Below are positions 1-57,166 of a DNA stretch of 57,166 nt, piece after piece. This stretch comes from Candidatus Nanopelagicales bacterium (GTDB lineage: Bacteria; Actinomycetota; Actinomycetes; S36-B12): assembly GCA_017857175.1 (NCBI GenBank), contig JAFMDS010000007.1, forward strand, positions 1-57,166. Reading direction: 5' to 3'. A model generated the notes under the pieces. The model saw nothing but the letters and a program-made list of their open reading frames with translations. It searched no databases and was not told where the DNA came from. Numbering within the stretch: position 1 is the stretch's first letter; each line of letters begins with the position of its first letter. Both the position numbers and the translations under genes were made by a program.

Positions 1-1
1 C

Positions 2-820
2 CTTGGGAATAAATTCTTGGCCAATATTCGTGAGTCCGATGCCATTTGTCAGGTGCTACGTGCATTCACTGACGATGACGTGGTTCATGTCGAGGGCAAA
101 GTGTCCCCGCAGGAGGATATGGAAACAATCAACACCGAGTTGATCCTCGCTGATATGCAAACTTTGGAAAAAGCACTGCCGAGACTTGAAAAAGAGGTTC
201 GTCTCGATAAGGGAAAAATTGTTGTTCTTGAAGCCGCAAAAGCGGCTCAAGAAATTTTGAACTCCGGTAAGACGCTCTTTGGAGCAGGCTTTGATTCAAC
301 TCCCATTCGCGAACTATTTCTCCTGACGGCTAAGCCTTTTGTCTATGTTGTCAACGCTGATGAAAAAGAGTTGGCCGATGAAAGCTTCAAAGCAGAGATG
401 CGCGAGTTGGTTGCGCCAGCCGAAGTTGTCTTCCTTGATGCAAAAATTGAATCGGAACTGGTGGAATTGTCTGACGAAGAAGCCCTCGAGTTGCTTCAGT
501 CCGTAGGTCAAAATGAATCGGGATTGAAAGCACTTGCGAGAGTTGGCTTTGCCACCCTGGGACTTCAGACTTATCTCACCGCTGGGCCAAAAGAAGCTAG
601 GGCATGGACTATCCCAAAAAACGCCACGGCACCGGAAGCTGCGGGTGTTATTCACACCGACTTTCAAAAAGGTTTTATTAAAGCCGAGGTCGTTTCTTTT
701 GACGACTTGACTTCGACAGGCTCGATGCAAGAAGCGAAAGCCAAGGGCAAAGTTCGAATTGAAGGTAAGGACTACATCATGCAAGACGGTGACGTTGTCG
801 AGTTCCGTTTTAACGTTTAG
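2..820 (+). CDS. ychF: Redox-regulated ATPase YchF (3' part)
   Basis: C-terminal 272 residues of the Obg-family ATPase YchF/OLA1; the gene is cut by the left edge. The open frame reads through from base 2 and begins with the conserved LGNKFLANIRESDAI segment that follows the switch region of YchF, so the TTG at 17 is not a start. Seen: the coiled-coil segment, then the C-terminal TGS domain with the family signature around TYLTAGPKEARAW and the end DGDVVEFRFNV. The family binds ATP rather than GTP and associates with ribosomes; the G1-G3 motifs would lie outside the window. The next gene starts 8 bases downstream, so the two are probably co-transcribed. Confidence 0.95.
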   Translation, partial: LGNKFLANIRESDAICQVLRAFTDDDVVHVEGKVSPQEDMETINTELILADMQTLEKALPRLEKEVRLDKGKIVVLEAAKAAQEILNSGKTLFGAGFDSTPIRELFLLTAKPFVYVVNADEKELADESFKAEMRELVAPAEVVFLDAKIESELVELSDEEALELLQSVGQNESGLKALARVGFATLGLQTYLTAGPKEARAWTIPKNATAPEAAGVIHTDFQKGFIKAEVVSFDDLTSTGSMQEAKAKGKVRIEGKDYIMQDGDVVEFRFNV

Positions 821-828
821 TCGTTGAC

Positions 829-1038
829 ATGTCCGACAAGGCCACCGGCCCTCAGTCCTACTTTCCGTCGATTGAAAAGAAGTACGGGCAGCCCGTAAGC
901 CATTGGATGCAGCAGCTTGATTCTGTTCGAAATGACAAACACATGGATCAGGTGAAGTTTCTCAAGGAAAATTTCGGCATGGGCCATGGTCATGCAAATG
1001 CAATCGTTGCGGTGTACAGGAAAGACAATGGCCTCTAA
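829..1038 (+). CDS. DUF4287 domain protein
   Basis: A 69-residue soluble protein that matches the DUF4287 family (short proteins with the pattern SYFPSIEKKYG, then a helix ending FLKENFGMGHGHANAIV). Function is unknown; family members often occur alone or fused to DUF5655. The ATG lies 8 bases after the ychF stop without a clear Shine-Dalgarno sequence, so it is probably translated by coupling to ychF. After it come 215 bases without a gene, holding one weak stem-loop (1157-1163 with 1173-1179) and no run of T. Confidence 0.8.
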   Translation: MSDKATGPQSYFPSIEKKYGQPVSHWMQQLDSVRNDKHMDQVKFLKENFGMGHGHANAIVAVYRKDNGL

Positions 1039-1253
1039 TGTTGACTAACGGCTTTGGCGGAACACGCTGCGGTAGATAGCTCCACTTGGTTTGCTGGGCG
1101 AACCCATTTGGGTTTCCGAATCAATGAGTGTTCGTTTGAATGCGGTTCCCATCTAGTCATCGCTATTACACGGCGATGATGCGCGCAACGTTATCGAATG
1201 GTTGACTTGTTAGAGGCGGTTCAACCTTGAAGCGCAAAATCAAAGGAATTCAC

Positions 1254-2123
1254 GTGAGTCTGAATGTCCATACAACTTTGACCAAGACAGAAATTCACGC
1301 TTCAAACGCATCGCTGTGGATTGGACTTGCAGGATTTCTCTCATTGGGAGCGGGAAATGTGCTTGCGGCGGGGGATCCAACGTCTCAGCCAGGGCGGCTT
1401 TCGTGGAGCATGCAATGTGCTGGCCCCATTCTTATTGCCGTTGCCATCGCATTGCACCTCGGCCATTTGGGTTACCGAATTGGTAAACCTGCTGTGACGC
1501 TTTTCATCGTGGGGTCGTCCTTGTTGGGTTTGTGCACCGCGCATTTGGTTATTTCACCAGATCTCTGGGCTGAAAAAACGTGGTCCAATATCGCTCAAGG
1601 ACTGTGGGCGGTGGGTTTGTTGTTCCTCAGTGCTGCTCTAGCCTCCGTTGCAGTGCATAAAGAACGACAAATTGAACACCGAATTGCTCAAGTCCGAGAC
1701 ATCGGAGACACTGATATGAGTAACGTCAGTGTGCATGCATCCTTCTTGACCTTAATCACAGGTTCAGTTGGATTTCTTCTCTACGCGGTCGGGTACGTGC
1801 AATTGATCGAAGTTGCTGGTGGCACCAGATGGAGTTGGATGCTCCAAGTGATTGGATGCATGCTCCTCGCGGTGGCAATAATTAACCATCTTGAACACTT
1901 GGTTCGTCATATCGGACTGGGTGCAGTGATCTTCGGAGTCCTCGGCGCCGTAATTTTGTCTATATCTAGCATCCCATTTGTGGTTGATCCTGAGAACTAC
2001 AATTCGTCCCCGTACTGGGCCCAATTCTTTTGGAATGTTTGGGGAGTCGGAGCAACATGTGCTGCCATCAGTATTTTGTTCATCATCATGCGAAAGAGAA
2101 CTCTCGCTCACGCCGAGGACTAG
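1254..2123 (+). CDS. Internally duplicated eight-helix membrane protein
   Basis: 289 residues, not recognised as a named family. I chose GTG 1254 because AAAGGA lies about 7 bases upstream; a TTG at 1227 is an alternative. The protein has about eight membrane helices in two similar halves joined by a charged linker with a KERQIEHR segment. Each half has a Trp-Ser pair, a helix with paired histidines (HLGHLGYRIG in the first, HLEHLVRHIG in the second) and then a short extracytoplasmic stretch with Asp, Pro and Trp. The repeated HLxHL pattern suggests an ancient duplication of a four-helix unit and a possible metal or haem site, which is inference. The stop TAG is part of the -10 box of the next gene. 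Confidence 0.7.
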   Translation: MSLNVHTTLTKTEIHASNASLWIGLAGFLSLGAGNVLAAGDPTSQPGRLSWSMQCAGPILIAVAIALHLGHLGYRIGKPAVTLFIVGSSLLGLCTAHLVISPDLWAEKTWSNIAQGLWAVGLLFLSAALASVAVHKERQIEHRIAQVRDIGDTDMSNVSVHASFLTLITGSVGFLLYAVGYVQLIEVAGGTRWSWMLQVIGCMLLAVAIINHLEHLVRHIGLGAVIFGVLGAVILSISSIPFVVDPENYNSSPYWAQFFWNVWGVGATCAAISILFIIMRKRTLAHAED

Positions 2124-2126
2124 AGT
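2121..2126 (+). promoter_or_regulatory. -10 box TAGAGT, leaderless GNAT gene
   Basis: TAGAGT ends six bases before the ATG at 2133, so transcription should begin at the start codon. The box overlaps the stop codon of the upstream membrane protein gene. No ribosome binding site precedes the ATG. Confidence 0.6.
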
Positions 2127-2132
2127 CTGCCG

Positions 2133-2579
2133 ATGCACACTATTGGTCAGATAGATGTTGAGGATGCCCAAAACGTTGCCACCATCGCGCGCAAAGGGCG
2201 CGCTTCAACGGGAGCACATATTCCCGAACTACACACCCCTGAAGAGGACCTTGAGTTCTATACGGGAGCCATCATTGAATCCGAGGGTTTGGTCTGCGAA
2301 GTTGATAGGCGCGTTGTTGGCTTTATTTTGTGGAACGAGGATTGGATCAATCATCTTTACGTATTACCAGAGTTTCACGGGCGAGGAATAGGTTCCGCAC
2401 TGCTCGAGGCCGCATTCGAAGTTATGCAATCGGAAGTAGTGCAGCTTTGGACATTTCAAGCAAATGGGGGTGCCATCGCATTTTATGAATCCAAAGGTTT
2501 CGCCATTGTTGAGTCCACGGACGGCGCACGCAATGAAGAAAAGATGCCAGATCACCGATTGGTGCTCGTGCTTGAGTAG
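2133..2579 (+). CDS. GNAT family N-acetyltransferase
   Basis: A 148-residue single-domain GNAT acetyltransferase, expected to move an acetyl group from acetyl-CoA to an amine; the substrate is unknown. Motif A is clear near residues 72-90 (LYVLPEFHGRGIGSALLEAA, with the Q/RxxGxG/A pyrophosphate loop as HGRGIG). It is followed by the ANGGAIAFYESKGF motif B, where the Tyr is the usual general acid. The start is leaderless: TAGAGT then six bases then ATG. It lies 22 bases before an AHSA1-like gene on the same strand, which has its own leaderless promoter. Confidence 0.88.
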   Translation: MHTIGQIDVEDAQNVATIARKGRASTGAHIPELHTPEEDLEFYTGAIIESEGLVCEVDRRVVGFILWNEDWINHLYVLPEFHGRGIGSALLEAAFEVMQSEVVQLWTFQANGGAIAFYESKGFAIVESTDGARNEEKMPDHRLVLVLE

Positions 2580-2589
2580 TTGGCCGCGG

Positions 2590-2595
2590 TAGCCT
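2590..2595 (+). promoter_or_regulatory. -10 box TAGCCT, leaderless AHSA1-like gene
   Basis: TAGCCT ends six bases before the ATG at 2602. The intervening bases TCCCCC are not a ribosome binding site, so a leaderless transcript is likely. Confidence 0.6.
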
Positions 2596-2601
2596 TCCCC
2601 C

Positions 2602-3075
2602 ATGTCAACTGAACCGGCTTACAGCGTTGAGCGTGAAATAGATATTCCCCTGGAGATCCTTTGGGCTGCTTGGACTGATCCGGACGCACTAGAAGTGTGG
2701 TACCACGGCATGGAGCACTCCGTTGTTCCCGGCTCAGTCAATTCTGATCCGGTCGTTGGGGGGCTATGGACGGTGGGTATCGATGTACCGGAGGCGGGTT
2801 ATGTCGCCTACTTTTACGGTCAATACACGGCTGTTGTCGAGCAGGCTCGACTTGACCACACGTTGCATTACACGGAGTCAGCAGAAGAGTTTGCTGCACG
2901 CGATTTTGACACCAAACATCACGACATCAGAATTGAGTTCGAATCCCGCGATTTTCGCAGTTGGGTGAAATTCAGCCAGTTTGGGGACTTATCTGAAAGT
3001 GATGCAGTGCAAGCGCAAGCAGGCATGGAGAGTTACTTCGATTCGTTGGAAAAGTACCTGTCAATCCCTGAGTGA
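2602..3075 (+). CDS. SRPBCC / AHSA1-like START-fold protein
   Basis: 157 residues of the SRPBCC superfamily, AHSA1 branch: the N-terminal strand VEREIDIPLEILWAAWTDP with the family pattern of a strand then a helix and an aromatic-rich WxxWTDPxxLxxWY segment. Such proteins form a deep ligand pocket, and many actinobacterial members act as toxin-antitoxin-like or stress proteins without known ligand. No catalytic residues can be assigned. Its last 15 bases overlap the 3' end of the convergent ACT-GNAT gene, which ends at 3061. The start is leaderless. Confidence 0.85.
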   Translation: MSTEPAYSVEREIDIPLEILWAAWTDPDALEVWYHGMEHSVVPGSVNSDPVVGGLWTVGIDVPEAGYVAYFYGQYTAVVEQARLDHTLHYTESAEEFAARDFDTKHHDIRIEFESRDFRSWVKFSQFGDLSESDAVQAQAGMESYFDSLEKYLSIPE

Positions 3076-3924
3076 GAGTTTCCACCATTTCACTTCATCA
3101 TCAGACTTGAACAACTCAAATCCATTCTTTTCCAAGATTCTGTGACTGGCGGCATGGGCATTGTCGGCTTCGGCGACCAGGATTGCAATGCCGCGATTTT
3201 GGGCAATGGCTATGAGACCTCGCAGCAGTTCGGTGCCCAAACCCTTTCCCTGGGAACTATCAGTGAGTCCATAACCAATTTCTATTGCGGTGAAATCGCC
3301 ATCGTGAAACTCGCCTTTGAATCCACAACCTCCGCATGCTTCACCGGTTGAGCGAAGTCTCAGTTGAAATAAATTCGTTGTTCCAATGGCGTGAGGGCCG
3401 GTGAGTTGCATGAGCCGTGAAATGCGAAGGTCTCCCTCGCTGGGAAAGTCGTCGAGCCAAAGTTTGTTGTCCCGATTGTTATTGGCTATGTCCTCAAGTT
3501 CATATTCGAGGGGCACTATGTCCAGGCGGGCTGTGTGGGCAATGGGTTGGATTATGTTGATCCCTGATTGCTGCCATGAATCGATTGCTTGCCCGACAGT
3601 TTGCCCAGCGGTCAGGATGTAGTCAGTATCAAATGTGCTCACAACGAAGATTCCTATGCCGGCGTCCGCCAAAACCTGCGAAATTCTGGCGACAATTCCG
3701 GTCAGGTTGAACTCCATGGTTCCCGCAACTCGAAACGCGATCCAGTGATCTTCGCGTTCAAGAATTCCGACGCTGGGAGCCTGATGGGTTGGGCAGACCA
3801 GTGACAGTTCATCCATGGTCTGAGCAATGGTCCAGAAATCAGAATGAGCAGGAACGGCAGGGAGCGGGGCGGCGGGATCGAGCTTGATCACGGAGTACTC
3901 AGGCACTTGCCGGATGAGATGCAC
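3061..3924 (-). CDS. ACT domain (CASTOR-type) fused to GNAT acetyltransferase
   Basis: 287 residues with two domains. Residues 1 to about 125 form a CASTOR-like ACT region: a first part with YSVIKLDPAAPLP and the FWTIAQTMDELSLVC signature, then a second ACT fold with FNLTGIVARISQVLADAGIGIFVVSTFDTDYIL. ACT regions of this type bind amino acids. The C-terminal half (about 160-287) is a GNAT acetyltransferase with the acetyl-CoA loop SSQGKGLGTELLRG and an AASHRILEKNGFELF motif B. An amino-acid-gated acetyltransferase is a reasonable inference. I start at GTG 3924, where TTTAAT lies six bases upstream (a one-mismatch leaderless box); longer frames run into typA and lack family similarity. It is divergent from typA. 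Confidence 0.8.
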   Translation of the reverse strand: MHLIRQVPEYSVIKLDPAAPLPAVPAHSDFWTIAQTMDELSLVCPTHQAPSVGILEREDHWIAFRVAGTMEFNLTGIVARISQVLADAGIGIFVVSTFDTDYILTAGQTVGQAIDSWQQSGINIIQPIAHTARLDIVPLEYELEDIANNNRDNKLWLDDFPSEGDLRISRLMQLTGPHAIGTTNLFQLRLRSTGEACGGCGFKGEFHDGDFTAIEIGYGLTDSSQGKGLGTELLRGLIAIAQNRGIAILVAEADNAHAASHRILEKNGFELFKSDDEVKWWKLSLRD

Positions 3925-3991
3925 TGGATCATTAAAGCGCTCGTGGGGACGCTTGGTGCGCCCCACCGTGTGGTGCGCCTTAGCACACCCA

Positions 3992-3997
3992 TAGTCT
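3992..3997 (+). promoter_or_regulatory. -10 box TAGTCT, leaderless typA
   Basis: TAGTCT ends six bases before GTG 4004. There is no Shine-Dalgarno sequence between them. The 79-base gap between the ACT-GNAT and typA start codons holds both divergent promoters. Confidence 0.6.
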
Positions 3998-4003
3998 CTG
4001 TAG

Positions 4004-5866
4004 GTGACTTTTCGCTCAGATTTACGCAATGTTGCCATCATTGCCCACGTTGACCATGGCAAAACAACTCTCGTTGACGCAATGTTGTGGCAGTCCGGTG
4101 CATTCCGTGACAACCAGGATGTGAATGAGCGAGTCATGGACTCCATGGATCTTGAACGTGAGAAAGGCATCACGATCCTGGCCAAGAACACCTCGGTGCG
4201 CTATGCCGGTCCATCTGCTCCCGAAGGCATCACGTTCAACATCATTGACACCCCGGGCCACGCTGACTTCGGTGGCGAGGTGGAGCGCGGACTCGAAATG
4301 GTCGATGGCGTCGTGCTCTTGGTGGATGCCTCTGAGGGTCCATTGCCCCAGACTCGGTTTGTGCTGCGCAAAGCACTGAGCAAGAAATTGCCCGTTGTTC
4401 TGGTTATCAACAAAGTGGACAGACCAGACTCGCGCATAGCTGAGGTCGTTGATGAGGCCTATGAACTCTTCCTTGACCTAGACGCTGATGAGCACCAAAT
4501 TGAGTTCCCCATCATTTACACAAGCGCTAAGGCTGGGCGTGCATCTTTGACTCGCCCTGCTGACGGTGGAATGCCTGATGCGGAAGATCTCGAACCGCTG
4601 TTCAAGACCCTCATTGACACTATTCCAGCACCGACTTACACCGAAGGTGCGCCACTGCAGGCGCACGTGACCAACCTTGACGCGTCTCCGTATCTCGGCC
4701 GCCTAGCTTTGTGCCGGGTGCACCAGGGTGAAATCAAGAAGGGTCAGCAGGTTGCTTGGATCCGTCACGACGGAACAATCGAGCGTGCCAAGGTTGTTGA
4801 ACTACTCATGACGGAGGCACTCACCCGAGTCGTGGCTGAAAGCGCCGGCCCTGGTGACATCATCGCTGTTGCGGGTATCCCAGAAATCACGATCGGTGAC
4901 ACTCTCGCTGACATTGAGAACCCGGTTGCCCTTCCCGTTATTACCGTGGACGAGCCATCGATCTCCATGACCATCGGTATCAATACCTCACCGCTTGCTG
5001 GTCGCAGTGGGGGCACAAAGTTGACGGCCAACATGGTTAAAGAGCGCTTGTACGCCGAGACAATCGGAAACGTCTCTATTCGCGTCCTTCCTACTGAGCG
5101 TCCTGACACCTGGGAAGTTCAGGGTCGCGGCGAACTTCAGTTGGCGATCCTCGTGGAGATCATGAAGCGTGAAGGTTTTGAAATGACCGTGGGCAAGCCC
5201 CAGGTTGTGACTCGGACAATTGACGGCAAAGTTCATGAGCCCGTTGAGCGACTGTCCATTGATATCCCCGAGGATTACCTCGGTGTTGTCACGCAACTGA
5301 TGGCGCTACGCAAAGGTCGCATGGAGCAAATGACAAACCACGGCACCGGTTGGGTTCGCATGGAATACCTAGTTCCTGCTCGCGGACTAATTGGTTTCCG
5401 CACGGAGTTCCTCACCGAAACTCGTGGAACAGGTCTGCTGCACCATGTGTTTGATAAATACGAACCATGGTTTGGCGAATTACGCACTCGTCCCACGGGT
5501 TCACTGGTTGCAGACCGCACGGGTCCAACAACAGGCTTCGCGTTATCCAACCTTCAAGAGCGCGGCACCATGTTCGTGGGACCGGGTACAGAGGTCTATG
5601 AAGGCATGATCGTTGGAGAGAACTCCAGATCAGATGACATGGATGTCAATCCCACCAAGGAAAAGAAACTGACAAACATGCGTCAGTCCTCCTCCGATGT
5701 GCTCATTCCGCTGATTCCTCACAAAGCTTTGTCGCTTGAGCAGGCTCTTGAATTCTGCCGTGAAGACGAATGCGTTGAGGTAGCTCCCGCTGCTGTTCGA
5801 CTTCGCAAGGTGATCCTCAACGCTGGGGAGCGTCAGCGCGCGGGGCGCAACAAGTCAAAGAGTTAG
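4004..5866 (+). CDS. typA: Translational GTPase TypA/BipA
   Basis: 620 residues, full length for TypA/BipA, a ribosome-binding GTPase related to EF-G and LepA that acts in 50S assembly and stress adaptation. GTPase motifs are intact: G1 AHVDHGKT (14-21), GIT near 55, DTPGH (82-86), NKVD (136-139) and SAK (174-176). They are followed by a beta-barrel domain, two EF-G III/V-like domains and the TypA-specific C-terminal domain (for example the R-rich [26 protein letters not shown] stretch in shorter form [10 protein letters not shown]). GTG 4004 gives the usual N-terminus and follows a leaderless -10 box. In actinobacteria it commonly lies upstream of a family-5 binding protein and mshB, as it does here. 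Confidence 0.97.
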
Positions 5867-5882
5867 CGACTGCTACCAGGTA

Positions 5883-6551
5883 TTACGCGGCAAACGACAT
5901 TGTGAGTTTGTCGCCGCCAAGCGTTTCAAACTCAAATGAGTCACCAGGTACAGTTCGAATGGGTGGAACAATCGATCCAAGAAGGATGATGTCGCCTGCT
6001 CTGGTGCCGCTGGATAAGCGTTGGTCATCATCGAAAATGGTGGCTAAATGGGCAAGATTAGTGAGATAGTCACCCGTGATCTCTTGAACATTGGTCACTG
6101 TTTCACTCCAAGCGTTATTAGTTTTGACGCGACCCGAGAGTGATTCGGGCCCATCACCCCAGCCAACTGTTAAGTCCGCTCCAAGAATGTAGTGACGCTG
6201 GAAAATATTGCCTTCGATGATTCGCGTCGCGTTTTCGGGCACGTGATCAAGGTCAACAATTTCAAAAGCAGGTAGAAATGCATCGATACAGTCGCGAACC
6301 TGTTCGGGAGTTGCATTGCCCGGCAGTGGCGCATTGAGCCGAACGGCGATCTCAGCTTCAATGGCAGGACCTGTCCAACCTTGGACATCGAGGACATGCT
6401 CATTGGCCAACTCACCTGAATTGAGAAGGTAGCCAATCAATGGCTTCTCAATCCCAAGAAGTTGTAGGCCTGAGGGTGAACCGAAACCAAATTTCCAACC
6501 GCGCTGTTGATCTCTGTCCGTGGGCATGGCGACGAGTGAATTAGTGCTCAT
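5883..6551 (-). CDS. MhpD-like 2-keto-4-pentenoate hydratase / FAH-fold enzyme
   Basis: 222 residues of the fumarylacetoacetate hydrolase fold, closest in pattern to 2-keto-4-pentenoate hydratases: GWKFGFGSPSGLQLLGI near the N-terminus, then the acidic metal site IEAEIAVRL and AFEIVD. The family hydrates or cleaves 2-oxo acids from catechol-type or sugar-acid breakdown. The protein lacks about 40 N-terminal residues compared with E. coli MhpD. It is the last gene of a four-gene reverse-strand operon and its ATG lies inside the end of the cupin gene (11-base overlap), so it is translationally coupled. The substrate is not known. Confidence 0.8.
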   Translation of the reverse strand: MSTNSLVAMPTDRDQQRGWKFGFGSPSGLQLLGIEKPLIGYLLNSGELANEHVLDVQGWTGPAIEAEIAVRLNAPLPGNATPEQVRDCIDAFLPAFEIVDLDHVPENATRIIEGNIFQRHYILGADLTVGWGDGPESLSGRVKTNNAWSETVTNVQEITGDYLTNLAHLATIFDDDQRLSSGTRAGDIILLGSIVPPIRTVPGDSFEFETLGGDKLTMSFAA

Positions 6552-6960
6552 GGCCTACTTCATATCCTGCGTCCTCTAGAGAACCTGCGCCACCCCAACC
6601 CCAGACGAGCACCACGTCTTGATCCGTCGTGTTTTTGAAGCCGTGCCATTGGCCTCGCGGAGTGAATACAACATCTCCTTGATTGGCGGGCTGCTCTCCG
6701 TCATCGGTATACATCACGCCACTACCGCTAAGGACTATCCAGAACTCGTCTGCGTGGAAATGTCGGTGCCGATCATGCATCGCGCCGGGCGGGAGAACTG
6801 TCCACCCAACGAGCAAGTCCTTTGAACCCGCTGTTGCTTTGTCAATGAGGAACTGAACTTGCATGTCGACCCAACCTTCATCCCGCCTTAGTCCAGGCAC
6901 AAGGGGTACGTCCTTGAGGTTGGTGATAAAGCGCTGTGCTTCTGTTGAATCTGGACCCAT
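6541..6960 (-). CDS. Single-domain cupin protein
   Basis: 139 residues forming one conserved cupin barrel. Motif 1 is HDRHRHFHADEFWIVLSGSG with the metal ligands His, His and Glu, and motif 2 is the GDVVFTPRGQWHGFKN stretch with the last His. A metal-dependent isomerase, decarboxylase or dioxygenase is possible. Its ATG overlaps the stop of the upstream dehydrogenase gene (TAATG), showing coupling, and it overlaps the downstream hydratase gene by 11 bases. Role is inferred only from the operon: handling of a 2-oxo or 3-hydroxy acid. Confidence 0.82.
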   Translation of the reverse strand: MGPDSTEAQRFITNLKDVPLVPGLRRDEGWVDMQVQFLIDKATAGSKDLLVGWTVLPPGAMHDRHRHFHADEFWIVLSGSGVMYTDDGEQPANQGDVVFTPRGQWHGFKNTTDQDVVLVWGWGGAGSLEDAGYEVGHEH

Positions 6961-7844
6961 TATTGCTGCCCTCCCATTCTCCGGTATGCCTCGTGAGCAA
7001 CGACAAAATCATGATGTCCTAATCCCATGCCGCGAGAGACGTTCATCATTTCATTCGCGGCGACGGCCAATGGAACTGGTGATGCCAGCAGGCGACCTTG
7101 CTCGAGCACGAGTGTCATGTCTTTTTGCTGGAGGGCAACGTCGGCGAGTGGTTTCTCCGGCATGTGCCCCTCGAGGATGAATGGACCTCGGTAACCAAGC
7201 ACGGGGGAGGCGGCGACGCTGTTAAGAATCGCTTGGACTGCCGCTTCGCGATTAACGCCACCCTTTTCAGCTAAGGCAACGGCTTCCCCGAATGCGATGA
7301 CCTCGACCATCAAGAGCAGATTCACAGAGAGTTTGAGCTGTACCGCAAGCCCACTTCCTCCGATGTAATTGACGGTTGGCCCAACTGCAGAAAGTACTTC
7401 CTCGGCTCGATCAAAACCGATCTTGTCACCACCGACCATGACCGATGCTTTGCCTTGCACAATAGTGACTGGGCTACCGCTGAGGGGAGCGTCCAACATG
7501 ATTCGTCCTGCATCGGTGAACTTCTGGGACACCGACCTACTGACATCAGGGGAAATTGTGCTCATGTCCGCATACACGGCATCGGGACCGAGAGTTTCTA
7601 AGACTCCATCTGGACCACAGGCAACCTGTTCGACGGCCTTTCCATCGGTGACAATGGAGAGAACAACGTCCGCTCCCAATGCTGCAGCGGCTGGCGTGGG
7701 TGCGGTTGTCATGCCGAGTTCAACGAGTGCGGCGTCCTTGCCAGGTGTTCTATTCCATCCTCGAACCTGATGTCCGGCCTCGAGAAGTCGCGGAACAATC
7801 ACTTGCCCCATGTCTCCTAATCCAATAAAGCCTACGATTGCCAT
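6960..7844 (-). CDS. NAD(P)-dependent beta-hydroxyacid dehydrogenase (HIBADH family)
   Basis: 294 residues of the 3-hydroxyisobutyrate / tartronate semialdehyde / glyoxylate reductase family. The Rossmann loop is GFIGLGDMG (5-13), the substrate loop is DAPLSGSP (118-125) and the catalytic lysine is Lys171 in the segment AVQLKLSVN. The family oxidises a 3-hydroxy acid or reduces its semialdehyde with NAD(P). AGAGAGGAAA lies a few bases before the ATG at 7844, a good ribosome binding site. Third gene from the 3' end of the catabolic operon. The exact substrate cannot be named from sequence. Confidence 0.88.
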   Translation of the reverse strand: MAIVGFIGLGDMGQVIVPRLLEAGHQVRGWNRTPGKDAALVELGMTTAPTPAAAALGADVVLSIVTDGKAVEQVACGPDGVLETLGPDAVYADMSTISPDVSRSVSQKFTDAGRIMLDAPLSGSPVTIVQGKASVMVGGDKIGFDRAEEVLSAVGPTVNYIGGSGLAVQLKLSVNLLLMVEVIAFGEAVALAEKGGVNREAAVQAILNSVAASPVLGYRGPFILEGHMPEKPLADVALQQKDMTLVLEQGRLLASPVPLAVAANEMMNVSRGMGLGHHDFVVAHEAYRRMGGQQ

Positions 7845-7873
7845 GAGTTTCCTCTCTTTGAATGCTGCACCGA

Positions 7874-8689
7874 TTAAACCTTGCCCTCGCCATGCACGTG
7901 ATATTCGAGCTGTCTTGCCGCTTGCCGCCCCTTGGTATCAATGCCAGTGGGTATCCACCCGCAAGCGTTTGCTCCAGGTGACCAGATTGTTTGGCTCTCG
8001 CCAGGGACAAAAAATTCGATGAAAACCATGTCTTCCGAGGCGTGCGGATTATGAAACCAATGTGGCTCATTTTCAAAGTTGTACAGTAAATCACCCGTTT
8101 CAAGTATCACCTCTTCACCGTCGAGGACAGCAACGCCGGAGCCAGAAATGATGTATTGAAAATGTTCGGCACCGATGTGATGGTGCTCGGCACCCGACGC
8201 TCCGGGTGGATAAATGATCATTTCCCCCTTGACCGCATCTGTTCCCCACAATTCAGGACTGGCAAGGTAAATGCGTTTACGGGTGTCATGTTCGGAGTTG
8301 AGCACTGGTTCCACGCTCCAGTCCACTTGGAAAAACAGGTTCTTGGGCAACTCAGGATCATAACTGCTGGCAAGGGGCACACGAGCCATGAAAATGCGGG
8401 ACTCGGTAGTACTGACGAATTGCACGACCGCACCCATCCCGATCACGAATAGGTGGTCAGTGGTGGCTGGTTCATCATTAATTGCACCTGCACCCGACAA
8501 AATCTGGATCCAGATCAATTCCGAGGCCTGGGCTGTAATGTCGAGTTGTCCTAATTCTGAGATCTCGAGAATGCTTATCTCAACGCGGCCATCGGTGGTG
8601 GCGGTGTGAGCAGAGAGAAGTTCTTGCGATGTCACTTTCTCAGCCAGCGCCCGATGTGGGACATCAAGCGAGCGTATGACCAGTGCCAT
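7874..8689 (-). CDS. Bicupin protein, first gene of catabolic operon
   Basis: 271 residues with two cupin barrels. The N-terminal barrel (about 35-120) has lost the usual His ligands. The C-terminal barrel (about 150-225) keeps a His-rich site around EHHHIGAEHFQYIISGSG and the later PHWFHNP. The layout resembles bicupin hydrolases and dioxygenases such as ureidoglycine aminohydrolase or gentisate dioxygenase, but neither is identified. I start at ATG 8689, which follows AAAGGAG at about 8 bases; a start 36 bases upstream would bury that site. A 12-bp palindrome at 8750-8761 overlaps its probable -35 region, so the operon is likely repressed without inducer. Confidence 0.75.
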   Translation of the reverse strand: MALVIRSLDVPHRALAEKVTSQELLSAHTATTDGRVEISILEISELGQLDITAQASELIWIQILSGAGAINDEPATTDHLFVIGMGAVVQFVSTTESRIFMARVPLASSYDPELPKNLFFQVDWSVEPVLNSEHDTRKRIYLASPELWGTDAVKGEMIIYPPGASGAEHHHIGAEHFQYIISGSGVAVLDGEEVILETGDLLYNFENEPHWFHNPHASEDMVFIEFFVPGESQTIWSPGANACGWIPTGIDTKGRQAARQLEYHVHGEGKV

Positions 8690-8749
8690 GTGTTGAGCTC
8701 CTTTACATATCCCCGACCACTGCAAGATAGCGGATTCACCACCTTAACC

Positions 8750-8761
8750 GCAATCGATTGC
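8750..8761. promoter_or_regulatory. 12-bp palindromic operator GCAATCGATTGC
   Basis: GCAATCGATTGC is a perfect palindrome with central CG, the shape of LacI-family operators. On the reverse strand it overlaps TTGCGG, and 17 bases further is CTATCT, a possible -35/-10 pair for the bicupin operon. No LacI, GntR or IclR gene lies in the window, so the regulator would be encoded elsewhere. Confidence 0.5.
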
Positions 8762-8792
8762 AGAAAATTGGGATGAGACTAAAGGAGTGACA

Positions 8793-8828
8793 ATGGGGGA
8801 CAAGGGGGACAAGGGGGTGGCCTTGTGA
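8793..8828 (+). CDS. Possible 11-codon leader peptide of the ABC operon
   Basis: ATG 8793 follows AAAGGAG (8781-8787) at an ideal distance and opens an 11-codon frame reading MGDKGDKGVAL before TGA. The coding part is a GGGGACAAG repeat. A strong ribosome binding site in front of such a short frame 200 bases before an operon is the look of a leader peptide, but it could be chance. No terminator-antiterminator pair was found with it. Confidence 0.25.
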   Translation: MGDKGDKGVAL

Positions 8829-9026
8829 ACTGGCGGGACCATGAGGGGAAAGAGGAGTGCTATCGGCCCATTCTTACGATCAGATAACAGCTCGTCGGAT
8901 GGTTACCTAAGAGTAAGTTGGTCGGTGTAACCTGCGGCGTCGCATGCAAATGCGAGGGATTCATCTTCTTTTAGTTTTCTACGTTTTGATATCGCCGGTA
9001 ATCGTGCAGGAAAGTGGGGACTGTCC

Positions 9027-10034
9027 GTGTCACTGACTGTTGAGCCTGGATCTGCCGAGGGTGCTGCACTTTTGGGCAATGGCGCATCGTCGGGCGATTT
9101 CGCTGGTCTTTCACTTCGTGCGTTGGCGTGGCGACGGCTCCGGCGGGACAAAGCGGCCATGGTTGCCATGGTGTTTTTGCTCCTAGTTGCCTTCATTGCA
9201 ATTTTCACTCCTTGGATTGTGGGTCTAATGGGACTGGATCCATATTCCTTTGACCAGGAGGCACTCGACCCAGCCCTGGGTTCAATTCCGCTCGGGCCAT
9301 GGGGAGGGATTTCGTGGGATCACCCATTGGGCGTGGAACCGCTGACGGGTCGCGATATTTTTGCTCGCCTTCTCTATGGCGCCAGGGTCTCGCTTTTTAT
9401 CGCCTCGACGAGCGTGTTGTTTATTGTCATCATTGGCACGACGGTGGGAATCGTCGCGGCTTACAAGGGTGGGTGGCTCGATACTTTGATCGGACGCCTC
9501 ACCGATCTCATTCTCGCTTTCCCCTTCCTGTTGATCTTGATCGCGCTAAGTCCGGTTCTCACCCAGCGGCTTGAAGCAATTGGGTTTAGTCCGGAATGGG
9601 CACGCTTTGGCTACATCATCATTGTTTTTGTGGTCTTTGGCTGGCCATATCTTGCGCGTTTAATTCGTGGACAGGTTTTAAGTTTGCGCGAGAGGGAATT
9701 TGTCGAGGCCGCGGTTGCTACCGGCGCCCCAACCCGCCGCATTCTGTTCAAAGAAATGCTGCCGAATCTCTGGGCGCCCATCATCGTGTACGCCACAATC
9801 TCATTGCCGACTTTGATTGCCGCTGAAGCTGTGCTGTCGTACTTGGGTGTTGGAATCATTGAGCCAACGCCATCGTGGGGCAAGATGCTTTCCGACTCAG
9901 TTCGCTATTTCGTGATCATTCCGTCGTACCTATTCATTCCAGGAACCGTGCTCTTTCTCGTGGTTTATTCATTTAACGTTTTTGGCGATGCCATCCGTGA
10001 TGCCTTAGATCCACGCGGGAGTAGGAACAACTAA
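9027..10034 (+). CDS. Oligopeptide ABC transporter permease (DppC/OppC type)
   Basis: 335 residues, inner-membrane permease of a peptide importer. A cytoplasmic N-terminus with the OppC_N pattern LAWRRLRRDKAAMVAM precedes the first helix, followed by an external loop and five further helices. The EAA loop that docks the ATPase is visible around EFVEAAVATGAPTRRILFKEMLPN. The GTG start has GGGGA upstream at about 7 bases. It is the first gene of a five-gene set ordered permease, binding protein, permease, ATPase, ATPase, the same order I recall for Streptomyces bldK. Confidence 0.92.
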   Translation: MSLTVEPGSAEGAALLGNGASSGDFAGLSLRALAWRRLRRDKAAMVAMVFLLLVAFIAIFTPWIVGLMGLDPYSFDQEALDPALGSIPLGPWGGISWDHPLGVEPLTGRDIFARLLYGARVSLFIASTSVLFIVIIGTTVGIVAAYKGGWLDTLIGRLTDLILAFPFLLILIALSPVLTQRLEAIGFSPEWARFGYIIIVFVVFGWPYLARLIRGQVLSLREREFVEAAVATGAPTRRILFKEMLPNLWAPIIVYATISLPTLIAAEAVLSYLGVGIIEPTPSWGKMLSDSVRYFVIIPSYLFIPGTVLFLVVYSFNVFGDAIRDALDPRGSRNN

Positions 10035-10111
10035 CAAAGAATTCAGTGACCCCACCTCGGGGTGATTGAAGGATGGTGGCTCGGAGCTGCCGTCCAAGAA
10101 AGGGAGGAACA

Positions 10112-11902
10112 ATGAGAACAAAGTCCATGCGTGGGCTTGGCCTCGTTGCAGTAGTCGCATCCGGCGCACTCGTATTAGCCGGCTGCGGTAGCAGCGACGA
10201 CGGTGGAACAGCAAGCGATACAGCAAGTGAATCCGCAAGTGAATCCACGGGCGGAGAAGATCCTGCAGCGGCCGACGGAGGCAACGCTGGCGGCACAATC
10301 AACGTGCTCACACTTGAAGAGCAATTCCTGCATATTGATCCACAACGTGTTTACACAGGCGTCGATCTCGCATTCCTAAACGGCTACATGCAGCGCACAC
10401 TGACTGCATACAAGTTCGCAGAAGGTGCCGAAGGCGTCACGATCGTTCCAGACATGGCAACTGATCTCGGTACACCCAATGCAGATGGAACCCAGTGGTC
10501 CTTCACAATCCGTGATGGCGTCACATTCGAAGATGGCTCTGAAGTTGGTTGCGCCGATGTGAAGTACGGCGTTTCCCGTACCTTCGCTCAGGACGTGATC
10601 ACTGACGGACCGACATATGCAATCTCTTTGTTGGATATCCCAACAGATGCCGATGGTGCTTCGGTTTACAAGGGACCATACGTCACCGAGGGCAATGACA
10701 TGGCAGCATTTGATGCCGCGATCACTTGCTCCGACGACAACAAGACAATCACCTTCAACTTGAGCCGCCCATCCGGTGACTTCAACTACACGGTGACCTT
10801 GACAGCATTCTCACCTGTCCCAGCAGCTGCTGACACGGGCGAGGGCTATGACAACGCACCAGTGTCATCTGGTCCATACAAGATCTCTGAGTACACCAAG
10901 GGCCAGAAGATGGTCCTCGTGCGCAATGAGAACTGGAACCCAGATTCAGACGATTACCGTCCTGCGTACCCAGATCAGATTGTTGTTCAGTTCGCTCTTG
11001 ATCCTTCAGCGATCGATCAGCGTCTGATCGCTGATGCTGGCGACGACCAGACCGCTGTGACCTTCGCAGGTCTTACTCCAGAGTCACTGGCAACAGTGTT
11101 CGCTGGCGGCGATCCTCGTTTCACAGAGCGCTCAGTTGATGGTCTGGACCCATACGTTCGTTACCTCGCAATTAACACGCAGAAGGTTCCGAACCAGAAG
11201 CAGCGTCAGGCAATTGCAGTCGCAATTAACCGCGGCGAACTCATCACTATCGCTGGTGGCGACTTTGCAGGTTCCGAGGGTGATGGCGTGATTAAGCCAA
11301 ACCTTGCAACTGACTATGAAGCATCCGGCATGTGGGATGGCCTCCTCGGAGGAACCGTTCCAAGTGAGGGTGACCCAGAGTTGGCCAAGAAGCTCATTGC
11401 TGAGTCAGGCGAGCCAATGCCTGCAATTACATACGACTACCCGCAGACACCAACCAATGACAAGGCTGCTGCATCAATCCAGGCTGCACTCGCAGCTGCA
11501 GGTATTGAATGCAAGCTCAATGCCATTGAAGCTGGTCAGTACTACGGCGTCGTACTTGATCCCGAACAAGAAGGCGCTCTCGTGAGTGCTGGTTGGGGTC
11601 CTGACTGGCAGAACGCATCCACCGTTATCCCCGAACTCTTCGGTGTCAATGGTGGATTCAACCTCTCACGCGTGGATGATCCCGCATTCGAGGAAATGGT
11701 TCAGGCAGCACTTGCCAACACGGACCGCGCATCACAGGCGGCCGAGTGGAAGGAACTGAACAAGTACGCCATGGAGCAGGCTTGGGCTATCCCAACCCGT
11801 TTCGGCAAGATTCAGTACCTGTGGGGTTCCAAGGTGGGTAATGCCTACCTCTGGGACGCATATGGTTCCTTCCCATTTGGTGAGCTGTACGTAGCTCAGT
11901 AA
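10112..11902 (+). CDS. Family 5 oligopeptide-binding lipoprotein
   Basis: 596 residues. A lipoprotein signal (residues 1-25) ends in the lipobox LAGC with Cys25 as the lipidation site, followed by a Ser/Gly/Glu-rich linker built partly from a 12-base repeat (10223-10246, two copies). The rest is an SBP_bac_5 domain, for example TLEEQFLHIDPQRVY and YKISEYTKGQKMVLVRNENW. It delivers peptides or similar ligands to the permeases. AGGGAGGAAC precedes ATG 10112, so a longer frame from 10073 is rejected. Codon use is notably biased toward GCA, CCA and ATC, as expected for a highly expressed protein. A strong hairpin follows the gene. Confidence 0.94.
   Translation: MRTKSMRGLGLVAVVASGALVLAGCGSSDDGGTASDTASESASESTGGEDPAAADGGNAGGTINVLTLEEQFLHIDPQRVYTGVDLAFLNGYMQRTLTAYKFAEGAEGVTIVPDMATDLGTPNADGTQWSFTIRDGVTFEDGSEVGCADVKYGVSRTFAQDVITDGPTYAISLLDIPTDADGASVYKGPYVTEGNDMAAFDAAITCSDDNKTITFNLSRPSGDFNYTVTLTAFSPVPAAADTGEGYDNAPVSSGPYKISEYTKGQKMVLVRNENWNPDSDDYRPAYPDQIVVQFALDPSAIDQRLIADAGDDQTAVTFAGLTPESLATVFAGGDPRFTERSVDGLDPYVRYLAINTQKVPNQKQRQAIAVAINRGELITIAGGDFAGSEGDGVIKPNLATDYEASGMWDGLLGGTVPSEGDPELAKKLIAESGEPMPAITYDYPQTPTNDKAAASIQAALAAAGIECKLNAIEAGQYYGVVLDPEQEGALVSAGWGPDWQNASTVIPELFGVNGGFNLSRVDDPAFEEMVQAALANTDRASQAAEWKELNKYAMEQAWAIPTRFGKIQYLWGSKVGNAYLWDAYGSFPFGELYVAQ
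10223..10246. repeat. 12-bp tandem repeat in the lipoprotein linker
   Basis: GCAAGTGAATCC occurs twice in a row and encodes repeated Ala-Ser-Glu-Ser in the flexible linker after the lipobox. The copy number can change without shifting the frame. Confidence 0.8.
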
Positions 11903-11915
11903 CAGGTCATTGGGG

Positions 11916-11943
11916 GGTGGGCCCTGCGCAAGCAGGGCCCACC
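11916..11943 (+). terminator. Stem-loop without U-tract after the binding-protein gene
   Basis: A perfect 12-bp stem (GGTGGGCCCTGC with GCAGGGCCCACC) closes a GCAA tetraloop. It begins 13 bases after the stop codon and is not followed by a T run. In binding-protein-dependent transporter operons such hairpins stabilise the upstream mRNA and reduce read-through into the membrane components, which fits here. Confidence 0.75.
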
Positions 11944-12017
11944 TTCCTGTCACACAGCAATTCCTATCCCCAACAAGGGGAGTCTGAACCTAAGGACCTC
12001 AACCCGAAGGACTTGAT

Positions 12018-13007
12018 TTGACCGCTTATGTGATCCGCCGAATCTTGACCGGCATCTTGATTCTGATCTTGCTCAGCATGGTCACGTTTCTGCTGTTCAA
12101 TGCTCTCCCCGCGGATCCTGCTGCCCTAACGTGCGGCAAGTCATGCAACCCTCAGGTAATCGCCGCCAACAGGGTTCGGCTCGGTTTGGATCAACCGCTC
12201 TACATGCAGTACGTTGAATTTGTCAAAGGAATTTTCTTTGGCCGCACCTATGGTTCCGGCACTGCAACTTTTGAATGCGATGCGCCATGTTTGGGCTACT
12301 CTTTCCGCAAGGGCGAACAGGTCACTCCATTAATCCTGAAGGCACTTCCTGTCACAATCTGGCTTTCCTTAGGAGCGTTCCTCCTGTGGCTGATCCCAGG
12401 TGTGTTGCTCGGCATTTACGCATCGCGCCGCAGGGGGCGTTGGCAGGAGCGCGTAACGCTTGGATCCGCCCTCGTCGGGTACTCATTCCCTTCATTTTTC
12501 ATCGGTCTTCTCCTTTTGTTTTTCGTTGTTATTCGCTGGCAATGGCTGCCCTATCCCAGCTACATTTCGCCATTCGAAAATCCCGTTCAGTTCCTACAAA
12601 CAATGGTGCTGCCTTGGCTGACCCTTGCACTCGTTTATATGGCTTTCTATATTCGTCTCACCCGCAATCAACTCTTGGAAACCTATAGCGAGGATTACAT
12701 CCGTACTGCTCGCGCAAAGGGATTGAAAGAAGGGGTTGTTATTCGCAAGCATGCATTGCGAGCGGGACTCACCCCAATCGTTACCGCGGCTGGCTTGGAT
12801 CTTGCAGGCTTGCTCGGTGGAGCGATCATCACGGAGAGCATCTTTAGTCTGCCGGGTGTTGGTCGGCTTGCCGTCGATGCAGTCATCGATGCCGATCTTG
12901 CGGTCATCACTGCAACGGTCCTACTCGCGGGCACGTTCATTATTACGGCAAATATTGTGGTGGACCTCTTGTACGCGGTCATTGACCCGAGAGTGAGGCT
13001 GGCATGA
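12018..13007 (+). CDS. Oligopeptide ABC transporter permease (DppB/OppB type)
   Basis: 329 residues with six membrane helices: first helix directly at the N-terminus (YVIRRILTGILILILLSMV), a periplasmic loop with four Cys residues (for example LTCGKSCNP), then the permease core and the EAA loop around EDYIRTARAKGLKEG. The TTG start at 12018 is preceded by GAAGGA at about 6 bases. The stop overlaps the ATG of the ATPase gene (ATGA). It pairs with the first permease of the operon. Paired Cys in the first loop is uncommon in DppB proteins and might form a disulphide or bind a metal. Confidence 0.92.
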   Translation: MTAYVIRRILTGILILILLSMVTFLLFNALPADPAALTCGKSCNPQVIAANRVRLGLDQPLYMQYVEFVKGIFFGRTYGSGTATFECDAPCLGYSFRKGEQVTPLILKALPVTIWLSLGAFLLWLIPGVLLGIYASRRRGRWQERVTLGSALVGYSFPSFFIGLLLLFFVVIRWQWLPYPSYISPFENPVQFLQTMVLPWLTLALVYMAFYIRLTRNQLLETYSEDYIRTARAKGLKEGVVIRKHALRAGLTPIVTAAGLDLAGLLGGAIITESIFSLPGVGRLAVDAVIDADLAVITATVLLAGTFIITANIVVDLLYAVIDPRVRLA

Positions 13008-14029
13008 GTTTCCTCACCGTTAATGACCTGCAGGTGGCATTTAGCACAGAAGACGGTGTTGTCCACGCTGTGGATGGTGTCTCATTCACTCTTGAGCGGG
13101 GCAAGACACTTGCGATCGTGGGTGAATCGGGATCAGGCAAAAGCGTGACATCGCAAGCCATTATGGGATTACACACTGGTCGTGGGGTCAAGATCTCGGG
13201 TGAGATTCACCTTGACGGTATTAACTTGGTCACTGCCTCGAGCGAGCAAATGCGTTCCATGCGAGGCAATCAAATGGCCATGATTTTCCAGGACCCATTT
13301 GCGTCACTTCATCCGTTCTATCGAATCGGCCGCCAGCTCTCTGAGGCCGTTTTGGCTCACCGTAAGGTATCCAAGAAAGAAGCTAAGGCTGAAGCCTTGC
13401 GCATGCTCACCAAAGTGGGGATTCCTAATCCCGAGCAGCGCATCGAGGACTACCCCCATCAACTCTCAGGCGGTATGCGCCAGAGGGTGATGATCGCCAT
13501 GGCTCTGATTAATGGTCCTGAACTTTTGATAGCCGATGAACCAACAACAGCACTGGATGTCACGGTGCAGGCACAGATCCTTGAGCTCCTTGCCGAACTG
13601 CAGGCGGAGTTCAACACCGCCATTATTTTGATCACCCATGACCTGGGAATCGTGGCTGACATGGCGGACGAAATTGTGGTCATGTACGGCGGACGAATCG
13701 TTGAGCGGGCGGGGTTGCATGACCTTTTCTACCAGCCGCAAATGCCTTATACGGTGGGACTGTTGTCCTCTGTTCCTCGCCTTGACTCAGCAGGGAATCG
13801 CCTGCTGTCCATTGGTGGGCAGCCGCCTTCGCTGATCCACTTGCCGCAAGGCTGTGTTTTCCATCCACGTTGTGCTGCACGCAACCCAGAGGTCGAGTTG
13901 CAGTGTGCGACGGTCCGTCCCGAGCTACGAAAAGTTTCCGATGATCACCTAGTTCGGTGTCATTTGGATGAAGCCGAGCGTGAGGCATTCGCCACAAAGC
14001 GCCTAGCGGAGGTGTTAGACGGTGAGTGA
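13004..14029 (+). CDS. Oligopeptide ABC transporter ATPase (DppD/OppD type)
   Basis: 341 residues, cytoplasmic ATPase. Walker A is GESGSGKS (40-47), the Q-loop is FQDP near 95-98, the signature is LSGGMRQ (154-160) and Walker B is LLIADEP (174-180), followed by the ITHD switch histidine. The C-terminal oligopeptide-transporter extension has the Cys pattern around [12 protein letters not shown]. It overlaps the upstream permease by four bases and the next ATPase by eight, so the two ATPases are translated together and probably form a heterodimer. Confidence 0.95.
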
Positions 14030-15158
14030 AATTCTAAAGGTTGAAAATCTTGAAAAGAAGTTCCCTATTACCAAGGGAATCTTGTTCAAGAAGCAAATTG
14101 GTTCAGTCAATGCGGTCAATGGCATAAACCTGTCACTAGGCGAGGGTGAGACTTTGGGTCTCGTAGGTGAGTCAGGTTGCGGTAAGTCAACTGCAGGTCG
14201 GGCAATTTTGCGACTGCTGGATCCATCTGCTGGGACAGTGACATTTGAGGGCACGGACATCACGACCATGAGCCGCAAAGACTTGGTTCCCATGCGCAGT
14301 CGCATGCAAATGATCTTTCAAGATCCATTCAGTTCACTGAACCCACGCCACACGGTGGGAAGCATCATTAGTGCCCCCTATGCCGTTCAAGGAATTAAGC
14401 CTGAGGGCGGAGTCAAGCGAGCCGTGCAAGAAACAATGGAACGAGTAGGTCTTAATCCCGAGCACTACAACAGGTATCCCAATGAGTTTTCAGGTGGTCA
14501 AAGGCAGCGCATCGGTATTGCGCGTGCTGTAACCCTCAAGCCAAAGTTCATTGTCTGCGATGAACCGGTTTCAGCGCTCGATGTGTCAATTCAAGCGCAG
14601 GTCATTAATCTTTTGCAGGATTTGCAGGATGAATTTGGAATCGCATATTTATTCGTTGCACATGATTTGTCCGTCGTGCGACAAATCTCAGACCGTGTTG
14701 CCGTGATGTATTTAGGGCACATTGTTGAACAAGCGCCACGTGATGGCCTTTACAGCCATCCGTATCACCCGTACACGCACGCATTGCTTTCAGCGGTGCC
14801 CGTTCCTGATCCAAAACTTGAAGCGCAACGCGAGCGCATCGTGCTTCAAGGGGATCTACCATCGCCCATTAACTTGCCATCTGGATGCGTATTTAGCACG
14901 CGGTGCTGGAAAGCCACGGATCTTTGTCACTCCACAATGCCTGAGTTGAAGGAGATGGGGGATGGACATAAAGTCGCTTGCCATTTCCCAATCATGGAGT
15001 CTCTGGGAAGTGTGACCATTTTTGGACCTGACTCCGGTCTTACCCCGCAACCAGACAGAGTCGTTCAACCTCCGAGTGAGGTTCTCCAGGATATGGAGTC
15101 AGGTCGCGCGCTGCGCCCCAAAGACATTGATTACGCAGGTGGGGAAGAGCCGTACTAG
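14022..15158 (+). CDS. Oligopeptide ABC transporter ATPase (DppF/OppF type)
   Basis: 378 residues, partner of the preceding ATPase. Walker A is GESGCGKS (49-56), the signature is FSGGQRQR, Walker B is FIVCDEP and the switch is VAHDLSVVRQ. It has the C-terminal extension GCVFSTRCWKATDLC and then about 50 residues of poorly conserved tail rich in Pro and Asp. GTG 14022 lies inside the upstream gene. Its stop codon overlaps the stop of the convergent S9 peptidase gene (shared CTAG), so there is no room for a separate terminator. Confidence 0.94.
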   Translation: MSEILKVENLEKKFPITKGILFKKQIGSVNAVNGINLSLGEGETLGLVGESGCGKSTAGRAILRLLDPSAGTVTFEGTDITTMSRKDLVPMRSRMQMIFQDPFSSLNPRHTVGSIISAPYAVQGIKPEGGVKRAVQETMERVGLNPEHYNRYPNEFSGGQRQRIGIARAVTLKPKFIVCDEPVSALDVSIQAQVINLLQDLQDEFGIAYLFVAHDLSVVRQISDRVAVMYLGHIVEQAPRDGLYSHPYHPYTHALLSAVPVPDPKLEAQRERIVLQGDLPSPINLPSGCVFSTRCWKATDLCHSTMPELKEMGDGHKVACHFPIMESLGSVTIFGPDSGLTPQPDRVVQPPSEVLQDMESGRALRPKDIDYAGGEEPY

Positions 15159-17269
15159 TCCATTGGTGAGTCTTGCTGCAGGTGTTGTTGAAAGAAGCGC
15201 AATTCAGTCAGCAATAAATTTTCTGCCACGATTTCCTGTGGTGTCATATGTGTGACACCGGTAAGAGGAAGAACAGAATGATCTTTGCCTGCCGCAAGGA
15301 GCGACCCTGAGAGTTGCAGTGTGTTAGCGAACAACACATTGTCATCTGCTATCCCATGAATGATCAACAGGGGACTTTCCAGCCCGTCAGCCTTGGTGAG
15401 CAGTGATGTTTGTGCATAAACCGCCGGGTTGTCTTGGGGGCTGCCCAAGTATCTCTCGGTATAGGCAGTGTCATAGAGGGCCCAATCCGTGACAGGAGCT
15501 CCGGACACGGCGGCGTGAAAGACATCAGAGCGTTCAAGTACGGCGAGTGCTGCAAGGTAGCCTCCAAATGACCAGCCGTGAATGCCTACTCGAGTTAAGT
15601 CAAGATCGGGGAATTGCTCGCCAAGGTTGGTGAGGGCCGCCACTTGGTCTTCGAGAACCTTCGAAGCAAGGTCCATCGAGATTTCATATTCGAATTTGGG
15701 GCCGCGCGATGGAGTGCCCCGATTGTCAGTGACCACGATTGCGAACCCATGGTTTGCCAACCATTGGTCGGAGCAAAAGGCTAGGCCCGATTGAATGACC
15801 CGCTGGAAGTGTGGTCCGCCATAGGGGGCGCAGATCACGGGAATTTTGGTACCAGGCACATGGTCCTGAGGCCAGATTATGGCGCTGCGCAATTGCCGCT
15901 CGCCCGTCAAAGCAATATTGACTCGAGGGGAAATTACTGGGGTTTCAGCATTATTGGTGAATGTGTGGAGCACGTCATCTGGCTCTTCCAGATTTATCAA
16001 CGTGTATGTGGTTCTTGTTGAATCAAGATCTGTGTGGGCAAGGGTGATGAGGTCGTGATCTACCGTGGCACTCGTGAGCCCATGGTTGTGGCACAGCGGT
16101 CCGAGTTTTTGGTGGAAAACTATTTGAGCGGTGGGATCGGTCGAACCGATGAAGACAAGTTCGGGGTCGGTGCTGATTACACCGCTCACTTGAATATCCG
16201 GTGAACTGACTGGTTCGCCATTGATGCAGAGCCTAAAAGTGTCATCGATTGGACGAATCTCGATGAGTTCACCCTTGGAATTCAGTGCAGGAACTCCCGG
16301 ATAAACCGTGTGCCAAGGCGATTCAATGCGGGTGGCAATTTCAGTTAGTTCCGCGTTATCAATGGCAAATATCTTCAGTGTCTGTTGATCCCGAGATAGA
16401 ACACTGATTGTCGGGTGCGCTCCCGACATGGTGACGGTGACCAAATAGGGAAATTCCTCGTGATCCCAATGGATTTCAGTGCTCTTTCCCTGGAGATCGA
16501 CTTCATGCAAACTGACCACGGCATTGGCGGTTCCCGCGAACGGATACTTGTGGGAACGAGCAGGAGTCTTTGGATGTGCAGGATCTGAGATCCAGGCGAT
16601 CTGCACATTAGATTCATCGACTCGCTCAACAAACAATGCTTGGGAATCTGGCCGCCACCAGTGACCACGCATTCGCTCGAGTTCTTCGGCGGCAGCAAAA
16701 TCGGCTAGTCCCCAGCTGACATGCTCCTCGTTTTCAGCGGGACCGCAGAGTTTGAGAAGTTCGGGAACTGCAGAGTCAATAGTGACGGCAAACACCGAGC
16801 CTTGGGTGACATATGCGATTCGCTTTCCATCGGGACTGATTCGAGGGTCAACGCACGCACCCTGAGTTGGCAATTTGTTCACATGTGGCGGTTGCACCTC
16901 TGAATGCAATTCAATCCAGTAAAGCTCGCCGTCCACGCTAAATGCTGCTCGGGTCATTTCTTTATCTACCGAGAATGCAGTGATGCCCTCAGTGACTTCT
17001 CGCATGCGTTCACGCCTAGCCCGTTCGGCGTCAGGGATGTCTCCGCTGGAACCCAATTTCGCCGCACTCACAAGCTTGTTTTCTACCCAGGGGGCACCCG
17101 CATCCAGCGATTGCGGTTGAGCACACCACAGGTCACCGGGTGCGGAACGGCCCGACTCGCTTCGAATGAAGAGGACAATTTCCCGGTCAGCGTTAAGGCG
17201 GAAGTTTCGAGGAGCGCCGAGCCGAAAGCTTCGAGTAAGTGCCCGTTGCCTGGGAAATGATTCAGTCAT
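15155..17269 (-). CDS. S9 family prolyl oligopeptidase / DPP-IV-like peptidase
   Basis: 704 residues, cytoplasmic (no signal peptide). An N-terminal beta-propeller region (about 40-450) resembles DPP-IV; the C-terminal alpha/beta hydrolase has the nucleophile Ser567 in GWSFGG, the Asp in HGIADDN and the His in TGVTHMTP. Such enzymes cut di- or oligopeptides, often after proline or alanine. It lies tail to tail against the peptide ABC importer, so it may process imported peptides (inference). I start at ATG 17269 in a compact divergent promoter with mshB; CATGAT lies six bases upstream, one mismatch from the leaderless box. Confidence 0.9.
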   Translation of the reverse strand: MTESFPRQRALTRSFRLGAPRNFRLNADREIVLFIRSESGRSAPGDLWCAQPQSLDAGAPWVENKLVSAAKLGSSGDIPDAERARRERMREVTEGITAFSVDKEMTRAAFSVDGELYWIELHSEVQPPHVNKLPTQGACVDPRISPDGKRIAYVTQGSVFAVTIDSAVPELLKLCGPAENEEHVSWGLADFAAAEELERMRGHWWRPDSQALFVERVDESNVQIAWISDPAHPKTPARSHKYPFAGTANAVVSLHEVDLQGKSTEIHWDHEEFPYLVTVTMSGAHPTISVLSRDQQTLKIFAIDNAELTEIATRIESPWHTVYPGVPALNSKGELIEIRPIDDTFRLCINGEPVSSPDIQVSGVISTDPELVFIGSTDPTAQIVFHQKLGPLCHNHGLTSATVDHDLITLAHTDLDSTRTTYTLINLEEPDDVLHTFTNNAETPVISPRVNIALTGERQLRSAIIWPQDHVPGTKIPVICAPYGGPHFQRVIQSGLAFCSDQWLANHGFAIVVTDNRGTPSRGPKFEYEISMDLASKVLEDQVAALTNLGEQFPDLDLTRVGIHGWSFGGYLAALAVLERSDVFHAAVSGAPVTDWALYDTAYTERYLGSPQDNPAVYAQTSLLTKADGLESPLLIIHGIADDNVLFANTLQLSGSLLAAGKDHSVLPLTGVTHMTPQEIVAENLLLTELRFFQQHLQQDSPMD

Positions 17270-17300
17270 GCGTGAATCATGCACCACTCAGCGCGAGCAG

Positions 17301-17306
17301 TACCCT
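17301..17306 (+). promoter_or_regulatory. -10 box TACCCT, leaderless mshB
   Basis: TACCCT ends six bases before GTG 17313 and three before GTG 17310. The spacing favours GTG 17313 as both transcription start and start codon. Confidence 0.55.
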
Positions 17307-17312
17307 TGAGTG

Positions 17313-18203
17313 GTGACTGAAATAAAATCCCACGACAAGCGGCTGCTTATCGTTCACGCCCACCCAGACGATGAAACAATTGGTACCGGCGCGACCATGG
17401 CGAAATATGTCGCTGAAGGCGCACAGGTGACCCTCGTGACTTGCACTCTCGGCGAAGAAGGTGAGGTGCTGGTTCCTGACTTGGCTCACCTGGCGGCCGA
17501 TCAAAACGATGCCTTAGGAACCCATCGAATCGGCGAGCTCACCGACGCCATGGCGCTGCTTGGGGTCACGGATTTTCGTTTCCTTGGTGGGGCAGGCAAG
17601 TATCGTGATTCCGGCATGATGGGTGTGCCCAGCAATGACCGACCGGATTCATTTTGGCGGGCCGACCTCTTGGCAGCCGCTACTGACCTCTGCGAAATCA
17701 TTCGGGAGGTGCGACCTCAGGTCGTTGCAACATACGACGATTTTGGCGGCTATGGACATCCAGATCACATTCAGGCGCATCGGGTCACTCACTACGCCAT
17801 TTCTTTGGCCGAGAGCCCCAGCTTTCGCCCCGATCTTGGCCCTGCCTGGTCGCCGAGCAAGGTGTACTGGACGGCGTTCCCGCGTTCGCGCATGGTTGAG
17901 GGGATAAAGAAACTGCAAGAGGCAGGCGATGACAGTGAATTCGCAAACATGGATCCTGACAATCTGCCATTTGTGTGCGATGACGAACTCATAACGACTG
18001 CCATCGAAGGCAGTGCGTACATGGACGCCAAATACGCTGCCTTGGCGGCTCATAAAACTCAGATCACCGCGGAGAGTGGGTTTTTCGCCCTGTCCAACAA
18101 TCTGGGCATGGAAGTGTTCGCCACCGAGCACTTTCGTCTTGCACGAGGTAGCTCGCATCCATCTGGACAGTACGAGGATGACCTATTCGCAGGGCTTTCG
18201 TGA
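17313..18203 (+). CDS. mshB: Mycothiol deacetylase MshB
   Basis: 296 residues of the PIG-L/LmbE zinc deacetylase family. MshB removes acetate from GlcNAc-inositol in mycothiol biosynthesis. Metal-site motifs are HAHPDDE (15-21) and the later [10 protein letters not shown]; the long insert with FWRADLL and the C-terminal half match MshB rather than the amidase Mca. GTG 17313 follows a TACCCT -10 box by six bases. Downstream is a DUF6113-like membrane protein gene, the usual actinobacterial neighbour. Presence of mshB implies mycothiol as the main thiol, provided mshA, mshC and mshD are elsewhere. Confidence 0.9.
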
Positions 18204-18206
18204 GCG

Positions 18207-18620
18207 GTGAACTCTGTCCTTGGGAGAACTAGCGTTCTAGTCTCATTTGTTGTCTTGGGGTTGATTATTGGGATTTGTGGTGCCTTTTTTCAGGCTCACA
18301 GGTGGATCCCTGAACTTTTTGGTCGTTATCTCGTCATTCCATGGGGGACAATCATTCTTCTCGTTGTGTTGGTCCTGGTCACTCGAATGGCGACGGTAGC
18401 AACTGGCACGCGCTGGGGGGCTTGGCTTTTTGTCACAGGATGGCTGGCGTCCACGGTATTGCTGTCAGCCGATTCGCCGTCAGGGGACTTGGCCATCAGT
18501 TCGGGTGGCAGGCAATGGGTGTACCTCTTTGGCGGAATAATCGTGTGCACGGCTACAGCAACATTCCCTCCCCGCTTGGGCCGAGGAACCAAATCACAAC
18601 CTCCAGCGTCCATTTCATAA
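18207..18620 (+). CDS. DUF6113-like small membrane protein
   Basis: 137 residues with four predicted membrane helices: SVLVSFVVLGLIIGICGAFF, IPWGTIILLVVLVLV, GAWLFVTGWLASTVLL and WVYLFGGIIVCTATATF. Actinobacteria commonly carry a protein of this type just after mshB, and I place it in DUF6113 on that basis and on size. Its GTG lies four bases after the mshB stop, so the two are co-transcribed. Function is unknown. Confidence 0.7.
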   Translation: MNSVLGRTSVLVSFVVLGLIIGICGAFFQAHRWIPELFGRYLVIPWGTIILLVVLVLVTRMATVATGTRWGAWLFVTGWLASTVLLSADSPSGDLAISSGGRQWVYLFGGIIVCTATATFPPRLGRGTKSQPPASIS

Positions 18621-18716
18621 ATGGCAATTCGAATTGATGGAAGCATGTCGCTCAAGGGATAACCGCTCGTGGCTCTCTACCATGTGTGGACGGTCTCGCC
18701 GACAATATTTGCTGTC

Positions 18717-18746
18717 CAAGACGGAAATGCCCAAGACGGAAATGCC
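18717..18746. repeat. Perfect 15-bp tandem duplication in the vanW leader
   Basis: CAAGACGGAAATGCC occurs twice in immediate succession, and the second copy runs into the AAGGAG ribosome binding site of the next gene. The duplication lengthens the 5' leader. The 98 bases before it, after the DUF6113 gene, show no gene. Confidence 0.85.
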
Positions 18747-18759
18747 AAGGAGTGATTGA

Positions 18760-20571
18760 GTGTCCGAGCATCTGAAGATGCCCGAGCTGTCACGACAGAC
18801 CCTTGTCATAATCGGGGCCTGCATCGCGGCGATCGTGGTGGTCTTCCTCGGCGCATTTGTAGCCACGAAAGACGGTGTCCGAGCCGGAACCATGGTGGAC
18901 GGCATCAACTTGGGCGGGCTCAGTGAGGCCCAAGCGATCGCGGTTGTTGAGGAGACCTTGGGAGCAACATCAACAAAAAAGTTTGAAGTGGTTTCGGACG
19001 ATCAGGCCGTTGAGCTGCGGCCCGCAGCCGCAGGAATCGTGCTCAATGCTCAAGCGACGGTGGATCAGGGAATGGCTCGAGGCTTTAATCCTTTTACCGT
19101 CATCACAGACTTGATCGGATCACGTGAGATAGAACCCGTTATCGACGTGGACCCCGTTGCACTTGCTGACCAAGTGGCATCGATTGCTGAAACCTTCGAT
19201 GTTTTGCCCACCGAACCGGTATTAACCGTGATGGCGAAAAACATTTCTTTGTCGAAGGGCACTGAAGGCGTGACCGTTGACCAAGAGCAGTTGGCGCAAA
19301 CTCTGGTTGCCGCGGTGCTGGAACCTCGTGTTCCCATTGAGGCGCCGGTGACGACCGCTCCGCCGAGAGTTTCAGAGGAAGTCGCGCTAGCGGCTGAGAA
19401 ATTGGCTCAAAATGCTGTGGCCAACCCCGTGCGTGTCTCAGTCGATGGAGTGAACATCACAATTGAACCCAACGTCATTGCCCGAGCTTTGAGTTTTTCA
19501 CAGCAAGGAAGTCAATTATCTCCGGAACTTGATGGCGCCATTTTGCATGCATCAATTGCGAATGAACTCAAGGGAGCGGAAAAGCCGGGGCGTGATGCAA
19601 CTTTCAAAATCGTGAAAGGCTCTCCGGTCGTTGTGCCGTCAGTGGTTGGAACGGGTGTCTCCGACGCGAATTTAGCCACTTCAGTCCTAGGAGTCCTCGA
19701 TAACCCTGATCCAAATCGGTCAGTTGTGGTTCCCGTTGGCTCTCGTGACCCGGCACTCACTACGGAGGCAGCTCAACGGTTAGGCATCACCGAGAAAATT
19801 TCGAGTTTCACGCAGCAATTCCAGTATGCCGCATATCGAGTCACAAATATCGGTCAAGCGGCTGAGTACGTTAATGGGACGTTGTTGCTACCAGGTGAAA
19901 CATTTTCCATGAATGACACCATCAAAGAACGAACCGTAAAGAATGGTTACACGGTGGGGACAATTATCGGCCCGGGCGGAGTGTTTGAAGATGCACTGGG
20001 CGGCGGAGTATCTGCGGCGACTACCGCCGTTTGGACCGCAGCATTCTTTGCGGGTATGGAGAAAACGGATACGCGAGCACATTCGCTCTACATTTCCCGT
20101 TACCAACCAGGACTCGAGGCAACGGTTGCTTGGGGCATTTTTGATATGAAGTTCACCAATGACACTTCCAATGCGGTTTTCATCACCACGAAAATGACTA
20201 ACTCCTCCATGAAGGTAACTTTTTGGGGAACCAAACAGTTTGATGAAATCACGGCGGAGTTCGGCGAGCGCACAAATATTCGTGAGCCACAGCGAGTGGT
20301 AAATCGAACAAAAAAGTGCAAGCCCCAGGCAGGTATTCCGGGATTCACCATCACGGTGGATCGAGTGTTTAAGAATGATGGCGAGGTCGTTGAGCGGGAG
20401 CCCATGACGACGGTTTATCGAGCTGGACCGGAAATCGTGTGTAAGAAGCCGAAGAAGGACAAGCCCGTTGATGAAATAACGGGGGAGACCTTTGACAACA
20501 CGGTGGACCCCGATGTTGCACCAGCCTCCAGCCCCTCGGCGAGCTCAAAGCCCGAGAAAACCCAGAATTAG
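18760..20571 (+). CDS. VanW family membrane-anchored protein
   Basis: 603 residues. One N-terminal membrane helix (about 14-35) anchors an extracytoplasmic protein. Two PG-binding-4-like domains (about 40-170 and 215-330) are followed by the VanW domain (about 340-480), recognisable from GETFSMNDTIKERT and GGGVSAATTAVWTAAFFAG. The C-terminal tail is Lys/Pro/Ser-rich. VanW domains occur in surface proteins linked to peptidoglycan; activity is not established. AAGGAG lies 7 bases before GTG 18760. The gene ends by overlapping cysS, on the other strand, by four bases. Confidence 0.9.
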   Translation: MSEHLKMPELSRQTLVIIGACIAAIVVVFLGAFVATKDGVRAGTMVDGINLGGLSEAQAIAVVEETLGATSTKKFEVVSDDQAVELRPAAAGIVLNAQATVDQGMARGFNPFTVITDLIGSREIEPVIDVDPVALADQVASIAETFDVLPTEPVLTVMAKNISLSKGTEGVTVDQEQLAQTLVAAVLEPRVPIEAPVTTAPPRVSEEVALAAEKLAQNAVANPVRVSVDGVNITIEPNVIARALSFSQQGSQLSPELDGAILHASIANELKGAEKPGRDATFKIVKGSPVVVPSVVGTGVSDANLATSVLGVLDNPDPNRSVVVPVGSRDPALTTEAAQRLGITEKISSFTQQFQYAAYRVTNIGQAAEYVNGTLLLPGETFSMNDTIKERTVKNGYTVGTIIGPGGVFEDALGGGVSAATTAVWTAAFFAGMEKTDTRAHSLYISRYQPGLEATVAWGIFDMKFTNDTSNAVFITTKMTNSSMKVTFWGTKQFDEITAEFGERTNIREPQRVVNRTKKCKPQAGIPGFTITVDRVFKNDGEVVEREPMTTVYRAGPEIVCKKPKKDKPVDEITGETFDNTVDPDVAPASSPSASSKPEKTQN

Positions 20572-21983
20572 GTTGTAGTGACCTGCTGACCTTCGGCGTT
20601 ATCTGTCACAACAAATCCCAGCTCAAGAATCTGATCCCGCAGTAAGTCGCTAGCTGCCCAATCTTTATTTGCTCGAGCCTGCGCGCGCTGGTCCAGCAAT
20701 TGCGATACCGGAGCAGGAATGGTGAGGGTCTTGCCAATTTCGCGAGCCAGATCAAGGCCTAAAAGTGAATCGAGATGCACAAAAGTTTCGAACTTGGAAC
20801 CAGCGCTGACAGTGTCGTCCTTTTCAAGGTTGCGCAATTCGTTAATGGCCATAGGTGTATTGAGATCATCAAAAAATAGTTCAGTAAATCGCTCCACGAT
20901 TTTCTGAGCCATGGGCTCTGAAACTGAATGAGACCATTCATTAACTTTCGCGCGCCATTTATTGAGTTGGTCATTGGCAGCGGAGATGACATCCCAGGTT
21001 AGATTCATCTGGCTGCGATAGCGGTGCTGAAGAAATGCCAGACGCAAGGACAGCGGGTCAAATCCTCGCGCGATAACGTCTTCAACGAGAACGACATTGC
21101 CTGACGACTTACTCATTTTTCGATTTTCAAAGAGTAGATGTTCGGCGTGCACCCAATGTCCCACGACTTCACGCCCGGCCGCAGAGTTACTTTGCGCGCG
21201 TTCATCTTCATGATGCGGGAACCGCAGGTCGATCCCGCCAGTGTGTATGTCAATGGAGTCACCCAAGAGTTCAAGACTCATGGCGCTGCACTCGGTGTGC
21301 CAACCTGGAAACCCTCGACCCCAAGGCGTCTCCCAGGTCAATTGCGTTCGCTCTGCACCCGCACTCTTCCAGAGCGCCCAGTCGGCGTGGAAACGCTTTG
21401 CGCTCTCGCTGGTGTCGGCATCGAATTTGTGGCCAGGTTTGAGTTGGTCGAGTTTATTTCCACTGAGCGCACCGTAACCCGGAAAGGATTCCGCAGAAAA
21501 ATACACGGATTTGTCAGTCGCAATATAGGCATTGCCGCTGTCGATGAGCTGCTGAATCAAACTCACCATAGAGTCTATGGACTCACTCGCTTTTGGGTAG
21601 TTATCTGCTGGATAAATATTGAGTGCTCCAAGATCACGATGAAACCCAGCTTCGTAGTGAGCGGCGATCTCGAGCGCGGTCCGGCCCGTCTGGGCCGCTT
21701 GGGCCAGGACTTTGTCCTCGGTATCTCCTTGGCCCTCATCCACGTCGCCCAGGCCGCGATCATCGGCCATGTGGCCAACATCGGTGATATTTTGAACCAC
21801 CTGGGTGCGGTAGCCCTGGAATCGAAGGCCTCGGGCAATGAGATCAGTGACTAAGAACGTCCGCATGTTGCCGACATGAGCGTCGCGGTAGACGGTTGGC
21901 CCGCAGGCATAAATTCGGGCGAACTCGGGATGGACTGTTTTTACGGTTCGTACCTCTCTGGTCATGGTGTCGTAGAGGCGCAT
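20568..21983 (-). CDS. cysS: Cysteinyl-tRNA synthetase
   Basis: 471 residues, class I synthetase charging tRNA-Cys. The HIGH motif is HVGN (36-39) within CGPTVYRDAHVGN, and KMSKS is at 289-293. Zinc ligands match Cys27, Cys232, His257 and Glu261. The C-terminal anticodon-binding helices are present. The sequence does not have the ITPYDATHLGHA signature of the paralogous mycothiol ligase MshC, so despite the mshB neighbour this is a CysS. The start is leaderless (TAGAGT then six bases then ATG). The 197 bases between it and fdxA hold divergent promoters only. Confidence 0.93.
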   Translation of the reverse strand: MRLYDTMTREVRTVKTVHPEFARIYACGPTVYRDAHVGNMRTFLVTDLIARGLRFQGYRTQVVQNITDVGHMADDRGLGDVDEGQGDTEDKVLAQAAQTGRTALEIAAHYEAGFHRDLGALNIYPADNYPKASESIDSMVSLIQQLIDSGNAYIATDKSVYFSAESFPGYGALSGNKLDQLKPGHKFDADTSESAKRFHADWALWKSAGAERTQLTWETPWGRGFPGWHTECSAMSLELLGDSIDIHTGGIDLRFPHHEDERAQSNSAAGREVVGHWVHAEHLLFENRKMSKSSGNVVLVEDVIARGFDPLSLRLAFLQHRYRSQMNLTWDVISAANDQLNKWRAKVNEWSHSVSEPMAQKIVERFTELFFDDLNTPMAINELRNLEKDDTVSAGSKFETFVHLDSLLGLDLAREIGKTLTIPAPVSQLLDQRAQARANKDWAASDLLRDQILELGFVVTDNAEGQQVTTT

Positions 21984-21989
21984 GTCCCA

Positions 21990-21995
21990 ACTCTA
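21990..21995 (-). promoter_or_regulatory. -10 box TAGAGT, leaderless cysS
   Basis: On the reverse strand TAGAGT ends six bases before ATG 21983 with no ribosome binding site between. Confidence 0.6.
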
Positions 21996-22180
21996 AAGGC
22001 AGGGGCAAAAACGGCACGCGCGAGTTCTGACGGTACGTCGGTCGTGCATTGGGCGGGCGGAATGTGTAAGTTGAGCACGCACGTACCCGCACATCACGGA
22101 ATTCGTTTCGATTTGGTCAATTTCCTTGTGGCCATAACTGCTGAAACCTCACCGTGAACCTAGGCTAATTGGAGGCGATG

Positions 22181-22507
22181 GTGACCTACGTCATCACTTT
22201 TCCCTGTGTAGATCTCAAAGATAAGTCTTGCATTGAAGAATGCCCCGTGGACTGCATCTATGAAGGCGACCGGATGCTCTACATCCAGCCTGATGAATGC
22301 GTTGATTGCGGAGCCTGTGAGCCCGTGTGCCCGGTTGAGGCCATCTACTACGAAGACGATGTTCCTTCAGAGTGGAAGGACTACACCGCCGCCAATGCTG
22401 AGTTTTTTGCTGAACTGGGTTCGCCCGGTGGGGCTTCCAAACTTGAAGGTCAAAAATTTGATGCGCCGCTGTTGGCAAGTGTGCCACCCCAGACGCACGA
22501 CGAATAG
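22181..22507 (+). CDS. fdxA: 7Fe-8S ferredoxin FdxA
   Basis: 108 residues, electron carrier with one 3Fe-4S and one 4Fe-4S cluster. Cys9, Cys17 and Cys50 fit the 3Fe-4S site and Cys21, Cys40, Cys43 and Cys46 the 4Fe-4S site; Cys25 is extra, as is usual in the family. I choose GTG 22181 because it gives the family N-terminus MTYVI and puts GGAGG five bases upstream; ATG 22178 would leave only two. TAGGCT at 22161 is a likely -10 box. It is followed closely by dapC, as in other actinobacteria. Confidence 0.95.
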   Translation: MTYVITFPCVDLKDKSCIEECPVDCIYEGDRMLYIQPDECVDCGACEPVCPVEAIYYEDDVPSEWKDYTAANAEFFAELGSPGGASKLEGQKFDAPLLASVPPQTHDE

Positions 22508-22521
22508 GTCACAAACCTCTG

Positions 22522-23613
22522 GTGGAAGTAAATCGTTGGTCAATGCTCCCGGATTTTCCCTGGGACACCTTGGCGCCATATGTGAAAAAGGCGCGTGAGC
22601 ATCCCGGTGGAGCTATCGACCTATCTGTCGGCACTCCAGTTGACCCCACGCCAGAAGTTGTCGTGCGCGCGCTACAGGCCCATGCAAATGCGCCGGGTTA
22701 TCCCACGACCATCGGTATTCCTGAATTAGGTGAGAGCGTCCTTAAATGGGCACATAACGTTCTGAACGCTCCCAGGGATACCGCATTTTTGCCGACTATC
22801 GGCTCCAAGGAAATTGTCGCGGGTCTGCCAAATCTGTTGGGATTTGGACCGGGTGACACGATAGTTATTCCTGAGATCGCGTACCCCACGTACGCGGTGG
22901 GAGTCATCGCAACAGGGGCAAACCTCACTGTCACCGATTTTCCGGAATCTGTTGAGCAACCAGTTTCCATGGTCTGGCTTAATTCACCGAGTAATCCAAC
23001 CGGGGCTGTTCTCAGTGAGGATCGGCTGCGAGAAATTATTACCTGGGCCCAGTCAAACGGTGTAATAGTGGTCAGTGATGAGTGCTATTTCGAACTTGGT
23101 TGGGACCAAGCCCCAACTTCAATTCTCGATGTCGCGGTAAACGGTGGGGACCTAACGGGGCTACTTGCAGTTCATTCACTTTCCAAGCGTTCCAATATGG
23201 CTGGGTACCGTTTCGGTTTCATTGCTGGAGATGCTGAATTGACCTCTCGGCTTCTGGGGATTCGCAAGCATTTGGGCATGATGGTGCCCACTTTTGTGCA
23301 GCATGCGGCGATTGCGGCATATCGTGATGACCGCGAAATAATTACCCAACGTGAGCGTTATCAAGCCCGCCGCGAAATTCTTCGGAGCGCATTTGACGCA
23401 GTTGGGTTTGATATTCGTCACAGTGAGGCGGGTCTTTACCTGTGGGCAACACGGGGATCTGACTGTTGGGAAAGTGTGGCCGAACTTGCTGAGTTGGGAA
23501 TTGTTGCTACCCCGGGTGCTTTCTATGGGGAAAAAGGTGTGAATTTCATCAGGATTGCATTAACAGCAACTGATGCTGATGTTGCTAAAGCCGCACATCG
23601 ACTCAATTCATAA
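22522..23613 (+). CDS. dapC: Succinyldiaminopimelate aminotransferase DapC
   Basis: 363 residues, class I/II PLP aminotransferase that makes N-succinyl-LL-diaminopimelate from the 6-oxo precursor in lysine and peptidoglycan synthesis. Actinobacterial DapC features are PDFPWDTLAPY at the N-terminus, DLSVGTPVDPTP, NSPSNPTG and the PLP lysine in LSKRSNMAGYRFGF. The GTG start lies 14 bases after the fdxA stop; ATG 22543 is an alternative but would remove family residues. dapD and dapE lie 1.3 kb downstream with gltA between. Confidence 0.93.
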   Translation: MEVNRWSMLPDFPWDTLAPYVKKAREHPGGAIDLSVGTPVDPTPEVVVRALQAHANAPGYPTTIGIPELGESVLKWAHNVLNAPRDTAFLPTIGSKEIVAGLPNLLGFGPGDTIVIPEIAYPTYAVGVIATGANLTVTDFPESVEQPVSMVWLNSPSNPTGAVLSEDRLREIITWAQSNGVIVVSDECYFELGWDQAPTSILDVAVNGGDLTGLLAVHSLSKRSNMAGYRFGFIAGDAELTSRLLGIRKHLGMMVPTFVQHAAIAAYRDDREIITQRERYQARREILRSAFDAVGFDIRHSEAGLYLWATRGSDCWESVAELAELGIVATPGAFYGEKGVNFIRIALTATDADVAKAAHRLNS

Positions 23614-23660
23614 ACGTCTCACTGTGCGGAGGTGGATTTTCTCTCGCACCCGAATGTGGG

Positions 23661-23666
23661 TACGCT
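23661..23666 (+). promoter_or_regulatory. -10 box TACGCT, leaderless gltA
   Basis: TACGCT ends six bases before GTG 23673. The intervening CAGAAG is not in a position to act as a ribosome binding site. Confidence 0.6.
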
Positions 23667-23672
23667 CAGAAG

Positions 23673-24944
<1,272 letters not shown>

Positions 24945-24967
24945 GCATCGCCAGGATTTGGTTCGCA

Positions 24968-25894
24968 CTAGTGCAGTGCTGAGTTAAGCCCGCCCCACGT
25001 TCCTGTGCGTGCGACGACTTCGACGCCACCAGTTTGTGAGTTACGTCGAAAAAGAAGGTCAGGGACACCTGAGAGTTCACGCGCCTTGACAACCGTGGAA
25101 TCAGGAAGTTGCACCTTTGTCCCGGCGGTCACGTACAGTCCGGCTTCGACAACACAGCGATCACCCAGCGAAATGCCGATACCAGCATTGGCGCCGATCA
25201 AACATTCAGATCCAACGGTGATCATTTCCTGACCGCCACCGGAGAGGGTGCCCATGATTGATGCTCCGCCGCCAATATCTGAGCCCTCCCCCACGATCAC
25301 GCCTGCGGAGATTCTTCCCTCAACCATTGAGGTGCCCAGAGTTCCGGCGTTGAAGTTGACGAATCCTTCATGCATGACCACGGTGCCAGTTGCAAGATGG
25401 GCACCGAGGCGAACGCGATCAGCGTCCGCGATTCGAACGCCACTCGGAGTGACGTAATCAACCATGCGAGGAAACCTGTCGATTCCTAGCACCGTGAGTT
25501 GTCGGCCGCGTGCGCGAGCTCGCAAACGAATCTCGGTTATTCGCTCAACTGGGACTGGACCGATGTTGGTCCACGCCACCAGGTTGAGAATGCCGAAGAT
25601 TCCATCCATATTGATGGACCTCGGTGGCGTGAGCCGGTGAGAGAGCAGGTGAAGGCGCAGGTATGCATCGGCGGCGTCCATGGGCGGCGCAGCTAAATCG
25701 GCGATCACCGTTCTTATACCGGTGACATTTACTCCACGGAGCTCGTCATGGACTGCGGCAGCATCAAGTCCGGGAACATCATGCGGTGATTCACCGAGAG
25801 TTGGATTGGGATACCACACGTCTAAGAGTGTGTCCCCCGAATAGGTGGCCAAGCCCAGCGCGCTTGCAGGTCCCGCGATTTTTGTGTCAGTCAC
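24968..25894 (-). CDS. dapD: Tetrahydrodipicolinate N-succinyltransferase DapD
   Basis: 308 residues of the actinobacterial DapD type, which transfers succinyl from succinyl-CoA to tetrahydrodipicolinate. After an N-terminal domain with [15 protein letters not shown] and the [18 protein letters not shown] stretch comes a left-handed beta-helix of hexapeptide repeats, for example [22 protein letters not shown]. The start GTG 25894 (family N-terminus with [11 protein letters not shown]) follows TACGGT by six bases; a longer frame to 25945 would overlap dapE regulatory sequence. It is divergent from dapE. Confidence 0.93.
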
Positions 25895-25900
25895 CGGACT

Positions 25901-25906
25901 ACCGTA
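25901..25906 (-). promoter_or_regulatory. -10 box TACGGT, leaderless dapD
   Basis: On the reverse strand TACGGT ends six bases before GTG 25894. Only 50 bases separate the dapD and dapE start codons. Confidence 0.55.
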
Positions 25907-25944
25907 TCCACGTGGGTGAAATTGATCAGAAGGTGTCACTACCA

Positions 25945-26994
25945 ATGGACCGCGAGTTGGCTGAGTTGACGGCTGCGCTCATTGACATTCCAAGTGAATC
26001 GCATAATGAAGAGGTACTCGCGGACGCAGTTGAGCAGGCGCTCAAGAACGCCAAGCACCTGAGTGTGCATCGGATTGGGAATAACGTTATTGCTACAAAT
26101 CACAATGACCAGGGAGTGCGCGTCATCCTGGCAGGACACCTAGACACTGTGCCGGCCAACAGCAATCTCCCAAGCAGGATTGACCAGGGGCGCGTTTTTG
26201 GCTTGGGAGCCTGTGACATGAAAGGTGGGGTTGCCATTGCCTTGCATTTGGCAACGCAGGTGGCCAGCCCGTCGGTTGACGTCACTTATATTTTCTATGA
26301 AGCTGAAGAGGTTGCCGCAGAATTCAATGGTTTGGGACGCATTGCTCGCGTGGCGCCGGAATTCTTGCAAGCTGACTTTGCTGTTTTGATGGAACCAAGT
26401 AATGGGAACATTGAAGCAGGCTGCCAAGGAACGATCCGAGTTCAGGTGAGGACGCATGGGGAGCGAGCGCACAGCGCCAGAAGTTGGATGGGTCAGAACG
26501 CCATTCACCAGGCCCGGGAAATTTTAGAAATTCTTGATTCATATGAACCAGCGCGAATCGTAATCGATGGTTTGGAATATCGAGAAGGGCTTAATGCGGT
26601 TGGTATCGAGGGTGGAGTCGCGGGCAATGTAATCCCCGATCGCTGTGTTGTGACAATCAATTATCGATTTGCACCAGATAAGAGCGTCGAGCAGGCGATC
26701 GATCACGTGGTGAATCTTTTCAGCGACTTTGATGTGGATGTCACTGACAAAGCGCCGGCTGCCGCGCCTGGTCTAAGCCAACCGATTGCTCAGGATTTTC
26801 TCCGTGCAACAGGTGCACTTGTTGCGCCAAAGTTTGGTTGGACAGATGTTGCTCGCTTCGCGGAAATGAAAACCCCGGCCGTGAATTATGGGCCGGGGGA
26901 TCCATCACTTGCTCACTCACAGGGAGAGTTTGTTTTGATCGACGAGGTCAATCAAGTCGCCCAAACGCTAGAAGCCTGGTTGGCGCGCGCCTAG
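25945..26994 (+). CDS. dapE: Succinyl-diaminopimelate desuccinylase DapE
   Basis: 349 residues, M20 family dinuclear zinc hydrolase releasing succinate and LL-diaminopimelate. Metal ligands are in AGHLDTVPA (His), ACDMKGGVA (Asp) and YEAEEVA (catalytic Glu and ligand Glu), EPSNG and the final His of LAHSQGEF. The dimerisation lid lies in the middle (about 175-290). I prefer ATG 25945, which has AGAAGGTG about nine bases upstream; GTG 25933 is possible. With dapC and dapD it completes the succinylase branch in one locus. Confidence 0.94.
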
Positions 26995-27001
26995 TGAACG
27001 A

Positions 27002-27544
27002 TTAACTCTTTACTGCCTCGACATCCAGTTCAATTTTCACGGTGTCTCCAACGAGCACGCCACCAGTTTCAAGCGCCGTGTTCCAGGTCAGGCCGAAGTC
27101 TTTGCGGCTGATTTCAGTCGAGCCTTCGAAACCAATTCGGATGCCGCCCCATGGATCGGTGCTGACGCCCATGAGTTCGAATGTCACAGGGATACTCTTG
27201 CTGGTTCCACGGACTGTCATGTCGCCGGTCACGTCAAAGGTTTCGCCGTTGGCGGTCACCGATGTTGATGTGAAGGTCAGTGTCGGAAAACTTTCAACGT
27301 CGAGAAAGTCTGCGCTCTTGAGATGCGCATCGCGATCGTCACTGCGAGTGGTGATGGATTCGGTCATGATGGTGAGCTCCGCACTCGACTTCGAAGGATC
27401 CTCACCGTCGAGGACAAAAGTTCCGGTGAAGTTGGTGAAAGTTCCGCGGACCTTGGCAACCATTGCGTGGCGAGCAGAGAATCCAATGTTGGTGTGCGAG
27501 GGGTCAATGACCCAGGTTCCTGTTGTGTTGGCTAATTCTGACAT
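27002..27544 (-). CDS. YceI family protein
   Basis: 180 residues of the YceI lipocalin-like fold, which binds isoprenoid or other apolar ligands. The family signature is GTWVIDPSHTNIGFSARHAMVAKVRGTF with later RDAHLKSADFLDVESFPTLTFTS. There is no signal peptide, as in many actinobacterial members, so it is cytoplasmic. AAGGAG lies six bases before ATG 27544. A 12-base inverted repeat, 29 bases upstream of the ATG, looks like a MarR-type operator. It is convergent with dapE, 7 bases apart. Confidence 0.92.
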   Translation of the reverse strand: MSELANTTGTWVIDPSHTNIGFSARHAMVAKVRGTFTNFTGTFVLDGEDPSKSSAELTIMTESITTRSDDRDAHLKSADFLDVESFPTLTFTSTSVTANGETFDVTGDMTVRGTSKSIPVTFELMGVSTDPWGGIRIGFEGSTEISRKDFGLTWNTALETGGVLVGDTVKIELDVEAVKS

Positions 27545-27573
27545 GGATGCTCCTTGGTGTTGTGAGAAAATAA

Positions 27574-27585
27574 TTGAATGTTCAA
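27574..27585. promoter_or_regulatory. Inverted repeat TTGAATGTTCAA upstream of yceI gene
   Basis: TTGAA and TTCAA separated by two bases form a MarR-like operator in the yceI promoter region. YceI genes are often under MarR-type repressors responding to redox or phenolic signals; no such gene is in the window. Confidence 0.4.
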
Positions 27586-27646
27586 CTAACTCTACTCGTG
27601 CCTCTGCCGACTGTCGCATTGGGTCAATTCGTGATGGACTAGGGCA

Positions 27647-27892
27647 GTGACATTCCTTTTTGTGGTGATCGCCATCGTGATAATCGCCGTGGTAGCACTC
27701 GCGATCACTGGGAAGTTAGCACCGTTCACGGGCCTAGAAAATTCTGGAGATCATGTGCCCGAGAGAAACTTGGCAGGTGAACCCACATTCGATGTCACAT
27801 TACGTGGGTATCGCATGGATGAAGTCGATCAAAAGATCCAGGAAATGCAAGGAATTATTGATGCCCTAAAAGCTGACAAACTTTCTGGCTGA
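27647..27892 (+). CDS. DivIVA-domain small membrane protein
   Basis: 81 residues. An N-terminal membrane helix (TFLFVVIAIVIIAVVALAI) is followed by a short DivIVA-type motif: FDVTLRGYRMDEVDQKIQEMQ. In mycobacteria a protein of this build lies between folP/gpgS and DUF3117, a position matched here although folP and gpgS are absent. It may help place cell-wall enzymes, but no function is shown. The GTG start lacks both a good ribosome binding site and a leaderless box. Confidence 0.75.
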   Translation: MTFLFVVIAIVIIAVVALAITGKLAPFTGLENSGDHVPERNLAGEPTFDVTLRGYRMDEVDQKIQEMQGIIDALKADKLSG

Positions 27893-27929
27893 ACTCACAG
27901 CAGGATACAGCGACTAAAAAAGGAAAATT

Positions 27930-28409
27930 GTGAAAAAGGAACGTCTTCGCACGCTTAATCTTGATGTCACTATCAATGCATCTGTTGAAACAGTCTTTGA
28001 TGCTTTTAGCGAATGGACCCAGCAGCACCAGTGGATGCTTGGCACGCGGGTAGAGGTGAGAAAAGGCGATGGCCGCAGTGTTGGCTCAGAGATTGCCGGC
28101 TGGACGGGCGCGGGCCCAATTGGGTTCTGGGACACCATGACCATCACCCATTGGGATCGGCCGTATCGGGTGGATGTGCTCCACACGGGTGCCCTGGTTA
28201 AGGGAACCGGCACCATGGAGGTAGTGGCGCTGCCAGGAGGCCGCTCGCGGTTTATCTGGAGTGAGGACTTTGTTTTGCCCCTCGGTGTGCTTGGTGCAGT
28301 GGGTTGGCCGGTCGGGAAGTACCCACTGCTGGGTGGGGTAAAAAAATCCTTGACCAAATTCAAAGAGGTCGTTGAAGCAGGGGCGCTACCAACGTCGGCC
28401 CTCAAATAA
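27930..28409 (+). CDS. SRPBCC family protein (polyketide cyclase type)
   Basis: 159 residues of the START-like SRPBCC fold. The N-terminal strand LNLDVTINASVETVFDAFSEWTQQHQWM matches the polyketide-cyclase/dehydrase branch. Later strands have GTGTMEVVALPGG and RFIWSEDFVLP. No catalytic residues can be named, and it probably binds a lipid or other small hydrophobic ligand. AAAAGGA lies upstream of GTG 27930. It sits 37 bases after the DivIVA-like gene on the same strand. Confidence 0.82.
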   Translation: MKKERLRTLNLDVTINASVETVFDAFSEWTQQHQWMLGTRVEVRKGDGRSVGSEIAGWTGAGPIGFWDTMTITHWDRPYRVDVLHTGALVKGTGTMEVVALPGGRSRFIWSEDFVLPLGVLGAVGWPVGKYPLLGGVKKSLTKFKEVVEAGALPTSALK

Positions 28410-28524
28410 GTCCAAAAAGCCCACAAGTGCCCCCTAAGGGCAATAGGTGGGAACGCTTGCGGAATAATAGGGTTATTCGCCCATTGCGAATCATCAGAAT
28501 AACTTGGCTGGAAGGGGACAGAAC

Positions 28525-28692
28525 ATGGCCGCGATGAAGCCACGTACCGGAGATGGACCAATGGAGGTCACCAAGGAAGGGCGCAGTTATGTCATGCGCG
28601 TTCCCCTCGAAGGCGGAGGACGCCTTGTGGTTGAGCTCAAAATGGATGAGGCTAAGGAATTGGGCGCCAAGCTGCTCGAGGTTTTTGCCTAA
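28525..28692 (+). CDS. DUF3117 protein
   Basis: 55 residues and highly typical of the actinobacterial DUF3117 family: MAAMKPRTGDGP at the start, then VTKEGRSYVMRVPLEGGGRLVVEL. Function is unknown despite near-universal presence in Actinomycetota. The start at 28525 follows AAGGGGA and gives the family N-terminus; an upstream in-frame start is rejected. The 115 bases in front could fold (GAATAA with TTATTC near 28460-28476), but no riboswitch class was recognised. A terminator follows. Confidence 0.93.
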   Translation: MAAMKPRTGDGPMEVTKEGRSYVMRVPLEGGGRLVVELKMDEAKELGAKLLEVFA

Positions 28693-28726
28693 TCCGCTGG
28701 GGCTACAAACCTCACATATCGTCACG

Positions 28727-28755
28727 ATTCCCACCCGTGAGGGTGGGAATTTTTT
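28727..28755 (+). terminator. Rho-independent terminator after DUF3117
   Basis: A perfect 10-bp stem (ATTCCCACCC with GGGTGGGAAT) with GTGA loop is followed by five T. It runs into the last codon of the convergent O-methyltransferase gene. Confidence 0.9.
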
Positions 28756-29437
28756 ATGTGCTTCGGGAGCGCAGCGAGCCCAATAAAATGCCATCACCCA
28801 CGGTGAGCAGCGATGGGAGCCAATCTTCATCATGGCGCAGCTCCGCCGCTGTGTCACGAACCGCGATTGCTTCGTAATCCCTGGCCGAAGGATCGGCCAT
28901 TCCGCTGGCAAAAACGCCATTGAAAATCACCAATCCACCGATGCGCAACAGTCTTTTGGCCTGCACCAAGATCGCAGGGTATTCGGCCGGATCAGCATCG
29001 ACCACGAGCATGTCGTAGGCAGCATCAGAGAATCGCGGCAATACATCCAAGGCCCTGCCCGCGATCAACCGCGTTTGCTGGTGCGGGTGGCCGAGTGATT
29101 CAAAGAGTTCGCGGGCATAGCGCTGATACTCGGCCTCGAGGTCAATGCTGGTGAGAACACCGCCTGGCGTCATACCGGCCAGGATTGAGGCACCAGATAC
29201 GCCTACCCCAGTTCCCACTTCAATTACTGCTTGCGCCTGCACTGAAGCAGCGAGCAATTCCAGAAGCGAGGCACCTTGATGGCTGAGGGCGTTGATTCCC
29301 AAGTCTGCGGCTCGTTCACGGGCGGCCCGCATTTCGGTGGGACGATCCGCACTGGATTCATCGAGAAATTCTTCAGCGTAGGTGACGACCTGAGCGCTGG
29401 CGGCGCTCGCTGTGGCACCGTGTCCCTTTTGTGGCAT
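28754..29437 (-). CDS. Class I SAM-dependent O-methyltransferase (MTF_3)
   Basis: 227 residues of the catechol/caffeoyl-CoA O-methyltransferase type. The SAM loop is VIEVGTGVGVSGASIL, the acidic residue following is in LTSIDLEAEYQ, and the metal/SAM motif is DMLVVDADPAEY. It matches in size and position the methyltransferase next to sigE in mycobacteria (Rv1220c as I recall). GAGGAG lies five bases before ATG 29437. Substrate unknown. It is divergent from htrA, and the sigE and rseA genes expected between them are missing. Confidence 0.9.
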   Translation of the reverse strand: MPQKGHGATASAASAQVVTYAEEFLDESSADRPTEMRAARERAADLGINALSHQGASLLELLAASVQAQAVIEVGTGVGVSGASILAGMTPGGVLTSIDLEAEYQRYARELFESLGHPHQQTRLIAGRALDVLPRFSDAAYDMLVVDADPAEYPAILVQAKRLLRIGGLVIFNGVFASGMADPSARDYEAIAVRDTAAELRHDEDWLPSLLTVGDGILLGSLRSRST

Positions 29438-29617
29438 CGCTACTCCTCGGATTCCGTGGGGTTTGACATTCCCACCTGTGACAACTTTCGGTTTGACCTT
29501 TGGGTTTAAGCCTAGTGGGAGCAGCAGGTAGGCTCAGGCTTGCAATGTAAATGTGCTGCACGAGCTGTGTGGCGTTCGCATTTAACACCGCGCTTAATTT
29601 GAGGGAGCAGTGCCTGA

Positions 29618-30781
29618 ATGAGTGAGATTCCGCCCCCAAGTTTTGTCACGCCGCCATTGCCGCCACAGCCAGCTCCCACGTCAGGAAAGTCAGGGACCTC
29701 GCGTCGCGGTCTCGGAATCTTGGGCACCGTGACTGTCGCCACCGTCACCTCACTGATCGTGGGCGGTGTTGCAGGTCTGGGCGGCTACCTAATAGGCACC
29801 GGAATCGACCAAGGCTCAACAAAGCAAAGCATCGAACTACCCGTTGCCCAGATCACCGACACCGCCATTGAAGCGGAGATTTCCGCCATCGCAGAAGCAG
29901 TTCTGCCCAGTGTTGTGTCGATTCTCATTGAGGCCGGCGATCAATCCGGCAGTGGATCTGGATTTGTTGTTCAATCCAATGGGTACATCCTCACCAACAA
30001 CCACGTCGCTGCGCCAGCCGCAAATGGAGGTGAGTTGACCGTGATCTTTGACAATGGAGACAAAGCCAAAGCAACAATCGTGGGCCGGAATACGTCCTAT
30101 GATCTTGCCGTACTCAAAGTTGACAAGACGGGTCTGCCAGCGGCGGTTCTTGGCGATTCATCGCGGGTCAAAGTTGGTGAACTGGCCATTGCAATTGGTG
30201 CACCGTTGGGACTTAATGGAACGGTGACAGCAGGAATTGTTAGTTCTCTGGACCGGCCTGTCACTGCTGGTGGAAGATCCGAACTCGCATTCATTAACGC
30301 AATTCAGACCGATGCCGCCATTAATCCTGGTAACTCCGGAGGCCCATTGCTCGATGGCGCCGGCCGCGTTATCGGAATCAACTCCGCGATCGCCACACTT
30401 GCAGGTTCCCCTAACGCCGAGGTGGGCTCCATCGGACTTGGTTTCGCAATTCCTATCAATACGGCCAAGCGAATCGCTGAGGAAATCATTGCAACGGGTG
30501 ATTCAAATACGCCCATCATCGGGGTTGTTCTCAACACCGCCTACACGGGCGAAGGCGCTGAGGTTGGTGAGTTAACGGCCGATGGCCCAGCCCAGGCTGC
30601 TGGCATCAAGGAGGGTGACGTCATCACGGCGCTCAATGGTCGCCAAGTGGCTGACTCAACTGAGCTTGTCGTTTCTATCAGGAGTTATGACCCTGGCGAT
30701 ACTGTTGATGTCACGTTCACGCGCAATGGTCAGACTCGAACCGTCTCCCTCACGCTGGGCTCATCAACAAATATTGGCTAA
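29618..30781 (+). CDS. htrA: HtrA-like serine protease with PDZ domain
   Basis: 387 residues, membrane-anchored S1C protease for damaged envelope proteins. A Pro-rich cytoplasmic tail (1-30) precedes one helix (about 33-58). The trypsin-like domain has the triad His129 in TNNHV, Asp162 in SYDLAVLK and Ser240 in NPGNSGGP. One PDZ domain covers about 290-380. GGGAG lies about 11 bases before ATG 29618. It is followed 70 bases later by leaderless tatB. The sigma factor and anti-sigma factor that usually precede it are absent. Confidence 0.95.
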   Translation: MSEIPPPSFVTPPLPPQPAPTSGKSGTSRRGLGILGTVTVATVTSLIVGGVAGLGGYLIGTGIDQGSTKQSIELPVAQITDTAIEAEISAIAEAVLPSVVSILIEAGDQSGSGSGFVVQSNGYILTNNHVAAPAANGGELTVIFDNGDKAKATIVGRNTSYDLAVLKVDKTGLPAAVLGDSSRVKVGELAIAIGAPLGLNGTVTAGIVSSLDRPVTAGGRSELAFINAIQTDAAINPGNSGGPLLDGAGRVIGINSAIATLAGSPNAEVGSIGLGFAIPINTAKRIAEEIIATGDSNTPIIGVVLNTAYTGEGAEVGELTADGPAQAAGIKEGDVITALNGRQVADSTELVVSIRSYDPGDTVDVTFTRNGQTRTVSLTLGSSTNIG

Positions 30782-30839
30782 ACCCACCTTTGCTCAGTTT
30801 GGTTCTGGAACCGCATGGCACTGGTTCGAGGCTGCGGCG

Positions 30840-30845
30840 TAGCCT
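30840..30845 (+). promoter_or_regulatory. -10 box TAGCCT, leaderless tatB
   Basis: TAGCCT ends six bases before GTG 30852. Confidence 0.6.
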
Positions 30846-30851
30846 AGACAC

Positions 30852-31181
30852 GTGTTTGATATCGGAATCGGAGAACTCATTGCCCTCGCGGTGATTGGTT
30901 TGATGATTTTCGGTCCGGAAAAGTTGCCCAAAGCGGCAGCGGATGCTGCCAAATGGATTAAGCAGATTCGAGCAATGGCCGTTGACGCTCGCAAGGACCT
31001 GGCTGAGTCATCAGGCATCGATCTCAATGAGACTCTCAACACGGTCAAAGGTCTCGGGGACTACCACCCCAAGAAGCTCGCGAGTTCCCTCTTCACCGAC
31101 GAGGACGACGATGTACCTAGCGATCGCAAGCCGGGTGATGGCAAAGCGCAGCCGCCAGCCTTTGACCCTGACACGACCTAG
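30852..31181 (+). CDS. tatB: Sec-independent translocase protein TatB
   Basis: 109 residues. A short N-terminal membrane helix (about 3-18, DIGIGELIALAVIGLMIF) ends with the TatA/B hinge GPEKLP, followed by an amphipathic helix (KAAADAAKWIKQIRAMAVDARKDL) and an acidic, disordered tail. The Glu in the helix and the longer amphipathic helix fit TatB rather than TatA. TatB forms the receptor for twin-arginine precursors with TatC; tatA and tatC are not in the window. Its place between htrA and mrp is the conserved actinobacterial one. Confidence 0.9.
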   Translation: MFDIGIGELIALAVIGLMIFGPEKLPKAAADAAKWIKQIRAMAVDARKDLAESSGIDLNETLNTVKGLGDYHPKKLASSLFTDEDDDVPSDRKPGDGKAQPPAFDPDTT

Positions 31182-31208
31182 TGGTGAAGTGGGCAGCGAC
31201 CGGCCCGT

Positions 31209-32378
31209 TTAGCGGCCAGCCGGTGAAATATTGAGGGACATGCCCGCAAGTCCACGTGGTTGGGAACTCAAGGCGGCAGAGACCGAATAGATTGCCTCTC
31301 CCGCGGGGCTATCAGGGAACGCCAAAACCAATGGCTCGCCACTGTCACCGCCTTCGCGCAAGCGAACATCAAATGGAATCTTGCCGAGCAGTGGAATTTC
31401 AGTTCCCAGAACTTTGGTGAGACCATCAGCGACGAGTTGGCCACCACCAGCACCAAATAGGTCAAGGGGCTCTCCGCAGTGAGGGCACGGGAACGAGCTC
31501 ATGTTTTCAATGACCCCAAAGACTTTTTGATGCGTCTGGGCGGCAAGTGTTCCTGCCCGAATGGCGACATCGGCTGCGCCAAGTTGTGGTGTGGTGACAA
31601 CAACAATTTCGGCGTGGGGGAGAAGCTGCGCTGTGGACATTGCAATGTCGCCGGTGCCAGGCGGAAGGTCAAGGAGCAGGAAATCTAAATCTCCCCACCA
31701 GACATCGGAAAGAAATTGCTCGAGAGCGCGGTGCAGCATGGGCCCACGGAATGCAACAGGCTGCTCGATACCACCTGGCTTGAATGGCAACATGGAAATG
31801 ACACGAACCCCGTAACCCTGTGGCGGCATGATCATGCCCTCGACCATTGTCGGAGGAGCCATGGCATTAAGAATTCGAGGGATGGAATGTCCGTAGACGT
31901 CCGCGTCGAGGAGTCCGACGGAGAATCCTTTTTGTGCCAAAGTCACGGCTAGGTTTGCGGTAACAGATGATTTCCCGACGCCGCCTTTGCCGGATGCGAT
32001 AGCAAAAATCTTGGTGAGAGATCCTGGTTTGTTAAATGGATTTTCTTTATCAGGTTTTCCATCTCGCAAAATGGATTTCATGTTTGCGCGTTGTTCGTCG
32101 TTCATGACATCGAGTTCGACGGAGACTTTGCTCACGCCGGTAACTTTCATAACCGCATCGGTGACGCGTTCAATGATTGTTGTTTTCATAGGGCAGCCCG
32201 AAACGGTAAGAAAAACTCCGACCTCGACCACGCCACCCTTGCGAATATCGACACCTTTGAGCATGCCAATCTCAGTGATGGGTCGATTTATTTCAGGGTC
32301 ATTCACTGTTGCCAGCGCCGCATTTACCTCATCAAGGGAGACGGTGTTATCAGAATTGGTCCCGCGGTTAAATGCCAT
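31209..32378 (-). CDS. mrp: Mrp/NBP35 family Fe-S carrier ATPase
   Basis: 389 residues. An N-terminal MIP18/DUF59 domain (about 12-95, with the SGCPMKTTI motif) is fused to a P-loop ATPase: GKGGVGKSS (130-138), then DADVYGHS and LLDLPPGTGD. The CxxC pair in FPCPHCGEP is the bridging Fe-S site. It carries Fe-S clusters to apo-proteins in the cytoplasm. The start is leaderless (TAGCAT then six bases then ATG). It is convergent with tatB and followed by the DUF1003 gene region on the same strand upstream. Confidence 0.94.
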   Translation of the reverse strand: MAFNRGTNSDNTVSLDEVNAALATVNDPEINRPITEIGMLKGVDIRKGGVVEVGVFLTVSGCPMKTTIIERVTDAVMKVTGVSKVSVELDVMNDEQRANMKSILRDGKPDKENPFNKPGSLTKIFAIASGKGGVGKSSVTANLAVTLAQKGFSVGLLDADVYGHSIPRILNAMAPPTMVEGMIMPPQGYGVRVISMLPFKPGGIEQPVAFRGPMLHRALEQFLSDVWWGDLDFLLLDLPPGTGDIAMSTAQLLPHAEIVVVTTPQLGAADVAIRAGTLAAQTHQKVFGVIENMSSFPCPHCGEPLDLFGAGGGQLVADGLTKVLGTEIPLLGKIPFDVRLREGGDSGEPLVLAFPDSPAGEAIYSVSAALSSQPRGLAGMSLNISPAGR

Positions 32379-32384
32379 GTCCTG

Positions 32385-32390
32385 ATGCTA
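32385..32390 (-). promoter_or_regulatory. -10 box TAGCAT, leaderless mrp
   Basis: On the reverse strand TAGCAT ends six bases before ATG 32378. Confidence 0.6.
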
Positions 32391-32433
32391 TCGGTGATGA
32401 CTTCACTCGCATACCGGAGTTAGTTTCGAATGG

Positions 32434-33027
32434 CTAATCGGAATTTTCGGGAGATTCATTCGCGCTTTGATTTTCCAATTTTTCCAAGCGCTCATTGATT
32501 TCTTCCAGCAAATCCCTCAATTCGCTGCGCATGAAATCACGCGTTGCCACTTCTCCCATGGCATTGCGCAATCCGGCGATTTCGCGAGCAAGGTAGTCGC
32601 TGTCCGCGAGGATTCGTTCATTGCGCTGCCGATCTTCCTGGAATTGCACGCGATCGCGGTCGGTCTGTCGATTTTGGGCGAGCAAAATCAGCGGAGCCGC
32701 ATATGACGCTTGTAACGACAGGAGCAAGGTCAAGAAAATGAATGGGTAGGCATCAGGCTTCCACTCCTGAGGTGCGAAAACATTCCAACTAACCCAGAAG
32801 ACAACAACAACCGTCATCCAAGCAATAAATGCCCATGAGCCAATATGTCGAGCAACGCGCTCGGACATTCGACCAAATACTTCTGGGTCATAACTCGGGC
32901 GCCGTGCACGACCACGCTCTAATGGCTGATCCAGCCGGGTTTCGGAGCGCTGTGATTTCTTTGCCTGGGAGTTCGCTTGTGATGCCGCTTGTGATGCGGA
33001 TTGTGATGCTGACTGAGAATCAGTCAT
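32434..33027 (-). CDS. DUF1003 membrane protein
   Basis: 197 residues. An N-terminal tail of Ser/Gln/Ala repeats (residues about 4-25, coded by a 12-base repeat) precedes the DUF1003 core: two membrane helices (FIAWMTVVVVFWVSWN and FIFLTLLLSLQASYAAPLILLAQ) and a C-terminal coiled coil. The function of DUF1003 is unknown. A strong GGAGGTGAG site lies nine bases before ATG 33027, better than GTG 33033. The start overlaps the end of the MgtE-like gene by eight bases, so the two are coupled. Confidence 0.9.
   Translation of the reverse strand: MTDSQSASQSASQAASQANSQAKKSQRSETRLDQPLERGRARRPSYDPEVFGRMSERVARHIGSWAFIAWMTVVVVFWVSWNVFAPQEWKPDAYPFIFLTLLLSLQASYAAPLILLAQNRQTDRDRVQFQEDRQRNERILADSDYLAREIAGLRNAMGEVATRDFMRSELRDLLEEINERLEKLENQSANESPENSD
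32973..33012. repeat. 12-bp degenerate tandem repeat in the DUF1003 N-terminus
   Basis: About three copies of a unit like GCTTGTGATGCC (forward strand) encode Ser-Ala-Ser-Gln repeats. The boundaries are approximate. Confidence 0.6.
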
Positions 33028-34261
33028 GGTCACTCACCTCCCGCCAGTCCTCGGGGAGCATGTGGTCCACGAGGTCATCGAATGTCACTGCCCCCACAAG
33101 GGATCCGTTTTCATCGACGACGGGCAGTGCGACCAGGTTGTAAGCGGCAAAACTCCGAGTTAAATCAGACAGAGGTGTATCAGGCCGCATGGGCTCGAGA
33201 GTTGTATCAATGAGCGAAGACACCAAGGATGATGGTGGCTCGCGCAAGAGCCGTTGGAAGTGACAAACCCCGAGATACTTCCCGGTAGGAGTTTCCGTCG
33301 GCGTGCGGCAGACGTACACCTGCGAGGCAAGGGCGGGTGAGAGATCTGGGTTGCGAATTTGAGCCAAGGCATCAGCCACAGTTTCGTCAGGGGCCAAGAC
33401 AATGGGCTCGCTCGTCATCATGCCGCCTGCAGAGAAATCGTCATAGGACAACAGTCGGCGGATATCCTCTGCTTCTTCAGGTTCCATGCGCTCGAGCAGA
33501 TCCTCGGCCCGCTCGGGCGGTAATTCGGAAATGAGATCGGCGGCGTCATCAGGATCCATTTCCTCCAGCACGTCAGCTGCACGCTCAGCTTCGAGAGTTT
33601 CCAAGATCTCAACCTGATCTTGATCGGGTAACTCTTCGAGAACGTCAGCCAAGCGCTCATCATTAAATTCCCGCGCGATTTCGATTCGTCGCTTGGGGCT
33701 CAACTCATGCAGCATCGCGGCAACGTCGGCAGCGCGAAGTGAATCCATGGTCGCAAGGAGTTGTTCTGCCGGCTGATCTTGGCTTGGAAGCGAGAGCCCG
33801 GTTACCGCATTCCACGCCACAGTCATTTTCTCGGTGCGACGGCGCAAACCAGTTGGCGCCCGCCGAACAAAGAGTTGGTCAACGAGCCACTCTCTGCTTC
33901 GAGTTTGCTCAACACTTACGTCGGCGATTGTGACAACCTCGCCGGTTGCGCTCATGGTGACCGAGCGGTCGAGAAGCTCAGCGGTGACAAGGGTTTCGTT
34001 GCGACGCTGCTGAAAGCGTCGCAGGTTAACGGTTCCGGTCACAATAATTTGCCCAGCATCAATGGTGGTGACTTTTGTCATGGGGACAAAAATTCGACGA
34101 CGGGGGGGTACTTCAACGACCAAACCGGTCAGTCTCGGGGGGTTGGATCCTGTGCGCAAAACCACGATGGAGTCACGAACCTTGCCCATTTGATCTCCCA
34201 TGGGATCAAAAACGCCCAAGCCATTCAGGCGGGCGAGGAAGACGCGCGGGTTTGTGTTCAC
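33020..34261 (-). CDS. MgtE N-domain / CBS protein without transporter domain
   Basis: 413 residues, soluble. An N-terminal PRC-barrel-like part (about 8-75, with GKVRDSIVVLRTG) is followed by an MgtE_N magnesium-sensing domain (about 165-270, repeats such as LADVLEELPDQDQVEILETL) and a CBS pair (about 280-400). The transmembrane part of MgtE is absent, so this is a sensor without channel; the DUF1003 partner downstream may be the membrane component (inference). Conserved next to mrp in actinobacteria. The start GTG follows TAACCT by six bases. Confidence 0.88.
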   Translation of the reverse strand: MNTNPRVFLARLNGLGVFDPMGDQMGKVRDSIVVLRTGSNPPRLTGLVVEVPPRRRIFVPMTKVTTIDAGQIIVTGTVNLRRFQQRRNETLVTAELLDRSVTMSATGEVVTIADVSVEQTRSREWLVDQLFVRRAPTGLRRRTEKMTVAWNAVTGLSLPSQDQPAEQLLATMDSLRAADVAAMLHELSPKRRIEIAREFNDERLADVLEELPDQDQVEILETLEAERAADVLEEMDPDDAADLISELPPERAEDLLERMEPEEAEDIRRLLSYDDFSAGGMMTSEPIVLAPDETVADALAQIRNPDLSPALASQVYVCRTPTETPTGKYLGVCHFQRLLREPPSSLVSSLIDTTLEPMRPDTPLSDLTRSFAAYNLVALPVVDENGSLVGAVTFDDLVDHMLPEDWREVSDHD

Positions 34262-34267
34262 TCGCGA

Positions 34268-34273
34268 AGGTTA
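34268..34273 (-). promoter_or_regulatory. -10 box TAACCT, leaderless MgtE-like gene
   Basis: On the reverse strand TAACCT ends six bases before GTG 34261. Confidence 0.6.
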
Positions 34274-34367
34274 CCGTTCGATCTTGGGAAGGCGATCTCG
34301 GGAAGGTTGTCCCCATATAGAGGTATCCCATAAAAGGTTCCGACTATGCCTAGGGCAGGCTTCCCCC

Positions 34368-35303
34368 ATGGCACGGGCATCGAGCGAGCGCGAAGTGGAC
34401 TCATTGCGCCCACCCCCAGCGGGGGATCTCATTGCACTGGCCGTGGCCGTGGTCTTCATCGCCCTCAGCGGACCCGTCATTGCGGCGACCGCAGCACCGG
34501 TGCTCGCGATCGCATTTTGGCGGTGCTTCATTGGTAGCGGTCTCACCGGATTGTGGGTTGCCTTTCGTGATCGCGGGTCTCTCAAGCGGCTGACCAGACG
34601 TGAAATCAAGTTAACGAGCACGGCCGGCATATTCCTTGGCTTGCATTTCGCTACTTGGATTCCATCACTTGTGTTTACGTCGGTCGCGGCATCGACCGCA
34701 TTGGTTGCCACACAACCCATCTGGGCTGCTTTCATCGCACGCGCGCGAGGGGTTCGAATTTCACCGGCCGCCTGGGTGGGTATTGGCATTGCGCTGTCCG
34801 GAGTCATTTTGTTGTCCGGCATCGACGTTCAACTCGACACCCGCCACCTCATCGGTGACCTGCTGGCTTTGGTGGGTGCGATTTTCGCTGCGGCCTACGT
34901 TTCCGTGGGCGAACAAGTGCGAAAGTCTGTGTCGACAGCAACCATGACTTTTTTGCTCTACGGAGTCGCTGCAATAACGATCCTGCCGCTGCTATTTGTT
35001 TTTCAGCAGGAACTCGTTGGTTTCAGCGCACAAGCATGGCTCATGATTCTCGGAATCACGCTGGGTGCTCAACTCCTTGGTCACACGTTGATGAATAAGG
35101 TTTTGGCAAATTCGTCTGCAACATTCGTGTCTCTGACCATTTTGCTCGAGATGCCGGGAGCTGCGCTCGTTGCAGCCATTTGGCTGGGTCAGACACCGCC
35201 ATTAGCCATTTATCCAGCGGCGGCGTTGATTCTGCTCGGCATAGTCATTGTTATTCGGTCTAGCTCTCAGATCAAAGAACCACTTGAAACATCGCCGATT
35301 TAA
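34368..35303 (+). CDS. EamA/DMT family transporter
   Basis: 311 residues with ten membrane helices in two EamA repeats, the drug/metabolite exporter fold. Examples are LIALAVAVVFIALSGPVIAA for helix 1 and LIGDLLALVGAIFAAAYVSVGE at the start of the second repeat. The substrate is unknown; many members export amino acids or metabolites. I start at ATG 34368; longer frames read through the MgtE-like gene promoter. CAGGCT lies six bases upstream, one mismatch from the leaderless box. It is convergent with the MFS gene and the two stop codons touch. Confidence 0.87.
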   Translation: MARASSEREVDSLRPPPAGDLIALAVAVVFIALSGPVIAATAAPVLAIAFWRCFIGSGLTGLWVAFRDRGSLKRLTRREIKLTSTAGIFLGLHFATWIPSLVFTSVAASTALVATQPIWAAFIARARGVRISPAAWVGIGIALSGVILLSGIDVQLDTRHLIGDLLALVGAIFAAAYVSVGEQVRKSVSTATMTFLLYGVAAITILPLLFVFQQELVGFSAQAWLMILGITLGAQLLGHTLMNKVLANSSATFVSLTILLEMPGAALVAAIWLGQTPPLAIYPAAALILLGIVIVIRSSSQIKEPLETSPI

Positions 35304-36587
35304 TCATGTTTCCACGCGGGCGCGAGGGCGGAGCACTCGAGCCAAGGGAATGATCATGAGCGCTGCAAGCACTGCAATTCCAATGCCCCATTGAACGCCG
35401 AGATTTTGCGCAATTATTCCGACCAAGAGAGGGGCAAAAACAAATCCTGCGCGTGAAATCCAGCTGACAACCGTGACCGCAGACCCGGGACTGATGCCTG
35501 GAACGTAGGTGGCGGCATGCATGGCAGCGGGGAAGAGAGTTGCAACTCCAAGCCCTGCCACAATGCAAGCCCCAATAAATGCGGCCGCACTGCCAACCGA
35601 TAAAGCCCCGGCGAGAACCACCGCGGTCACGGCCATGCTGACTTGGGCGACTGCTCGCTCACCAAATTTGTTGACAAAGAAATCTCCGAGGAATCGACCA
35701 ATTGTGAGTGAGATGGTGAACGCAACAACTCCGAAGCCCACACTGCCGGCAGGCAACCCGATGTCAGTCAGGTAAATCGAACTCCATCGCTGTGGAACGT
35801 CCTCGACTGTCACAGCCAAGACGGTGAGAAACCCTAATGCTCCGAGCACGAGAACCATCGGTGCCGATACTCGGGCAACTGAGAATTTCGACGAACCAAT
35901 AGGTGCCACCGAGCTCGGGTCCGCCGTGCTCAAATGATCTGATGTGAATTCTTCGGCGATATTGAGTTCTGCCAAATTGGTCGCATCCAAACTACTCACT
36001 GTTCGCGGGAGGACCCAGGTGAACGTGACAACCACGCCGAGAAGTCCAAGAATGCTGACACCTGCGAGCGTCCATGTCAGCGAGAAATCAAGTGCCAAGG
36101 TAATCGCGCCAATGAGCGCGCCGACAACTGTTCCGAGTGCCCAGAAGGCATGCATGTTATTGATGATCGAGCGTTGATACATTCGCTGAACTTCTAGGCC
36201 GTGCGCATTTTGGGCTGCATCGAGCACGGAGTCGACGGCGCCAATGGCGAAAATCACGAGGCCCAAGGCAACGACCGTGGGGGCAAGGCCGACAAATGGG
36301 AGCAGCGGCAGCATGACGGTCACAGCAATCATGGAGAATTTCCCGCTGCCCAGATTCCTGATTCCCACGGCGGCAAATGGTCCGAAAATAAGCCCGCCAG
36401 CGGCCCCTGCGCTCAAAACGGCGCCTACCGCGATATCACTCATGGACAATTGGTTCTGAAGATCGGCCAGTCGTGGCGTTACTGCGCTGAGTGCAAGACC
36501 GTTGATAAAAAACAGGAAAATCGTGGCAAAGCGGGCGCGCATTAATTCTTTGGCCGGGAGCGCAATTTCAGCGGGTTGCTCTGTCAC
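35304..36587 (-). CDS. MFS transporter
   Basis: 427 residues with twelve predicted membrane helices and a long cytoplasmic loop after helix six (about 200-240, rich in Ser, Asp and Glu). The second half has the TIGRFLGDFFVNKFGERAV segment that resembles the MFS motif A. It looks like the fucose-permease or YbjJ-like branch of the superfamily, exporter or importer unknown. The GTG start follows TATGCT by six bases. It is divergent from the CoA-lyase gene with 79 bases between the start codons. Confidence 0.87.
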   Translation of the reverse strand: MTEQPAEIALPAKELMRARFATIFLFFINGLALSAVTPRLADLQNQLSMSDIAVGAVLSAGAAGGLIFGPFAAVGIRNLGSGKFSMIAVTVMLPLLPFVGLAPTVVALGLVIFAIGAVDSVLDAAQNAHGLEVQRMYQRSIINNMHAFWALGTVVGALIGAITLALDFSLTWTLAGVSILGLLGVVVTFTWVLPRTVSSLDATNLAELNIAEEFTSDHLSTADPSSVAPIGSSKFSVARVSAPMVLVLGALGFLTVLAVTVEDVPQRWSSIYLTDIGLPAGSVGFGVVAFTISLTIGRFLGDFFVNKFGERAVAQVSMAVTAVVLAGALSVGSAAAFIGACIVAGLGVATLFPAAMHAATYVPGISPGSAVTVVSWISRAGFVFAPLLVGIIAQNLGVQWGIGIAVLAALMIIPLARVLRPRARVET

Positions 36588-36593
36588 ATCGTG

Positions 36594-36599
36594 AGCATA
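36594..36599 (-). promoter_or_regulatory. -10 box TATGCT, leaderless MFS gene
   Basis: On the reverse strand TATGCT ends six bases before GTG 36587. Confidence 0.6.
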
Positions 36600-36653
36600 G
36601 GGTGACCTGCACCACAGTCAAGATCAGGACCAGCGAGTGGGGGGATCTGTGGC

Positions 36654-36659
36654 TACGCT
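36654..36659 (+). promoter_or_regulatory. -10 box TACGCT, leaderless CoA-lyase gene
   Basis: TACGCT ends seven bases before ATG 36667, one more than the usual six. Confidence 0.5.
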
Positions 36660-36666
36660 TGGGCTC

Positions 36667-37638
36667 ATGTCAGTGACACCCTCCGAGCGCACACTGCGCC
36701 CTCGCCGTTCCAATCTCGCTGTCCCAGGCAGCAGCGAAAAGATGCTCGATAAAGCCCGTGGCTTGCCCGTCGACCAAGTTTTCATGGACATCGAGGACGC
36801 CGTCGCACCACTTGCCAAACCGCAAGCGCGCAAGAACATTGTCGCGGCACTCAACGAGGGTGGCTACGGCGACAAGATCCGCACGGTGCGAGTGAACGAT
36901 TGGACAACCCAGTGGACCTACGCGGATGTCATTGAAGTTGTTGAAGGAGCAGGAGCAAATCTTGACTGCATCATGTTGCCCAAGGTTCAAACGGCTGATC
37001 AAGTAATCGCTCTAGATTTGCTGCTCACCCAATTGGAAAAAACAAATGGACTTGAAATTGGCAAAATTGGAATTGAAGCCCAGATTGAAAATGCACTTGG
37101 CCTGATCAACGTAGACGCTATTGCGCAGGCAAGTCCACGCGTTGAAACAATCATCTTTGGACCGGCAGATTTTATGGCAAGTATCAACATGAAGTCATTG
37201 GTTGTTGGTGAGCAACCTCCCGGTTACGACACGGGAGATGCCTACCACTACATCCTGATGCGCATCTTGATGGCAGCGCGAGCATTTGACAAGCAAGCAA
37301 TCGATGGCCCGTACTTACAGATCAAGGATGTCGCGGGCTTTGAGCGCGTCGCTGGCCGCTCGGCTGCCCTGGGATTTGACGGCAAGTGGGTGCTGCATCC
37401 AGGCCAGATCGATGCGGCAAATGAGGTCTATTCCCCGAGACAAGAGGATTATGACCATGCGGAAATGATTCTTGACGCTTACGATTACTCAACTTCGGCA
37501 GCGGGCGGCGCAAAAGGTGCGGCAATGTTGGGGGACGAAATGATCGATGAAGCATCACGCAAGATGGCGCTCGTTGTTGCCAGCAAGGGTCGCGCCGCGG
37601 GCATGACGCGAACACAAACATTCACGGCACCGGAGTAG
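36667..37638 (+). CDS. L-malyl-CoA / beta-methylmalyl-CoA lyase-like protein (HpcH/HpaI, CitE type)
   Basis: 323 residues of the CitE-like CoA lyases. Seen: LRPRRSNLAVPGS at the N-terminus, MDIEDAVAP (Mg ligand Asp), VRVNDW (active Arg), GIEAQIENALGLIN and the C-terminal DGKWVLHPGQIDAANE. From memory it is very close to the CoA lyase in Streptomyces gene sets with crotonyl-CoA carboxylase/reductase and ethylmalonyl-CoA mutase, where it cleaves beta-methylmalyl-CoA to glyoxylate and propionyl-CoA. Those partner genes are not here. The next gene, 9 bases on, encodes the acyl-CoA dehydrogenase of the same set. Confidence 0.88.
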   Translation: MSVTPSERTLRPRRSNLAVPGSSEKMLDKARGLPVDQVFMDIEDAVAPLAKPQARKNIVAALNEGGYGDKIRTVRVNDWTTQWTYADVIEVVEGAGANLDCIMLPKVQTADQVIALDLLLTQLEKTNGLEIGKIGIEAQIENALGLINVDAIAQASPRVETIIFGPADFMASINMKSLVVGEQPPGYDTGDAYHYILMRILMAARAFDKQAIDGPYLQIKDVAGFERVAGRSAALGFDGKWVLHPGQIDAANEVYSPRQEDYDHAEMILDAYDYSTSAAGGAKGAAMLGDEMIDEASRKMALVVASKGRAAGMTRTQTFTAPE

Positions 37639-37647
37639 GGGAATCAC

Positions 37648-38853
37648 ATGACGCGATTGGCTCAAACAGATGGTTTGGATGAAATCCAAATTGAGATTTT
37701 GGCTGCAGTGAAAGACTTTGTGAACAAAGAGATCATCCCGGTGGCCAATGATCTTGAGCACGCTGATGAGTACCCCCAAGAGATTGTCGATGGCCTGAAA
37801 GAACTTGGCGTTTTTGGTTTGATGATCCCTGAGGAATATGGCGGCCTTGGCCAGTCTTTGTTGACATACGCGTTGGTGGTGGAGGAAATTGCCCGCGGCT
37901 GGATGAGTGTCAGCGGTGTAATCAACACCCATTTCATTGTCGCCTACATGGTTATGCATCACGGCACTCAAGAACAAAAGGAAAAGTACTTGCCACGCAT
38001 GGCAACGGGCGAGGTTCGCGGTGCTTTCAGCATGAGTGAGCCGGGCTGCGGGTCAGACGTTGCCGCGATCACCTCCAAAGCGGTGAAAAAAGGTGACGAC
38101 TACGTTCTCACCGGTCAAAAAATGTGGCTCACCAATGGTGGCTCATCCACCCTGGTTGCAACGCTCGTTCGCACCGATGAAGGTGCAGCACCAGATGCCA
38201 GTGTTTATAAGAAAATGTCGACGTTTCTCATTGAAAAGGAATCAGGCTTCGGTGAAGTTCGTCCGGGCTTAACCATTCCCGGCAAAATCGAGAAAATGGG
38301 TTACAAAGGTGTTGACACCACGGAGATGATCATGGACGGCTTAGTCCTGTCCCAAGATGACCTTCTCGGCGGAGAGCAGGGCAAAGGTTTCTACCAAATG
38401 ATGGATGGCGTCGAGGTAGGCCGAGTCAATGTCGCGGCGCGGGCTTGCGGTCTTGCCATGAGAGCTTTTGAGCTTGGTATCGAATACGCCCAAATGCGCA
38501 CGACATTTGGCAAGCCGATCATTGAGCACCAAGCAGTCTCGTTCAGGTTGGCTGACATGGCAACCAAAGTTGAAGCAGCACACCAAATGATGATCATGGC
38601 TGCTCGACTCAAAGACAGTGGAGAGCGCAACGACCTTGAGTCGGGAATGGCCAAGTACCTTGCGAGCGAATACTGCAAGGAGGTCGTTGAGGATTCATTC
38701 CGCATCCATGGTGGCTATGGCTATTCCAAGGAATACGAAATTGAGCGCCTTTACCGTGAAGCCCCCATGCTCATGATCGGTGAGGGGACAGCAGATATTC
38801 AAAAGATGATTATCGGGCGCAGGTTGTTGGAGGACTACAAAATCAAGAAATAG
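37648..38853 (+). CDS. Acyl-CoA dehydrogenase (methylsuccinyl-CoA dehydrogenase-like)
   Basis: 401 residues, FAD-dependent acyl-CoA dehydrogenase. Signatures are AFSMSEPGCGSDVAAI and MWLTNGG in the middle domain, RTTFGKPI, and the C-terminal HGGYGYSKEYEIERLYREA followed by MIGEGTADIQ, in which the Glu is the likely base. It resembles the Streptomyces enzyme next to the malyl-CoA lyase, so methylsuccinyl-CoA is a candidate substrate; a branched short-chain acyl-CoA is equally possible. It forms a two-gene operon with the lyase. Confidence 0.88.
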   Translation: MTRLAQTDGLDEIQIEILAAVKDFVNKEIIPVANDLEHADEYPQEIVDGLKELGVFGLMIPEEYGGLGQSLLTYALVVEEIARGWMSVSGVINTHFIVAYMVMHHGTQEQKEKYLPRMATGEVRGAFSMSEPGCGSDVAAITSKAVKKGDDYVLTGQKMWLTNGGSSTLVATLVRTDEGAAPDASVYKKMSTFLIEKESGFGEVRPGLTIPGKIEKMGYKGVDTTEMIMDGLVLSQDDLLGGEQGKGFYQMMDGVEVGRVNVAARACGLAMRAFELGIEYAQMRTTFGKPIIEHQAVSFRLADMATKVEAAHQMMIMAARLKDSGERNDLESGMAKYLASEYCKEVVEDSFRIHGGYGYSKEYEIERLYREAPMLMIGEGTADIQKMIIGRRLLEDYKIKK

Positions 38854-38886
38854 TGCTAAGCGCTGCCCCAACACGAATTTCTGCGG

Positions 38887-39624
38887 TTAGACGAAGTCTG
38901 CCAAGCTTCGATTGTCAAAAAGATCGAGGTCCTTTGCGAGAGTTGCTTTCCAATCCGCCAGCGCTTTCGCAGCAGCAGGTTTATCGCCCAAAGCTACGTG
39001 TGAGCGAATAACTTTTCTAATTGCCACCTCTGAGAACGGATTCAATTTCAATAGCTCGTGTGACATGAGCAAACTGGATCGAGTATCACCTTGCGCAGCC
39101 CACAGGTCACTGAGCAAATCGAGTGAGCGTTCCATGATTTGGGCCAAATTCAATCTTTCCCTGGCAATCCACTCCCGCTCAATTCCGGGGAGGAATGGTC
39201 GTCGTACTATGGCATAGGCAACGGTGGCTTGGCGCAAAGCGCTGTCAATGTCGCCCCGCCGATGGGAACCTTCGGCGTCATCAATGCTACGAACAGCCGT
39301 GCGTATGTCAATGTGAACATTCGACGGCCACTTGAGTTGCAAGTAGCCGCCGGTCGAAATGAGAAGGTCTTTCGAAGGAAGCGCAATATTTGCCAATCCA
39401 CGCCTGAGTCTGCTGCACGTCGCGTTGAGCACAGATTCTGCGGTTGAAGGCAGATTTTCCTCCCAAAGATTATCAATGAGTACGTCTCGCGGAATCGCAT
39501 CAAGAGAAAGCGAGAGATTAGTCAGGACCATGCGGCCAATAACGCCACTCATGTCACCGTGAGACATGTATTGCTCACCATGTCGGATCGAGAACGTACC
39601 GGCCAGATTTACTCGGACTTCCAC
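38887..39624 (-). CDS. SARP-type transcriptional activator (BTAD)
   Basis: 245 residues. An N-terminal OmpR/PhoB-like winged helix (about 1-95; VNLAGTFSIRHG, then AESVLNATCSRLRRGL as recognition helix) is followed by a bacterial transcriptional activation domain (about 100-245) made of TPR-like helices. This is the small SARP layout, without NB-ARC or sensor parts. SARPs bind heptamer direct repeats and recruit RNA polymerase. Two perfect heptamers 11 bp apart lie in the divergent promoter (39672-39689), so the five-gene operon to its right is the likely target. The GTG start follows TAGGTT by six bases. Confidence 0.88.
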   Translation of the reverse strand: MEVRVNLAGTFSIRHGEQYMSHGDMSGVIGRMVLTNLSLSLDAIPRDVLIDNLWEENLPSTAESVLNATCSRLRRGLANIALPSKDLLISTGGYLQLKWPSNVHIDIRTAVRSIDDAEGSHRRGDIDSALRQATVAYAIVRRPFLPGIEREWIARERLNLAQIMERSLDLLSDLWAAQGDTRSSLLMSHELLKLNPFSEVAIRKVIRSHVALGDKPAAAKALADWKATLAKDLDLFDNRSLADFV

Positions 39625-39630
39625 TCGAGA

Positions 39631-39636
39631 AACCTA
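39631..39636 (-). promoter_or_regulatory. -10 box TAGGTT, leaderless SARP gene
   Basis: On the reverse strand TAGGTT ends six bases before GTG 39624. Confidence 0.6.
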
Positions 39637-39671
39637 GCATCACGGCCAGTCGAGGTAATGAGGAATCTCGA

Positions 39672-39704
39672 TGCAAGGCTATTGCAAGGTAGAAACTCTA
39701 GAGT
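39672..39704 (+). promoter_or_regulatory. SARP heptamer direct repeats and -10 box
   Basis: TGCAAGG occurs at 39672-39678 and again at 39683-39689, a period of 11 bp (7 plus 4). TAGAGT at 39699-39704 starts nine bases after the second repeat. In known SARP promoters heptamer repeats with 11-bp period lie about 8 bp before the -10 box, taking the place of a -35 element. The operon leader would begin near 39711 and run 65 bases to the first ATG. Confidence 0.65.
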
Positions 39705-39775
39705 GTGAAGCGTGAAGTTTTTTAGTGCATTTCACGGTGAATAAACAAATAGCCAATGGCGAAGGAGTAATTGCA

Positions 39776-39931
39776 ATGAGTCAGGAAATTTTTTCAGTTG
39801 AGTGTCCTTGTGGGTCTGTATTGACGCATGAGGAGTTTGCTACGCTAGTTGTTGAAGTTCAAGCGCATGCAAAGGGAAATCACAACATGGATTTAACGGT
39901 CGAAGATATACAAAATATGGCCAGCAACTAG
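39776..39931 (+). CDS. DUF1059-like small protein
   Basis: 51 residues, first gene of the operon facing the SARP gene. It has the CPCGSVLTHEEFATLVVEVQAHAKGNH pattern of DUF1059: a Cys-x-Cys loop, an acidic segment and the HAKxxH motif, then DLTVEDIQNM. The two Cys and two His could hold a zinc ion. AAGGAG lies eight bases before ATG 39776, so this operon is read with a leader, unlike most promoters in the window. The gap to the next gene is 15 bases. Confidence 0.82.
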   Translation: MSQEIFSVECPCGSVLTHEEFATLVVEVQAHAKGNHNMDLTVEDIQNMASN

Positions 39932-39946
39932 TGAGGGAGTTTTCAC

Positions 39947-40276
39947 ATGTCTCGAAAATATTTGGTACTTGGTAACTACACCGCTGATGGACTAGCAGGT
40001 GCGATGAAGGTGGGTTTTGAATCGCGATTCGACGCAATTGTGAAAGCGGTCACCGACCTGGGCGGTACCCTCATCGAATATAGTTTTTGTCAAGGAACTT
40101 ATGACTTTGTAATTCTGACAGAGTGGGAAGACGAGTCGAAAGCGATGCTCCTGCCCATGGTCGCCGCAGCATCAGGAGCTGTGCAAAGTCACTCAATCCG
40201 GCTTATTCCTGCCCAAGAGATGGACCAAACACGCAGTCACCTGCAGGAGGTGCACTGGAGTGCTCCAGGAAAATAG
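39947..40276 (+). CDS. GYD domain protein
   Basis: 109 residues matching the GYD family: KYLVLGNYTADGLAG at the N-terminus, a helix with AIVKAVTDLGG, and the region around GTYDFVILTEWEDE that gives the family its name (here GTYD). The fold is a ferredoxin-like alpha/beta barrel expected to dimerise. Function is unknown; GYD proteins often occur with stress or catabolic genes. The ATG has GAGGGAG upstream at about 9 bases. It is in the middle of the SARP-controlled operon. Confidence 0.85.
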   Translation: MSRKYLVLGNYTADGLAGAMKVGFESRFDAIVKAVTDLGGTLIEYSFCQGTYDFVILTEWEDESKAMLLPMVAAASGAVQSHSIRLIPAQEMDQTRSHLQEVHWSAPGK

Positions 40277-40306
40277 AAATATGCATACGAATGTAAAGGA
40301 AAAGTG

Positions 40307-40648
40307 ATGTCAAATATTTCGGTCAAGAATTTTGATAAAGATGGCGCGATGAGTGAAAAACCTAATGCGAAGCTTTCAGTGGTCGAGTTGCTCAATGGAA
40401 AGGCAACGCGCCTAACGTTGGAACCAGGTTGGCGGTGGTCGACAGACATCGCACCTCTGGTGGGAACCGCAAGCTGTGAAGTACACCATCTGGGTTTCAT
40501 AGCTTCGGGAGCCGTGACCGTTGCCCACTCAGGGCAAGAAGTGTCCTATTCCGCCGGGGAAGTGTATGAAATTAACGCCGGTCATGATGCGTGGGTTGTT
40601 GGTGACACACCCGTTGTCGCCTATGAATTCTCTGGATCTTGGGCCTAA
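40307..40648 (+). CDS. Small cupin protein
   Basis: 113 residues, one cupin barrel (about 35-110). It follows the pattern of small actinobacterial cupins with LEPGWRWSTDIAP, EVHHLGFIASGAV and INAGHDAWVVGD. The metal site is reduced: the first motif has HH but not the full HxH plus Glu set, and the second keeps GHDAW. It may bind a ligand rather than catalyse. AAAGGA lies six bases before ATG 40307. It is the third gene of the operon, 30 bases after the GYD gene. Confidence 0.8.
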   Translation: MSNISVKNFDKDGAMSEKPNAKLSVVELLNGKATRLTLEPGWRWSTDIAPLVGTASCEVHHLGFIASGAVTVAHSGQEVSYSAGEVYEINAGHDAWVVGDTPVVAYEFSGSWA

Positions 40649-40689
40649 GTACCGCCCTGTCACGCATCGATCATAGAAAAGGAAAAACA

Positions 40690-40974
40690 TTGAAACTATA
40701 CGGAACTGTCATGACCGCACGGTTAAAGGTGCCATTCGAAGCTTTTGAGGAGGCGATGAATGCGCGAAAGAATCCAGTTGGCTTTGTGAGTGGAAGTGTG
40801 ATGCGCGTTGATGACGGGGTCACGGTTGTGGGAACCTTTATTTTTGAAAGCAAAGAGGCCTACGCTGCCCTGGCAGAATTACCCGATCAAGGGGAGTGGT
40901 TCGCGAGTGTTATTGCTCCCATGCTTGATGGGGATGCGATCTGGCTAGATGGGCACATTGGTCTCAACCAGTAG
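40690..40974 (+). CDS. Dimeric alpha/beta-barrel (ABM-like) protein
   Basis: 94 residues, probably a one-domain ferredoxin-like barrel of the antibiotic-biosynthesis-monooxygenase or YCII-like type: a first strand LYGTVMTARL, a helix FEAFEEAMNAR, paired strands and a second helix AYAALAELPDQGEWFASVIAPML. No catalytic residue can be named. I start at TTG 40690, which has AAAAGGA about six bases upstream; longer frames run into the cupin gene. Fourth gene of the operon. Confidence 0.6.
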   Translation: MKLYGTVMTARLKVPFEAFEEAMNARKNPVGFVSGSVMRVDDGVTVVGTFIFESKEAYAALAELPDQGEWFASVIAPMLDGDAIWLDGHIGLNQ

Positions 40975-41054
40975 GTATGCAAATTCCCATTGGTGTGGCC
41001 TTGCTTCTGAGGCTGAACTGTTGAAGCCGGGTAGCGGTGCGGTTTACTGGGGCA

Positions 41055-41822
41055 GTGGACTTCACTCAGGAACCCGAATTGTGGTTCCTCGCACTTGGAC
41101 TCACAATGCTCGTGGCGTTGACGCACGTATTCGCACCATCAATTCTTGACAGCAAGTTTCTCAACAGCACGGCGACCCGCCAAGCTTCGGTTGCTTCCTT
41201 TTCAGGCGGTGTGGCTGTGGCATATGTGTTCGTTCACATGTTGCCCGAGTTGGCCGATGGAGAACTTGCGTTCGCAGACGTGTCTCTGCCAGATGCCATT
41301 CCTGATTTATTCGTTCAGTCCTCCCTCTTCTTTGTTGCCTTAATTGGATTAGTCGTTTTCTATGCTTTTGATGCGAAAGCCGAAGAGTCCAAAAGCGGCT
41401 CCAAAATTCTTTATCGCGCCAATCTCTTGACCATTGGAATGCTGAGTTTCATCTTTTCCTACACAACCCCAGATCGAATTGAATTAGGCCCAGATTTTGC
41501 GATTCTTTTCGCGGTCGTAATGTCACTTCATTTCATTCTCACCGATCGAGGACTAGCACGTGCTCACCCAAAGCATTTTGCTCGTTCGGATCGCTGGGTG
41601 CTGACGGTGTTCCTTTTGGCAGGGTTACTGACCGCTTATATTGCGCCACCACCCAATGAACTTTTTGTCGCTGTACCAACAGCATTTCTTGGTGGTGCAG
41701 TTTTGATGGCGGTATTCCGTGAAGAGTTGCCCAATGTCAATGTCGCCAGGCTCGGCTGGTTTACCTCGGGAGTTGTAATTTTCACCGCCCTCCTCCTGTG
41801 GGCTACGTATATAACCCAGTGA
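41055..41822 (+). CDS. Multi-helix membrane protein, remote ZIP-like
   Basis: 255 residues with about seven or eight membrane helices. The segment SGGVAVAYVFVHMLPEL recalls the HxxPE helix of ZIP metal transporters, and a later helix has SLHFILTDRGLARAHPKHF with several His; full ZIP motifs are missing, so the assignment is weak. I start at GTG 41055, with TTTACT six bases upstream (one mismatch to the leaderless box); GTG 41037 is possible. It ends the operon facing the SARP gene, 80 bases after the ABM-like gene. Its last codons lie in a 29-bp tandem repeat. Confidence 0.6.
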   Translation: MDFTQEPELWFLALGLTMLVALTHVFAPSILDSKFLNSTATRQASVASFSGGVAVAYVFVHMLPELADGELAFADVSLPDAIPDLFVQSSLFFVALIGLVVFYAFDAKAEESKSGSKILYRANLLTIGMLSFIFSYTTPDRIELGPDFAILFAVVMSLHFILTDRGLARAHPKHFARSDRWVLTVFLLAGLLTAYIAPPPNELFVAVPTAFLGGAVLMAVFREELPNVNVARLGWFTSGVVIFTALLLWATYITQ

Positions 41823-41866
41823 CAAAAACGCTCACTGATATAACCCAGTGATAAAAACCCTCACTG
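41809..41866. repeat. 29-bp tandem repeat across convergent gene ends
   Basis: Two adjacent 29-base units (41809-41837 and 41838-41866) differ at two positions. Each contains CAGTGA and TCACTG, a 6-bp inverted repeat around an A-rich loop, so two small hairpins stand in a row. The first unit holds the stop of the membrane protein gene, the second codes the last residues of the HATPase protein on the other strand. Confidence 0.85.
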
Positions 41867-42233
41867 ATAGCCGCGAGCCTGTAACCGAGTAGTCCCATGA
41901 CTGACTCAACCGCTCAACGAGTGCTAGTCCGCGGCCATTTTCCGTCTCTGAATTCGAATCGAGATGTGCGCTGTCAACAGTAAGCGTTACCTGAGGATCA
42001 CTCACGTGGTGTGCAACAACCACGCAAACAGTGTTATCCAGTCGACTGATTGCCATTTCGATATCGCCATCTCCATGAAGATATGCATTGGTCACCAACT
42101 CAGATACAACCAATTCCAAGGTGTCCCGTGCCGTGAAGTCAGGGAAGGTCTCCAACACTGCCTTGCGGGCAAGCCTTGCGCAGTCCCGTTTGGGCTCAAA
42201 AACTAGATGGAGAATGTCGCCGTCAGTACCCAT
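41832..42233 (-). CDS. HATPase_c anti-sigma-factor-like protein (RsbW/SpoIIAB type)
   Basis: 133 residues forming one GHKL ATP-binding domain of the serine-kinase anti-sigma type. The N-box is LELVVSELVTNAYLHG, and the G1 box is reduced to ENGRGLALVERLS. Such proteins hold or phosphorylate anti-anti-sigma factors, but no sigma or STAS gene is near. The ATG lies five bases after the helicase stop on the same strand, so it is expressed with the helicase. Its C-terminus, VRVFITGLYQ, is coded by the 29-bp tandem repeat, so the end of the protein may be recent. Confidence 0.85.
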   Translation of the reverse strand: MGTDGDILHLVFEPKRDCARLARKAVLETFPDFTARDTLELVVSELVTNAYLHGDGDIEMAISRLDNTVCVVVAHHVSDPQVTLTVDSAHLDSNSETENGRGLALVERLSQSWDYSVTGSRLSVRVFITGLYQ

Positions 42234-42238
42234 ATGAA

Positions 42239-43783
42239 CTACTCAGAAGATGTTGCCCGGGTGCGCTTGCGATCTCGAGTTTTACCTGTGCGTGCAGGCT
42301 TTTGATTAGTCGATTTGTTCTCGATTGATTTATTCCCGCCGCGGGAAGCTGGCTTCTTAGTACTCGAACCGCGTGCGGGTGATTTCTGCCTAGGGGTAGC
42401 ACCACCAAGATCCTCAACTTCCTCCGCATTAAGGCCAGCTCGGGTTTGATCTTTTTTGGCAAGGCGTCCGGTTGAATCCGTCGGGATTCCAAGGCCGGTA
42501 TAGACATGTTCGCTGGTGGAGTAGGTCTCAATGGGATCCTTGAATGGAAGTTTGAGCGCCCGGTCAATCATCTGCCAACGGGCAACGTCCTCCCAGTCCA
42601 CCAACGTGACGGCAACGCCGGAGTTTCCCGCGCGACCCGTGCGTCCAACGCGGTGAAGATAAGCTTTTTCGTCTTCAGGGCATTCAAAGTTAATGACGTG
42701 TGTCACACCTTCAACGTCAATGCCACGTGCGGCAACATCAGTTGCCACGAGAATGTCGATCTTTCCGGAGCGAAATGCTCGCAGTGCTTGTTCGCGTGCA
42801 CCTTGACCCAGGTCTCCGTGAACCGTTCCTACTGCAAAGCCGCGCTCTGTTAGGTCGTCGTAAATTTTCTGTGCTTTGCGCTTTGTCCGCGTGAAGATCA
42901 TGGCTAGGCCGCGACTGTCAGCCTGCATGATGCGAGCAACGAGTTCGAGTTTGTCCATGGGGTGAGCTCGCCACACGTGCTGTTCAATGGAATCAACCGT
43001 CGCGCTTTCGTCATTGGGCTCTGCTGCGCGGATGTGTGTGGGTTGAGACATGTAGCGGCGAGCCAAGTTCACAATTTGGCCTGGCATTGTTGCGGAGAAC
43101 AACATTGTTTGACGCTCTGTTGGGAGCATTGCAACAATTCTTTCTACATCAGGCAAAAAGCCCATGTCGAGCATTTCATCTGCTTCATCCATGACTAGGA
43201 CACGAATCGCGCTGAGATCGAGATCCCGACGACCTGCAAGATCCATGATGCGTCCGGGAGTCCCGACAACCACGTCGATGCCTTTTTTCAAAGAATCGAT
43301 TTGTGGTTCAATGGCACGACCGCCATAAACGGCAAGAACCCGAACACCGAGATCTTTACCTGCGAGGGTTAGGTCCGACGCCACCTGTGATGCAAGTTCA
43401 CGCGTGGGGCACACAACGAGCGCCTGAGGCTGTGAGCCACCCGGCAATGTCATTCGTTGCAGTAAGGGGACTCCAAATCCGAGGGTCTTACCCGTTCCGG
43501 TTTTTGCCTGGCCAATGATGTCGCGTCCAGCCAGTGCCATGGAAAGGCACATTTCTTGGATGGGGAATGCGGTGATGATCCCACTAGCGGCCAGAGCGGA
43601 AACGATTTTGGGGTCTGCGCCGAGTTCAGCAAATGTCTTGGGAACGGTGGGTGCAGCTATTTGCTGCGGTTCCTCGAGGTTTTCGAGGTTTTCGAGGCTT
43701 TCAGTTGGTGTTGACAGGGGGTACTCCAGTGTTAATGAGGCGGGTGGAGACCCCGCTTCAGGGAACCTGAGCGAATGGCTCAT
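42239..43783 (-). CDS. DEAD/DEAH-box RNA helicase
   Basis: 514 residues. Helicase motifs: Q motif FPIQEM, Walker A AKTGTGKT, PTRELA, TPGRI, DEAD as DEADEM, SAT, then ARGIDV and HRVGRTGRAG. The C-terminal tail of about 90 residues is basic with Lys, Ser, Thr and Arg, as in RNA-binding extensions. The N-terminus has Leu-Glu-Asn repeats from a 9-base tandem repeat. Orthologues (Rv3211 type, as I recall) lie beside the ferritin-like gene in other actinobacteria. ATG 43783 is favoured because TACCAT ends seven bases upstream; ATG 43792 is the other option. Confidence 0.93.
   Translation of the reverse strand: MSHSLRFPEAGSPPASLTLEYPLSTPTESLENLENLEEPQQIAAPTVPKTFAELGADPKIVSALAASGIITAFPIQEMCLSMALAGRDIIGQAKTGTGKTLGFGVPLLQRMTLPGGSQPQALVVCPTRELASQVASDLTLAGKDLGVRVLAVYGGRAIEPQIDSLKKGIDVVVGTPGRIMDLAGRRDLDLSAIRVLVMDEADEMLDMGFLPDVERIVAMLPTERQTMLFSATMPGQIVNLARRYMSQPTHIRAAEPNDESATVDSIEQHVWRAHPMDKLELVARIMQADSRGLAMIFTRTKRKAQKIYDDLTERGFAVGTVHGDLGQGAREQALRAFRSGKIDILVATDVAARGIDVEGVTHVINFECPEDEKAYLHRVGRTGRAGNSGVAVTLVDWEDVARWQMIDRALKLPFKDPIETYSTSEHVYTGLGIPTDSTGRLAKKDQTRAGLNAEEVEDLGGATPRQKSPARGSSTKKPASRGGNKSIENKSTNQKPARTGKTRDRKRTRATSSE
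43674..43700. repeat. 9-bp tandem repeat in helicase N-terminus
   Basis: Three copies of TCGAGGTTT (the third TCGAGGCTT) encode repeated Leu-Glu-Asn in the helicase. The repeat keeps the frame. Confidence 0.8.
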
Positions 43784-43790
43784 TGCTTTC

Positions 43791-43796
43791 ATGGTA
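43791..43796 (-). promoter_or_regulatory. -10 box TACCAT for helicase
   Basis: On the reverse strand TACCAT ends seven bases before ATG 43783. It overlaps the upstream alternative ATG 43792, which it would exclude as a start. Confidence 0.4.
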
Positions 43797-43817
43797 CCCC
43801 GATACCCTTAGCGCACT

Positions 43818-44549
43818 ATGAGCGCTATGAATAATGACCCGAACGGTGGAAATCTGGAACCTACTGATCTGGAACCTACTGATCTGGATAGGGCCGAGTA
43901 CCGCGAGGCGGTTATTGATCTGATCGCCGTACTGGCCGTTAGCGAGATCACCGCATTTGAGCGAATGGCGGCCGATTCCGTGTTGGCTCCCACTTTTGAA
44001 GACAAAGCTTCCATGGGGGCGTTGGCCACTACCGAGTTCAAGCACTTTATTGCTTTGCGCAACAGGCTTATTGAGTTAGGTGCCGACCCGGAGGAGGCCA
44101 TGCGGCCATTTCGCCAGACGCTTGAGGATTTTCACGCAAAAACAAAACCAACGGACTGGCTCGAAGGACTCATGAAGGCCTATGTCGGGGATGGAATTGG
44201 GTTGGACTTCTACCGAGAGATTTCCTCCTACGTAGATCCTCGTACTCGCGAACTTGTATTTGAGGTCTGTGATGACCTTTCGCAGGCCGAATATGTAGTG
44301 GAGCGCATTCGCGCGGCAATCGTTCACGATCCCAAGGTTGCCGGACGTTTAGCGCTGTGGGGCCGCAGGCTTGTTGGTGAAGCACTTTCACAGGCCCAAC
44401 GGGTGGCGGCTGACCGCGACGCCCTGAGCGCACTCATAATCGGAGGAGTTGACCGTCCCGGCGCTGATCTCGCGGAGATTGGCCGCATGCTGGCCCGACT
44501 CACCGATAGTCACTCTCGACGCATGTCCGACTTGGGATTAGCTGCCTAG
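43818..44549 (+). CDS. Ferritin-like fold protein (MiaE_2 family)
   Basis: 243 residues. An N-terminal linker with two copies of Leu-Glu-Pro-Thr-Asp precedes a ferritin-like helical bundle: helix with AVIDLIAVLAVSEITAFERMAAD, then TTEFKHFIALRNRL, and a later pair with LAEYVVERI-like and LVGEALSQAQRV segments. Glu and His at bundle positions could bind two metals, as in tRNA hydroxylase MiaE, but an enzyme activity is not shown. In mycobacteria the homologue (Rv3210c type, from memory) lies beside the same helicase. TACCCT at 43803 is a likely -10 box giving a leader of only a few bases. Confidence 0.82.
   Translation: MSAMNNDPNGGNLEPTDLEPTDLDRAEYREAVIDLIAVLAVSEITAFERMAADSVLAPTFEDKASMGALATTEFKHFIALRNRLIELGADPEEAMRPFRQTLEDFHAKTKPTDWLEGLMKAYVGDGIGLDFYREISSYVDPRTRELVFEVCDDLSQAEYVVERIRAAIVHDPKVAGRLALWGRRLVGEALSQAQRVAADRDALSALIIGGVDRPGADLAEIGRMLARLTDSHSRRMSDLGLAA
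43854..43883. repeat. 15-bp tandem repeat in ferritin-like gene
   Basis: CTGGAACCTACTGAT is present twice in a row, coding LEPTD twice, with a degenerate third start. It mirrors the tandem repeat in the N-terminus of the divergent helicase. Confidence 0.85.
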
Positions 44550-44567
44550 TTCACATTAGGTGACCAA

Positions 44568-44599
44568 TTCGCAATATTGCACGCGTGCAATATTGCGAA
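44568..44599. repeat. Perfect 32-bp palindrome between convergent genes
   Basis: The half TTCGCAATATTGCACG is followed directly by its exact reverse complement. It contains the 10-bp palindrome GCAATATTGC twice, 16 bp centre to centre, with ACGCGT between. It lies in the 72 bases between the ferritin-like and DUF3107 genes. No T run follows on either strand, so it is not a standard terminator; a bidirectional hairpin or a double protein-binding site are the options. Confidence 0.9.
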
Positions 44600-44621
44600 A
44601 TGGCTTGATGGAGAGCCGAGA

Positions 44622-44849
44622 CTAGGCGGGGTTGCCAAATCCAACGCGACGACCTGATGCTGGACCGAGGTCCACGAATCCAATCTTGGCAGCAGGGATC
44701 AGTACGGTGCGCCCCTTGGAGTCGGTCAGACTCAACAGGTCACCGCTTGCAATGGCTTCGGTTACTTTCTTGGTTACAGCCTCAGGAGTCTCATCGGTTT
44801 CAATAGAGATGTCGCGCGCTGTGTGCTGAATGCCAATGGTGATGTCCAT
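44622..44849 (-). CDS. DUF3107 protein
   Basis: 75 residues of the actinobacterial DUF3107 family (9-kDa type): MDITIGIQHTARDISIETDETPEAV at the start and LTDSKGRTVLIPAAKIGFVDLG near the end. Function unknown. I start at ATG 44849, with AAAGGA about seven bases upstream; the frame extends further but without family similarity. The ATG overlaps the stop of the TetR gene (TAATG), so the two are coupled. The order TetR-DUF3107 is conserved in actinobacteria. Confidence 0.92.
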   Translation of the reverse strand: MDITIGIQHTARDISIETDETPEAVTKKVTEAIASGDLLSLTDSKGRTVLIPAAKIGFVDLGPASGRRVGFGNPA

Positions 44850-45508
44850 TATTTTTCCTTTGACTCGTTTTCCGGTGGATGTGACAGTGGGAATCCACTG
44901 ATTCCCTTCCAAGATAATGATGAGAGAAGTTCCGCTGCTTCATCTCTACTAATTGAAGGATTGCGCAACCAAGAAGTTGCTGCAACTTGGGACATGCCAT
45001 GCATTCCTGCTGCGAGCAACTCTGCTTGGCCTTCACTCAAACCCGTATCTTCTTTGATGACTGCGGCAATTCTTCGGATTACCTCGTGGTCAAGGTGAGC
45101 CATACGCTCGCGCACTTCTGGTTCATTCGTGAGATCTGACTCGAACACAAGACGGTAGGCATCGTTAGGGTCATCGACAAATTCAAAATATGAACGAACC
45201 GTGGCGTTCACGCGCATTTTGTTGTCGGTGATGTTTGTCAGTGCTAAGTCAGAAGTCACGAGGAGTTCAGCTATTCCATCGTCGAGTATTGCTAGGTAAA
45301 GGTCCAACTTGCTTGGGAAGTGCTGGTAGAGCAGCGGCTTGGACACTCCAGCACGCTCGGCAATTTCGTCCATTCCAGCGGCGTGATACCCCTGCTCCAC
45401 AAAAACTGCCCGTGCAGCGTCAAGGAGTTGCTCGCGCCGCTGGGCCTTGGGAAGGCGAATGACCTTTGCGGAGAGTTCACCGTCGGTGGTGATGTCTGCC
45501 AGGGCCAT
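44849..45508 (-). CDS. TetR family transcriptional regulator
   Basis: 219 residues. The N-terminal helix-turn-helix (about 22-70) reads AQRREQLLDAARAVFVEQGYHAAGMDEIAERAGVSKPLLYQHFPSK, typical of TetR, in family order. The rest is an all-helical ligand domain. It corresponds to the TetR gene next to DUF3107 in mycobacteria. The start is leaderless (TAGAGT then six bases then ATG). It is divergent from the alpha/beta hydrolase gene with 50 bases between the start codons, so it may control that gene. Confidence 0.92.
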   Translation of the reverse strand: MALADITTDGELSAKVIRLPKAQRREQLLDAARAVFVEQGYHAAGMDEIAERAGVSKPLLYQHFPSKLDLYLAILDDGIAELLVTSDLALTNITDNKMRVNATVRSYFEFVDDPNDAYRLVFESDLTNEPEVRERMAHLDHEVIRRIAAVIKEDTGLSEGQAELLAAGMHGMSQVAATSWLRNPSISRDEAAELLSSLSWKGISGFPLSHPPENESKEK

Positions 45509-45514
45509 GGCCTA

Positions 45515-45520
45515 ACTCTA
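45515..45520 (-). promoter_or_regulatory. -10 box TAGAGT, leaderless tetR-type gene
   Basis: On the reverse strand TAGAGT ends six bases before ATG 45508. Confidence 0.6.
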
Positions 45521-45546
45521 CTTTGCGTTGTGCCACGTTGTCGGCG

Positions 45547-45552
45547 TACGCT
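45547..45552 (+). promoter_or_regulatory. -10 box TACGCT, leaderless alpha/beta hydrolase
   Basis: TACGCT ends six bases before GTG 45559, which I therefore prefer to a TTG at 45523. Confidence 0.55.
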
Positions 45553-45558
45553 GAGAAC

Positions 45559-46488
45559 GTGCTTTCACCCATTTCCCCATTCTTAGAGGCGCCCGCAGCG
45601 TGCGACCGGCGAATTGAGTTTCTCCCGAATCGAACGATTTCCTACAGAACAAATGTAGATATTCCGCGGGAGGGTGGGAAAGCAGCGCCACAGCGCAAAG
45701 CTGTCTTCCTCCATGGCCTCGGCGGATCGTCTCTGAATTGGACCGACTTGATGCTCGGACTGTCAAGTAAGGTCACGGGTTACTCCATCGACCTTCCAGG
45801 ATTTGGCATGTCCCCACCGCCTCGGGATGGCGATTACACGCCGTCGGGGCATGCGCGAGCCGTGGCCGATTTCATTATTGCTCAGGGAATGGGGCCGGTC
45901 GATCTTTTTGGAAACTCAATGGGTGGCGCAGTGGCCTTGCAGCTCGCAGCGCGCAAACCAGAGTTGGTTCGTACCTTAACTCTGATATCGCCGGCATTGC
46001 CAAGTCTTTATGCAACAAAAGGAAACGCACATCTACCGGCCATTGCTATTCCCGGTGTCGGTGAGCAATTGATTCCAAAGTACCAGCAGACTCCTGCAGA
46101 AGTCCGAGTCCAGGCCACCATCGATGGATGCGTGGCACAACCAGAGTTGCATTCGAAATTACGGTTTGCTGAGGCAGTGGCTGAGGTGCAAGAGCGTGAC
46201 CACCTAACGTATAACTCCGACGCATTTTTGCGCTCACTGCGAGGATTACTGCGAACCAATGCGGATGTTGTGGGACCAAACCGTCCATGGAAATTGGCCG
46301 AACGGGTACTTGCGCCAACTTTAGGAATTTATGGTCGCAACGATGTCCTGGTCAGCGCGCGCGATGCGCACCGGCTCACCAAGAAGTTTCAAAATGCTCA
46401 TGTCGTAGTACTGCCCAATACGGGTCACTTGGCTCAGGTAGAGCACCCAGAATTTGTTGTTGCTGCTTGGGATCGATTCCTGCTCTAG
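45559..46488 (+). CDS. Alpha/beta fold hydrolase
   Basis: 309 residues. The oxyanion HG motif is FLHGLGGSS, the nucleophile Ser sits in FGNSMGGA, the acid is probably in YGRNDVLVS and the His in NTGHLAQVEHP. A cap region (about 170-235) lies between the core parts. Esterase, lipase or C-C hydrolase are all possible. GTG 45559 follows a leaderless box. It is divergent from the TetR gene and 107 bases before tadA; that gap begins with a lone TTATCCACA. Confidence 0.88.
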   Translation: MLSPISPFLEAPAACDRRIEFLPNRTISYRTNVDIPREGGKAAPQRKAVFLHGLGGSSLNWTDLMLGLSSKVTGYSIDLPGFGMSPPPRDGDYTPSGHARAVADFIIAQGMGPVDLFGNSMGGAVALQLAARKPELVRTLTLISPALPSLYATKGNAHLPAIAIPGVGEQLIPKYQQTPAEVRVQATIDGCVAQPELHSKLRFAEAVAEVQERDHLTYNSDAFLRSLRGLLRTNADVVGPNRPWKLAERVLAPTLGIYGRNDVLVSARDAHRLTKKFQNAHVVVLPNTGHLAQVEHPEFVVAAWDRFLL

Positions 46489-46595
46489 TTATCCACAGCC
46501 CATTATTTGAGGCTGGATTTCACACAATATTAAGACGTACCTTCAGTCTGTCCGACTTACGCGAAGTGGGCTTTTCAGAATGTTGAGGGTTGCGA

Positions 46596-47864
46596 ATGAC
46601 TGTGCTCGCCGGTGCTCCAGTTCTCCAGACAACCATGGTCGAAGCCCGCGTTCGCGAGCATATTAGGCAGCGAGACATCGATCCCGCAATCGATACTGAC
46701 ATGGTTCAAGGGTTCATTGAACAATTTGTTGCTGACCTGTTTGCAGGTGGTGAGGTCACGAACCCTCAAGAGATAATCCGTGAAGTACATGACCAGATCT
46801 GCGGTTTCGGTCCATTACAAAAATTTTTCGATGACCCTGAAGTCGAGGAAATTTGGATTAATGAACCGAGTCGTGTATTTATTGCCAAGGGTGGCAAGAG
46901 CCAACTCACCAATACAATTTTGGCCGAGTCTCAGGTTGCAGAGCTCGTTGAACGAATGCTGCGAACCTCTGGGCGAAGACTCGACCTTTCGCAACCATTT
47001 GTGGACGCCGTACTGCGCGATGGAAGCCGCCTTCATGTGGTGATACCTGATGTAACTCAAAAACATTGGTCGATCAATATTCGCCGATTTGTTATCCGCC
47101 CTCAATCTGTTCATGACCTGGTTGCGGTAGGCACCGTGACTCGAGAGGCCGCGCACTTCCTTGAAGCCGCGGTGGTCTCTGGACTCAACATAGTCGTGGC
47201 GGGAGGCACCCAGTCAGGAAAAACTACTTTGTTAAATGCCCTGCTCGGATGTGTCGGTGCCCACGAGCGAATCATCAGTTGTGAGGAAGTTTTTGAAATT
47301 CGCATTGCTCACCCTGACTGGATTGCTATGCAGACGCGAGATGCCAGCCTCGAGGGAACGGGGGAAATTCCGTTACGTCGATTGGTTCGTGAGGCCCTGC
47401 GTATGCGTCCAACGCGTTTGGTTGTCGGGGAGGTGCGACAAGGCGAGTCACTTGATCTGTTGATTGCCATGAACTCAGGAATGCCCTCGCTCTCGACTTT
47501 GCACGCGAACAGTGCGCGCGAGGCAATCACGAAACTATGCACACTGCCACTCTTGGCTGGACAAAATATCCCTGGGGAATTTGTCGTGCCGACGGTTGCG
47601 GGAGCAGTTGACCTAGTTGTTCATACTGCTACCGAGCGAAGTGGAGCACGTCGAATAACTGAGATCTCAAGTTTGACAGGTCGGGTTGAAAACAACGTTG
47701 TTGAAATGGGTGTCCTTTACAAAGATGAGGGCAATGGTCTAGCACGTCAAAGCGGATACCCCCCACACACTGAAAGATTCGCGCACCATGGATTTCACCT
47801 GACCCAACTCCTCGATCCATCAAATCTGTCAAACCCAACCTCCACATTGCGTGAGGTGTCCTGA
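46596..47864 (+). CDS. tadA: Tad pilus assembly ATPase TadA (CpaF type)
   Basis: 422 residues, hexameric secretion ATPase that powers Flp pilus assembly. An N-terminal domain with CGFGPLQKFFDDPEVEEIWIN is followed by Walker A GGTQSGKTT, the Asp box and Walker B region LRMRPTRLVVGEVRQGE and the His box SLSTLHANSA. GAGGG lies six bases before ATG 46596, better than TTG 46590. It is the first gene of seven; tadB overlaps its stop by one base. Confidence 0.94.
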   Translation: MTVLAGAPVLQTTMVEARVREHIRQRDIDPAIDTDMVQGFIEQFVADLFAGGEVTNPQEIIREVHDQICGFGPLQKFFDDPEVEEIWINEPSRVFIAKGGKSQLTNTILAESQVAELVERMLRTSGRRLDLSQPFVDAVLRDGSRLHVVIPDVTQKHWSINIRRFVIRPQSVHDLVAVGTVTREAAHFLEAAVVSGLNIVVAGGTQSGKTTLLNALLGCVGAHERIISCEEVFEIRIAHPDWIAMQTRDASLEGTGEIPLRRLVREALRMRPTRLVVGEVRQGESLDLLIAMNSGMPSLSTLHANSAREAITKLCTLPLLAGQNIPGEFVVPTVAGAVDLVVHTATERSGARRITEISSLTGRVENNVVEMGVLYKDEGNGLARQSGYPPHTERFAHHGFHLTQLLDPSNLSNPTSTLREVS

Positions 47865-48721
47865 TGGGGGCCATCCTTGGATTAGCTTTTGGGGTGGGGA
47901 CATTGCTCATTGCGCTTGCCTTCACGGCGAAACCCAAGCCACGCGCCGCGCGAGTATCGCGAATTACGCGCCTTGTTCATGATGCGGCACTCCCACGTGT
48001 AACTGCGAGCGGTGTCTACTCCGCCATGGTGGCGCTTTCACTGATCGCTGGGTCGTTAGCCCTCATCATCACGGCGGTTCCCATAGTTGCCTTGTTATCG
48101 GCCGTGTGCGGCACATGCGTGCCCATTGCGATTCTCAAACGGCGGGCATCGGCGCGAATCAAAGCACTGCGCATGAGTTGGCCGGACGCCGTTGACACGC
48201 TGGCGTCAGCGGTTCGGGCGGGAATGTCTTTGCCCGAAGCACTCGCGGACCTCGCCAAGCGAGGTCCAGCGGACTTGCGGCTAGCTTTTCAATTATTTGC
48301 CAGTAACTATCGAGCGACTGGATCCTTTGCCAATTCCCTGAATGAACTTCAGGTGCACCTAGCGGACCCAGTGGCAGATCGAGTGATCGCGGCCTTGCGC
48401 ATTGCTCAGGAAGTGGGTGGCACTGACTTGGGGAATGTCTTGCGAACTCTTAGTGCGTTGCTTCGGCAAGACGCAGCGACGAGGGGTGACATCGAGGCGA
48501 GACAAAGTTGGACAATTTCAGCCGCAAGAATGTCCATTGCAGCACCGTGGATCACATTGGCCCTGTTATGCACAAGGCCAGATGCCGTGGCGGCCTTCAG
48601 CACGTCTCTTGGTGGCCTCGTCCTTGCGGGTGCCGCAGTCATCTCCTTCTTTGCCTACCGACTAATGATTCGAATAGGAAAACTTCCCACCGAGGCTCGC
48701 GTGATTGGCGCGATCACATGA
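47864..48721 (+). CDS. tadB: Tad inner-membrane protein TadB
   Basis: 285 residues with an N-terminal helix, a pair of central helices and two C-terminal helices. The cytoplasmic part holds the T2SSF domain (about 105-230): WPDAVDTLASAVRAGMSLPEALADLAKRGP and VADRVIAALRIAQEVGGTDLG. It forms the pilus platform with TadC. ATG overlaps the tadA stop (TGATG). The stop overlaps the tadC ATG (ATGA). Confidence 0.92.
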   Translation: MGAILGLAFGVGTLLIALAFTAKPKPRAARVSRITRLVHDAALPRVTASGVYSAMVALSLIAGSLALIITAVPIVALLSAVCGTCVPIAILKRRASARIKALRMSWPDAVDTLASAVRAGMSLPEALADLAKRGPADLRLAFQLFASNYRATGSFANSLNELQVHLADPVADRVIAALRIAQEVGGTDLGNVLRTLSALLRQDAATRGDIEARQSWTISAARMSIAAPWITLALLCTRPDAVAAFSTSLGGLVLAGAAVISFFAYRLMIRIGKLPTEARVIGAIT

Positions 48722-49632
48722 TTGGCGCGCTACTTGGTCTTTCGTGTGCACTTGGCGTATTGATAGTTGGCGGGCGGGTAAAAGCAACAGCGCAACCAAC
48801 ACTGATGGCACGCATTGCACCGCGCATTGGTGTTCCCTCGGGTGTGAGTATCGGTGAAAGCCCACTTTCTTCAATCTCAGGATTAGTCAGTGGGGCGGGA
48901 ACAAGCATTCTCAGGTTCCTGCCATTCGTGGGCACCCGGAAATCGTTGGAAAAGATTGCGCAAGCGGGGCGTTCAACGGGGGATGACTCATCAGATCTCA
49001 CCCGGTTTCGAATCGAGCAGATGACGTGGATCGGCGCAGGGCTCATTGCAGGAGCGCTTTTTGGACTGTGGAATGTCCTGCGCGGGTCTTCACCGGCCGC
49101 GATTCTCATCACGATTGTGCTGGGGGTGGTCATAGCTGCACTCATGCATGACAAATATGTCTCCTACCTGGCTCGGAAACGAGTAGCTTCGATGGATCAG
49201 CAATTCCCGGACATAGCCGAACTACTTGCGTTCTCTGTTACCGCTGGAGAAACCCCGCTAGCAGCGCTTGCTCGGGTGGCGGGCATGAGCAGTGGAGTCC
49301 TCTCATTCGAGCTCAATATTTGCGTGCGCGACATTCGTTCGGGTGATTCATTGGCCTCCGCACTGCGAGCAATGGCGCTACGAACAGGTTCCCGAAACGT
49401 TGAGCGATTCACGGACGGGCTCGTCATCGCTATGGAACGAGGAACCCCACTCAGTGAGGTCCTGCGGGCTCAAGCATCGGATGCACGCAATCAACAGCGA
49501 CAGCATCTCATTGAACTCGCGGGCAAAAAGGATGTCGCCATGCTCGTACCAGTTGTGTTTTTCGTACTTCCGACGGTGATTGTCATTGCGCTTTTTCCAG
49601 CCATGCGAGGTTTGCAGGTTTTGGTCCCATAA
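48718..49632 (+). CDS. tadC: Tad inner-membrane protein TadC
   Basis: 304 residues. Helices at the N-terminus and middle are followed by a T2SSF domain (about 150-265): FPDIAELLAFSVTAGETPLAALARVA and VERFTDGLVIAMERGTPLSEVLRAQA, then a C-terminal helix VAMLVPVVFFVLPTVIVIALFPAM. I start at ATG 48718, which overlaps the tadB stop by four bases; a longer frame upstream is rejected because it lies wholly in tadB. Partner of TadB. Confidence 0.93.
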   Translation: MIGALLGLSCALGVLIVGGRVKATAQPTLMARIAPRIGVPSGVSIGESPLSSISGLVSGAGTSILRFLPFVGTRKSLEKIAQAGRSTGDDSSDLTRFRIEQMTWIGAGLIAGALFGLWNVLRGSSPAAILITIVLGVVIAALMHDKYVSYLARKRVASMDQQFPDIAELLAFSVTAGETPLAALARVAGMSSGVLSFELNICVRDIRSGDSLASALRAMALRTGSRNVERFTDGLVIAMERGTPLSEVLRAQASDARNQQRQHLIELAGKKDVAMLVPVVFFVLPTVIVIALFPAMRGLQVLVP

Positions 49633-49674
49633 ATAAGAAGTAGAAAAAGAAATCAACAATTGAAAGGTACGGCT

Positions 49675-49854
49675 ATGAAAATCGAATTGATGCTCCACAA
49701 ACTATTTCAGCGTTTAGGCAACGATAGGGGCGACGTTCCAGGCTGGGTTCTGGTCGCCGTCATGACGGCAGGTCTCGTTACTGCTATTTGGCTGATCGCC
49801 GACGACCAACTCACCAGCATTCTCGATCGCGCTATTTCAAGTGTTTCGGCCTAA
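49675..49854 (+). CDS. Small Flp-type pilin or pilin-like protein
   Basis: 59 residues. A charged N-terminus with RLGNDRGD is followed by one hydrophobic stretch VPGWVLVAVMTAGLVTAIWLIAD and a short tail. This layout (charged leader, then a single helix used in assembly) fits a Flp pilin of the actinobacterial type; the exact prepilin cleavage site is not clear because the usual Gly-x-x-x-x-Glu-Phe motif is not present. AAAGG lies upstream of ATG 49675. It sits between tadC and the TadE genes, where a pilin is expected. Confidence 0.75.
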   Translation: MKIELMLHKLFQRLGNDRGDVPGWVLVAVMTAGLVTAIWLIADDQLTSILDRAISSVSA

Positions 49855-50245
49855 CCGGACGGAAACTAAATGTCGCGGTTGGCGCGATGATCATGGCAAT
49901 GCAAGTGTTGAATTTGCTCTGATTGCGCCGCTTTTGATGCTCATTGCTTTGGCGGTAATCCAACTGATGCTGGCAGTCCATGTGCGCTCAGTGCTTGTCA
50001 GTGCCGCACGCGATGGTGCTCGAGTGGCTGCACTCGGGGGATCACAACTCTCGGACGGCGAATCGAGAACCAGAGAAATTCTCGAGAGCAATGTTGCGGG
50101 AGCTGCGGTAACCAAGATTTCCGCACGCCGACAGGTGGTGGATGACGTGGAGGTTATTGAGATGAACATCGAAGCTGATCTGCCGCTTCTTGGCATATAT
50201 GGGCCAACGACCATGACAATGAGTGGACATGCATTTGTTGAGTAA
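49841..50245 (+). CDS. TadE-like pseudopilin
   Basis: 134 residues. DDHGNASVEFALIAPLLMLIALAVIQLML is the classic TadE N-terminal motif: Gly-Asn-Ala-Ser-Val-Glu-Phe and then a helix. It is followed by the VHVRSVLVSAARDGARVAALGG segment of TadE proteins. Prepilin peptidase would be expected to process near the GNASVEF motif, but no peptidase gene is in the window. GTG 49841 overlaps the end of the pilin gene by 14 bases. Confidence 0.88.
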   Translation: MFRPNRTETKCRGWRDDHGNASVEFALIAPLLMLIALAVIQLMLAVHVRSVLVSAARDGARVAALGGSQLSDGESRTREILESNVAGAAVTKISARRQVVDDVEVIEMNIEADLPLLGIYGPTTMTMSGHAFVE

Positions 50246-50672
50246 ATTCTCCCGTGCTGAGGGCAGTGCCACGATCGAATTCATTGTCGTCGGTATTGGA
50301 ATCATCACCCCATTGATCTACATCGCACTGGCCGTTCTCACGCTGCATTCCGCATCGTTTGCCGCCAACTCTGCCGCATGGGAGGCGGCACGCACGTTCA
50401 TGACCAGTGACAATGTTGCGCAGGGAAACAGAAGCGCGATTCGTTCGGTACAGCAGGCGTATGTTGATCACGATGTTTCTGGGGCTGCCCCCACGGTCAG
50501 CGTTGTGTGTACGAACGGCCCTTGTCTTTCCCCCGGTTCACTGCTCACGATTGAGGTAGAGAGCTACGTAGCGTTGCCGCTCATCCCTCGCTGGGGTGAC
50601 GGATCTGTTTTCGCGATGCCAGTGAGTGCAGAGGTGACCGTATTGGTGGATGAATTTAGGCAGGCCGGCTAG
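50223..50672 (+). CDS. TadE/TadF-like pseudopilin
   Basis: 149 residues. EGSATIEFIVVGIGIITPLIYIALAVLTLH shows the Gly-x-Ala-Thr-Ile-Glu-Phe motif and one helix. The external part has NSAAWEAARTF and a Cys pair (VCTNGPC) that may form a disulphide. GTG 50223 overlaps the previous gene; ATG 50229 is possible. Second minor pseudopilin of the cluster. Confidence 0.85.
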   Translation: MDMHLLSKFSRAEGSATIEFIVVGIGIITPLIYIALAVLTLHSASFAANSAAWEAARTFMTSDNVAQGNRSAIRSVQQAYVDHDVSGAAPTVSVVCTNGPCLSPGSLLTIEVESYVALPLIPRWGDGSVFAMPVSAEVTVLVDEFRQAG

Positions 50673-50675
50673 GAC

Positions 50676-51098
50676 ATGAAATATTCATCTGAACGAGGAA
50701 GCATCATGCTTCTTGGCATTGGGTTCATCGGAGTATGTCTGCTGGCCCTCGCCGTTGTCACAGATGCATCGTCAGCATTCATTCAGCAGAGAAACCTGCA
50801 GTCATATGCAGACTCAATTGCATTGGCTGGCGCTCAGGGAATCGACCGGTCGGAGTACTACCGCAGGGGTGCTACCGAGTCCACGAGATTAGATCCACAG
50901 GTGGTTAAGTCCACCATCGAAGGTCAGATTCGTGCATTTGATGTGTCGAATCATCCTCAAGTGAAATTTAGTTCACATGGAACTTCTGTTTTCGTTGAAG
51001 TGAAAGCGCCGTTGCGACTCACATTTTTTGACACGCTGCCCTTTGACCCCGTCGTTGTCAGCGCAACGGCTCGATTGGACTACCGCGAACCTGGGTAA
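50676..51098 (+). CDS. TadG-like pilus assembly protein
   Basis: 140 residues. ERGSIMLLGIGFIGVCLLALAVVTDASSAFIQQRNLQSYADSIALAGAQ matches the N-terminal domain of TadG/DUF-type putative Flp pilus proteins, with a helix followed by the RxLQxxADxAALAGA pattern. It is shorter than classical TadG, which adds a large von Willebrand domain. It begins three bases after the previous stop and is the last gene of the cluster, 22 bases before prfB. Confidence 0.83.
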   Translation: MKYSSERGSIMLLGIGFIGVCLLALAVVTDASSAFIQQRNLQSYADSIALAGAQGIDRSEYYRRGATESTRLDPQVVKSTIEGQIRAFDVSNHPQVKFSSHGTSVFVEVKAPLRLTFFDTLPFDPVVVSATARLDYREPG

Positions 51099-51108
51099 GC
51101 CGAGGTCG

Positions 51109-51114
51109 TAATGT
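51109..51114 (+). promoter_or_regulatory. -10 box TAATGT, leaderless prfB
   Basis: TAATGT ends six bases before GTG 51121. Confidence 0.6.
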
Positions 51115-51120
51115 TGTCCC

Positions 51121-52233
51121 GTGCCGTCACTCGAGATCCAAGAGCGCCTGTCAGACCTGGCGACCAAAGTCGACAGCATCGGGATTGTGCTAGATGTTGA
51201 GAACATGAAAAAAAATATTGCAGAACTTGAGGCTGAAGCTTCGGTGCCCAATTTGTGGGATGATCAAGCGAATGCTCAACGTGTGACGTCGAAGCTTTCA
51301 TCTGTACAGGGTGAGTTACGCAAATTTGAGTCGGTTCAAAGTCGCATGGGCGATCTGCCGGTGTTATTTGAATTGGCCGAGGATGAAGGTGACCCTGACT
51401 CGTTGGCCGAGGCAGTTAAAGAACTTGAATCCATGGAAGCAGTGGTGGGCGAACTTGAAATTCGCACTTTGTTATCCGGGGAGTACGACGAACGAGAAGC
51501 GCTAGTCACCATACGTTCCGGTGCCGGCGGAGTCGATGCCGCCGACTGGGCTGAAATGTTGTTGCGCATGTATACCCGTTACTGCGAGCGGCACGGTTGG
51601 AGCTATGAGGTGTATGACACTTCATATGCTGAGGAGGCAGGAATTAAGTCGGCAACTTTTGCGGTCAAAGCGCCGTACGCCTATGGAACTCTGTCCGTCG
51701 AGCAGGGCACGCACCGTCTGGTGCGCATTTCACCATTTGATAATCAAAACCGACGCCAAACTTCATTCGCTGACGTGGAGGTCATTCCCGTTCTTGAGCA
51801 GTCGGAGAGTGTCGATATTCCGGAAGATGATCTCCGCATAGATGTGTATAGATCCAGTGGACCAGGTGGACAGGGTGTGAACACCACGGATTCCGCGGTC
51901 CGAATCACACATATTCCAACGGGGATCGTGGTGTCCTGCCAAAACGAGCGCTCCCAACTTCAAAACCGCGCTACGGCCATGGCCGTATTGCAGGCCAAGT
52001 TGCTGGAAGCAAAACGGCAAGAGGATCGGGCCAAAATGGACGCACTCAAGGATTCCTCGGGTGGTTCATGGGGAAATCAGATGCGTTCGTATGTCTTGCA
52101 CCCCTATCAAATGGTGAAAGACCTCCGAACGGAGCAGGAAACTGGAAACACCTCTGCGGTGCTTGATGGGGAGATCGATGACTTTGTGCAGTCGGGAATT
52201 CGCTGGAGAAAGACGATTTCGGTCGCGCCGTAA
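51121..52233 (+). CDS. prfB: Peptide chain release factor 2
   Basis: 370 residues, release factor for UGA and UAA. The tripeptide anticodon SPF is at 204-206 and the catalytic GGQ at 249-251. The frame is continuous from residue 1, so there is no programmed +1 frameshift near codon 25 as in E. coli. GTG 51121 is leaderless. It starts the conserved prfB-ftsE-ftsX-M23-smpB-ssrA order of actinobacteria. Confidence 0.97.
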
Positions 52234-52310
52234 CCACCCTGAAATCTCCCCTCGGCATAGACTGCACTAGTTCGAGCGAAAGACTTCCCTCAGGAACGGA
52301 GTGCCATCAA

Positions 52311-53000
52311 GTGATCCTGTTCGATTCGGTGACCAAGTTGTATCCCAATCAGGCTCGCCCAGCGCTCGAAGATGCATCCCTTGAGATTGAAAAGGGCGAA
52401 TTTGTTTTTCTAGTTGGTCCCTCAGGTTCAGGCAAGTCCACTTTCTTGCGCTTGGTTTTGCGTGAAGAGCGACCGACATCAGGCAACGTTTGGGTGCTGG
52501 GTAAAGACCTCATGCGTCTTTCTAATTGGAAAATCCCTGCCCTGCGCCGTGAAATCGGAACCGTCTTTCAGGATTTCCGATTGCTCCCCAATAAAACAGT
52601 TTTTGAGAATGTCGCTTTTGCTCTGGAGGTAATTGGCAAGCCCAAGTCTCATATTCGTAAGGTCGTGCCTGAGGTGCTCGAGGTCGTAGGTCTTGACGGC
52701 AAAGAAGATCGCAGACCAGATGAACTCTCGGGTGGAGAGCAGCAGCGTGTTGCTATTGCCCGTGCGTTTGTTAACCGCCCCAAATTGTTGATCGCTGATG
52801 AACCAACGGGAAACCTCGATCCTGGGACATCTGTTGGGATCATGAAACTGCTGGATCGCATTAATAGGTTGGGAACAACGGTGGTCATGTCCACCCATGA
52901 TGCCCAGATCGTTGACCAGATGCGCCGGCGCGTTATTGAACTCGAGCACGGTCATGTGGTTCGTGATCAGTCTCGCGGCGTATACGGGTATGCCCGCTAA
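52311..53000 (+). CDS. ftsE: Cell division ATP-binding protein FtsE
   Basis: 229 residues, ABC-type ATPase that with FtsX controls peptidoglycan hydrolases at the septum. Walker A is GPSGSGKST (36-44), the Q-loop is in FQDFRLLP, the signature LSGGEQQ (139-145) and Walker B LLIADEP (159-165). The N-terminus [13 protein letters not shown] is typical. GTG 52311 has GGAG about 11 bases upstream. The stop overlaps the ftsX ATG (TAATG). Confidence 0.96.
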
Positions 53001-53908
53001 TGCGCGCGCAATTTGTTGTCAGCGAGGTGGGCAACGGACTTAAAAGAAACCTCACAATGACTCTCGCGGTGATTATCACGGTTGCTGTTTCATTGACACT
53101 CTTTGGCGTGAGTCTCCTCGTTCGCTCGCAAGTGGATACCATGAAAGATTTTTGGTACGACAAAGTTGAAGTGTCCATATTCCTGTGCGCAAAGGGCAGT
53201 GACACGCCTTCGTGTGTTGGAGGAGAGGTCACCCGCGCTCAGCGCGACCAAATCCGTGCCGACTTGGAATCACTACGTCCACTCGTGTCAGAGATCTATT
53301 ATGAATCCCGCACTGAAGCATTCGCGCGTTTCCAAGAGCAGTTTGCAAACTCACCCATCGTTGACAGCGTGAGTGAAAATGCTCTCCCAGAATCATTCCG
53401 GGTAAAACTCTCTGAGCCAACCCAGTACGACGTTGTTGCATCTGCATTTGCAGGCAGGCCGGGAATCGAGCAGGTCAACGACCAGCGTCAAGTATTGGAC
53501 AAATTCTTCAGACTCTTGGGTGGTTTACAAGCGGTAGCTCTCATCATTGCAATTGTGATGTTGGTGGTGACGGTGCTATTGATTGTGAACACCATGCGAG
53601 TTGCCGCTTTCAGCAGGCGACGGGAAACGGGAATCATGCGCTTGGTGGGCGCCAGCAACCTCTACATTCAACTGCCGTTCTTGCTTGAAGCCGCTGTGTC
53701 GGCAGGTATCGGAGCCTTGCTTGCCGTTGGTGGTCTCGTGCTGGCCAAGTCCATTGTGATTGACCAGGTATTGGCCCCATCGTTCCAGTTCACGGCCTTT
53801 GTCGGCTGGGATGCCGTCTTTGCTATTGCCCCGCTTCTTCTGATTGTCGGTATTGGTCTTTCTGGTATTGCGGCCTTCTTCACCCTCAGGAAGTACTTGA
53901 GGGTTTAG
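53000..53908 (+). CDS. ftsX: Cell division protein FtsX
   Basis: 302 residues, four membrane helices. The first is at about 17-40 (MTLAVIITVAVSLTLFGVSLLV), followed by an extracellular domain (about 45-165) with a Cys pair (CAKGSDTPSC), then three helices including the VALIIAIVMLVVTVLLIVNTMRVAAFSRRRETGIMRLVGAS hallmark. The extracellular domain should contact the hydrolase, probably the M23 protein encoded next. ATG overlaps the ftsE stop. Confidence 0.95.
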   Translation: MRAQFVVSEVGNGLKRNLTMTLAVIITVAVSLTLFGVSLLVRSQVDTMKDFWYDKVEVSIFLCAKGSDTPSCVGGEVTRAQRDQIRADLESLRPLVSEIYYESRTEAFARFQEQFANSPIVDSVSENALPESFRVKLSEPTQYDVVASAFAGRPGIEQVNDQRQVLDKFFRLLGGLQAVALIIAIVMLVVTVLLIVNTMRVAAFSRRRETGIMRLVGASNLYIQLPFLLEAAVSAGIGALLAVGGLVLAKSIVIDQVLAPSFQFTAFVGWDAVFAIAPLLLIVGIGLSGIAAFFTLRKYLRV

Positions 53909-53955
53909 TCCAGGAATTCCCGTGTTACGGGTGTGGCTGGTGTGAAATTTCGAGT

Positions 53956-53961
53956 TATTCT
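53956..53961 (+). promoter_or_regulatory. -10 box TATTCT, leaderless M23 peptidase gene
   Basis: TATTCT ends six bases before GTG 53968. Confidence 0.6.
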
Positions 53962-53967
53962 CGTGGA

Positions 53968-55293
53968 GTGGTCCCCTCCCGCATGTCCCTGATGCTGCGC
54001 GCCGCCATGGCCTTGCTCATGGCCAGCGCCGTGATGGCGGTTGGCACCGTGGAAGTGAGTCCCGTTCAAGCCGAGTCATTGGATTCCATTAAGTCTGCTC
54101 AAAAGGTCAATGCCAATCGGATGGATGACACAGAGCAAGCACTTGAAGGCGCGAAGAAGCGTATTCGTAAAGCCGTAACCGCAGCGACTATTGCCCAAAG
54201 AAAATTTGAGAATGCCCAGCGAGAGAAAAAGTCCGCCCAACGTGAAGCACGGCGAAGTGCGGCGGTTGCCGACCAACTCAGGCGCGAGGCGGCGTATGCA
54301 GAGAGTGAATATGCACTTGGAGTGCGGGCAAAGGTCCGCATCCAAGCCAAACTTGAGTCACAGCGCAATGACATGGACTCCGTCGCTCGCGCTGTCTATC
54401 AGCAGGGTCCGATTAATGAGCTCGAAGTAATCTTTAACTCAAATACTCCGGCTGATTTCACCGCGAATCTAGTTGCTGTTGACTACATAAGCAGACAACA
54501 GCAGAACGTTGAAACAGCGATTATGGTTACGCAGGCTGAAGTCAATATGCAGGAAGTTCGTTTAAAGGAACTTTCAAGCAAAGCATCCGTTGCGAGCGAC
54601 AGAGCTCGGGTGCAGCTGCGCAAAGCCGAGCAGGCCCTTGCAAAAGCAACGGCCAAGCAACGTGAAGTTGTGAAATTACGTGCAGCAAAGAAAGCCGCCC
54701 TGAAGAAGGCCCGGCAATATGCAGGCCAAGTCAAGTTGCGATACCAACGGTTGAAAAAGGAAGAACGTCGATTACAGACGGCGGCCAAGAAGGCGATTGC
54801 GGCGGCCGCGAAGGCAGCAGCTCAAGCCAAGGCGCGAGCTCAAGCCCAAGCCCAAAATCAAGGTCAGAATTCCAGCGGTGAACTCAGCTGGCCAGTTCCT
54901 GGCTACTCGAAATCAGGGAGTGTCGGCCCGAGAATCCACCCGATTTACGGCTATAACTCGTGCCATACCGGTATCGACATTGGCGCGCCGTCTGGCTTGT
55001 CCGTGAAGGCTGCAGAATCCGGGACCGTAGCGACAATCAGTCGAGGAGGGATCTATGGCAATGCCGTCCTCCTCGTTCACGCCAATGGACTGACTACTTT
55101 CTATGCGCACCTATCCAGCACAAGCGTTCAGATTGGCCAGAGCGTTGGCGCGGGGGAGCAAGTGGGTCTGGTCGGTTCGACCGGCTGGTCAACCGGCCCA
55201 CACCTGCACTTTGAGACCCGCATCAATGGCACGCCCTATGATCCGATGGGTTGGTTTGGTGGAGCGAAGACTCAAATTGGTTGTTCGAACTAG
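53968..55293 (+). CDS. M23 peptidoglycan endopeptidase with coiled coil
   Basis: 441 residues. An N-terminal signal sequence (about 1-35, ending VQA) is followed by a long Lys/Arg/Ala-rich coiled coil (about 40-300) and an Ala/Gln linker. The LytM domain has zinc ligands His333 and Asp337 in HTGID and the HLH of GPHLHFE (His412, His414). The coiled coil resembles EnvC and the Mycobacterium RipC partner of FtsX. It would cut peptide cross-links at division under FtsEX control, which fits its position. The start is leaderless. Confidence 0.93.
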   Translation: MVPSRMSLMLRAAMALLMASAVMAVGTVEVSPVQAESLDSIKSAQKVNANRMDDTEQALEGAKKRIRKAVTAATIAQRKFENAQREKKSAQREARRSAAVADQLRREAAYAESEYALGVRAKVRIQAKLESQRNDMDSVARAVYQQGPINELEVIFNSNTPADFTANLVAVDYISRQQQNVETAIMVTQAEVNMQEVRLKELSSKASVASDRARVQLRKAEQALAKATAKQREVVKLRAAKKAALKKARQYAGQVKLRYQRLKKEERRLQTAAKKAIAAAAKAAAQAKARAQAQAQNQGQNSSGELSWPVPGYSKSGSVGPRIHPIYGYNSCHTGIDIGAPSGLSVKAAESGTVATISRGGIYGNAVLLVHANGLTTFYAHLSSTSVQIGQSVGAGEQVGLVGSTGWSTGPHLHFETRINGTPYDPMGWFGGAKTQIGCSN

Positions 55294-55310
55294 TTAATTA
55301 GGAGGTCATC

Positions 55311-56276
55311 ATGCGAAATCCAGCTACACCTGATTTTGCTTATGATCCTCATCCGCGAAAACTTTCCCGCAAGGGATGGACTCTTTTGGGGGTCGTCGCA
55401 GTTATTGTGATTGCTATTTATTACCTCGTTGTGACTTTTTATTCCTCAGAGGGCGGCAGTCAATTTTCCACCAACGGAGCTGAAAACCAGTCTGGGATTT
55501 CACTGGCACTAGAACCTGTGGCAATTCAACCTGACCAGGGGCTTTCTACTTTTCGTGTCTCTCTGACATCCGAAGATCCCGCCATCTCCGATAGCAGCAA
55601 TAGAGCGGTTGACAACATTCGCTTAACGGTGAGTGGCCCTGATGGCAGTCAAGAAGTGCGGTTCCCCCAGGGCGCCGCATTTGGCCGTGCCGAATTGGTT
55701 CTGGGCATCTCCGGTGAGTTAGCCCAGTACCCCTTTGATAATTACATTGCCGCGTATTTCTTTTCCGCAGATTTTTACGACAGAGGAACGGGCGGGGTAA
55801 ACGAAAGTCGAGCCGATATTCCCATCTCTGTAGTGGCCCAAGGTGCGATCAATGGTTGGGACAGCCAAGTCTCTGTTAGCTATTTGGCTTCGAGTTTCAC
55901 CGCCGTTGGAGTGAATTTCGATCGTGCCTTTTCCACGAAACTCTTTGCTCTAGTCCTCATTGGGCTGGCTCTCATTATGTCGATTATTGCCTTAGTCATC
56001 TCATTGCTTGTGTTTTCCAACCGACGCAAAACTGAGGCGGCGCTGCTTGCATGGACAGGAAGTTTGCTTTTCGCCCTTCCCATCCTTCGCACGTATCTTC
56101 CGGGTGCGCCTCCTATTGGAGCAGCTATCGATATCTACATATTCTTGTGGTCCATCGTCATGTCGTTCCTCGCGGTATTCTTCGTCGCTGCCTCGTGGGT
56201 GGGCCAACGCGGAGCAGAGTTGGAGATTCATCGACCATCGGCTGAGCATCAAGCGGGCGTGCAACATGGTGCGTGA
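55311..56276 (+). CDS. DUF4436 membrane protein
   Basis: 321 residues. One N-terminal helix ([22 protein letters not shown]) leads to an extracytoplasmic beta-rich domain (about 50-195), followed by three helices ([63 protein letters not shown]). This is the DUF4436 layout, seen in mycobacteria and relatives; function is unknown. A strong GGAGG lies seven bases before ATG 55311. It stands between the M23 gene and smpB, where I recall no gene in the usual order. Its end overlaps smpB by 11 bases. Confidence 0.85.
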
Positions 56277-56742
56277 GGCCGGAACGAAACTCGTGGCTCA
56301 AAACAAAAAGGCGCGCCACGATTACTCCATAGAGGATGTCTTTGAAGCGGGAATGGTTCTGACGGGGACCGAAGTGAAATCCTTGAGAGCTGGCCGTGCC
56401 AGTTTGGTGGACGGATACGCGCTCTATGAAAACGGTGAAGTTTGGCTGCGAGGAGTTCATATCCCGGTCTATGACATGGGGACGTGGACCAATCATGAAC
56501 CACGCCAGGCACGCAAGCTGCTTCTGCGAAAAGATGAAATCAAACGTATTGCCGGCCAAGTGAAAGATACGGGCGTCACTTTGGTGCCGCTTTCCCTTTA
56601 TTTCAAGGATGGCTATGCAAAAGTTGAGATCGCGGTTGCCCGCGGCCGCAAGAGTTATGACAAGAGGCATGCCATCGCTGAGCGGGAATCTAAGCGTGAA
56701 ACTCAGCGATTAGTCGGAAGACGCGCCAAGGGGTTAGAATAG
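56266..56742 (+). CDS. smpB: SsrA-binding protein SmpB
   Basis: 158 residues, partner of tmRNA in trans-translation. Family hallmarks are [60 protein letters not shown] and the basic C-terminal tail [15 protein letters not shown]. The start is ATG 56266; GTG 56269 is one codon later and gives the same family N-terminus. The start lies inside the DUF4436 gene, so it depends on coupling. The gene stops 17 bases before the tmRNA 5' end. Confidence 0.96.
56735..56740 (+). promoter_or_regulatory. Possible -10 box TAGAAT of ssrA
   Basis: TAGAAT overlaps the smpB stop codon and lies about 20 bases before the tmRNA 5' end. The mature 5' end would then be made by RNase P. No clear -35 was found. Confidence 0.35.
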
Positions 56743-56759
56743 AAGCAGAAAATTCCATA

Positions 56760-57128
56760 GGGGGTGAGCGGTTTCGACGTTCAGTCGTTTCGACTGGAGA
56801 AGCGTGTCGAGAATCTAAGGTGATCTCGTTAAACATCCTTGGAAAACAATAACTGCCAAAACTAAGCAGTCTGCTGACGCTTACGCACTCGCTGCGTAAC
56901 CGATAAATCAGCCGTCAGCCCAATGTGTCCTCGAATTGGGGTCTGACGTCGCTAGGGGACTCACCAATCGTCTCGGTTACGGAGACAGGCGGAAAACCAA
57001 ACAGTAACTGGGCTGCCACCGCAAAGTGCTGCACGTAGTGCGGGGGCCGAGAAAGCGATAGCGCAGCTACACACGTAGAAGTACAGAAGAATCCTGCACG
57101 GACCCGGGTTCGATTCCCGGCACCTCCA
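56760..57128 (+). ncRNA. ssrA: Transfer-messenger RNA (tmRNA)
   Basis: 369 bases. The 5' GGGGGTG pairs with 3' CACCTCC (one G-U), and the T-arm GGGTTCGATTCCC precedes it. The tag frame is at 56855-56899 and ends TAA; depending on whether GCC or AAA is the resume codon, it codes AKTKQSADAYALAA or KTKQSADAYALAA after the tmRNA-borne Ala. The ALAA end is the proteolysis signal. The CCA end is not encoded. The 38 bases after it to the window edge show nothing. Confidence 0.95.
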
Positions 57129-57166
57129 CAGAAGTTGGTTCTCGAAACTGACTGGAAATGATAGCC

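Follow-up and report, generated by a model that had tools for sequence, protein, structure and literature searches.

The window examined here is a stretch of 57,166 nucleotides from an aquatic actinobacterium, a Candidatus Nanopelagicales bacterium. In it, a gene for a regulator of the SARP family on the minus strand faces five plus-strand genes at 39776-41822. SARPs have been studied almost only as switches of antibiotic clusters in Streptomyces, and the question raised by this locus is what such a regulator controls here. Our answer, in which we have high confidence, is that the SARP binds heptamers between the divergent genes and activates an operon led by a DUF1059 gene, and that the locus is one case of a SARP/DUF1059 module that extends through the phylum Actinomycetota.

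The regulator gene (38887-39624, minus strand) starts with GTG and encodes 245 amino acids. BTAD was the only Pfam domain found in the protein (9.4e-8, above the cut-off); in this search the protein had neither an ATPase nor a sensor domain. The AlphaFold2 model (pLDDT 93.7) has an OmpR-type winged helix together with the BTAD, and Foldseek matched it over 244 columns to EmbR (2fez, TM 0.84) and AfsR (8k60, TM 0.83). In the matched AfsR structure, the SARP domain is in complex with polymerase and promoter DNA, and the profile of the SARP also matches AfsR at 6e-23. The domain order, the size class (about 250-300 residues) and the heptamer layout of the operator are all those of a small SARP. 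Thus, Pfam and the predicted fold agree with the preliminary description, which had called the divergent gene a small SARP with a winged helix and a BTAD. ActII-ORF4, RedD and DnrI have the same size class and domain make-up, but those small SARPs are located in antibiotic clusters.

Between the SARP gene and the operon, the sequence reads TGCAAGG at 39672-39678 and again at 39683-39689 on the plus strand, with CTAT between the copies, that is, with a period of 11 bp. Nine bases past the second copy stands TAGAGT (39699-39704), so that the repeat and the box announced in the preliminary description are indeed there. We predict that the two heptamers are the operator and that TAGAGT is the -10 box of the operon promoter; transcription of the operon is predicted to start near 39711. 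The ribosome-binding site of the first operon gene, AAGGAG, lies at 39762-39767. On the minus strand, a putative extended -10 element of the SARP gene, TGCTAGGTT (39632-39640), stands about 6-7 nt ahead of the SARP GTG, and in the related locus L015 TGCTAAATT precedes the GTG with the same spacing. Because the element is just ahead of the GTG and the arrangement in L015 is alike, the SARP mRNA is predicted to be leaderless.

To estimate how often such an operator arises by chance, we made 20,000 dinucleotide shuffles of the region 39625-39775. Of these, 0.75% held a perfect 7-mer repeat at 11 bp, and 0.03% held such a repeat with TAnnnT placed 8-9 nt after it. Elsewhere in the window there is one perfect 7-mer repeat at 11 bp, at 54644, and the exact operator pattern has a single occurrence in the window; the 2.0-Mb assembly as a whole also has just one. 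By the shuffle rates the operator alone is beyond chance yet not conclusive, and it is the comparison across genomes that makes it decisive.

The layout also fits the published rule. In published SARP operators, heptamers are separated by 4-bp spacers, and 8 bp lie between the final repeat and the -10 element (PMC10936776); with our heptamer frame, the gap is 9 nt. The SARP-LAL regulators PimR, SanG and PolR recognise the heptamer CGGCAAG, likewise with 4-bp spacers (PMC3367932, PMC5930380), and GCAAG is common to CGGCAAG and TGCAAGG. PimR also has only one target, which it binds between divergent genes, as is predicted for the window SARP. Unlike the window SARP, however, these three regulators carry large additional domains, and the clusters they control are for antifungal or nucleoside antibiotics.

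The preliminary description had listed the operon genes as DUF1059, GYD, cupin, ABM-like and membrane proteins. Since automatic operon calls give false ORFs in GC-rich DNA, we counted only ORFs that were read by eye or matched by Pfam. The second gene (39947-40276, 109 residues) encodes a GYD-domain protein (PF08734, 1.5e-16). The third (40307-40648, 113 residues) encodes a cupin, which is under the cut-off in Pfam (Cupin_2, 5.9e-4) and is homologous to the cupins of the L080 and L119 modules (phmmer to the L080 cupin, 8.9e-24). The fourth (40690-40974, 94 residues) is conserved in L012-L014 and may form a dimeric alpha-beta barrel, but Pfam, including ABM (PF03992), and NCBIfam gave no match for it; an ABM gene does occur in the L034 operon (8e-11). 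The fifth (41037-41822, 261 residues) is by hydropathy a membrane protein with about six transmembrane segments, and its weak Pfam match to ZIP (PF02535; 0.0015, 18.2 bits) falls short of the cut-off of 35.1. Thus, the listed content stood for the GYD gene by Pfam, the membrane gene by hydropathy, the DUF1059 gene by its relatives and, more weakly in Pfam, the cupin, but not for the ABM-like gene. The NCBIfam search gave nothing decisive. A 29-nt tandem repeat with a hairpin and a T-run (41809-41866) is a probable terminator at the convergent end of the operon. It separates the operon from a convergent HATPase_c_2 (anti-sigma-like) gene (41832-42233) and overlaps the 3' end of that gene.

The first operon gene (39776-39931, plus strand) encodes a protein of 51 residues. 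By itself it scores under the Pfam gathering score for DUF1059 (PF06348; 13.3 bits vs 21.1), but 23 of 25 aligned relatives match the family with E-values up to 0.05 (best 2.5e-9). A CxC and an HxxxxH motif (C10, C12, H31 and H36) are invariant across the 25 aligned proteins. These four residues likely form a metal site, and we regard the protein as a small putative zinc-binding protein. Its AlphaFold2 model (pLDDT 93.5) is a beta hairpin with two helices, and a PDB fold search with this model gave no match (best E-value 1.9). No mention of a SARP together with DUF1059 was found in the literature searched, in which DUF1059 itself is almost absent, with just two papers naming it, and subscription journals are thinly covered.

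We then compared 57 related genomes. Many of the relatives drawn on in this work are probably metagenome assemblies (the four named ones, Candidatus Nanopelagicales and Actinobacteria MAGs, are). A close SARP was present in five of the 57, with 91-100% identity within the genus and 73% in another genus, and the DUF1059 gene was present in the same five. The pattern TGCAAGGN4TGCAAGG occurred five times in the 57 genomes, once per SARP-bearing genome and always between the SARP and DUF1059 genes; the reversed-sequence control gave zero matches. Scanning 166 genomes of the order with a profile revealed no further close SARP ortholog. The locus of the other genus, L015, has TGCAAGGTTATTGCAAGG followed by nine bases and TACAGT in an otherwise diverged spacer. 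Its operon consists of DUF1059, a DUF3764-type protein and a small membrane protein. That is, DUF1059 is kept while the remaining genes change.

Within the genus, the cassette of about 39.0-41.8 kb (L012, L013, L014) is 90-100% identical between species, whereas the flanking genes are about 72-80% identical. These values indicate that the cassette was recently exchanged between species at one chromosomal site. Identical promoters within the genus therefore carry little weight, and we dropped them as evidence, the three copies being recent exchanges. In the UBA3120 copy (L013:4884-5422) the cupin gene is broken into two frames, which reflects either a frameshift or a fault in the assembly. Elsewhere in the order, in a different family (L083:3157-7224), a large SARP of 1084 residues faces a SnoaL-like gene and a cupin homologous to that of the window.

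The pairing reaches far beyond this order. Profile searches found distant SARPs adjoining DUF1059 genes in L033, L034 and L066/L079; distant SARPs of such pairs are 24-34% identical. The L034 genome has a second module (L047/L080), with DUF1059, a rhodanese-like sulfurtransferase and a cupin homologous to that of the window. When 396 genomes of the phylum were scanned, 29 more SARP loci (L088-L116) came to light. DUF1059 was within about 0.7 kb in 23 of these 29 (20 divergent, two 3' of the SARP and one farther off), a figure that holds for this SARP branch and not for all SARPs, because the profile was built from DUF1059-linked SARPs and is biased towards linked loci, although it has no such bias for the operator. 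On a tree built from 47 SARPs, linkage to DUF1059 needs 4 changes vs 15.4 in shuffles, and the SARPs of L107 and L110, which come from a different lineage within the phylum, form a group with the window SARP (100/100). The same gene pair, which had been proposed for a search in related actinobacteria, is therefore present both in close relatives and across the phylum.

Not every SARP or DUF1059 gene belongs to such a pair. DUF1059 genes in general were rejected as evidence, because only one of 25 weaker DUF1059 loci (L054-L078), namely L066, has a SARP within 1.5 kb; the linkage is thus a property of this SARP branch and not of DUF1059. Searches in the orders of G359 and G235 yielded mostly large SARPs that lack the module, together with the second small-SARP module, that of G235. 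The small SARPs on Streptomyces plasmids that we examined have no DUF1059 nearby, their neighbours being biosynthetic or other genes. Upstream of these SARPs (L146-L149) are TTGC(G) repeats at 11 bp, which is the same core on the opposite strand, and three of the four sit among fatty-acid/ketosynthase-type biosynthetic genes. In L108 and L109 (L135, L136), a SnoaL-like gene is divergent from the SARP, DUF1059 is at the 3' side, and the upstream CAA operator is absent.

To compare operators, we used 25 non-redundant SARP/DUF1059 intergenic regions from across the phylum. CAA pairs at exactly 11 bp were present in 24 of the 25 regions (38 pairs), and there were none at a distance of 10 or 12. 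In 1000 shuffles, by comparison, 11-bp CAA repeats turned up in 1.0 loci on average and never in more than 6, and the other-strand control, TTG at 11 bp, gave one locus of the 25. The heptamers form chains of two to four with the consensus (G/C)(C/G)CAA(G/C)N. In 16 of 24 loci, the distance from the last heptamer to a downstream [T/C]AnnnT box is exactly 9 nt, other offsets having at most two loci each; L080, L089 and L090 have TACAAC or TAGAAC at this position. Loss of the heptamers from orthologous promoters had been named beforehand as the result that would refute the proposal, and the comparison gave the opposite, with the repeat retained and its spacing to the -10 box fixed. CAA repeats at 11 bp are also found upstream of some large SARPs without DUF1059 (L037, L038, L040), and the heptamer is therefore not unique to the module.

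The gene pair, the operator and the spacing are thus conserved together. It might be argued that the heptamers serve another regulator and that the SARP is a mere neighbour, since in L034 the gene pair is present without a recognisable operator. However, in the 57 genomes the operator is found wherever the SARP is and nowhere else, an 11-bp direct repeat with a 4-bp spacer is the signature of SARPs, and the core is common to the PimR, SanG and PolR heptamers. We consider such a coincidence very improbable.

From these sequence comparisons, we propose binding, activation and autoregulation as follows. The small SARP would bind as a side-by-side dimer to the two TGCAAGG heptamers, which replace a -35 element, and the bound SARP would hold RNA polymerase on the TAGAGT box of the divergent promoter. 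With the heptamers lying where a -35 element would be, recruitment of polymerase by the SARP to a weak -10 box is to be expected. In response to an inducing signal, the SARP would activate the operon behind this promoter, which begins with DUF1059 and is probably the only one that it controls. In 17 of 24 loci, no more than about 13 nt separate the SARP start from the beginning of the first heptamer (47 nt in the window), and SARP transcription is therefore expected to fall on binding; the same binding would probably limit the SARP's own transcription in most relatives.

This short distance could also mean that the SARP is mainly a repressor or a dual regulator, which shuts its own gene and holds the operon off until a signal arrives. 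The bound protein would block the SARP promoter in those 17 loci, and a review lists a repressing SARP, Atr32 (PMC10972967). But direct heptamers at a fixed 9 nt from the operon -10 box are the activator geometry of AfsR, and poor -10 boxes (CAnnnT) are common, as would be expected of activated promoters. We therefore judge repression as the main role to be unlikely, and activation of the operon is the reading we retain.

The genes behind DUF1059 vary among the relatives and include those for rhodanese, CN-hydrolase (nitrilase), methyltransferase, DsrE, glyoxalase, ABM, GYD and cupin proteins and a second DUF1059. In L122, L129, L130, L138 and L144, two different DUF1059 genes stand in tandem behind the SARP promoter, and the second one of L122 is a canonical PF06348 member (8e-15). 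Such enzyme types occur in biosynthetic clusters, and with methyltransferases, nitrilases and SnoaL proteins near DUF1059 in relatives, the module might be part of a specialised-metabolite cluster in which GYD, cupin, SnoaL, methyltransferase and nitrilase form a small pathway. However, no ORF longer than 710 aa was found in the 57-kb window, which therefore holds no modular PKS or NRPS, and, with no large biosynthetic ORF in these 57 kb, the window SARP is not placed like an antibiotic-cluster SARP. The module is flanked by acyl-CoA dehydrogenase and HpcH/HpaI lyase genes (Pfam), and the cargo changes by lineage while DUF1059 stays. We regard a metabolite cluster as rather unlikely. Instead, the comparison indicates that DUF1059 is the constant target and that the other operon genes are variable cargo: the window would be one case of an Actinomycetota-wide module in which a small SARP is locked to DUF1059 through 11-bp heptamers with a CAA core, and the slot behind DUF1059 would take variable enzymes that handle small molecules.

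Among known systems, AfsR-afsS of Streptomyces coelicolor resembles this module in the SARP-domain fold (TM about 0.83), in 11-bp direct repeats before a poor -10 box and in a small target gene. In contrast to the 245-residue window SARP, AfsR is a global regulator of about 1000 residues that includes ATPase (NOD) and TPR domains; moreover, the target here is DUF1059 and the repeat sequence differs. By analogy with afsS, a small gene activated by AfsR, DUF1059 may perhaps be a feedback partner. EmbR of Mycobacterium tuberculosis shares the fold of winged helix and BTAD (TM 0.84) and is no antibiotic-cluster regulator. Unlike the window SARP, EmbR has an additional FHA domain, and we know of no DUF1059 partner for it. 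The preliminary description had suggested a new kind of SARP target. The phylum-wide pairing with DUF1059 speaks for this, but roles of SARP-type regulators outside antibiotic clusters were already known from AfsR, acting on afsS, and from EmbR.

We tentatively extend the proposal, at somewhat less than even confidence, to a phylum-wide SARP branch dedicated to DUF1059 and not to antibiotic clusters, in which DUF1059 would be a metal-binding co-regulator or sensor feeding back on the SARP, and in which the slot would hold exchanged detoxifying or tailoring genes.

Since the SARP/DUF1059 pair and the 11-bp spacing of its switch are kept in more than 20 distant relatives besides this aquatic actinobacterium, the SARP family appears to have a second role that is widespread and has not been described before. 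Here, among Actinomycetota with small genomes and uncultured ones, one family of SARPs is tied to a domain of unknown function. The operator is so regular that its targets should be predictable from sequence, and DUF1059 gains a regulatory context and a clear route towards its function.
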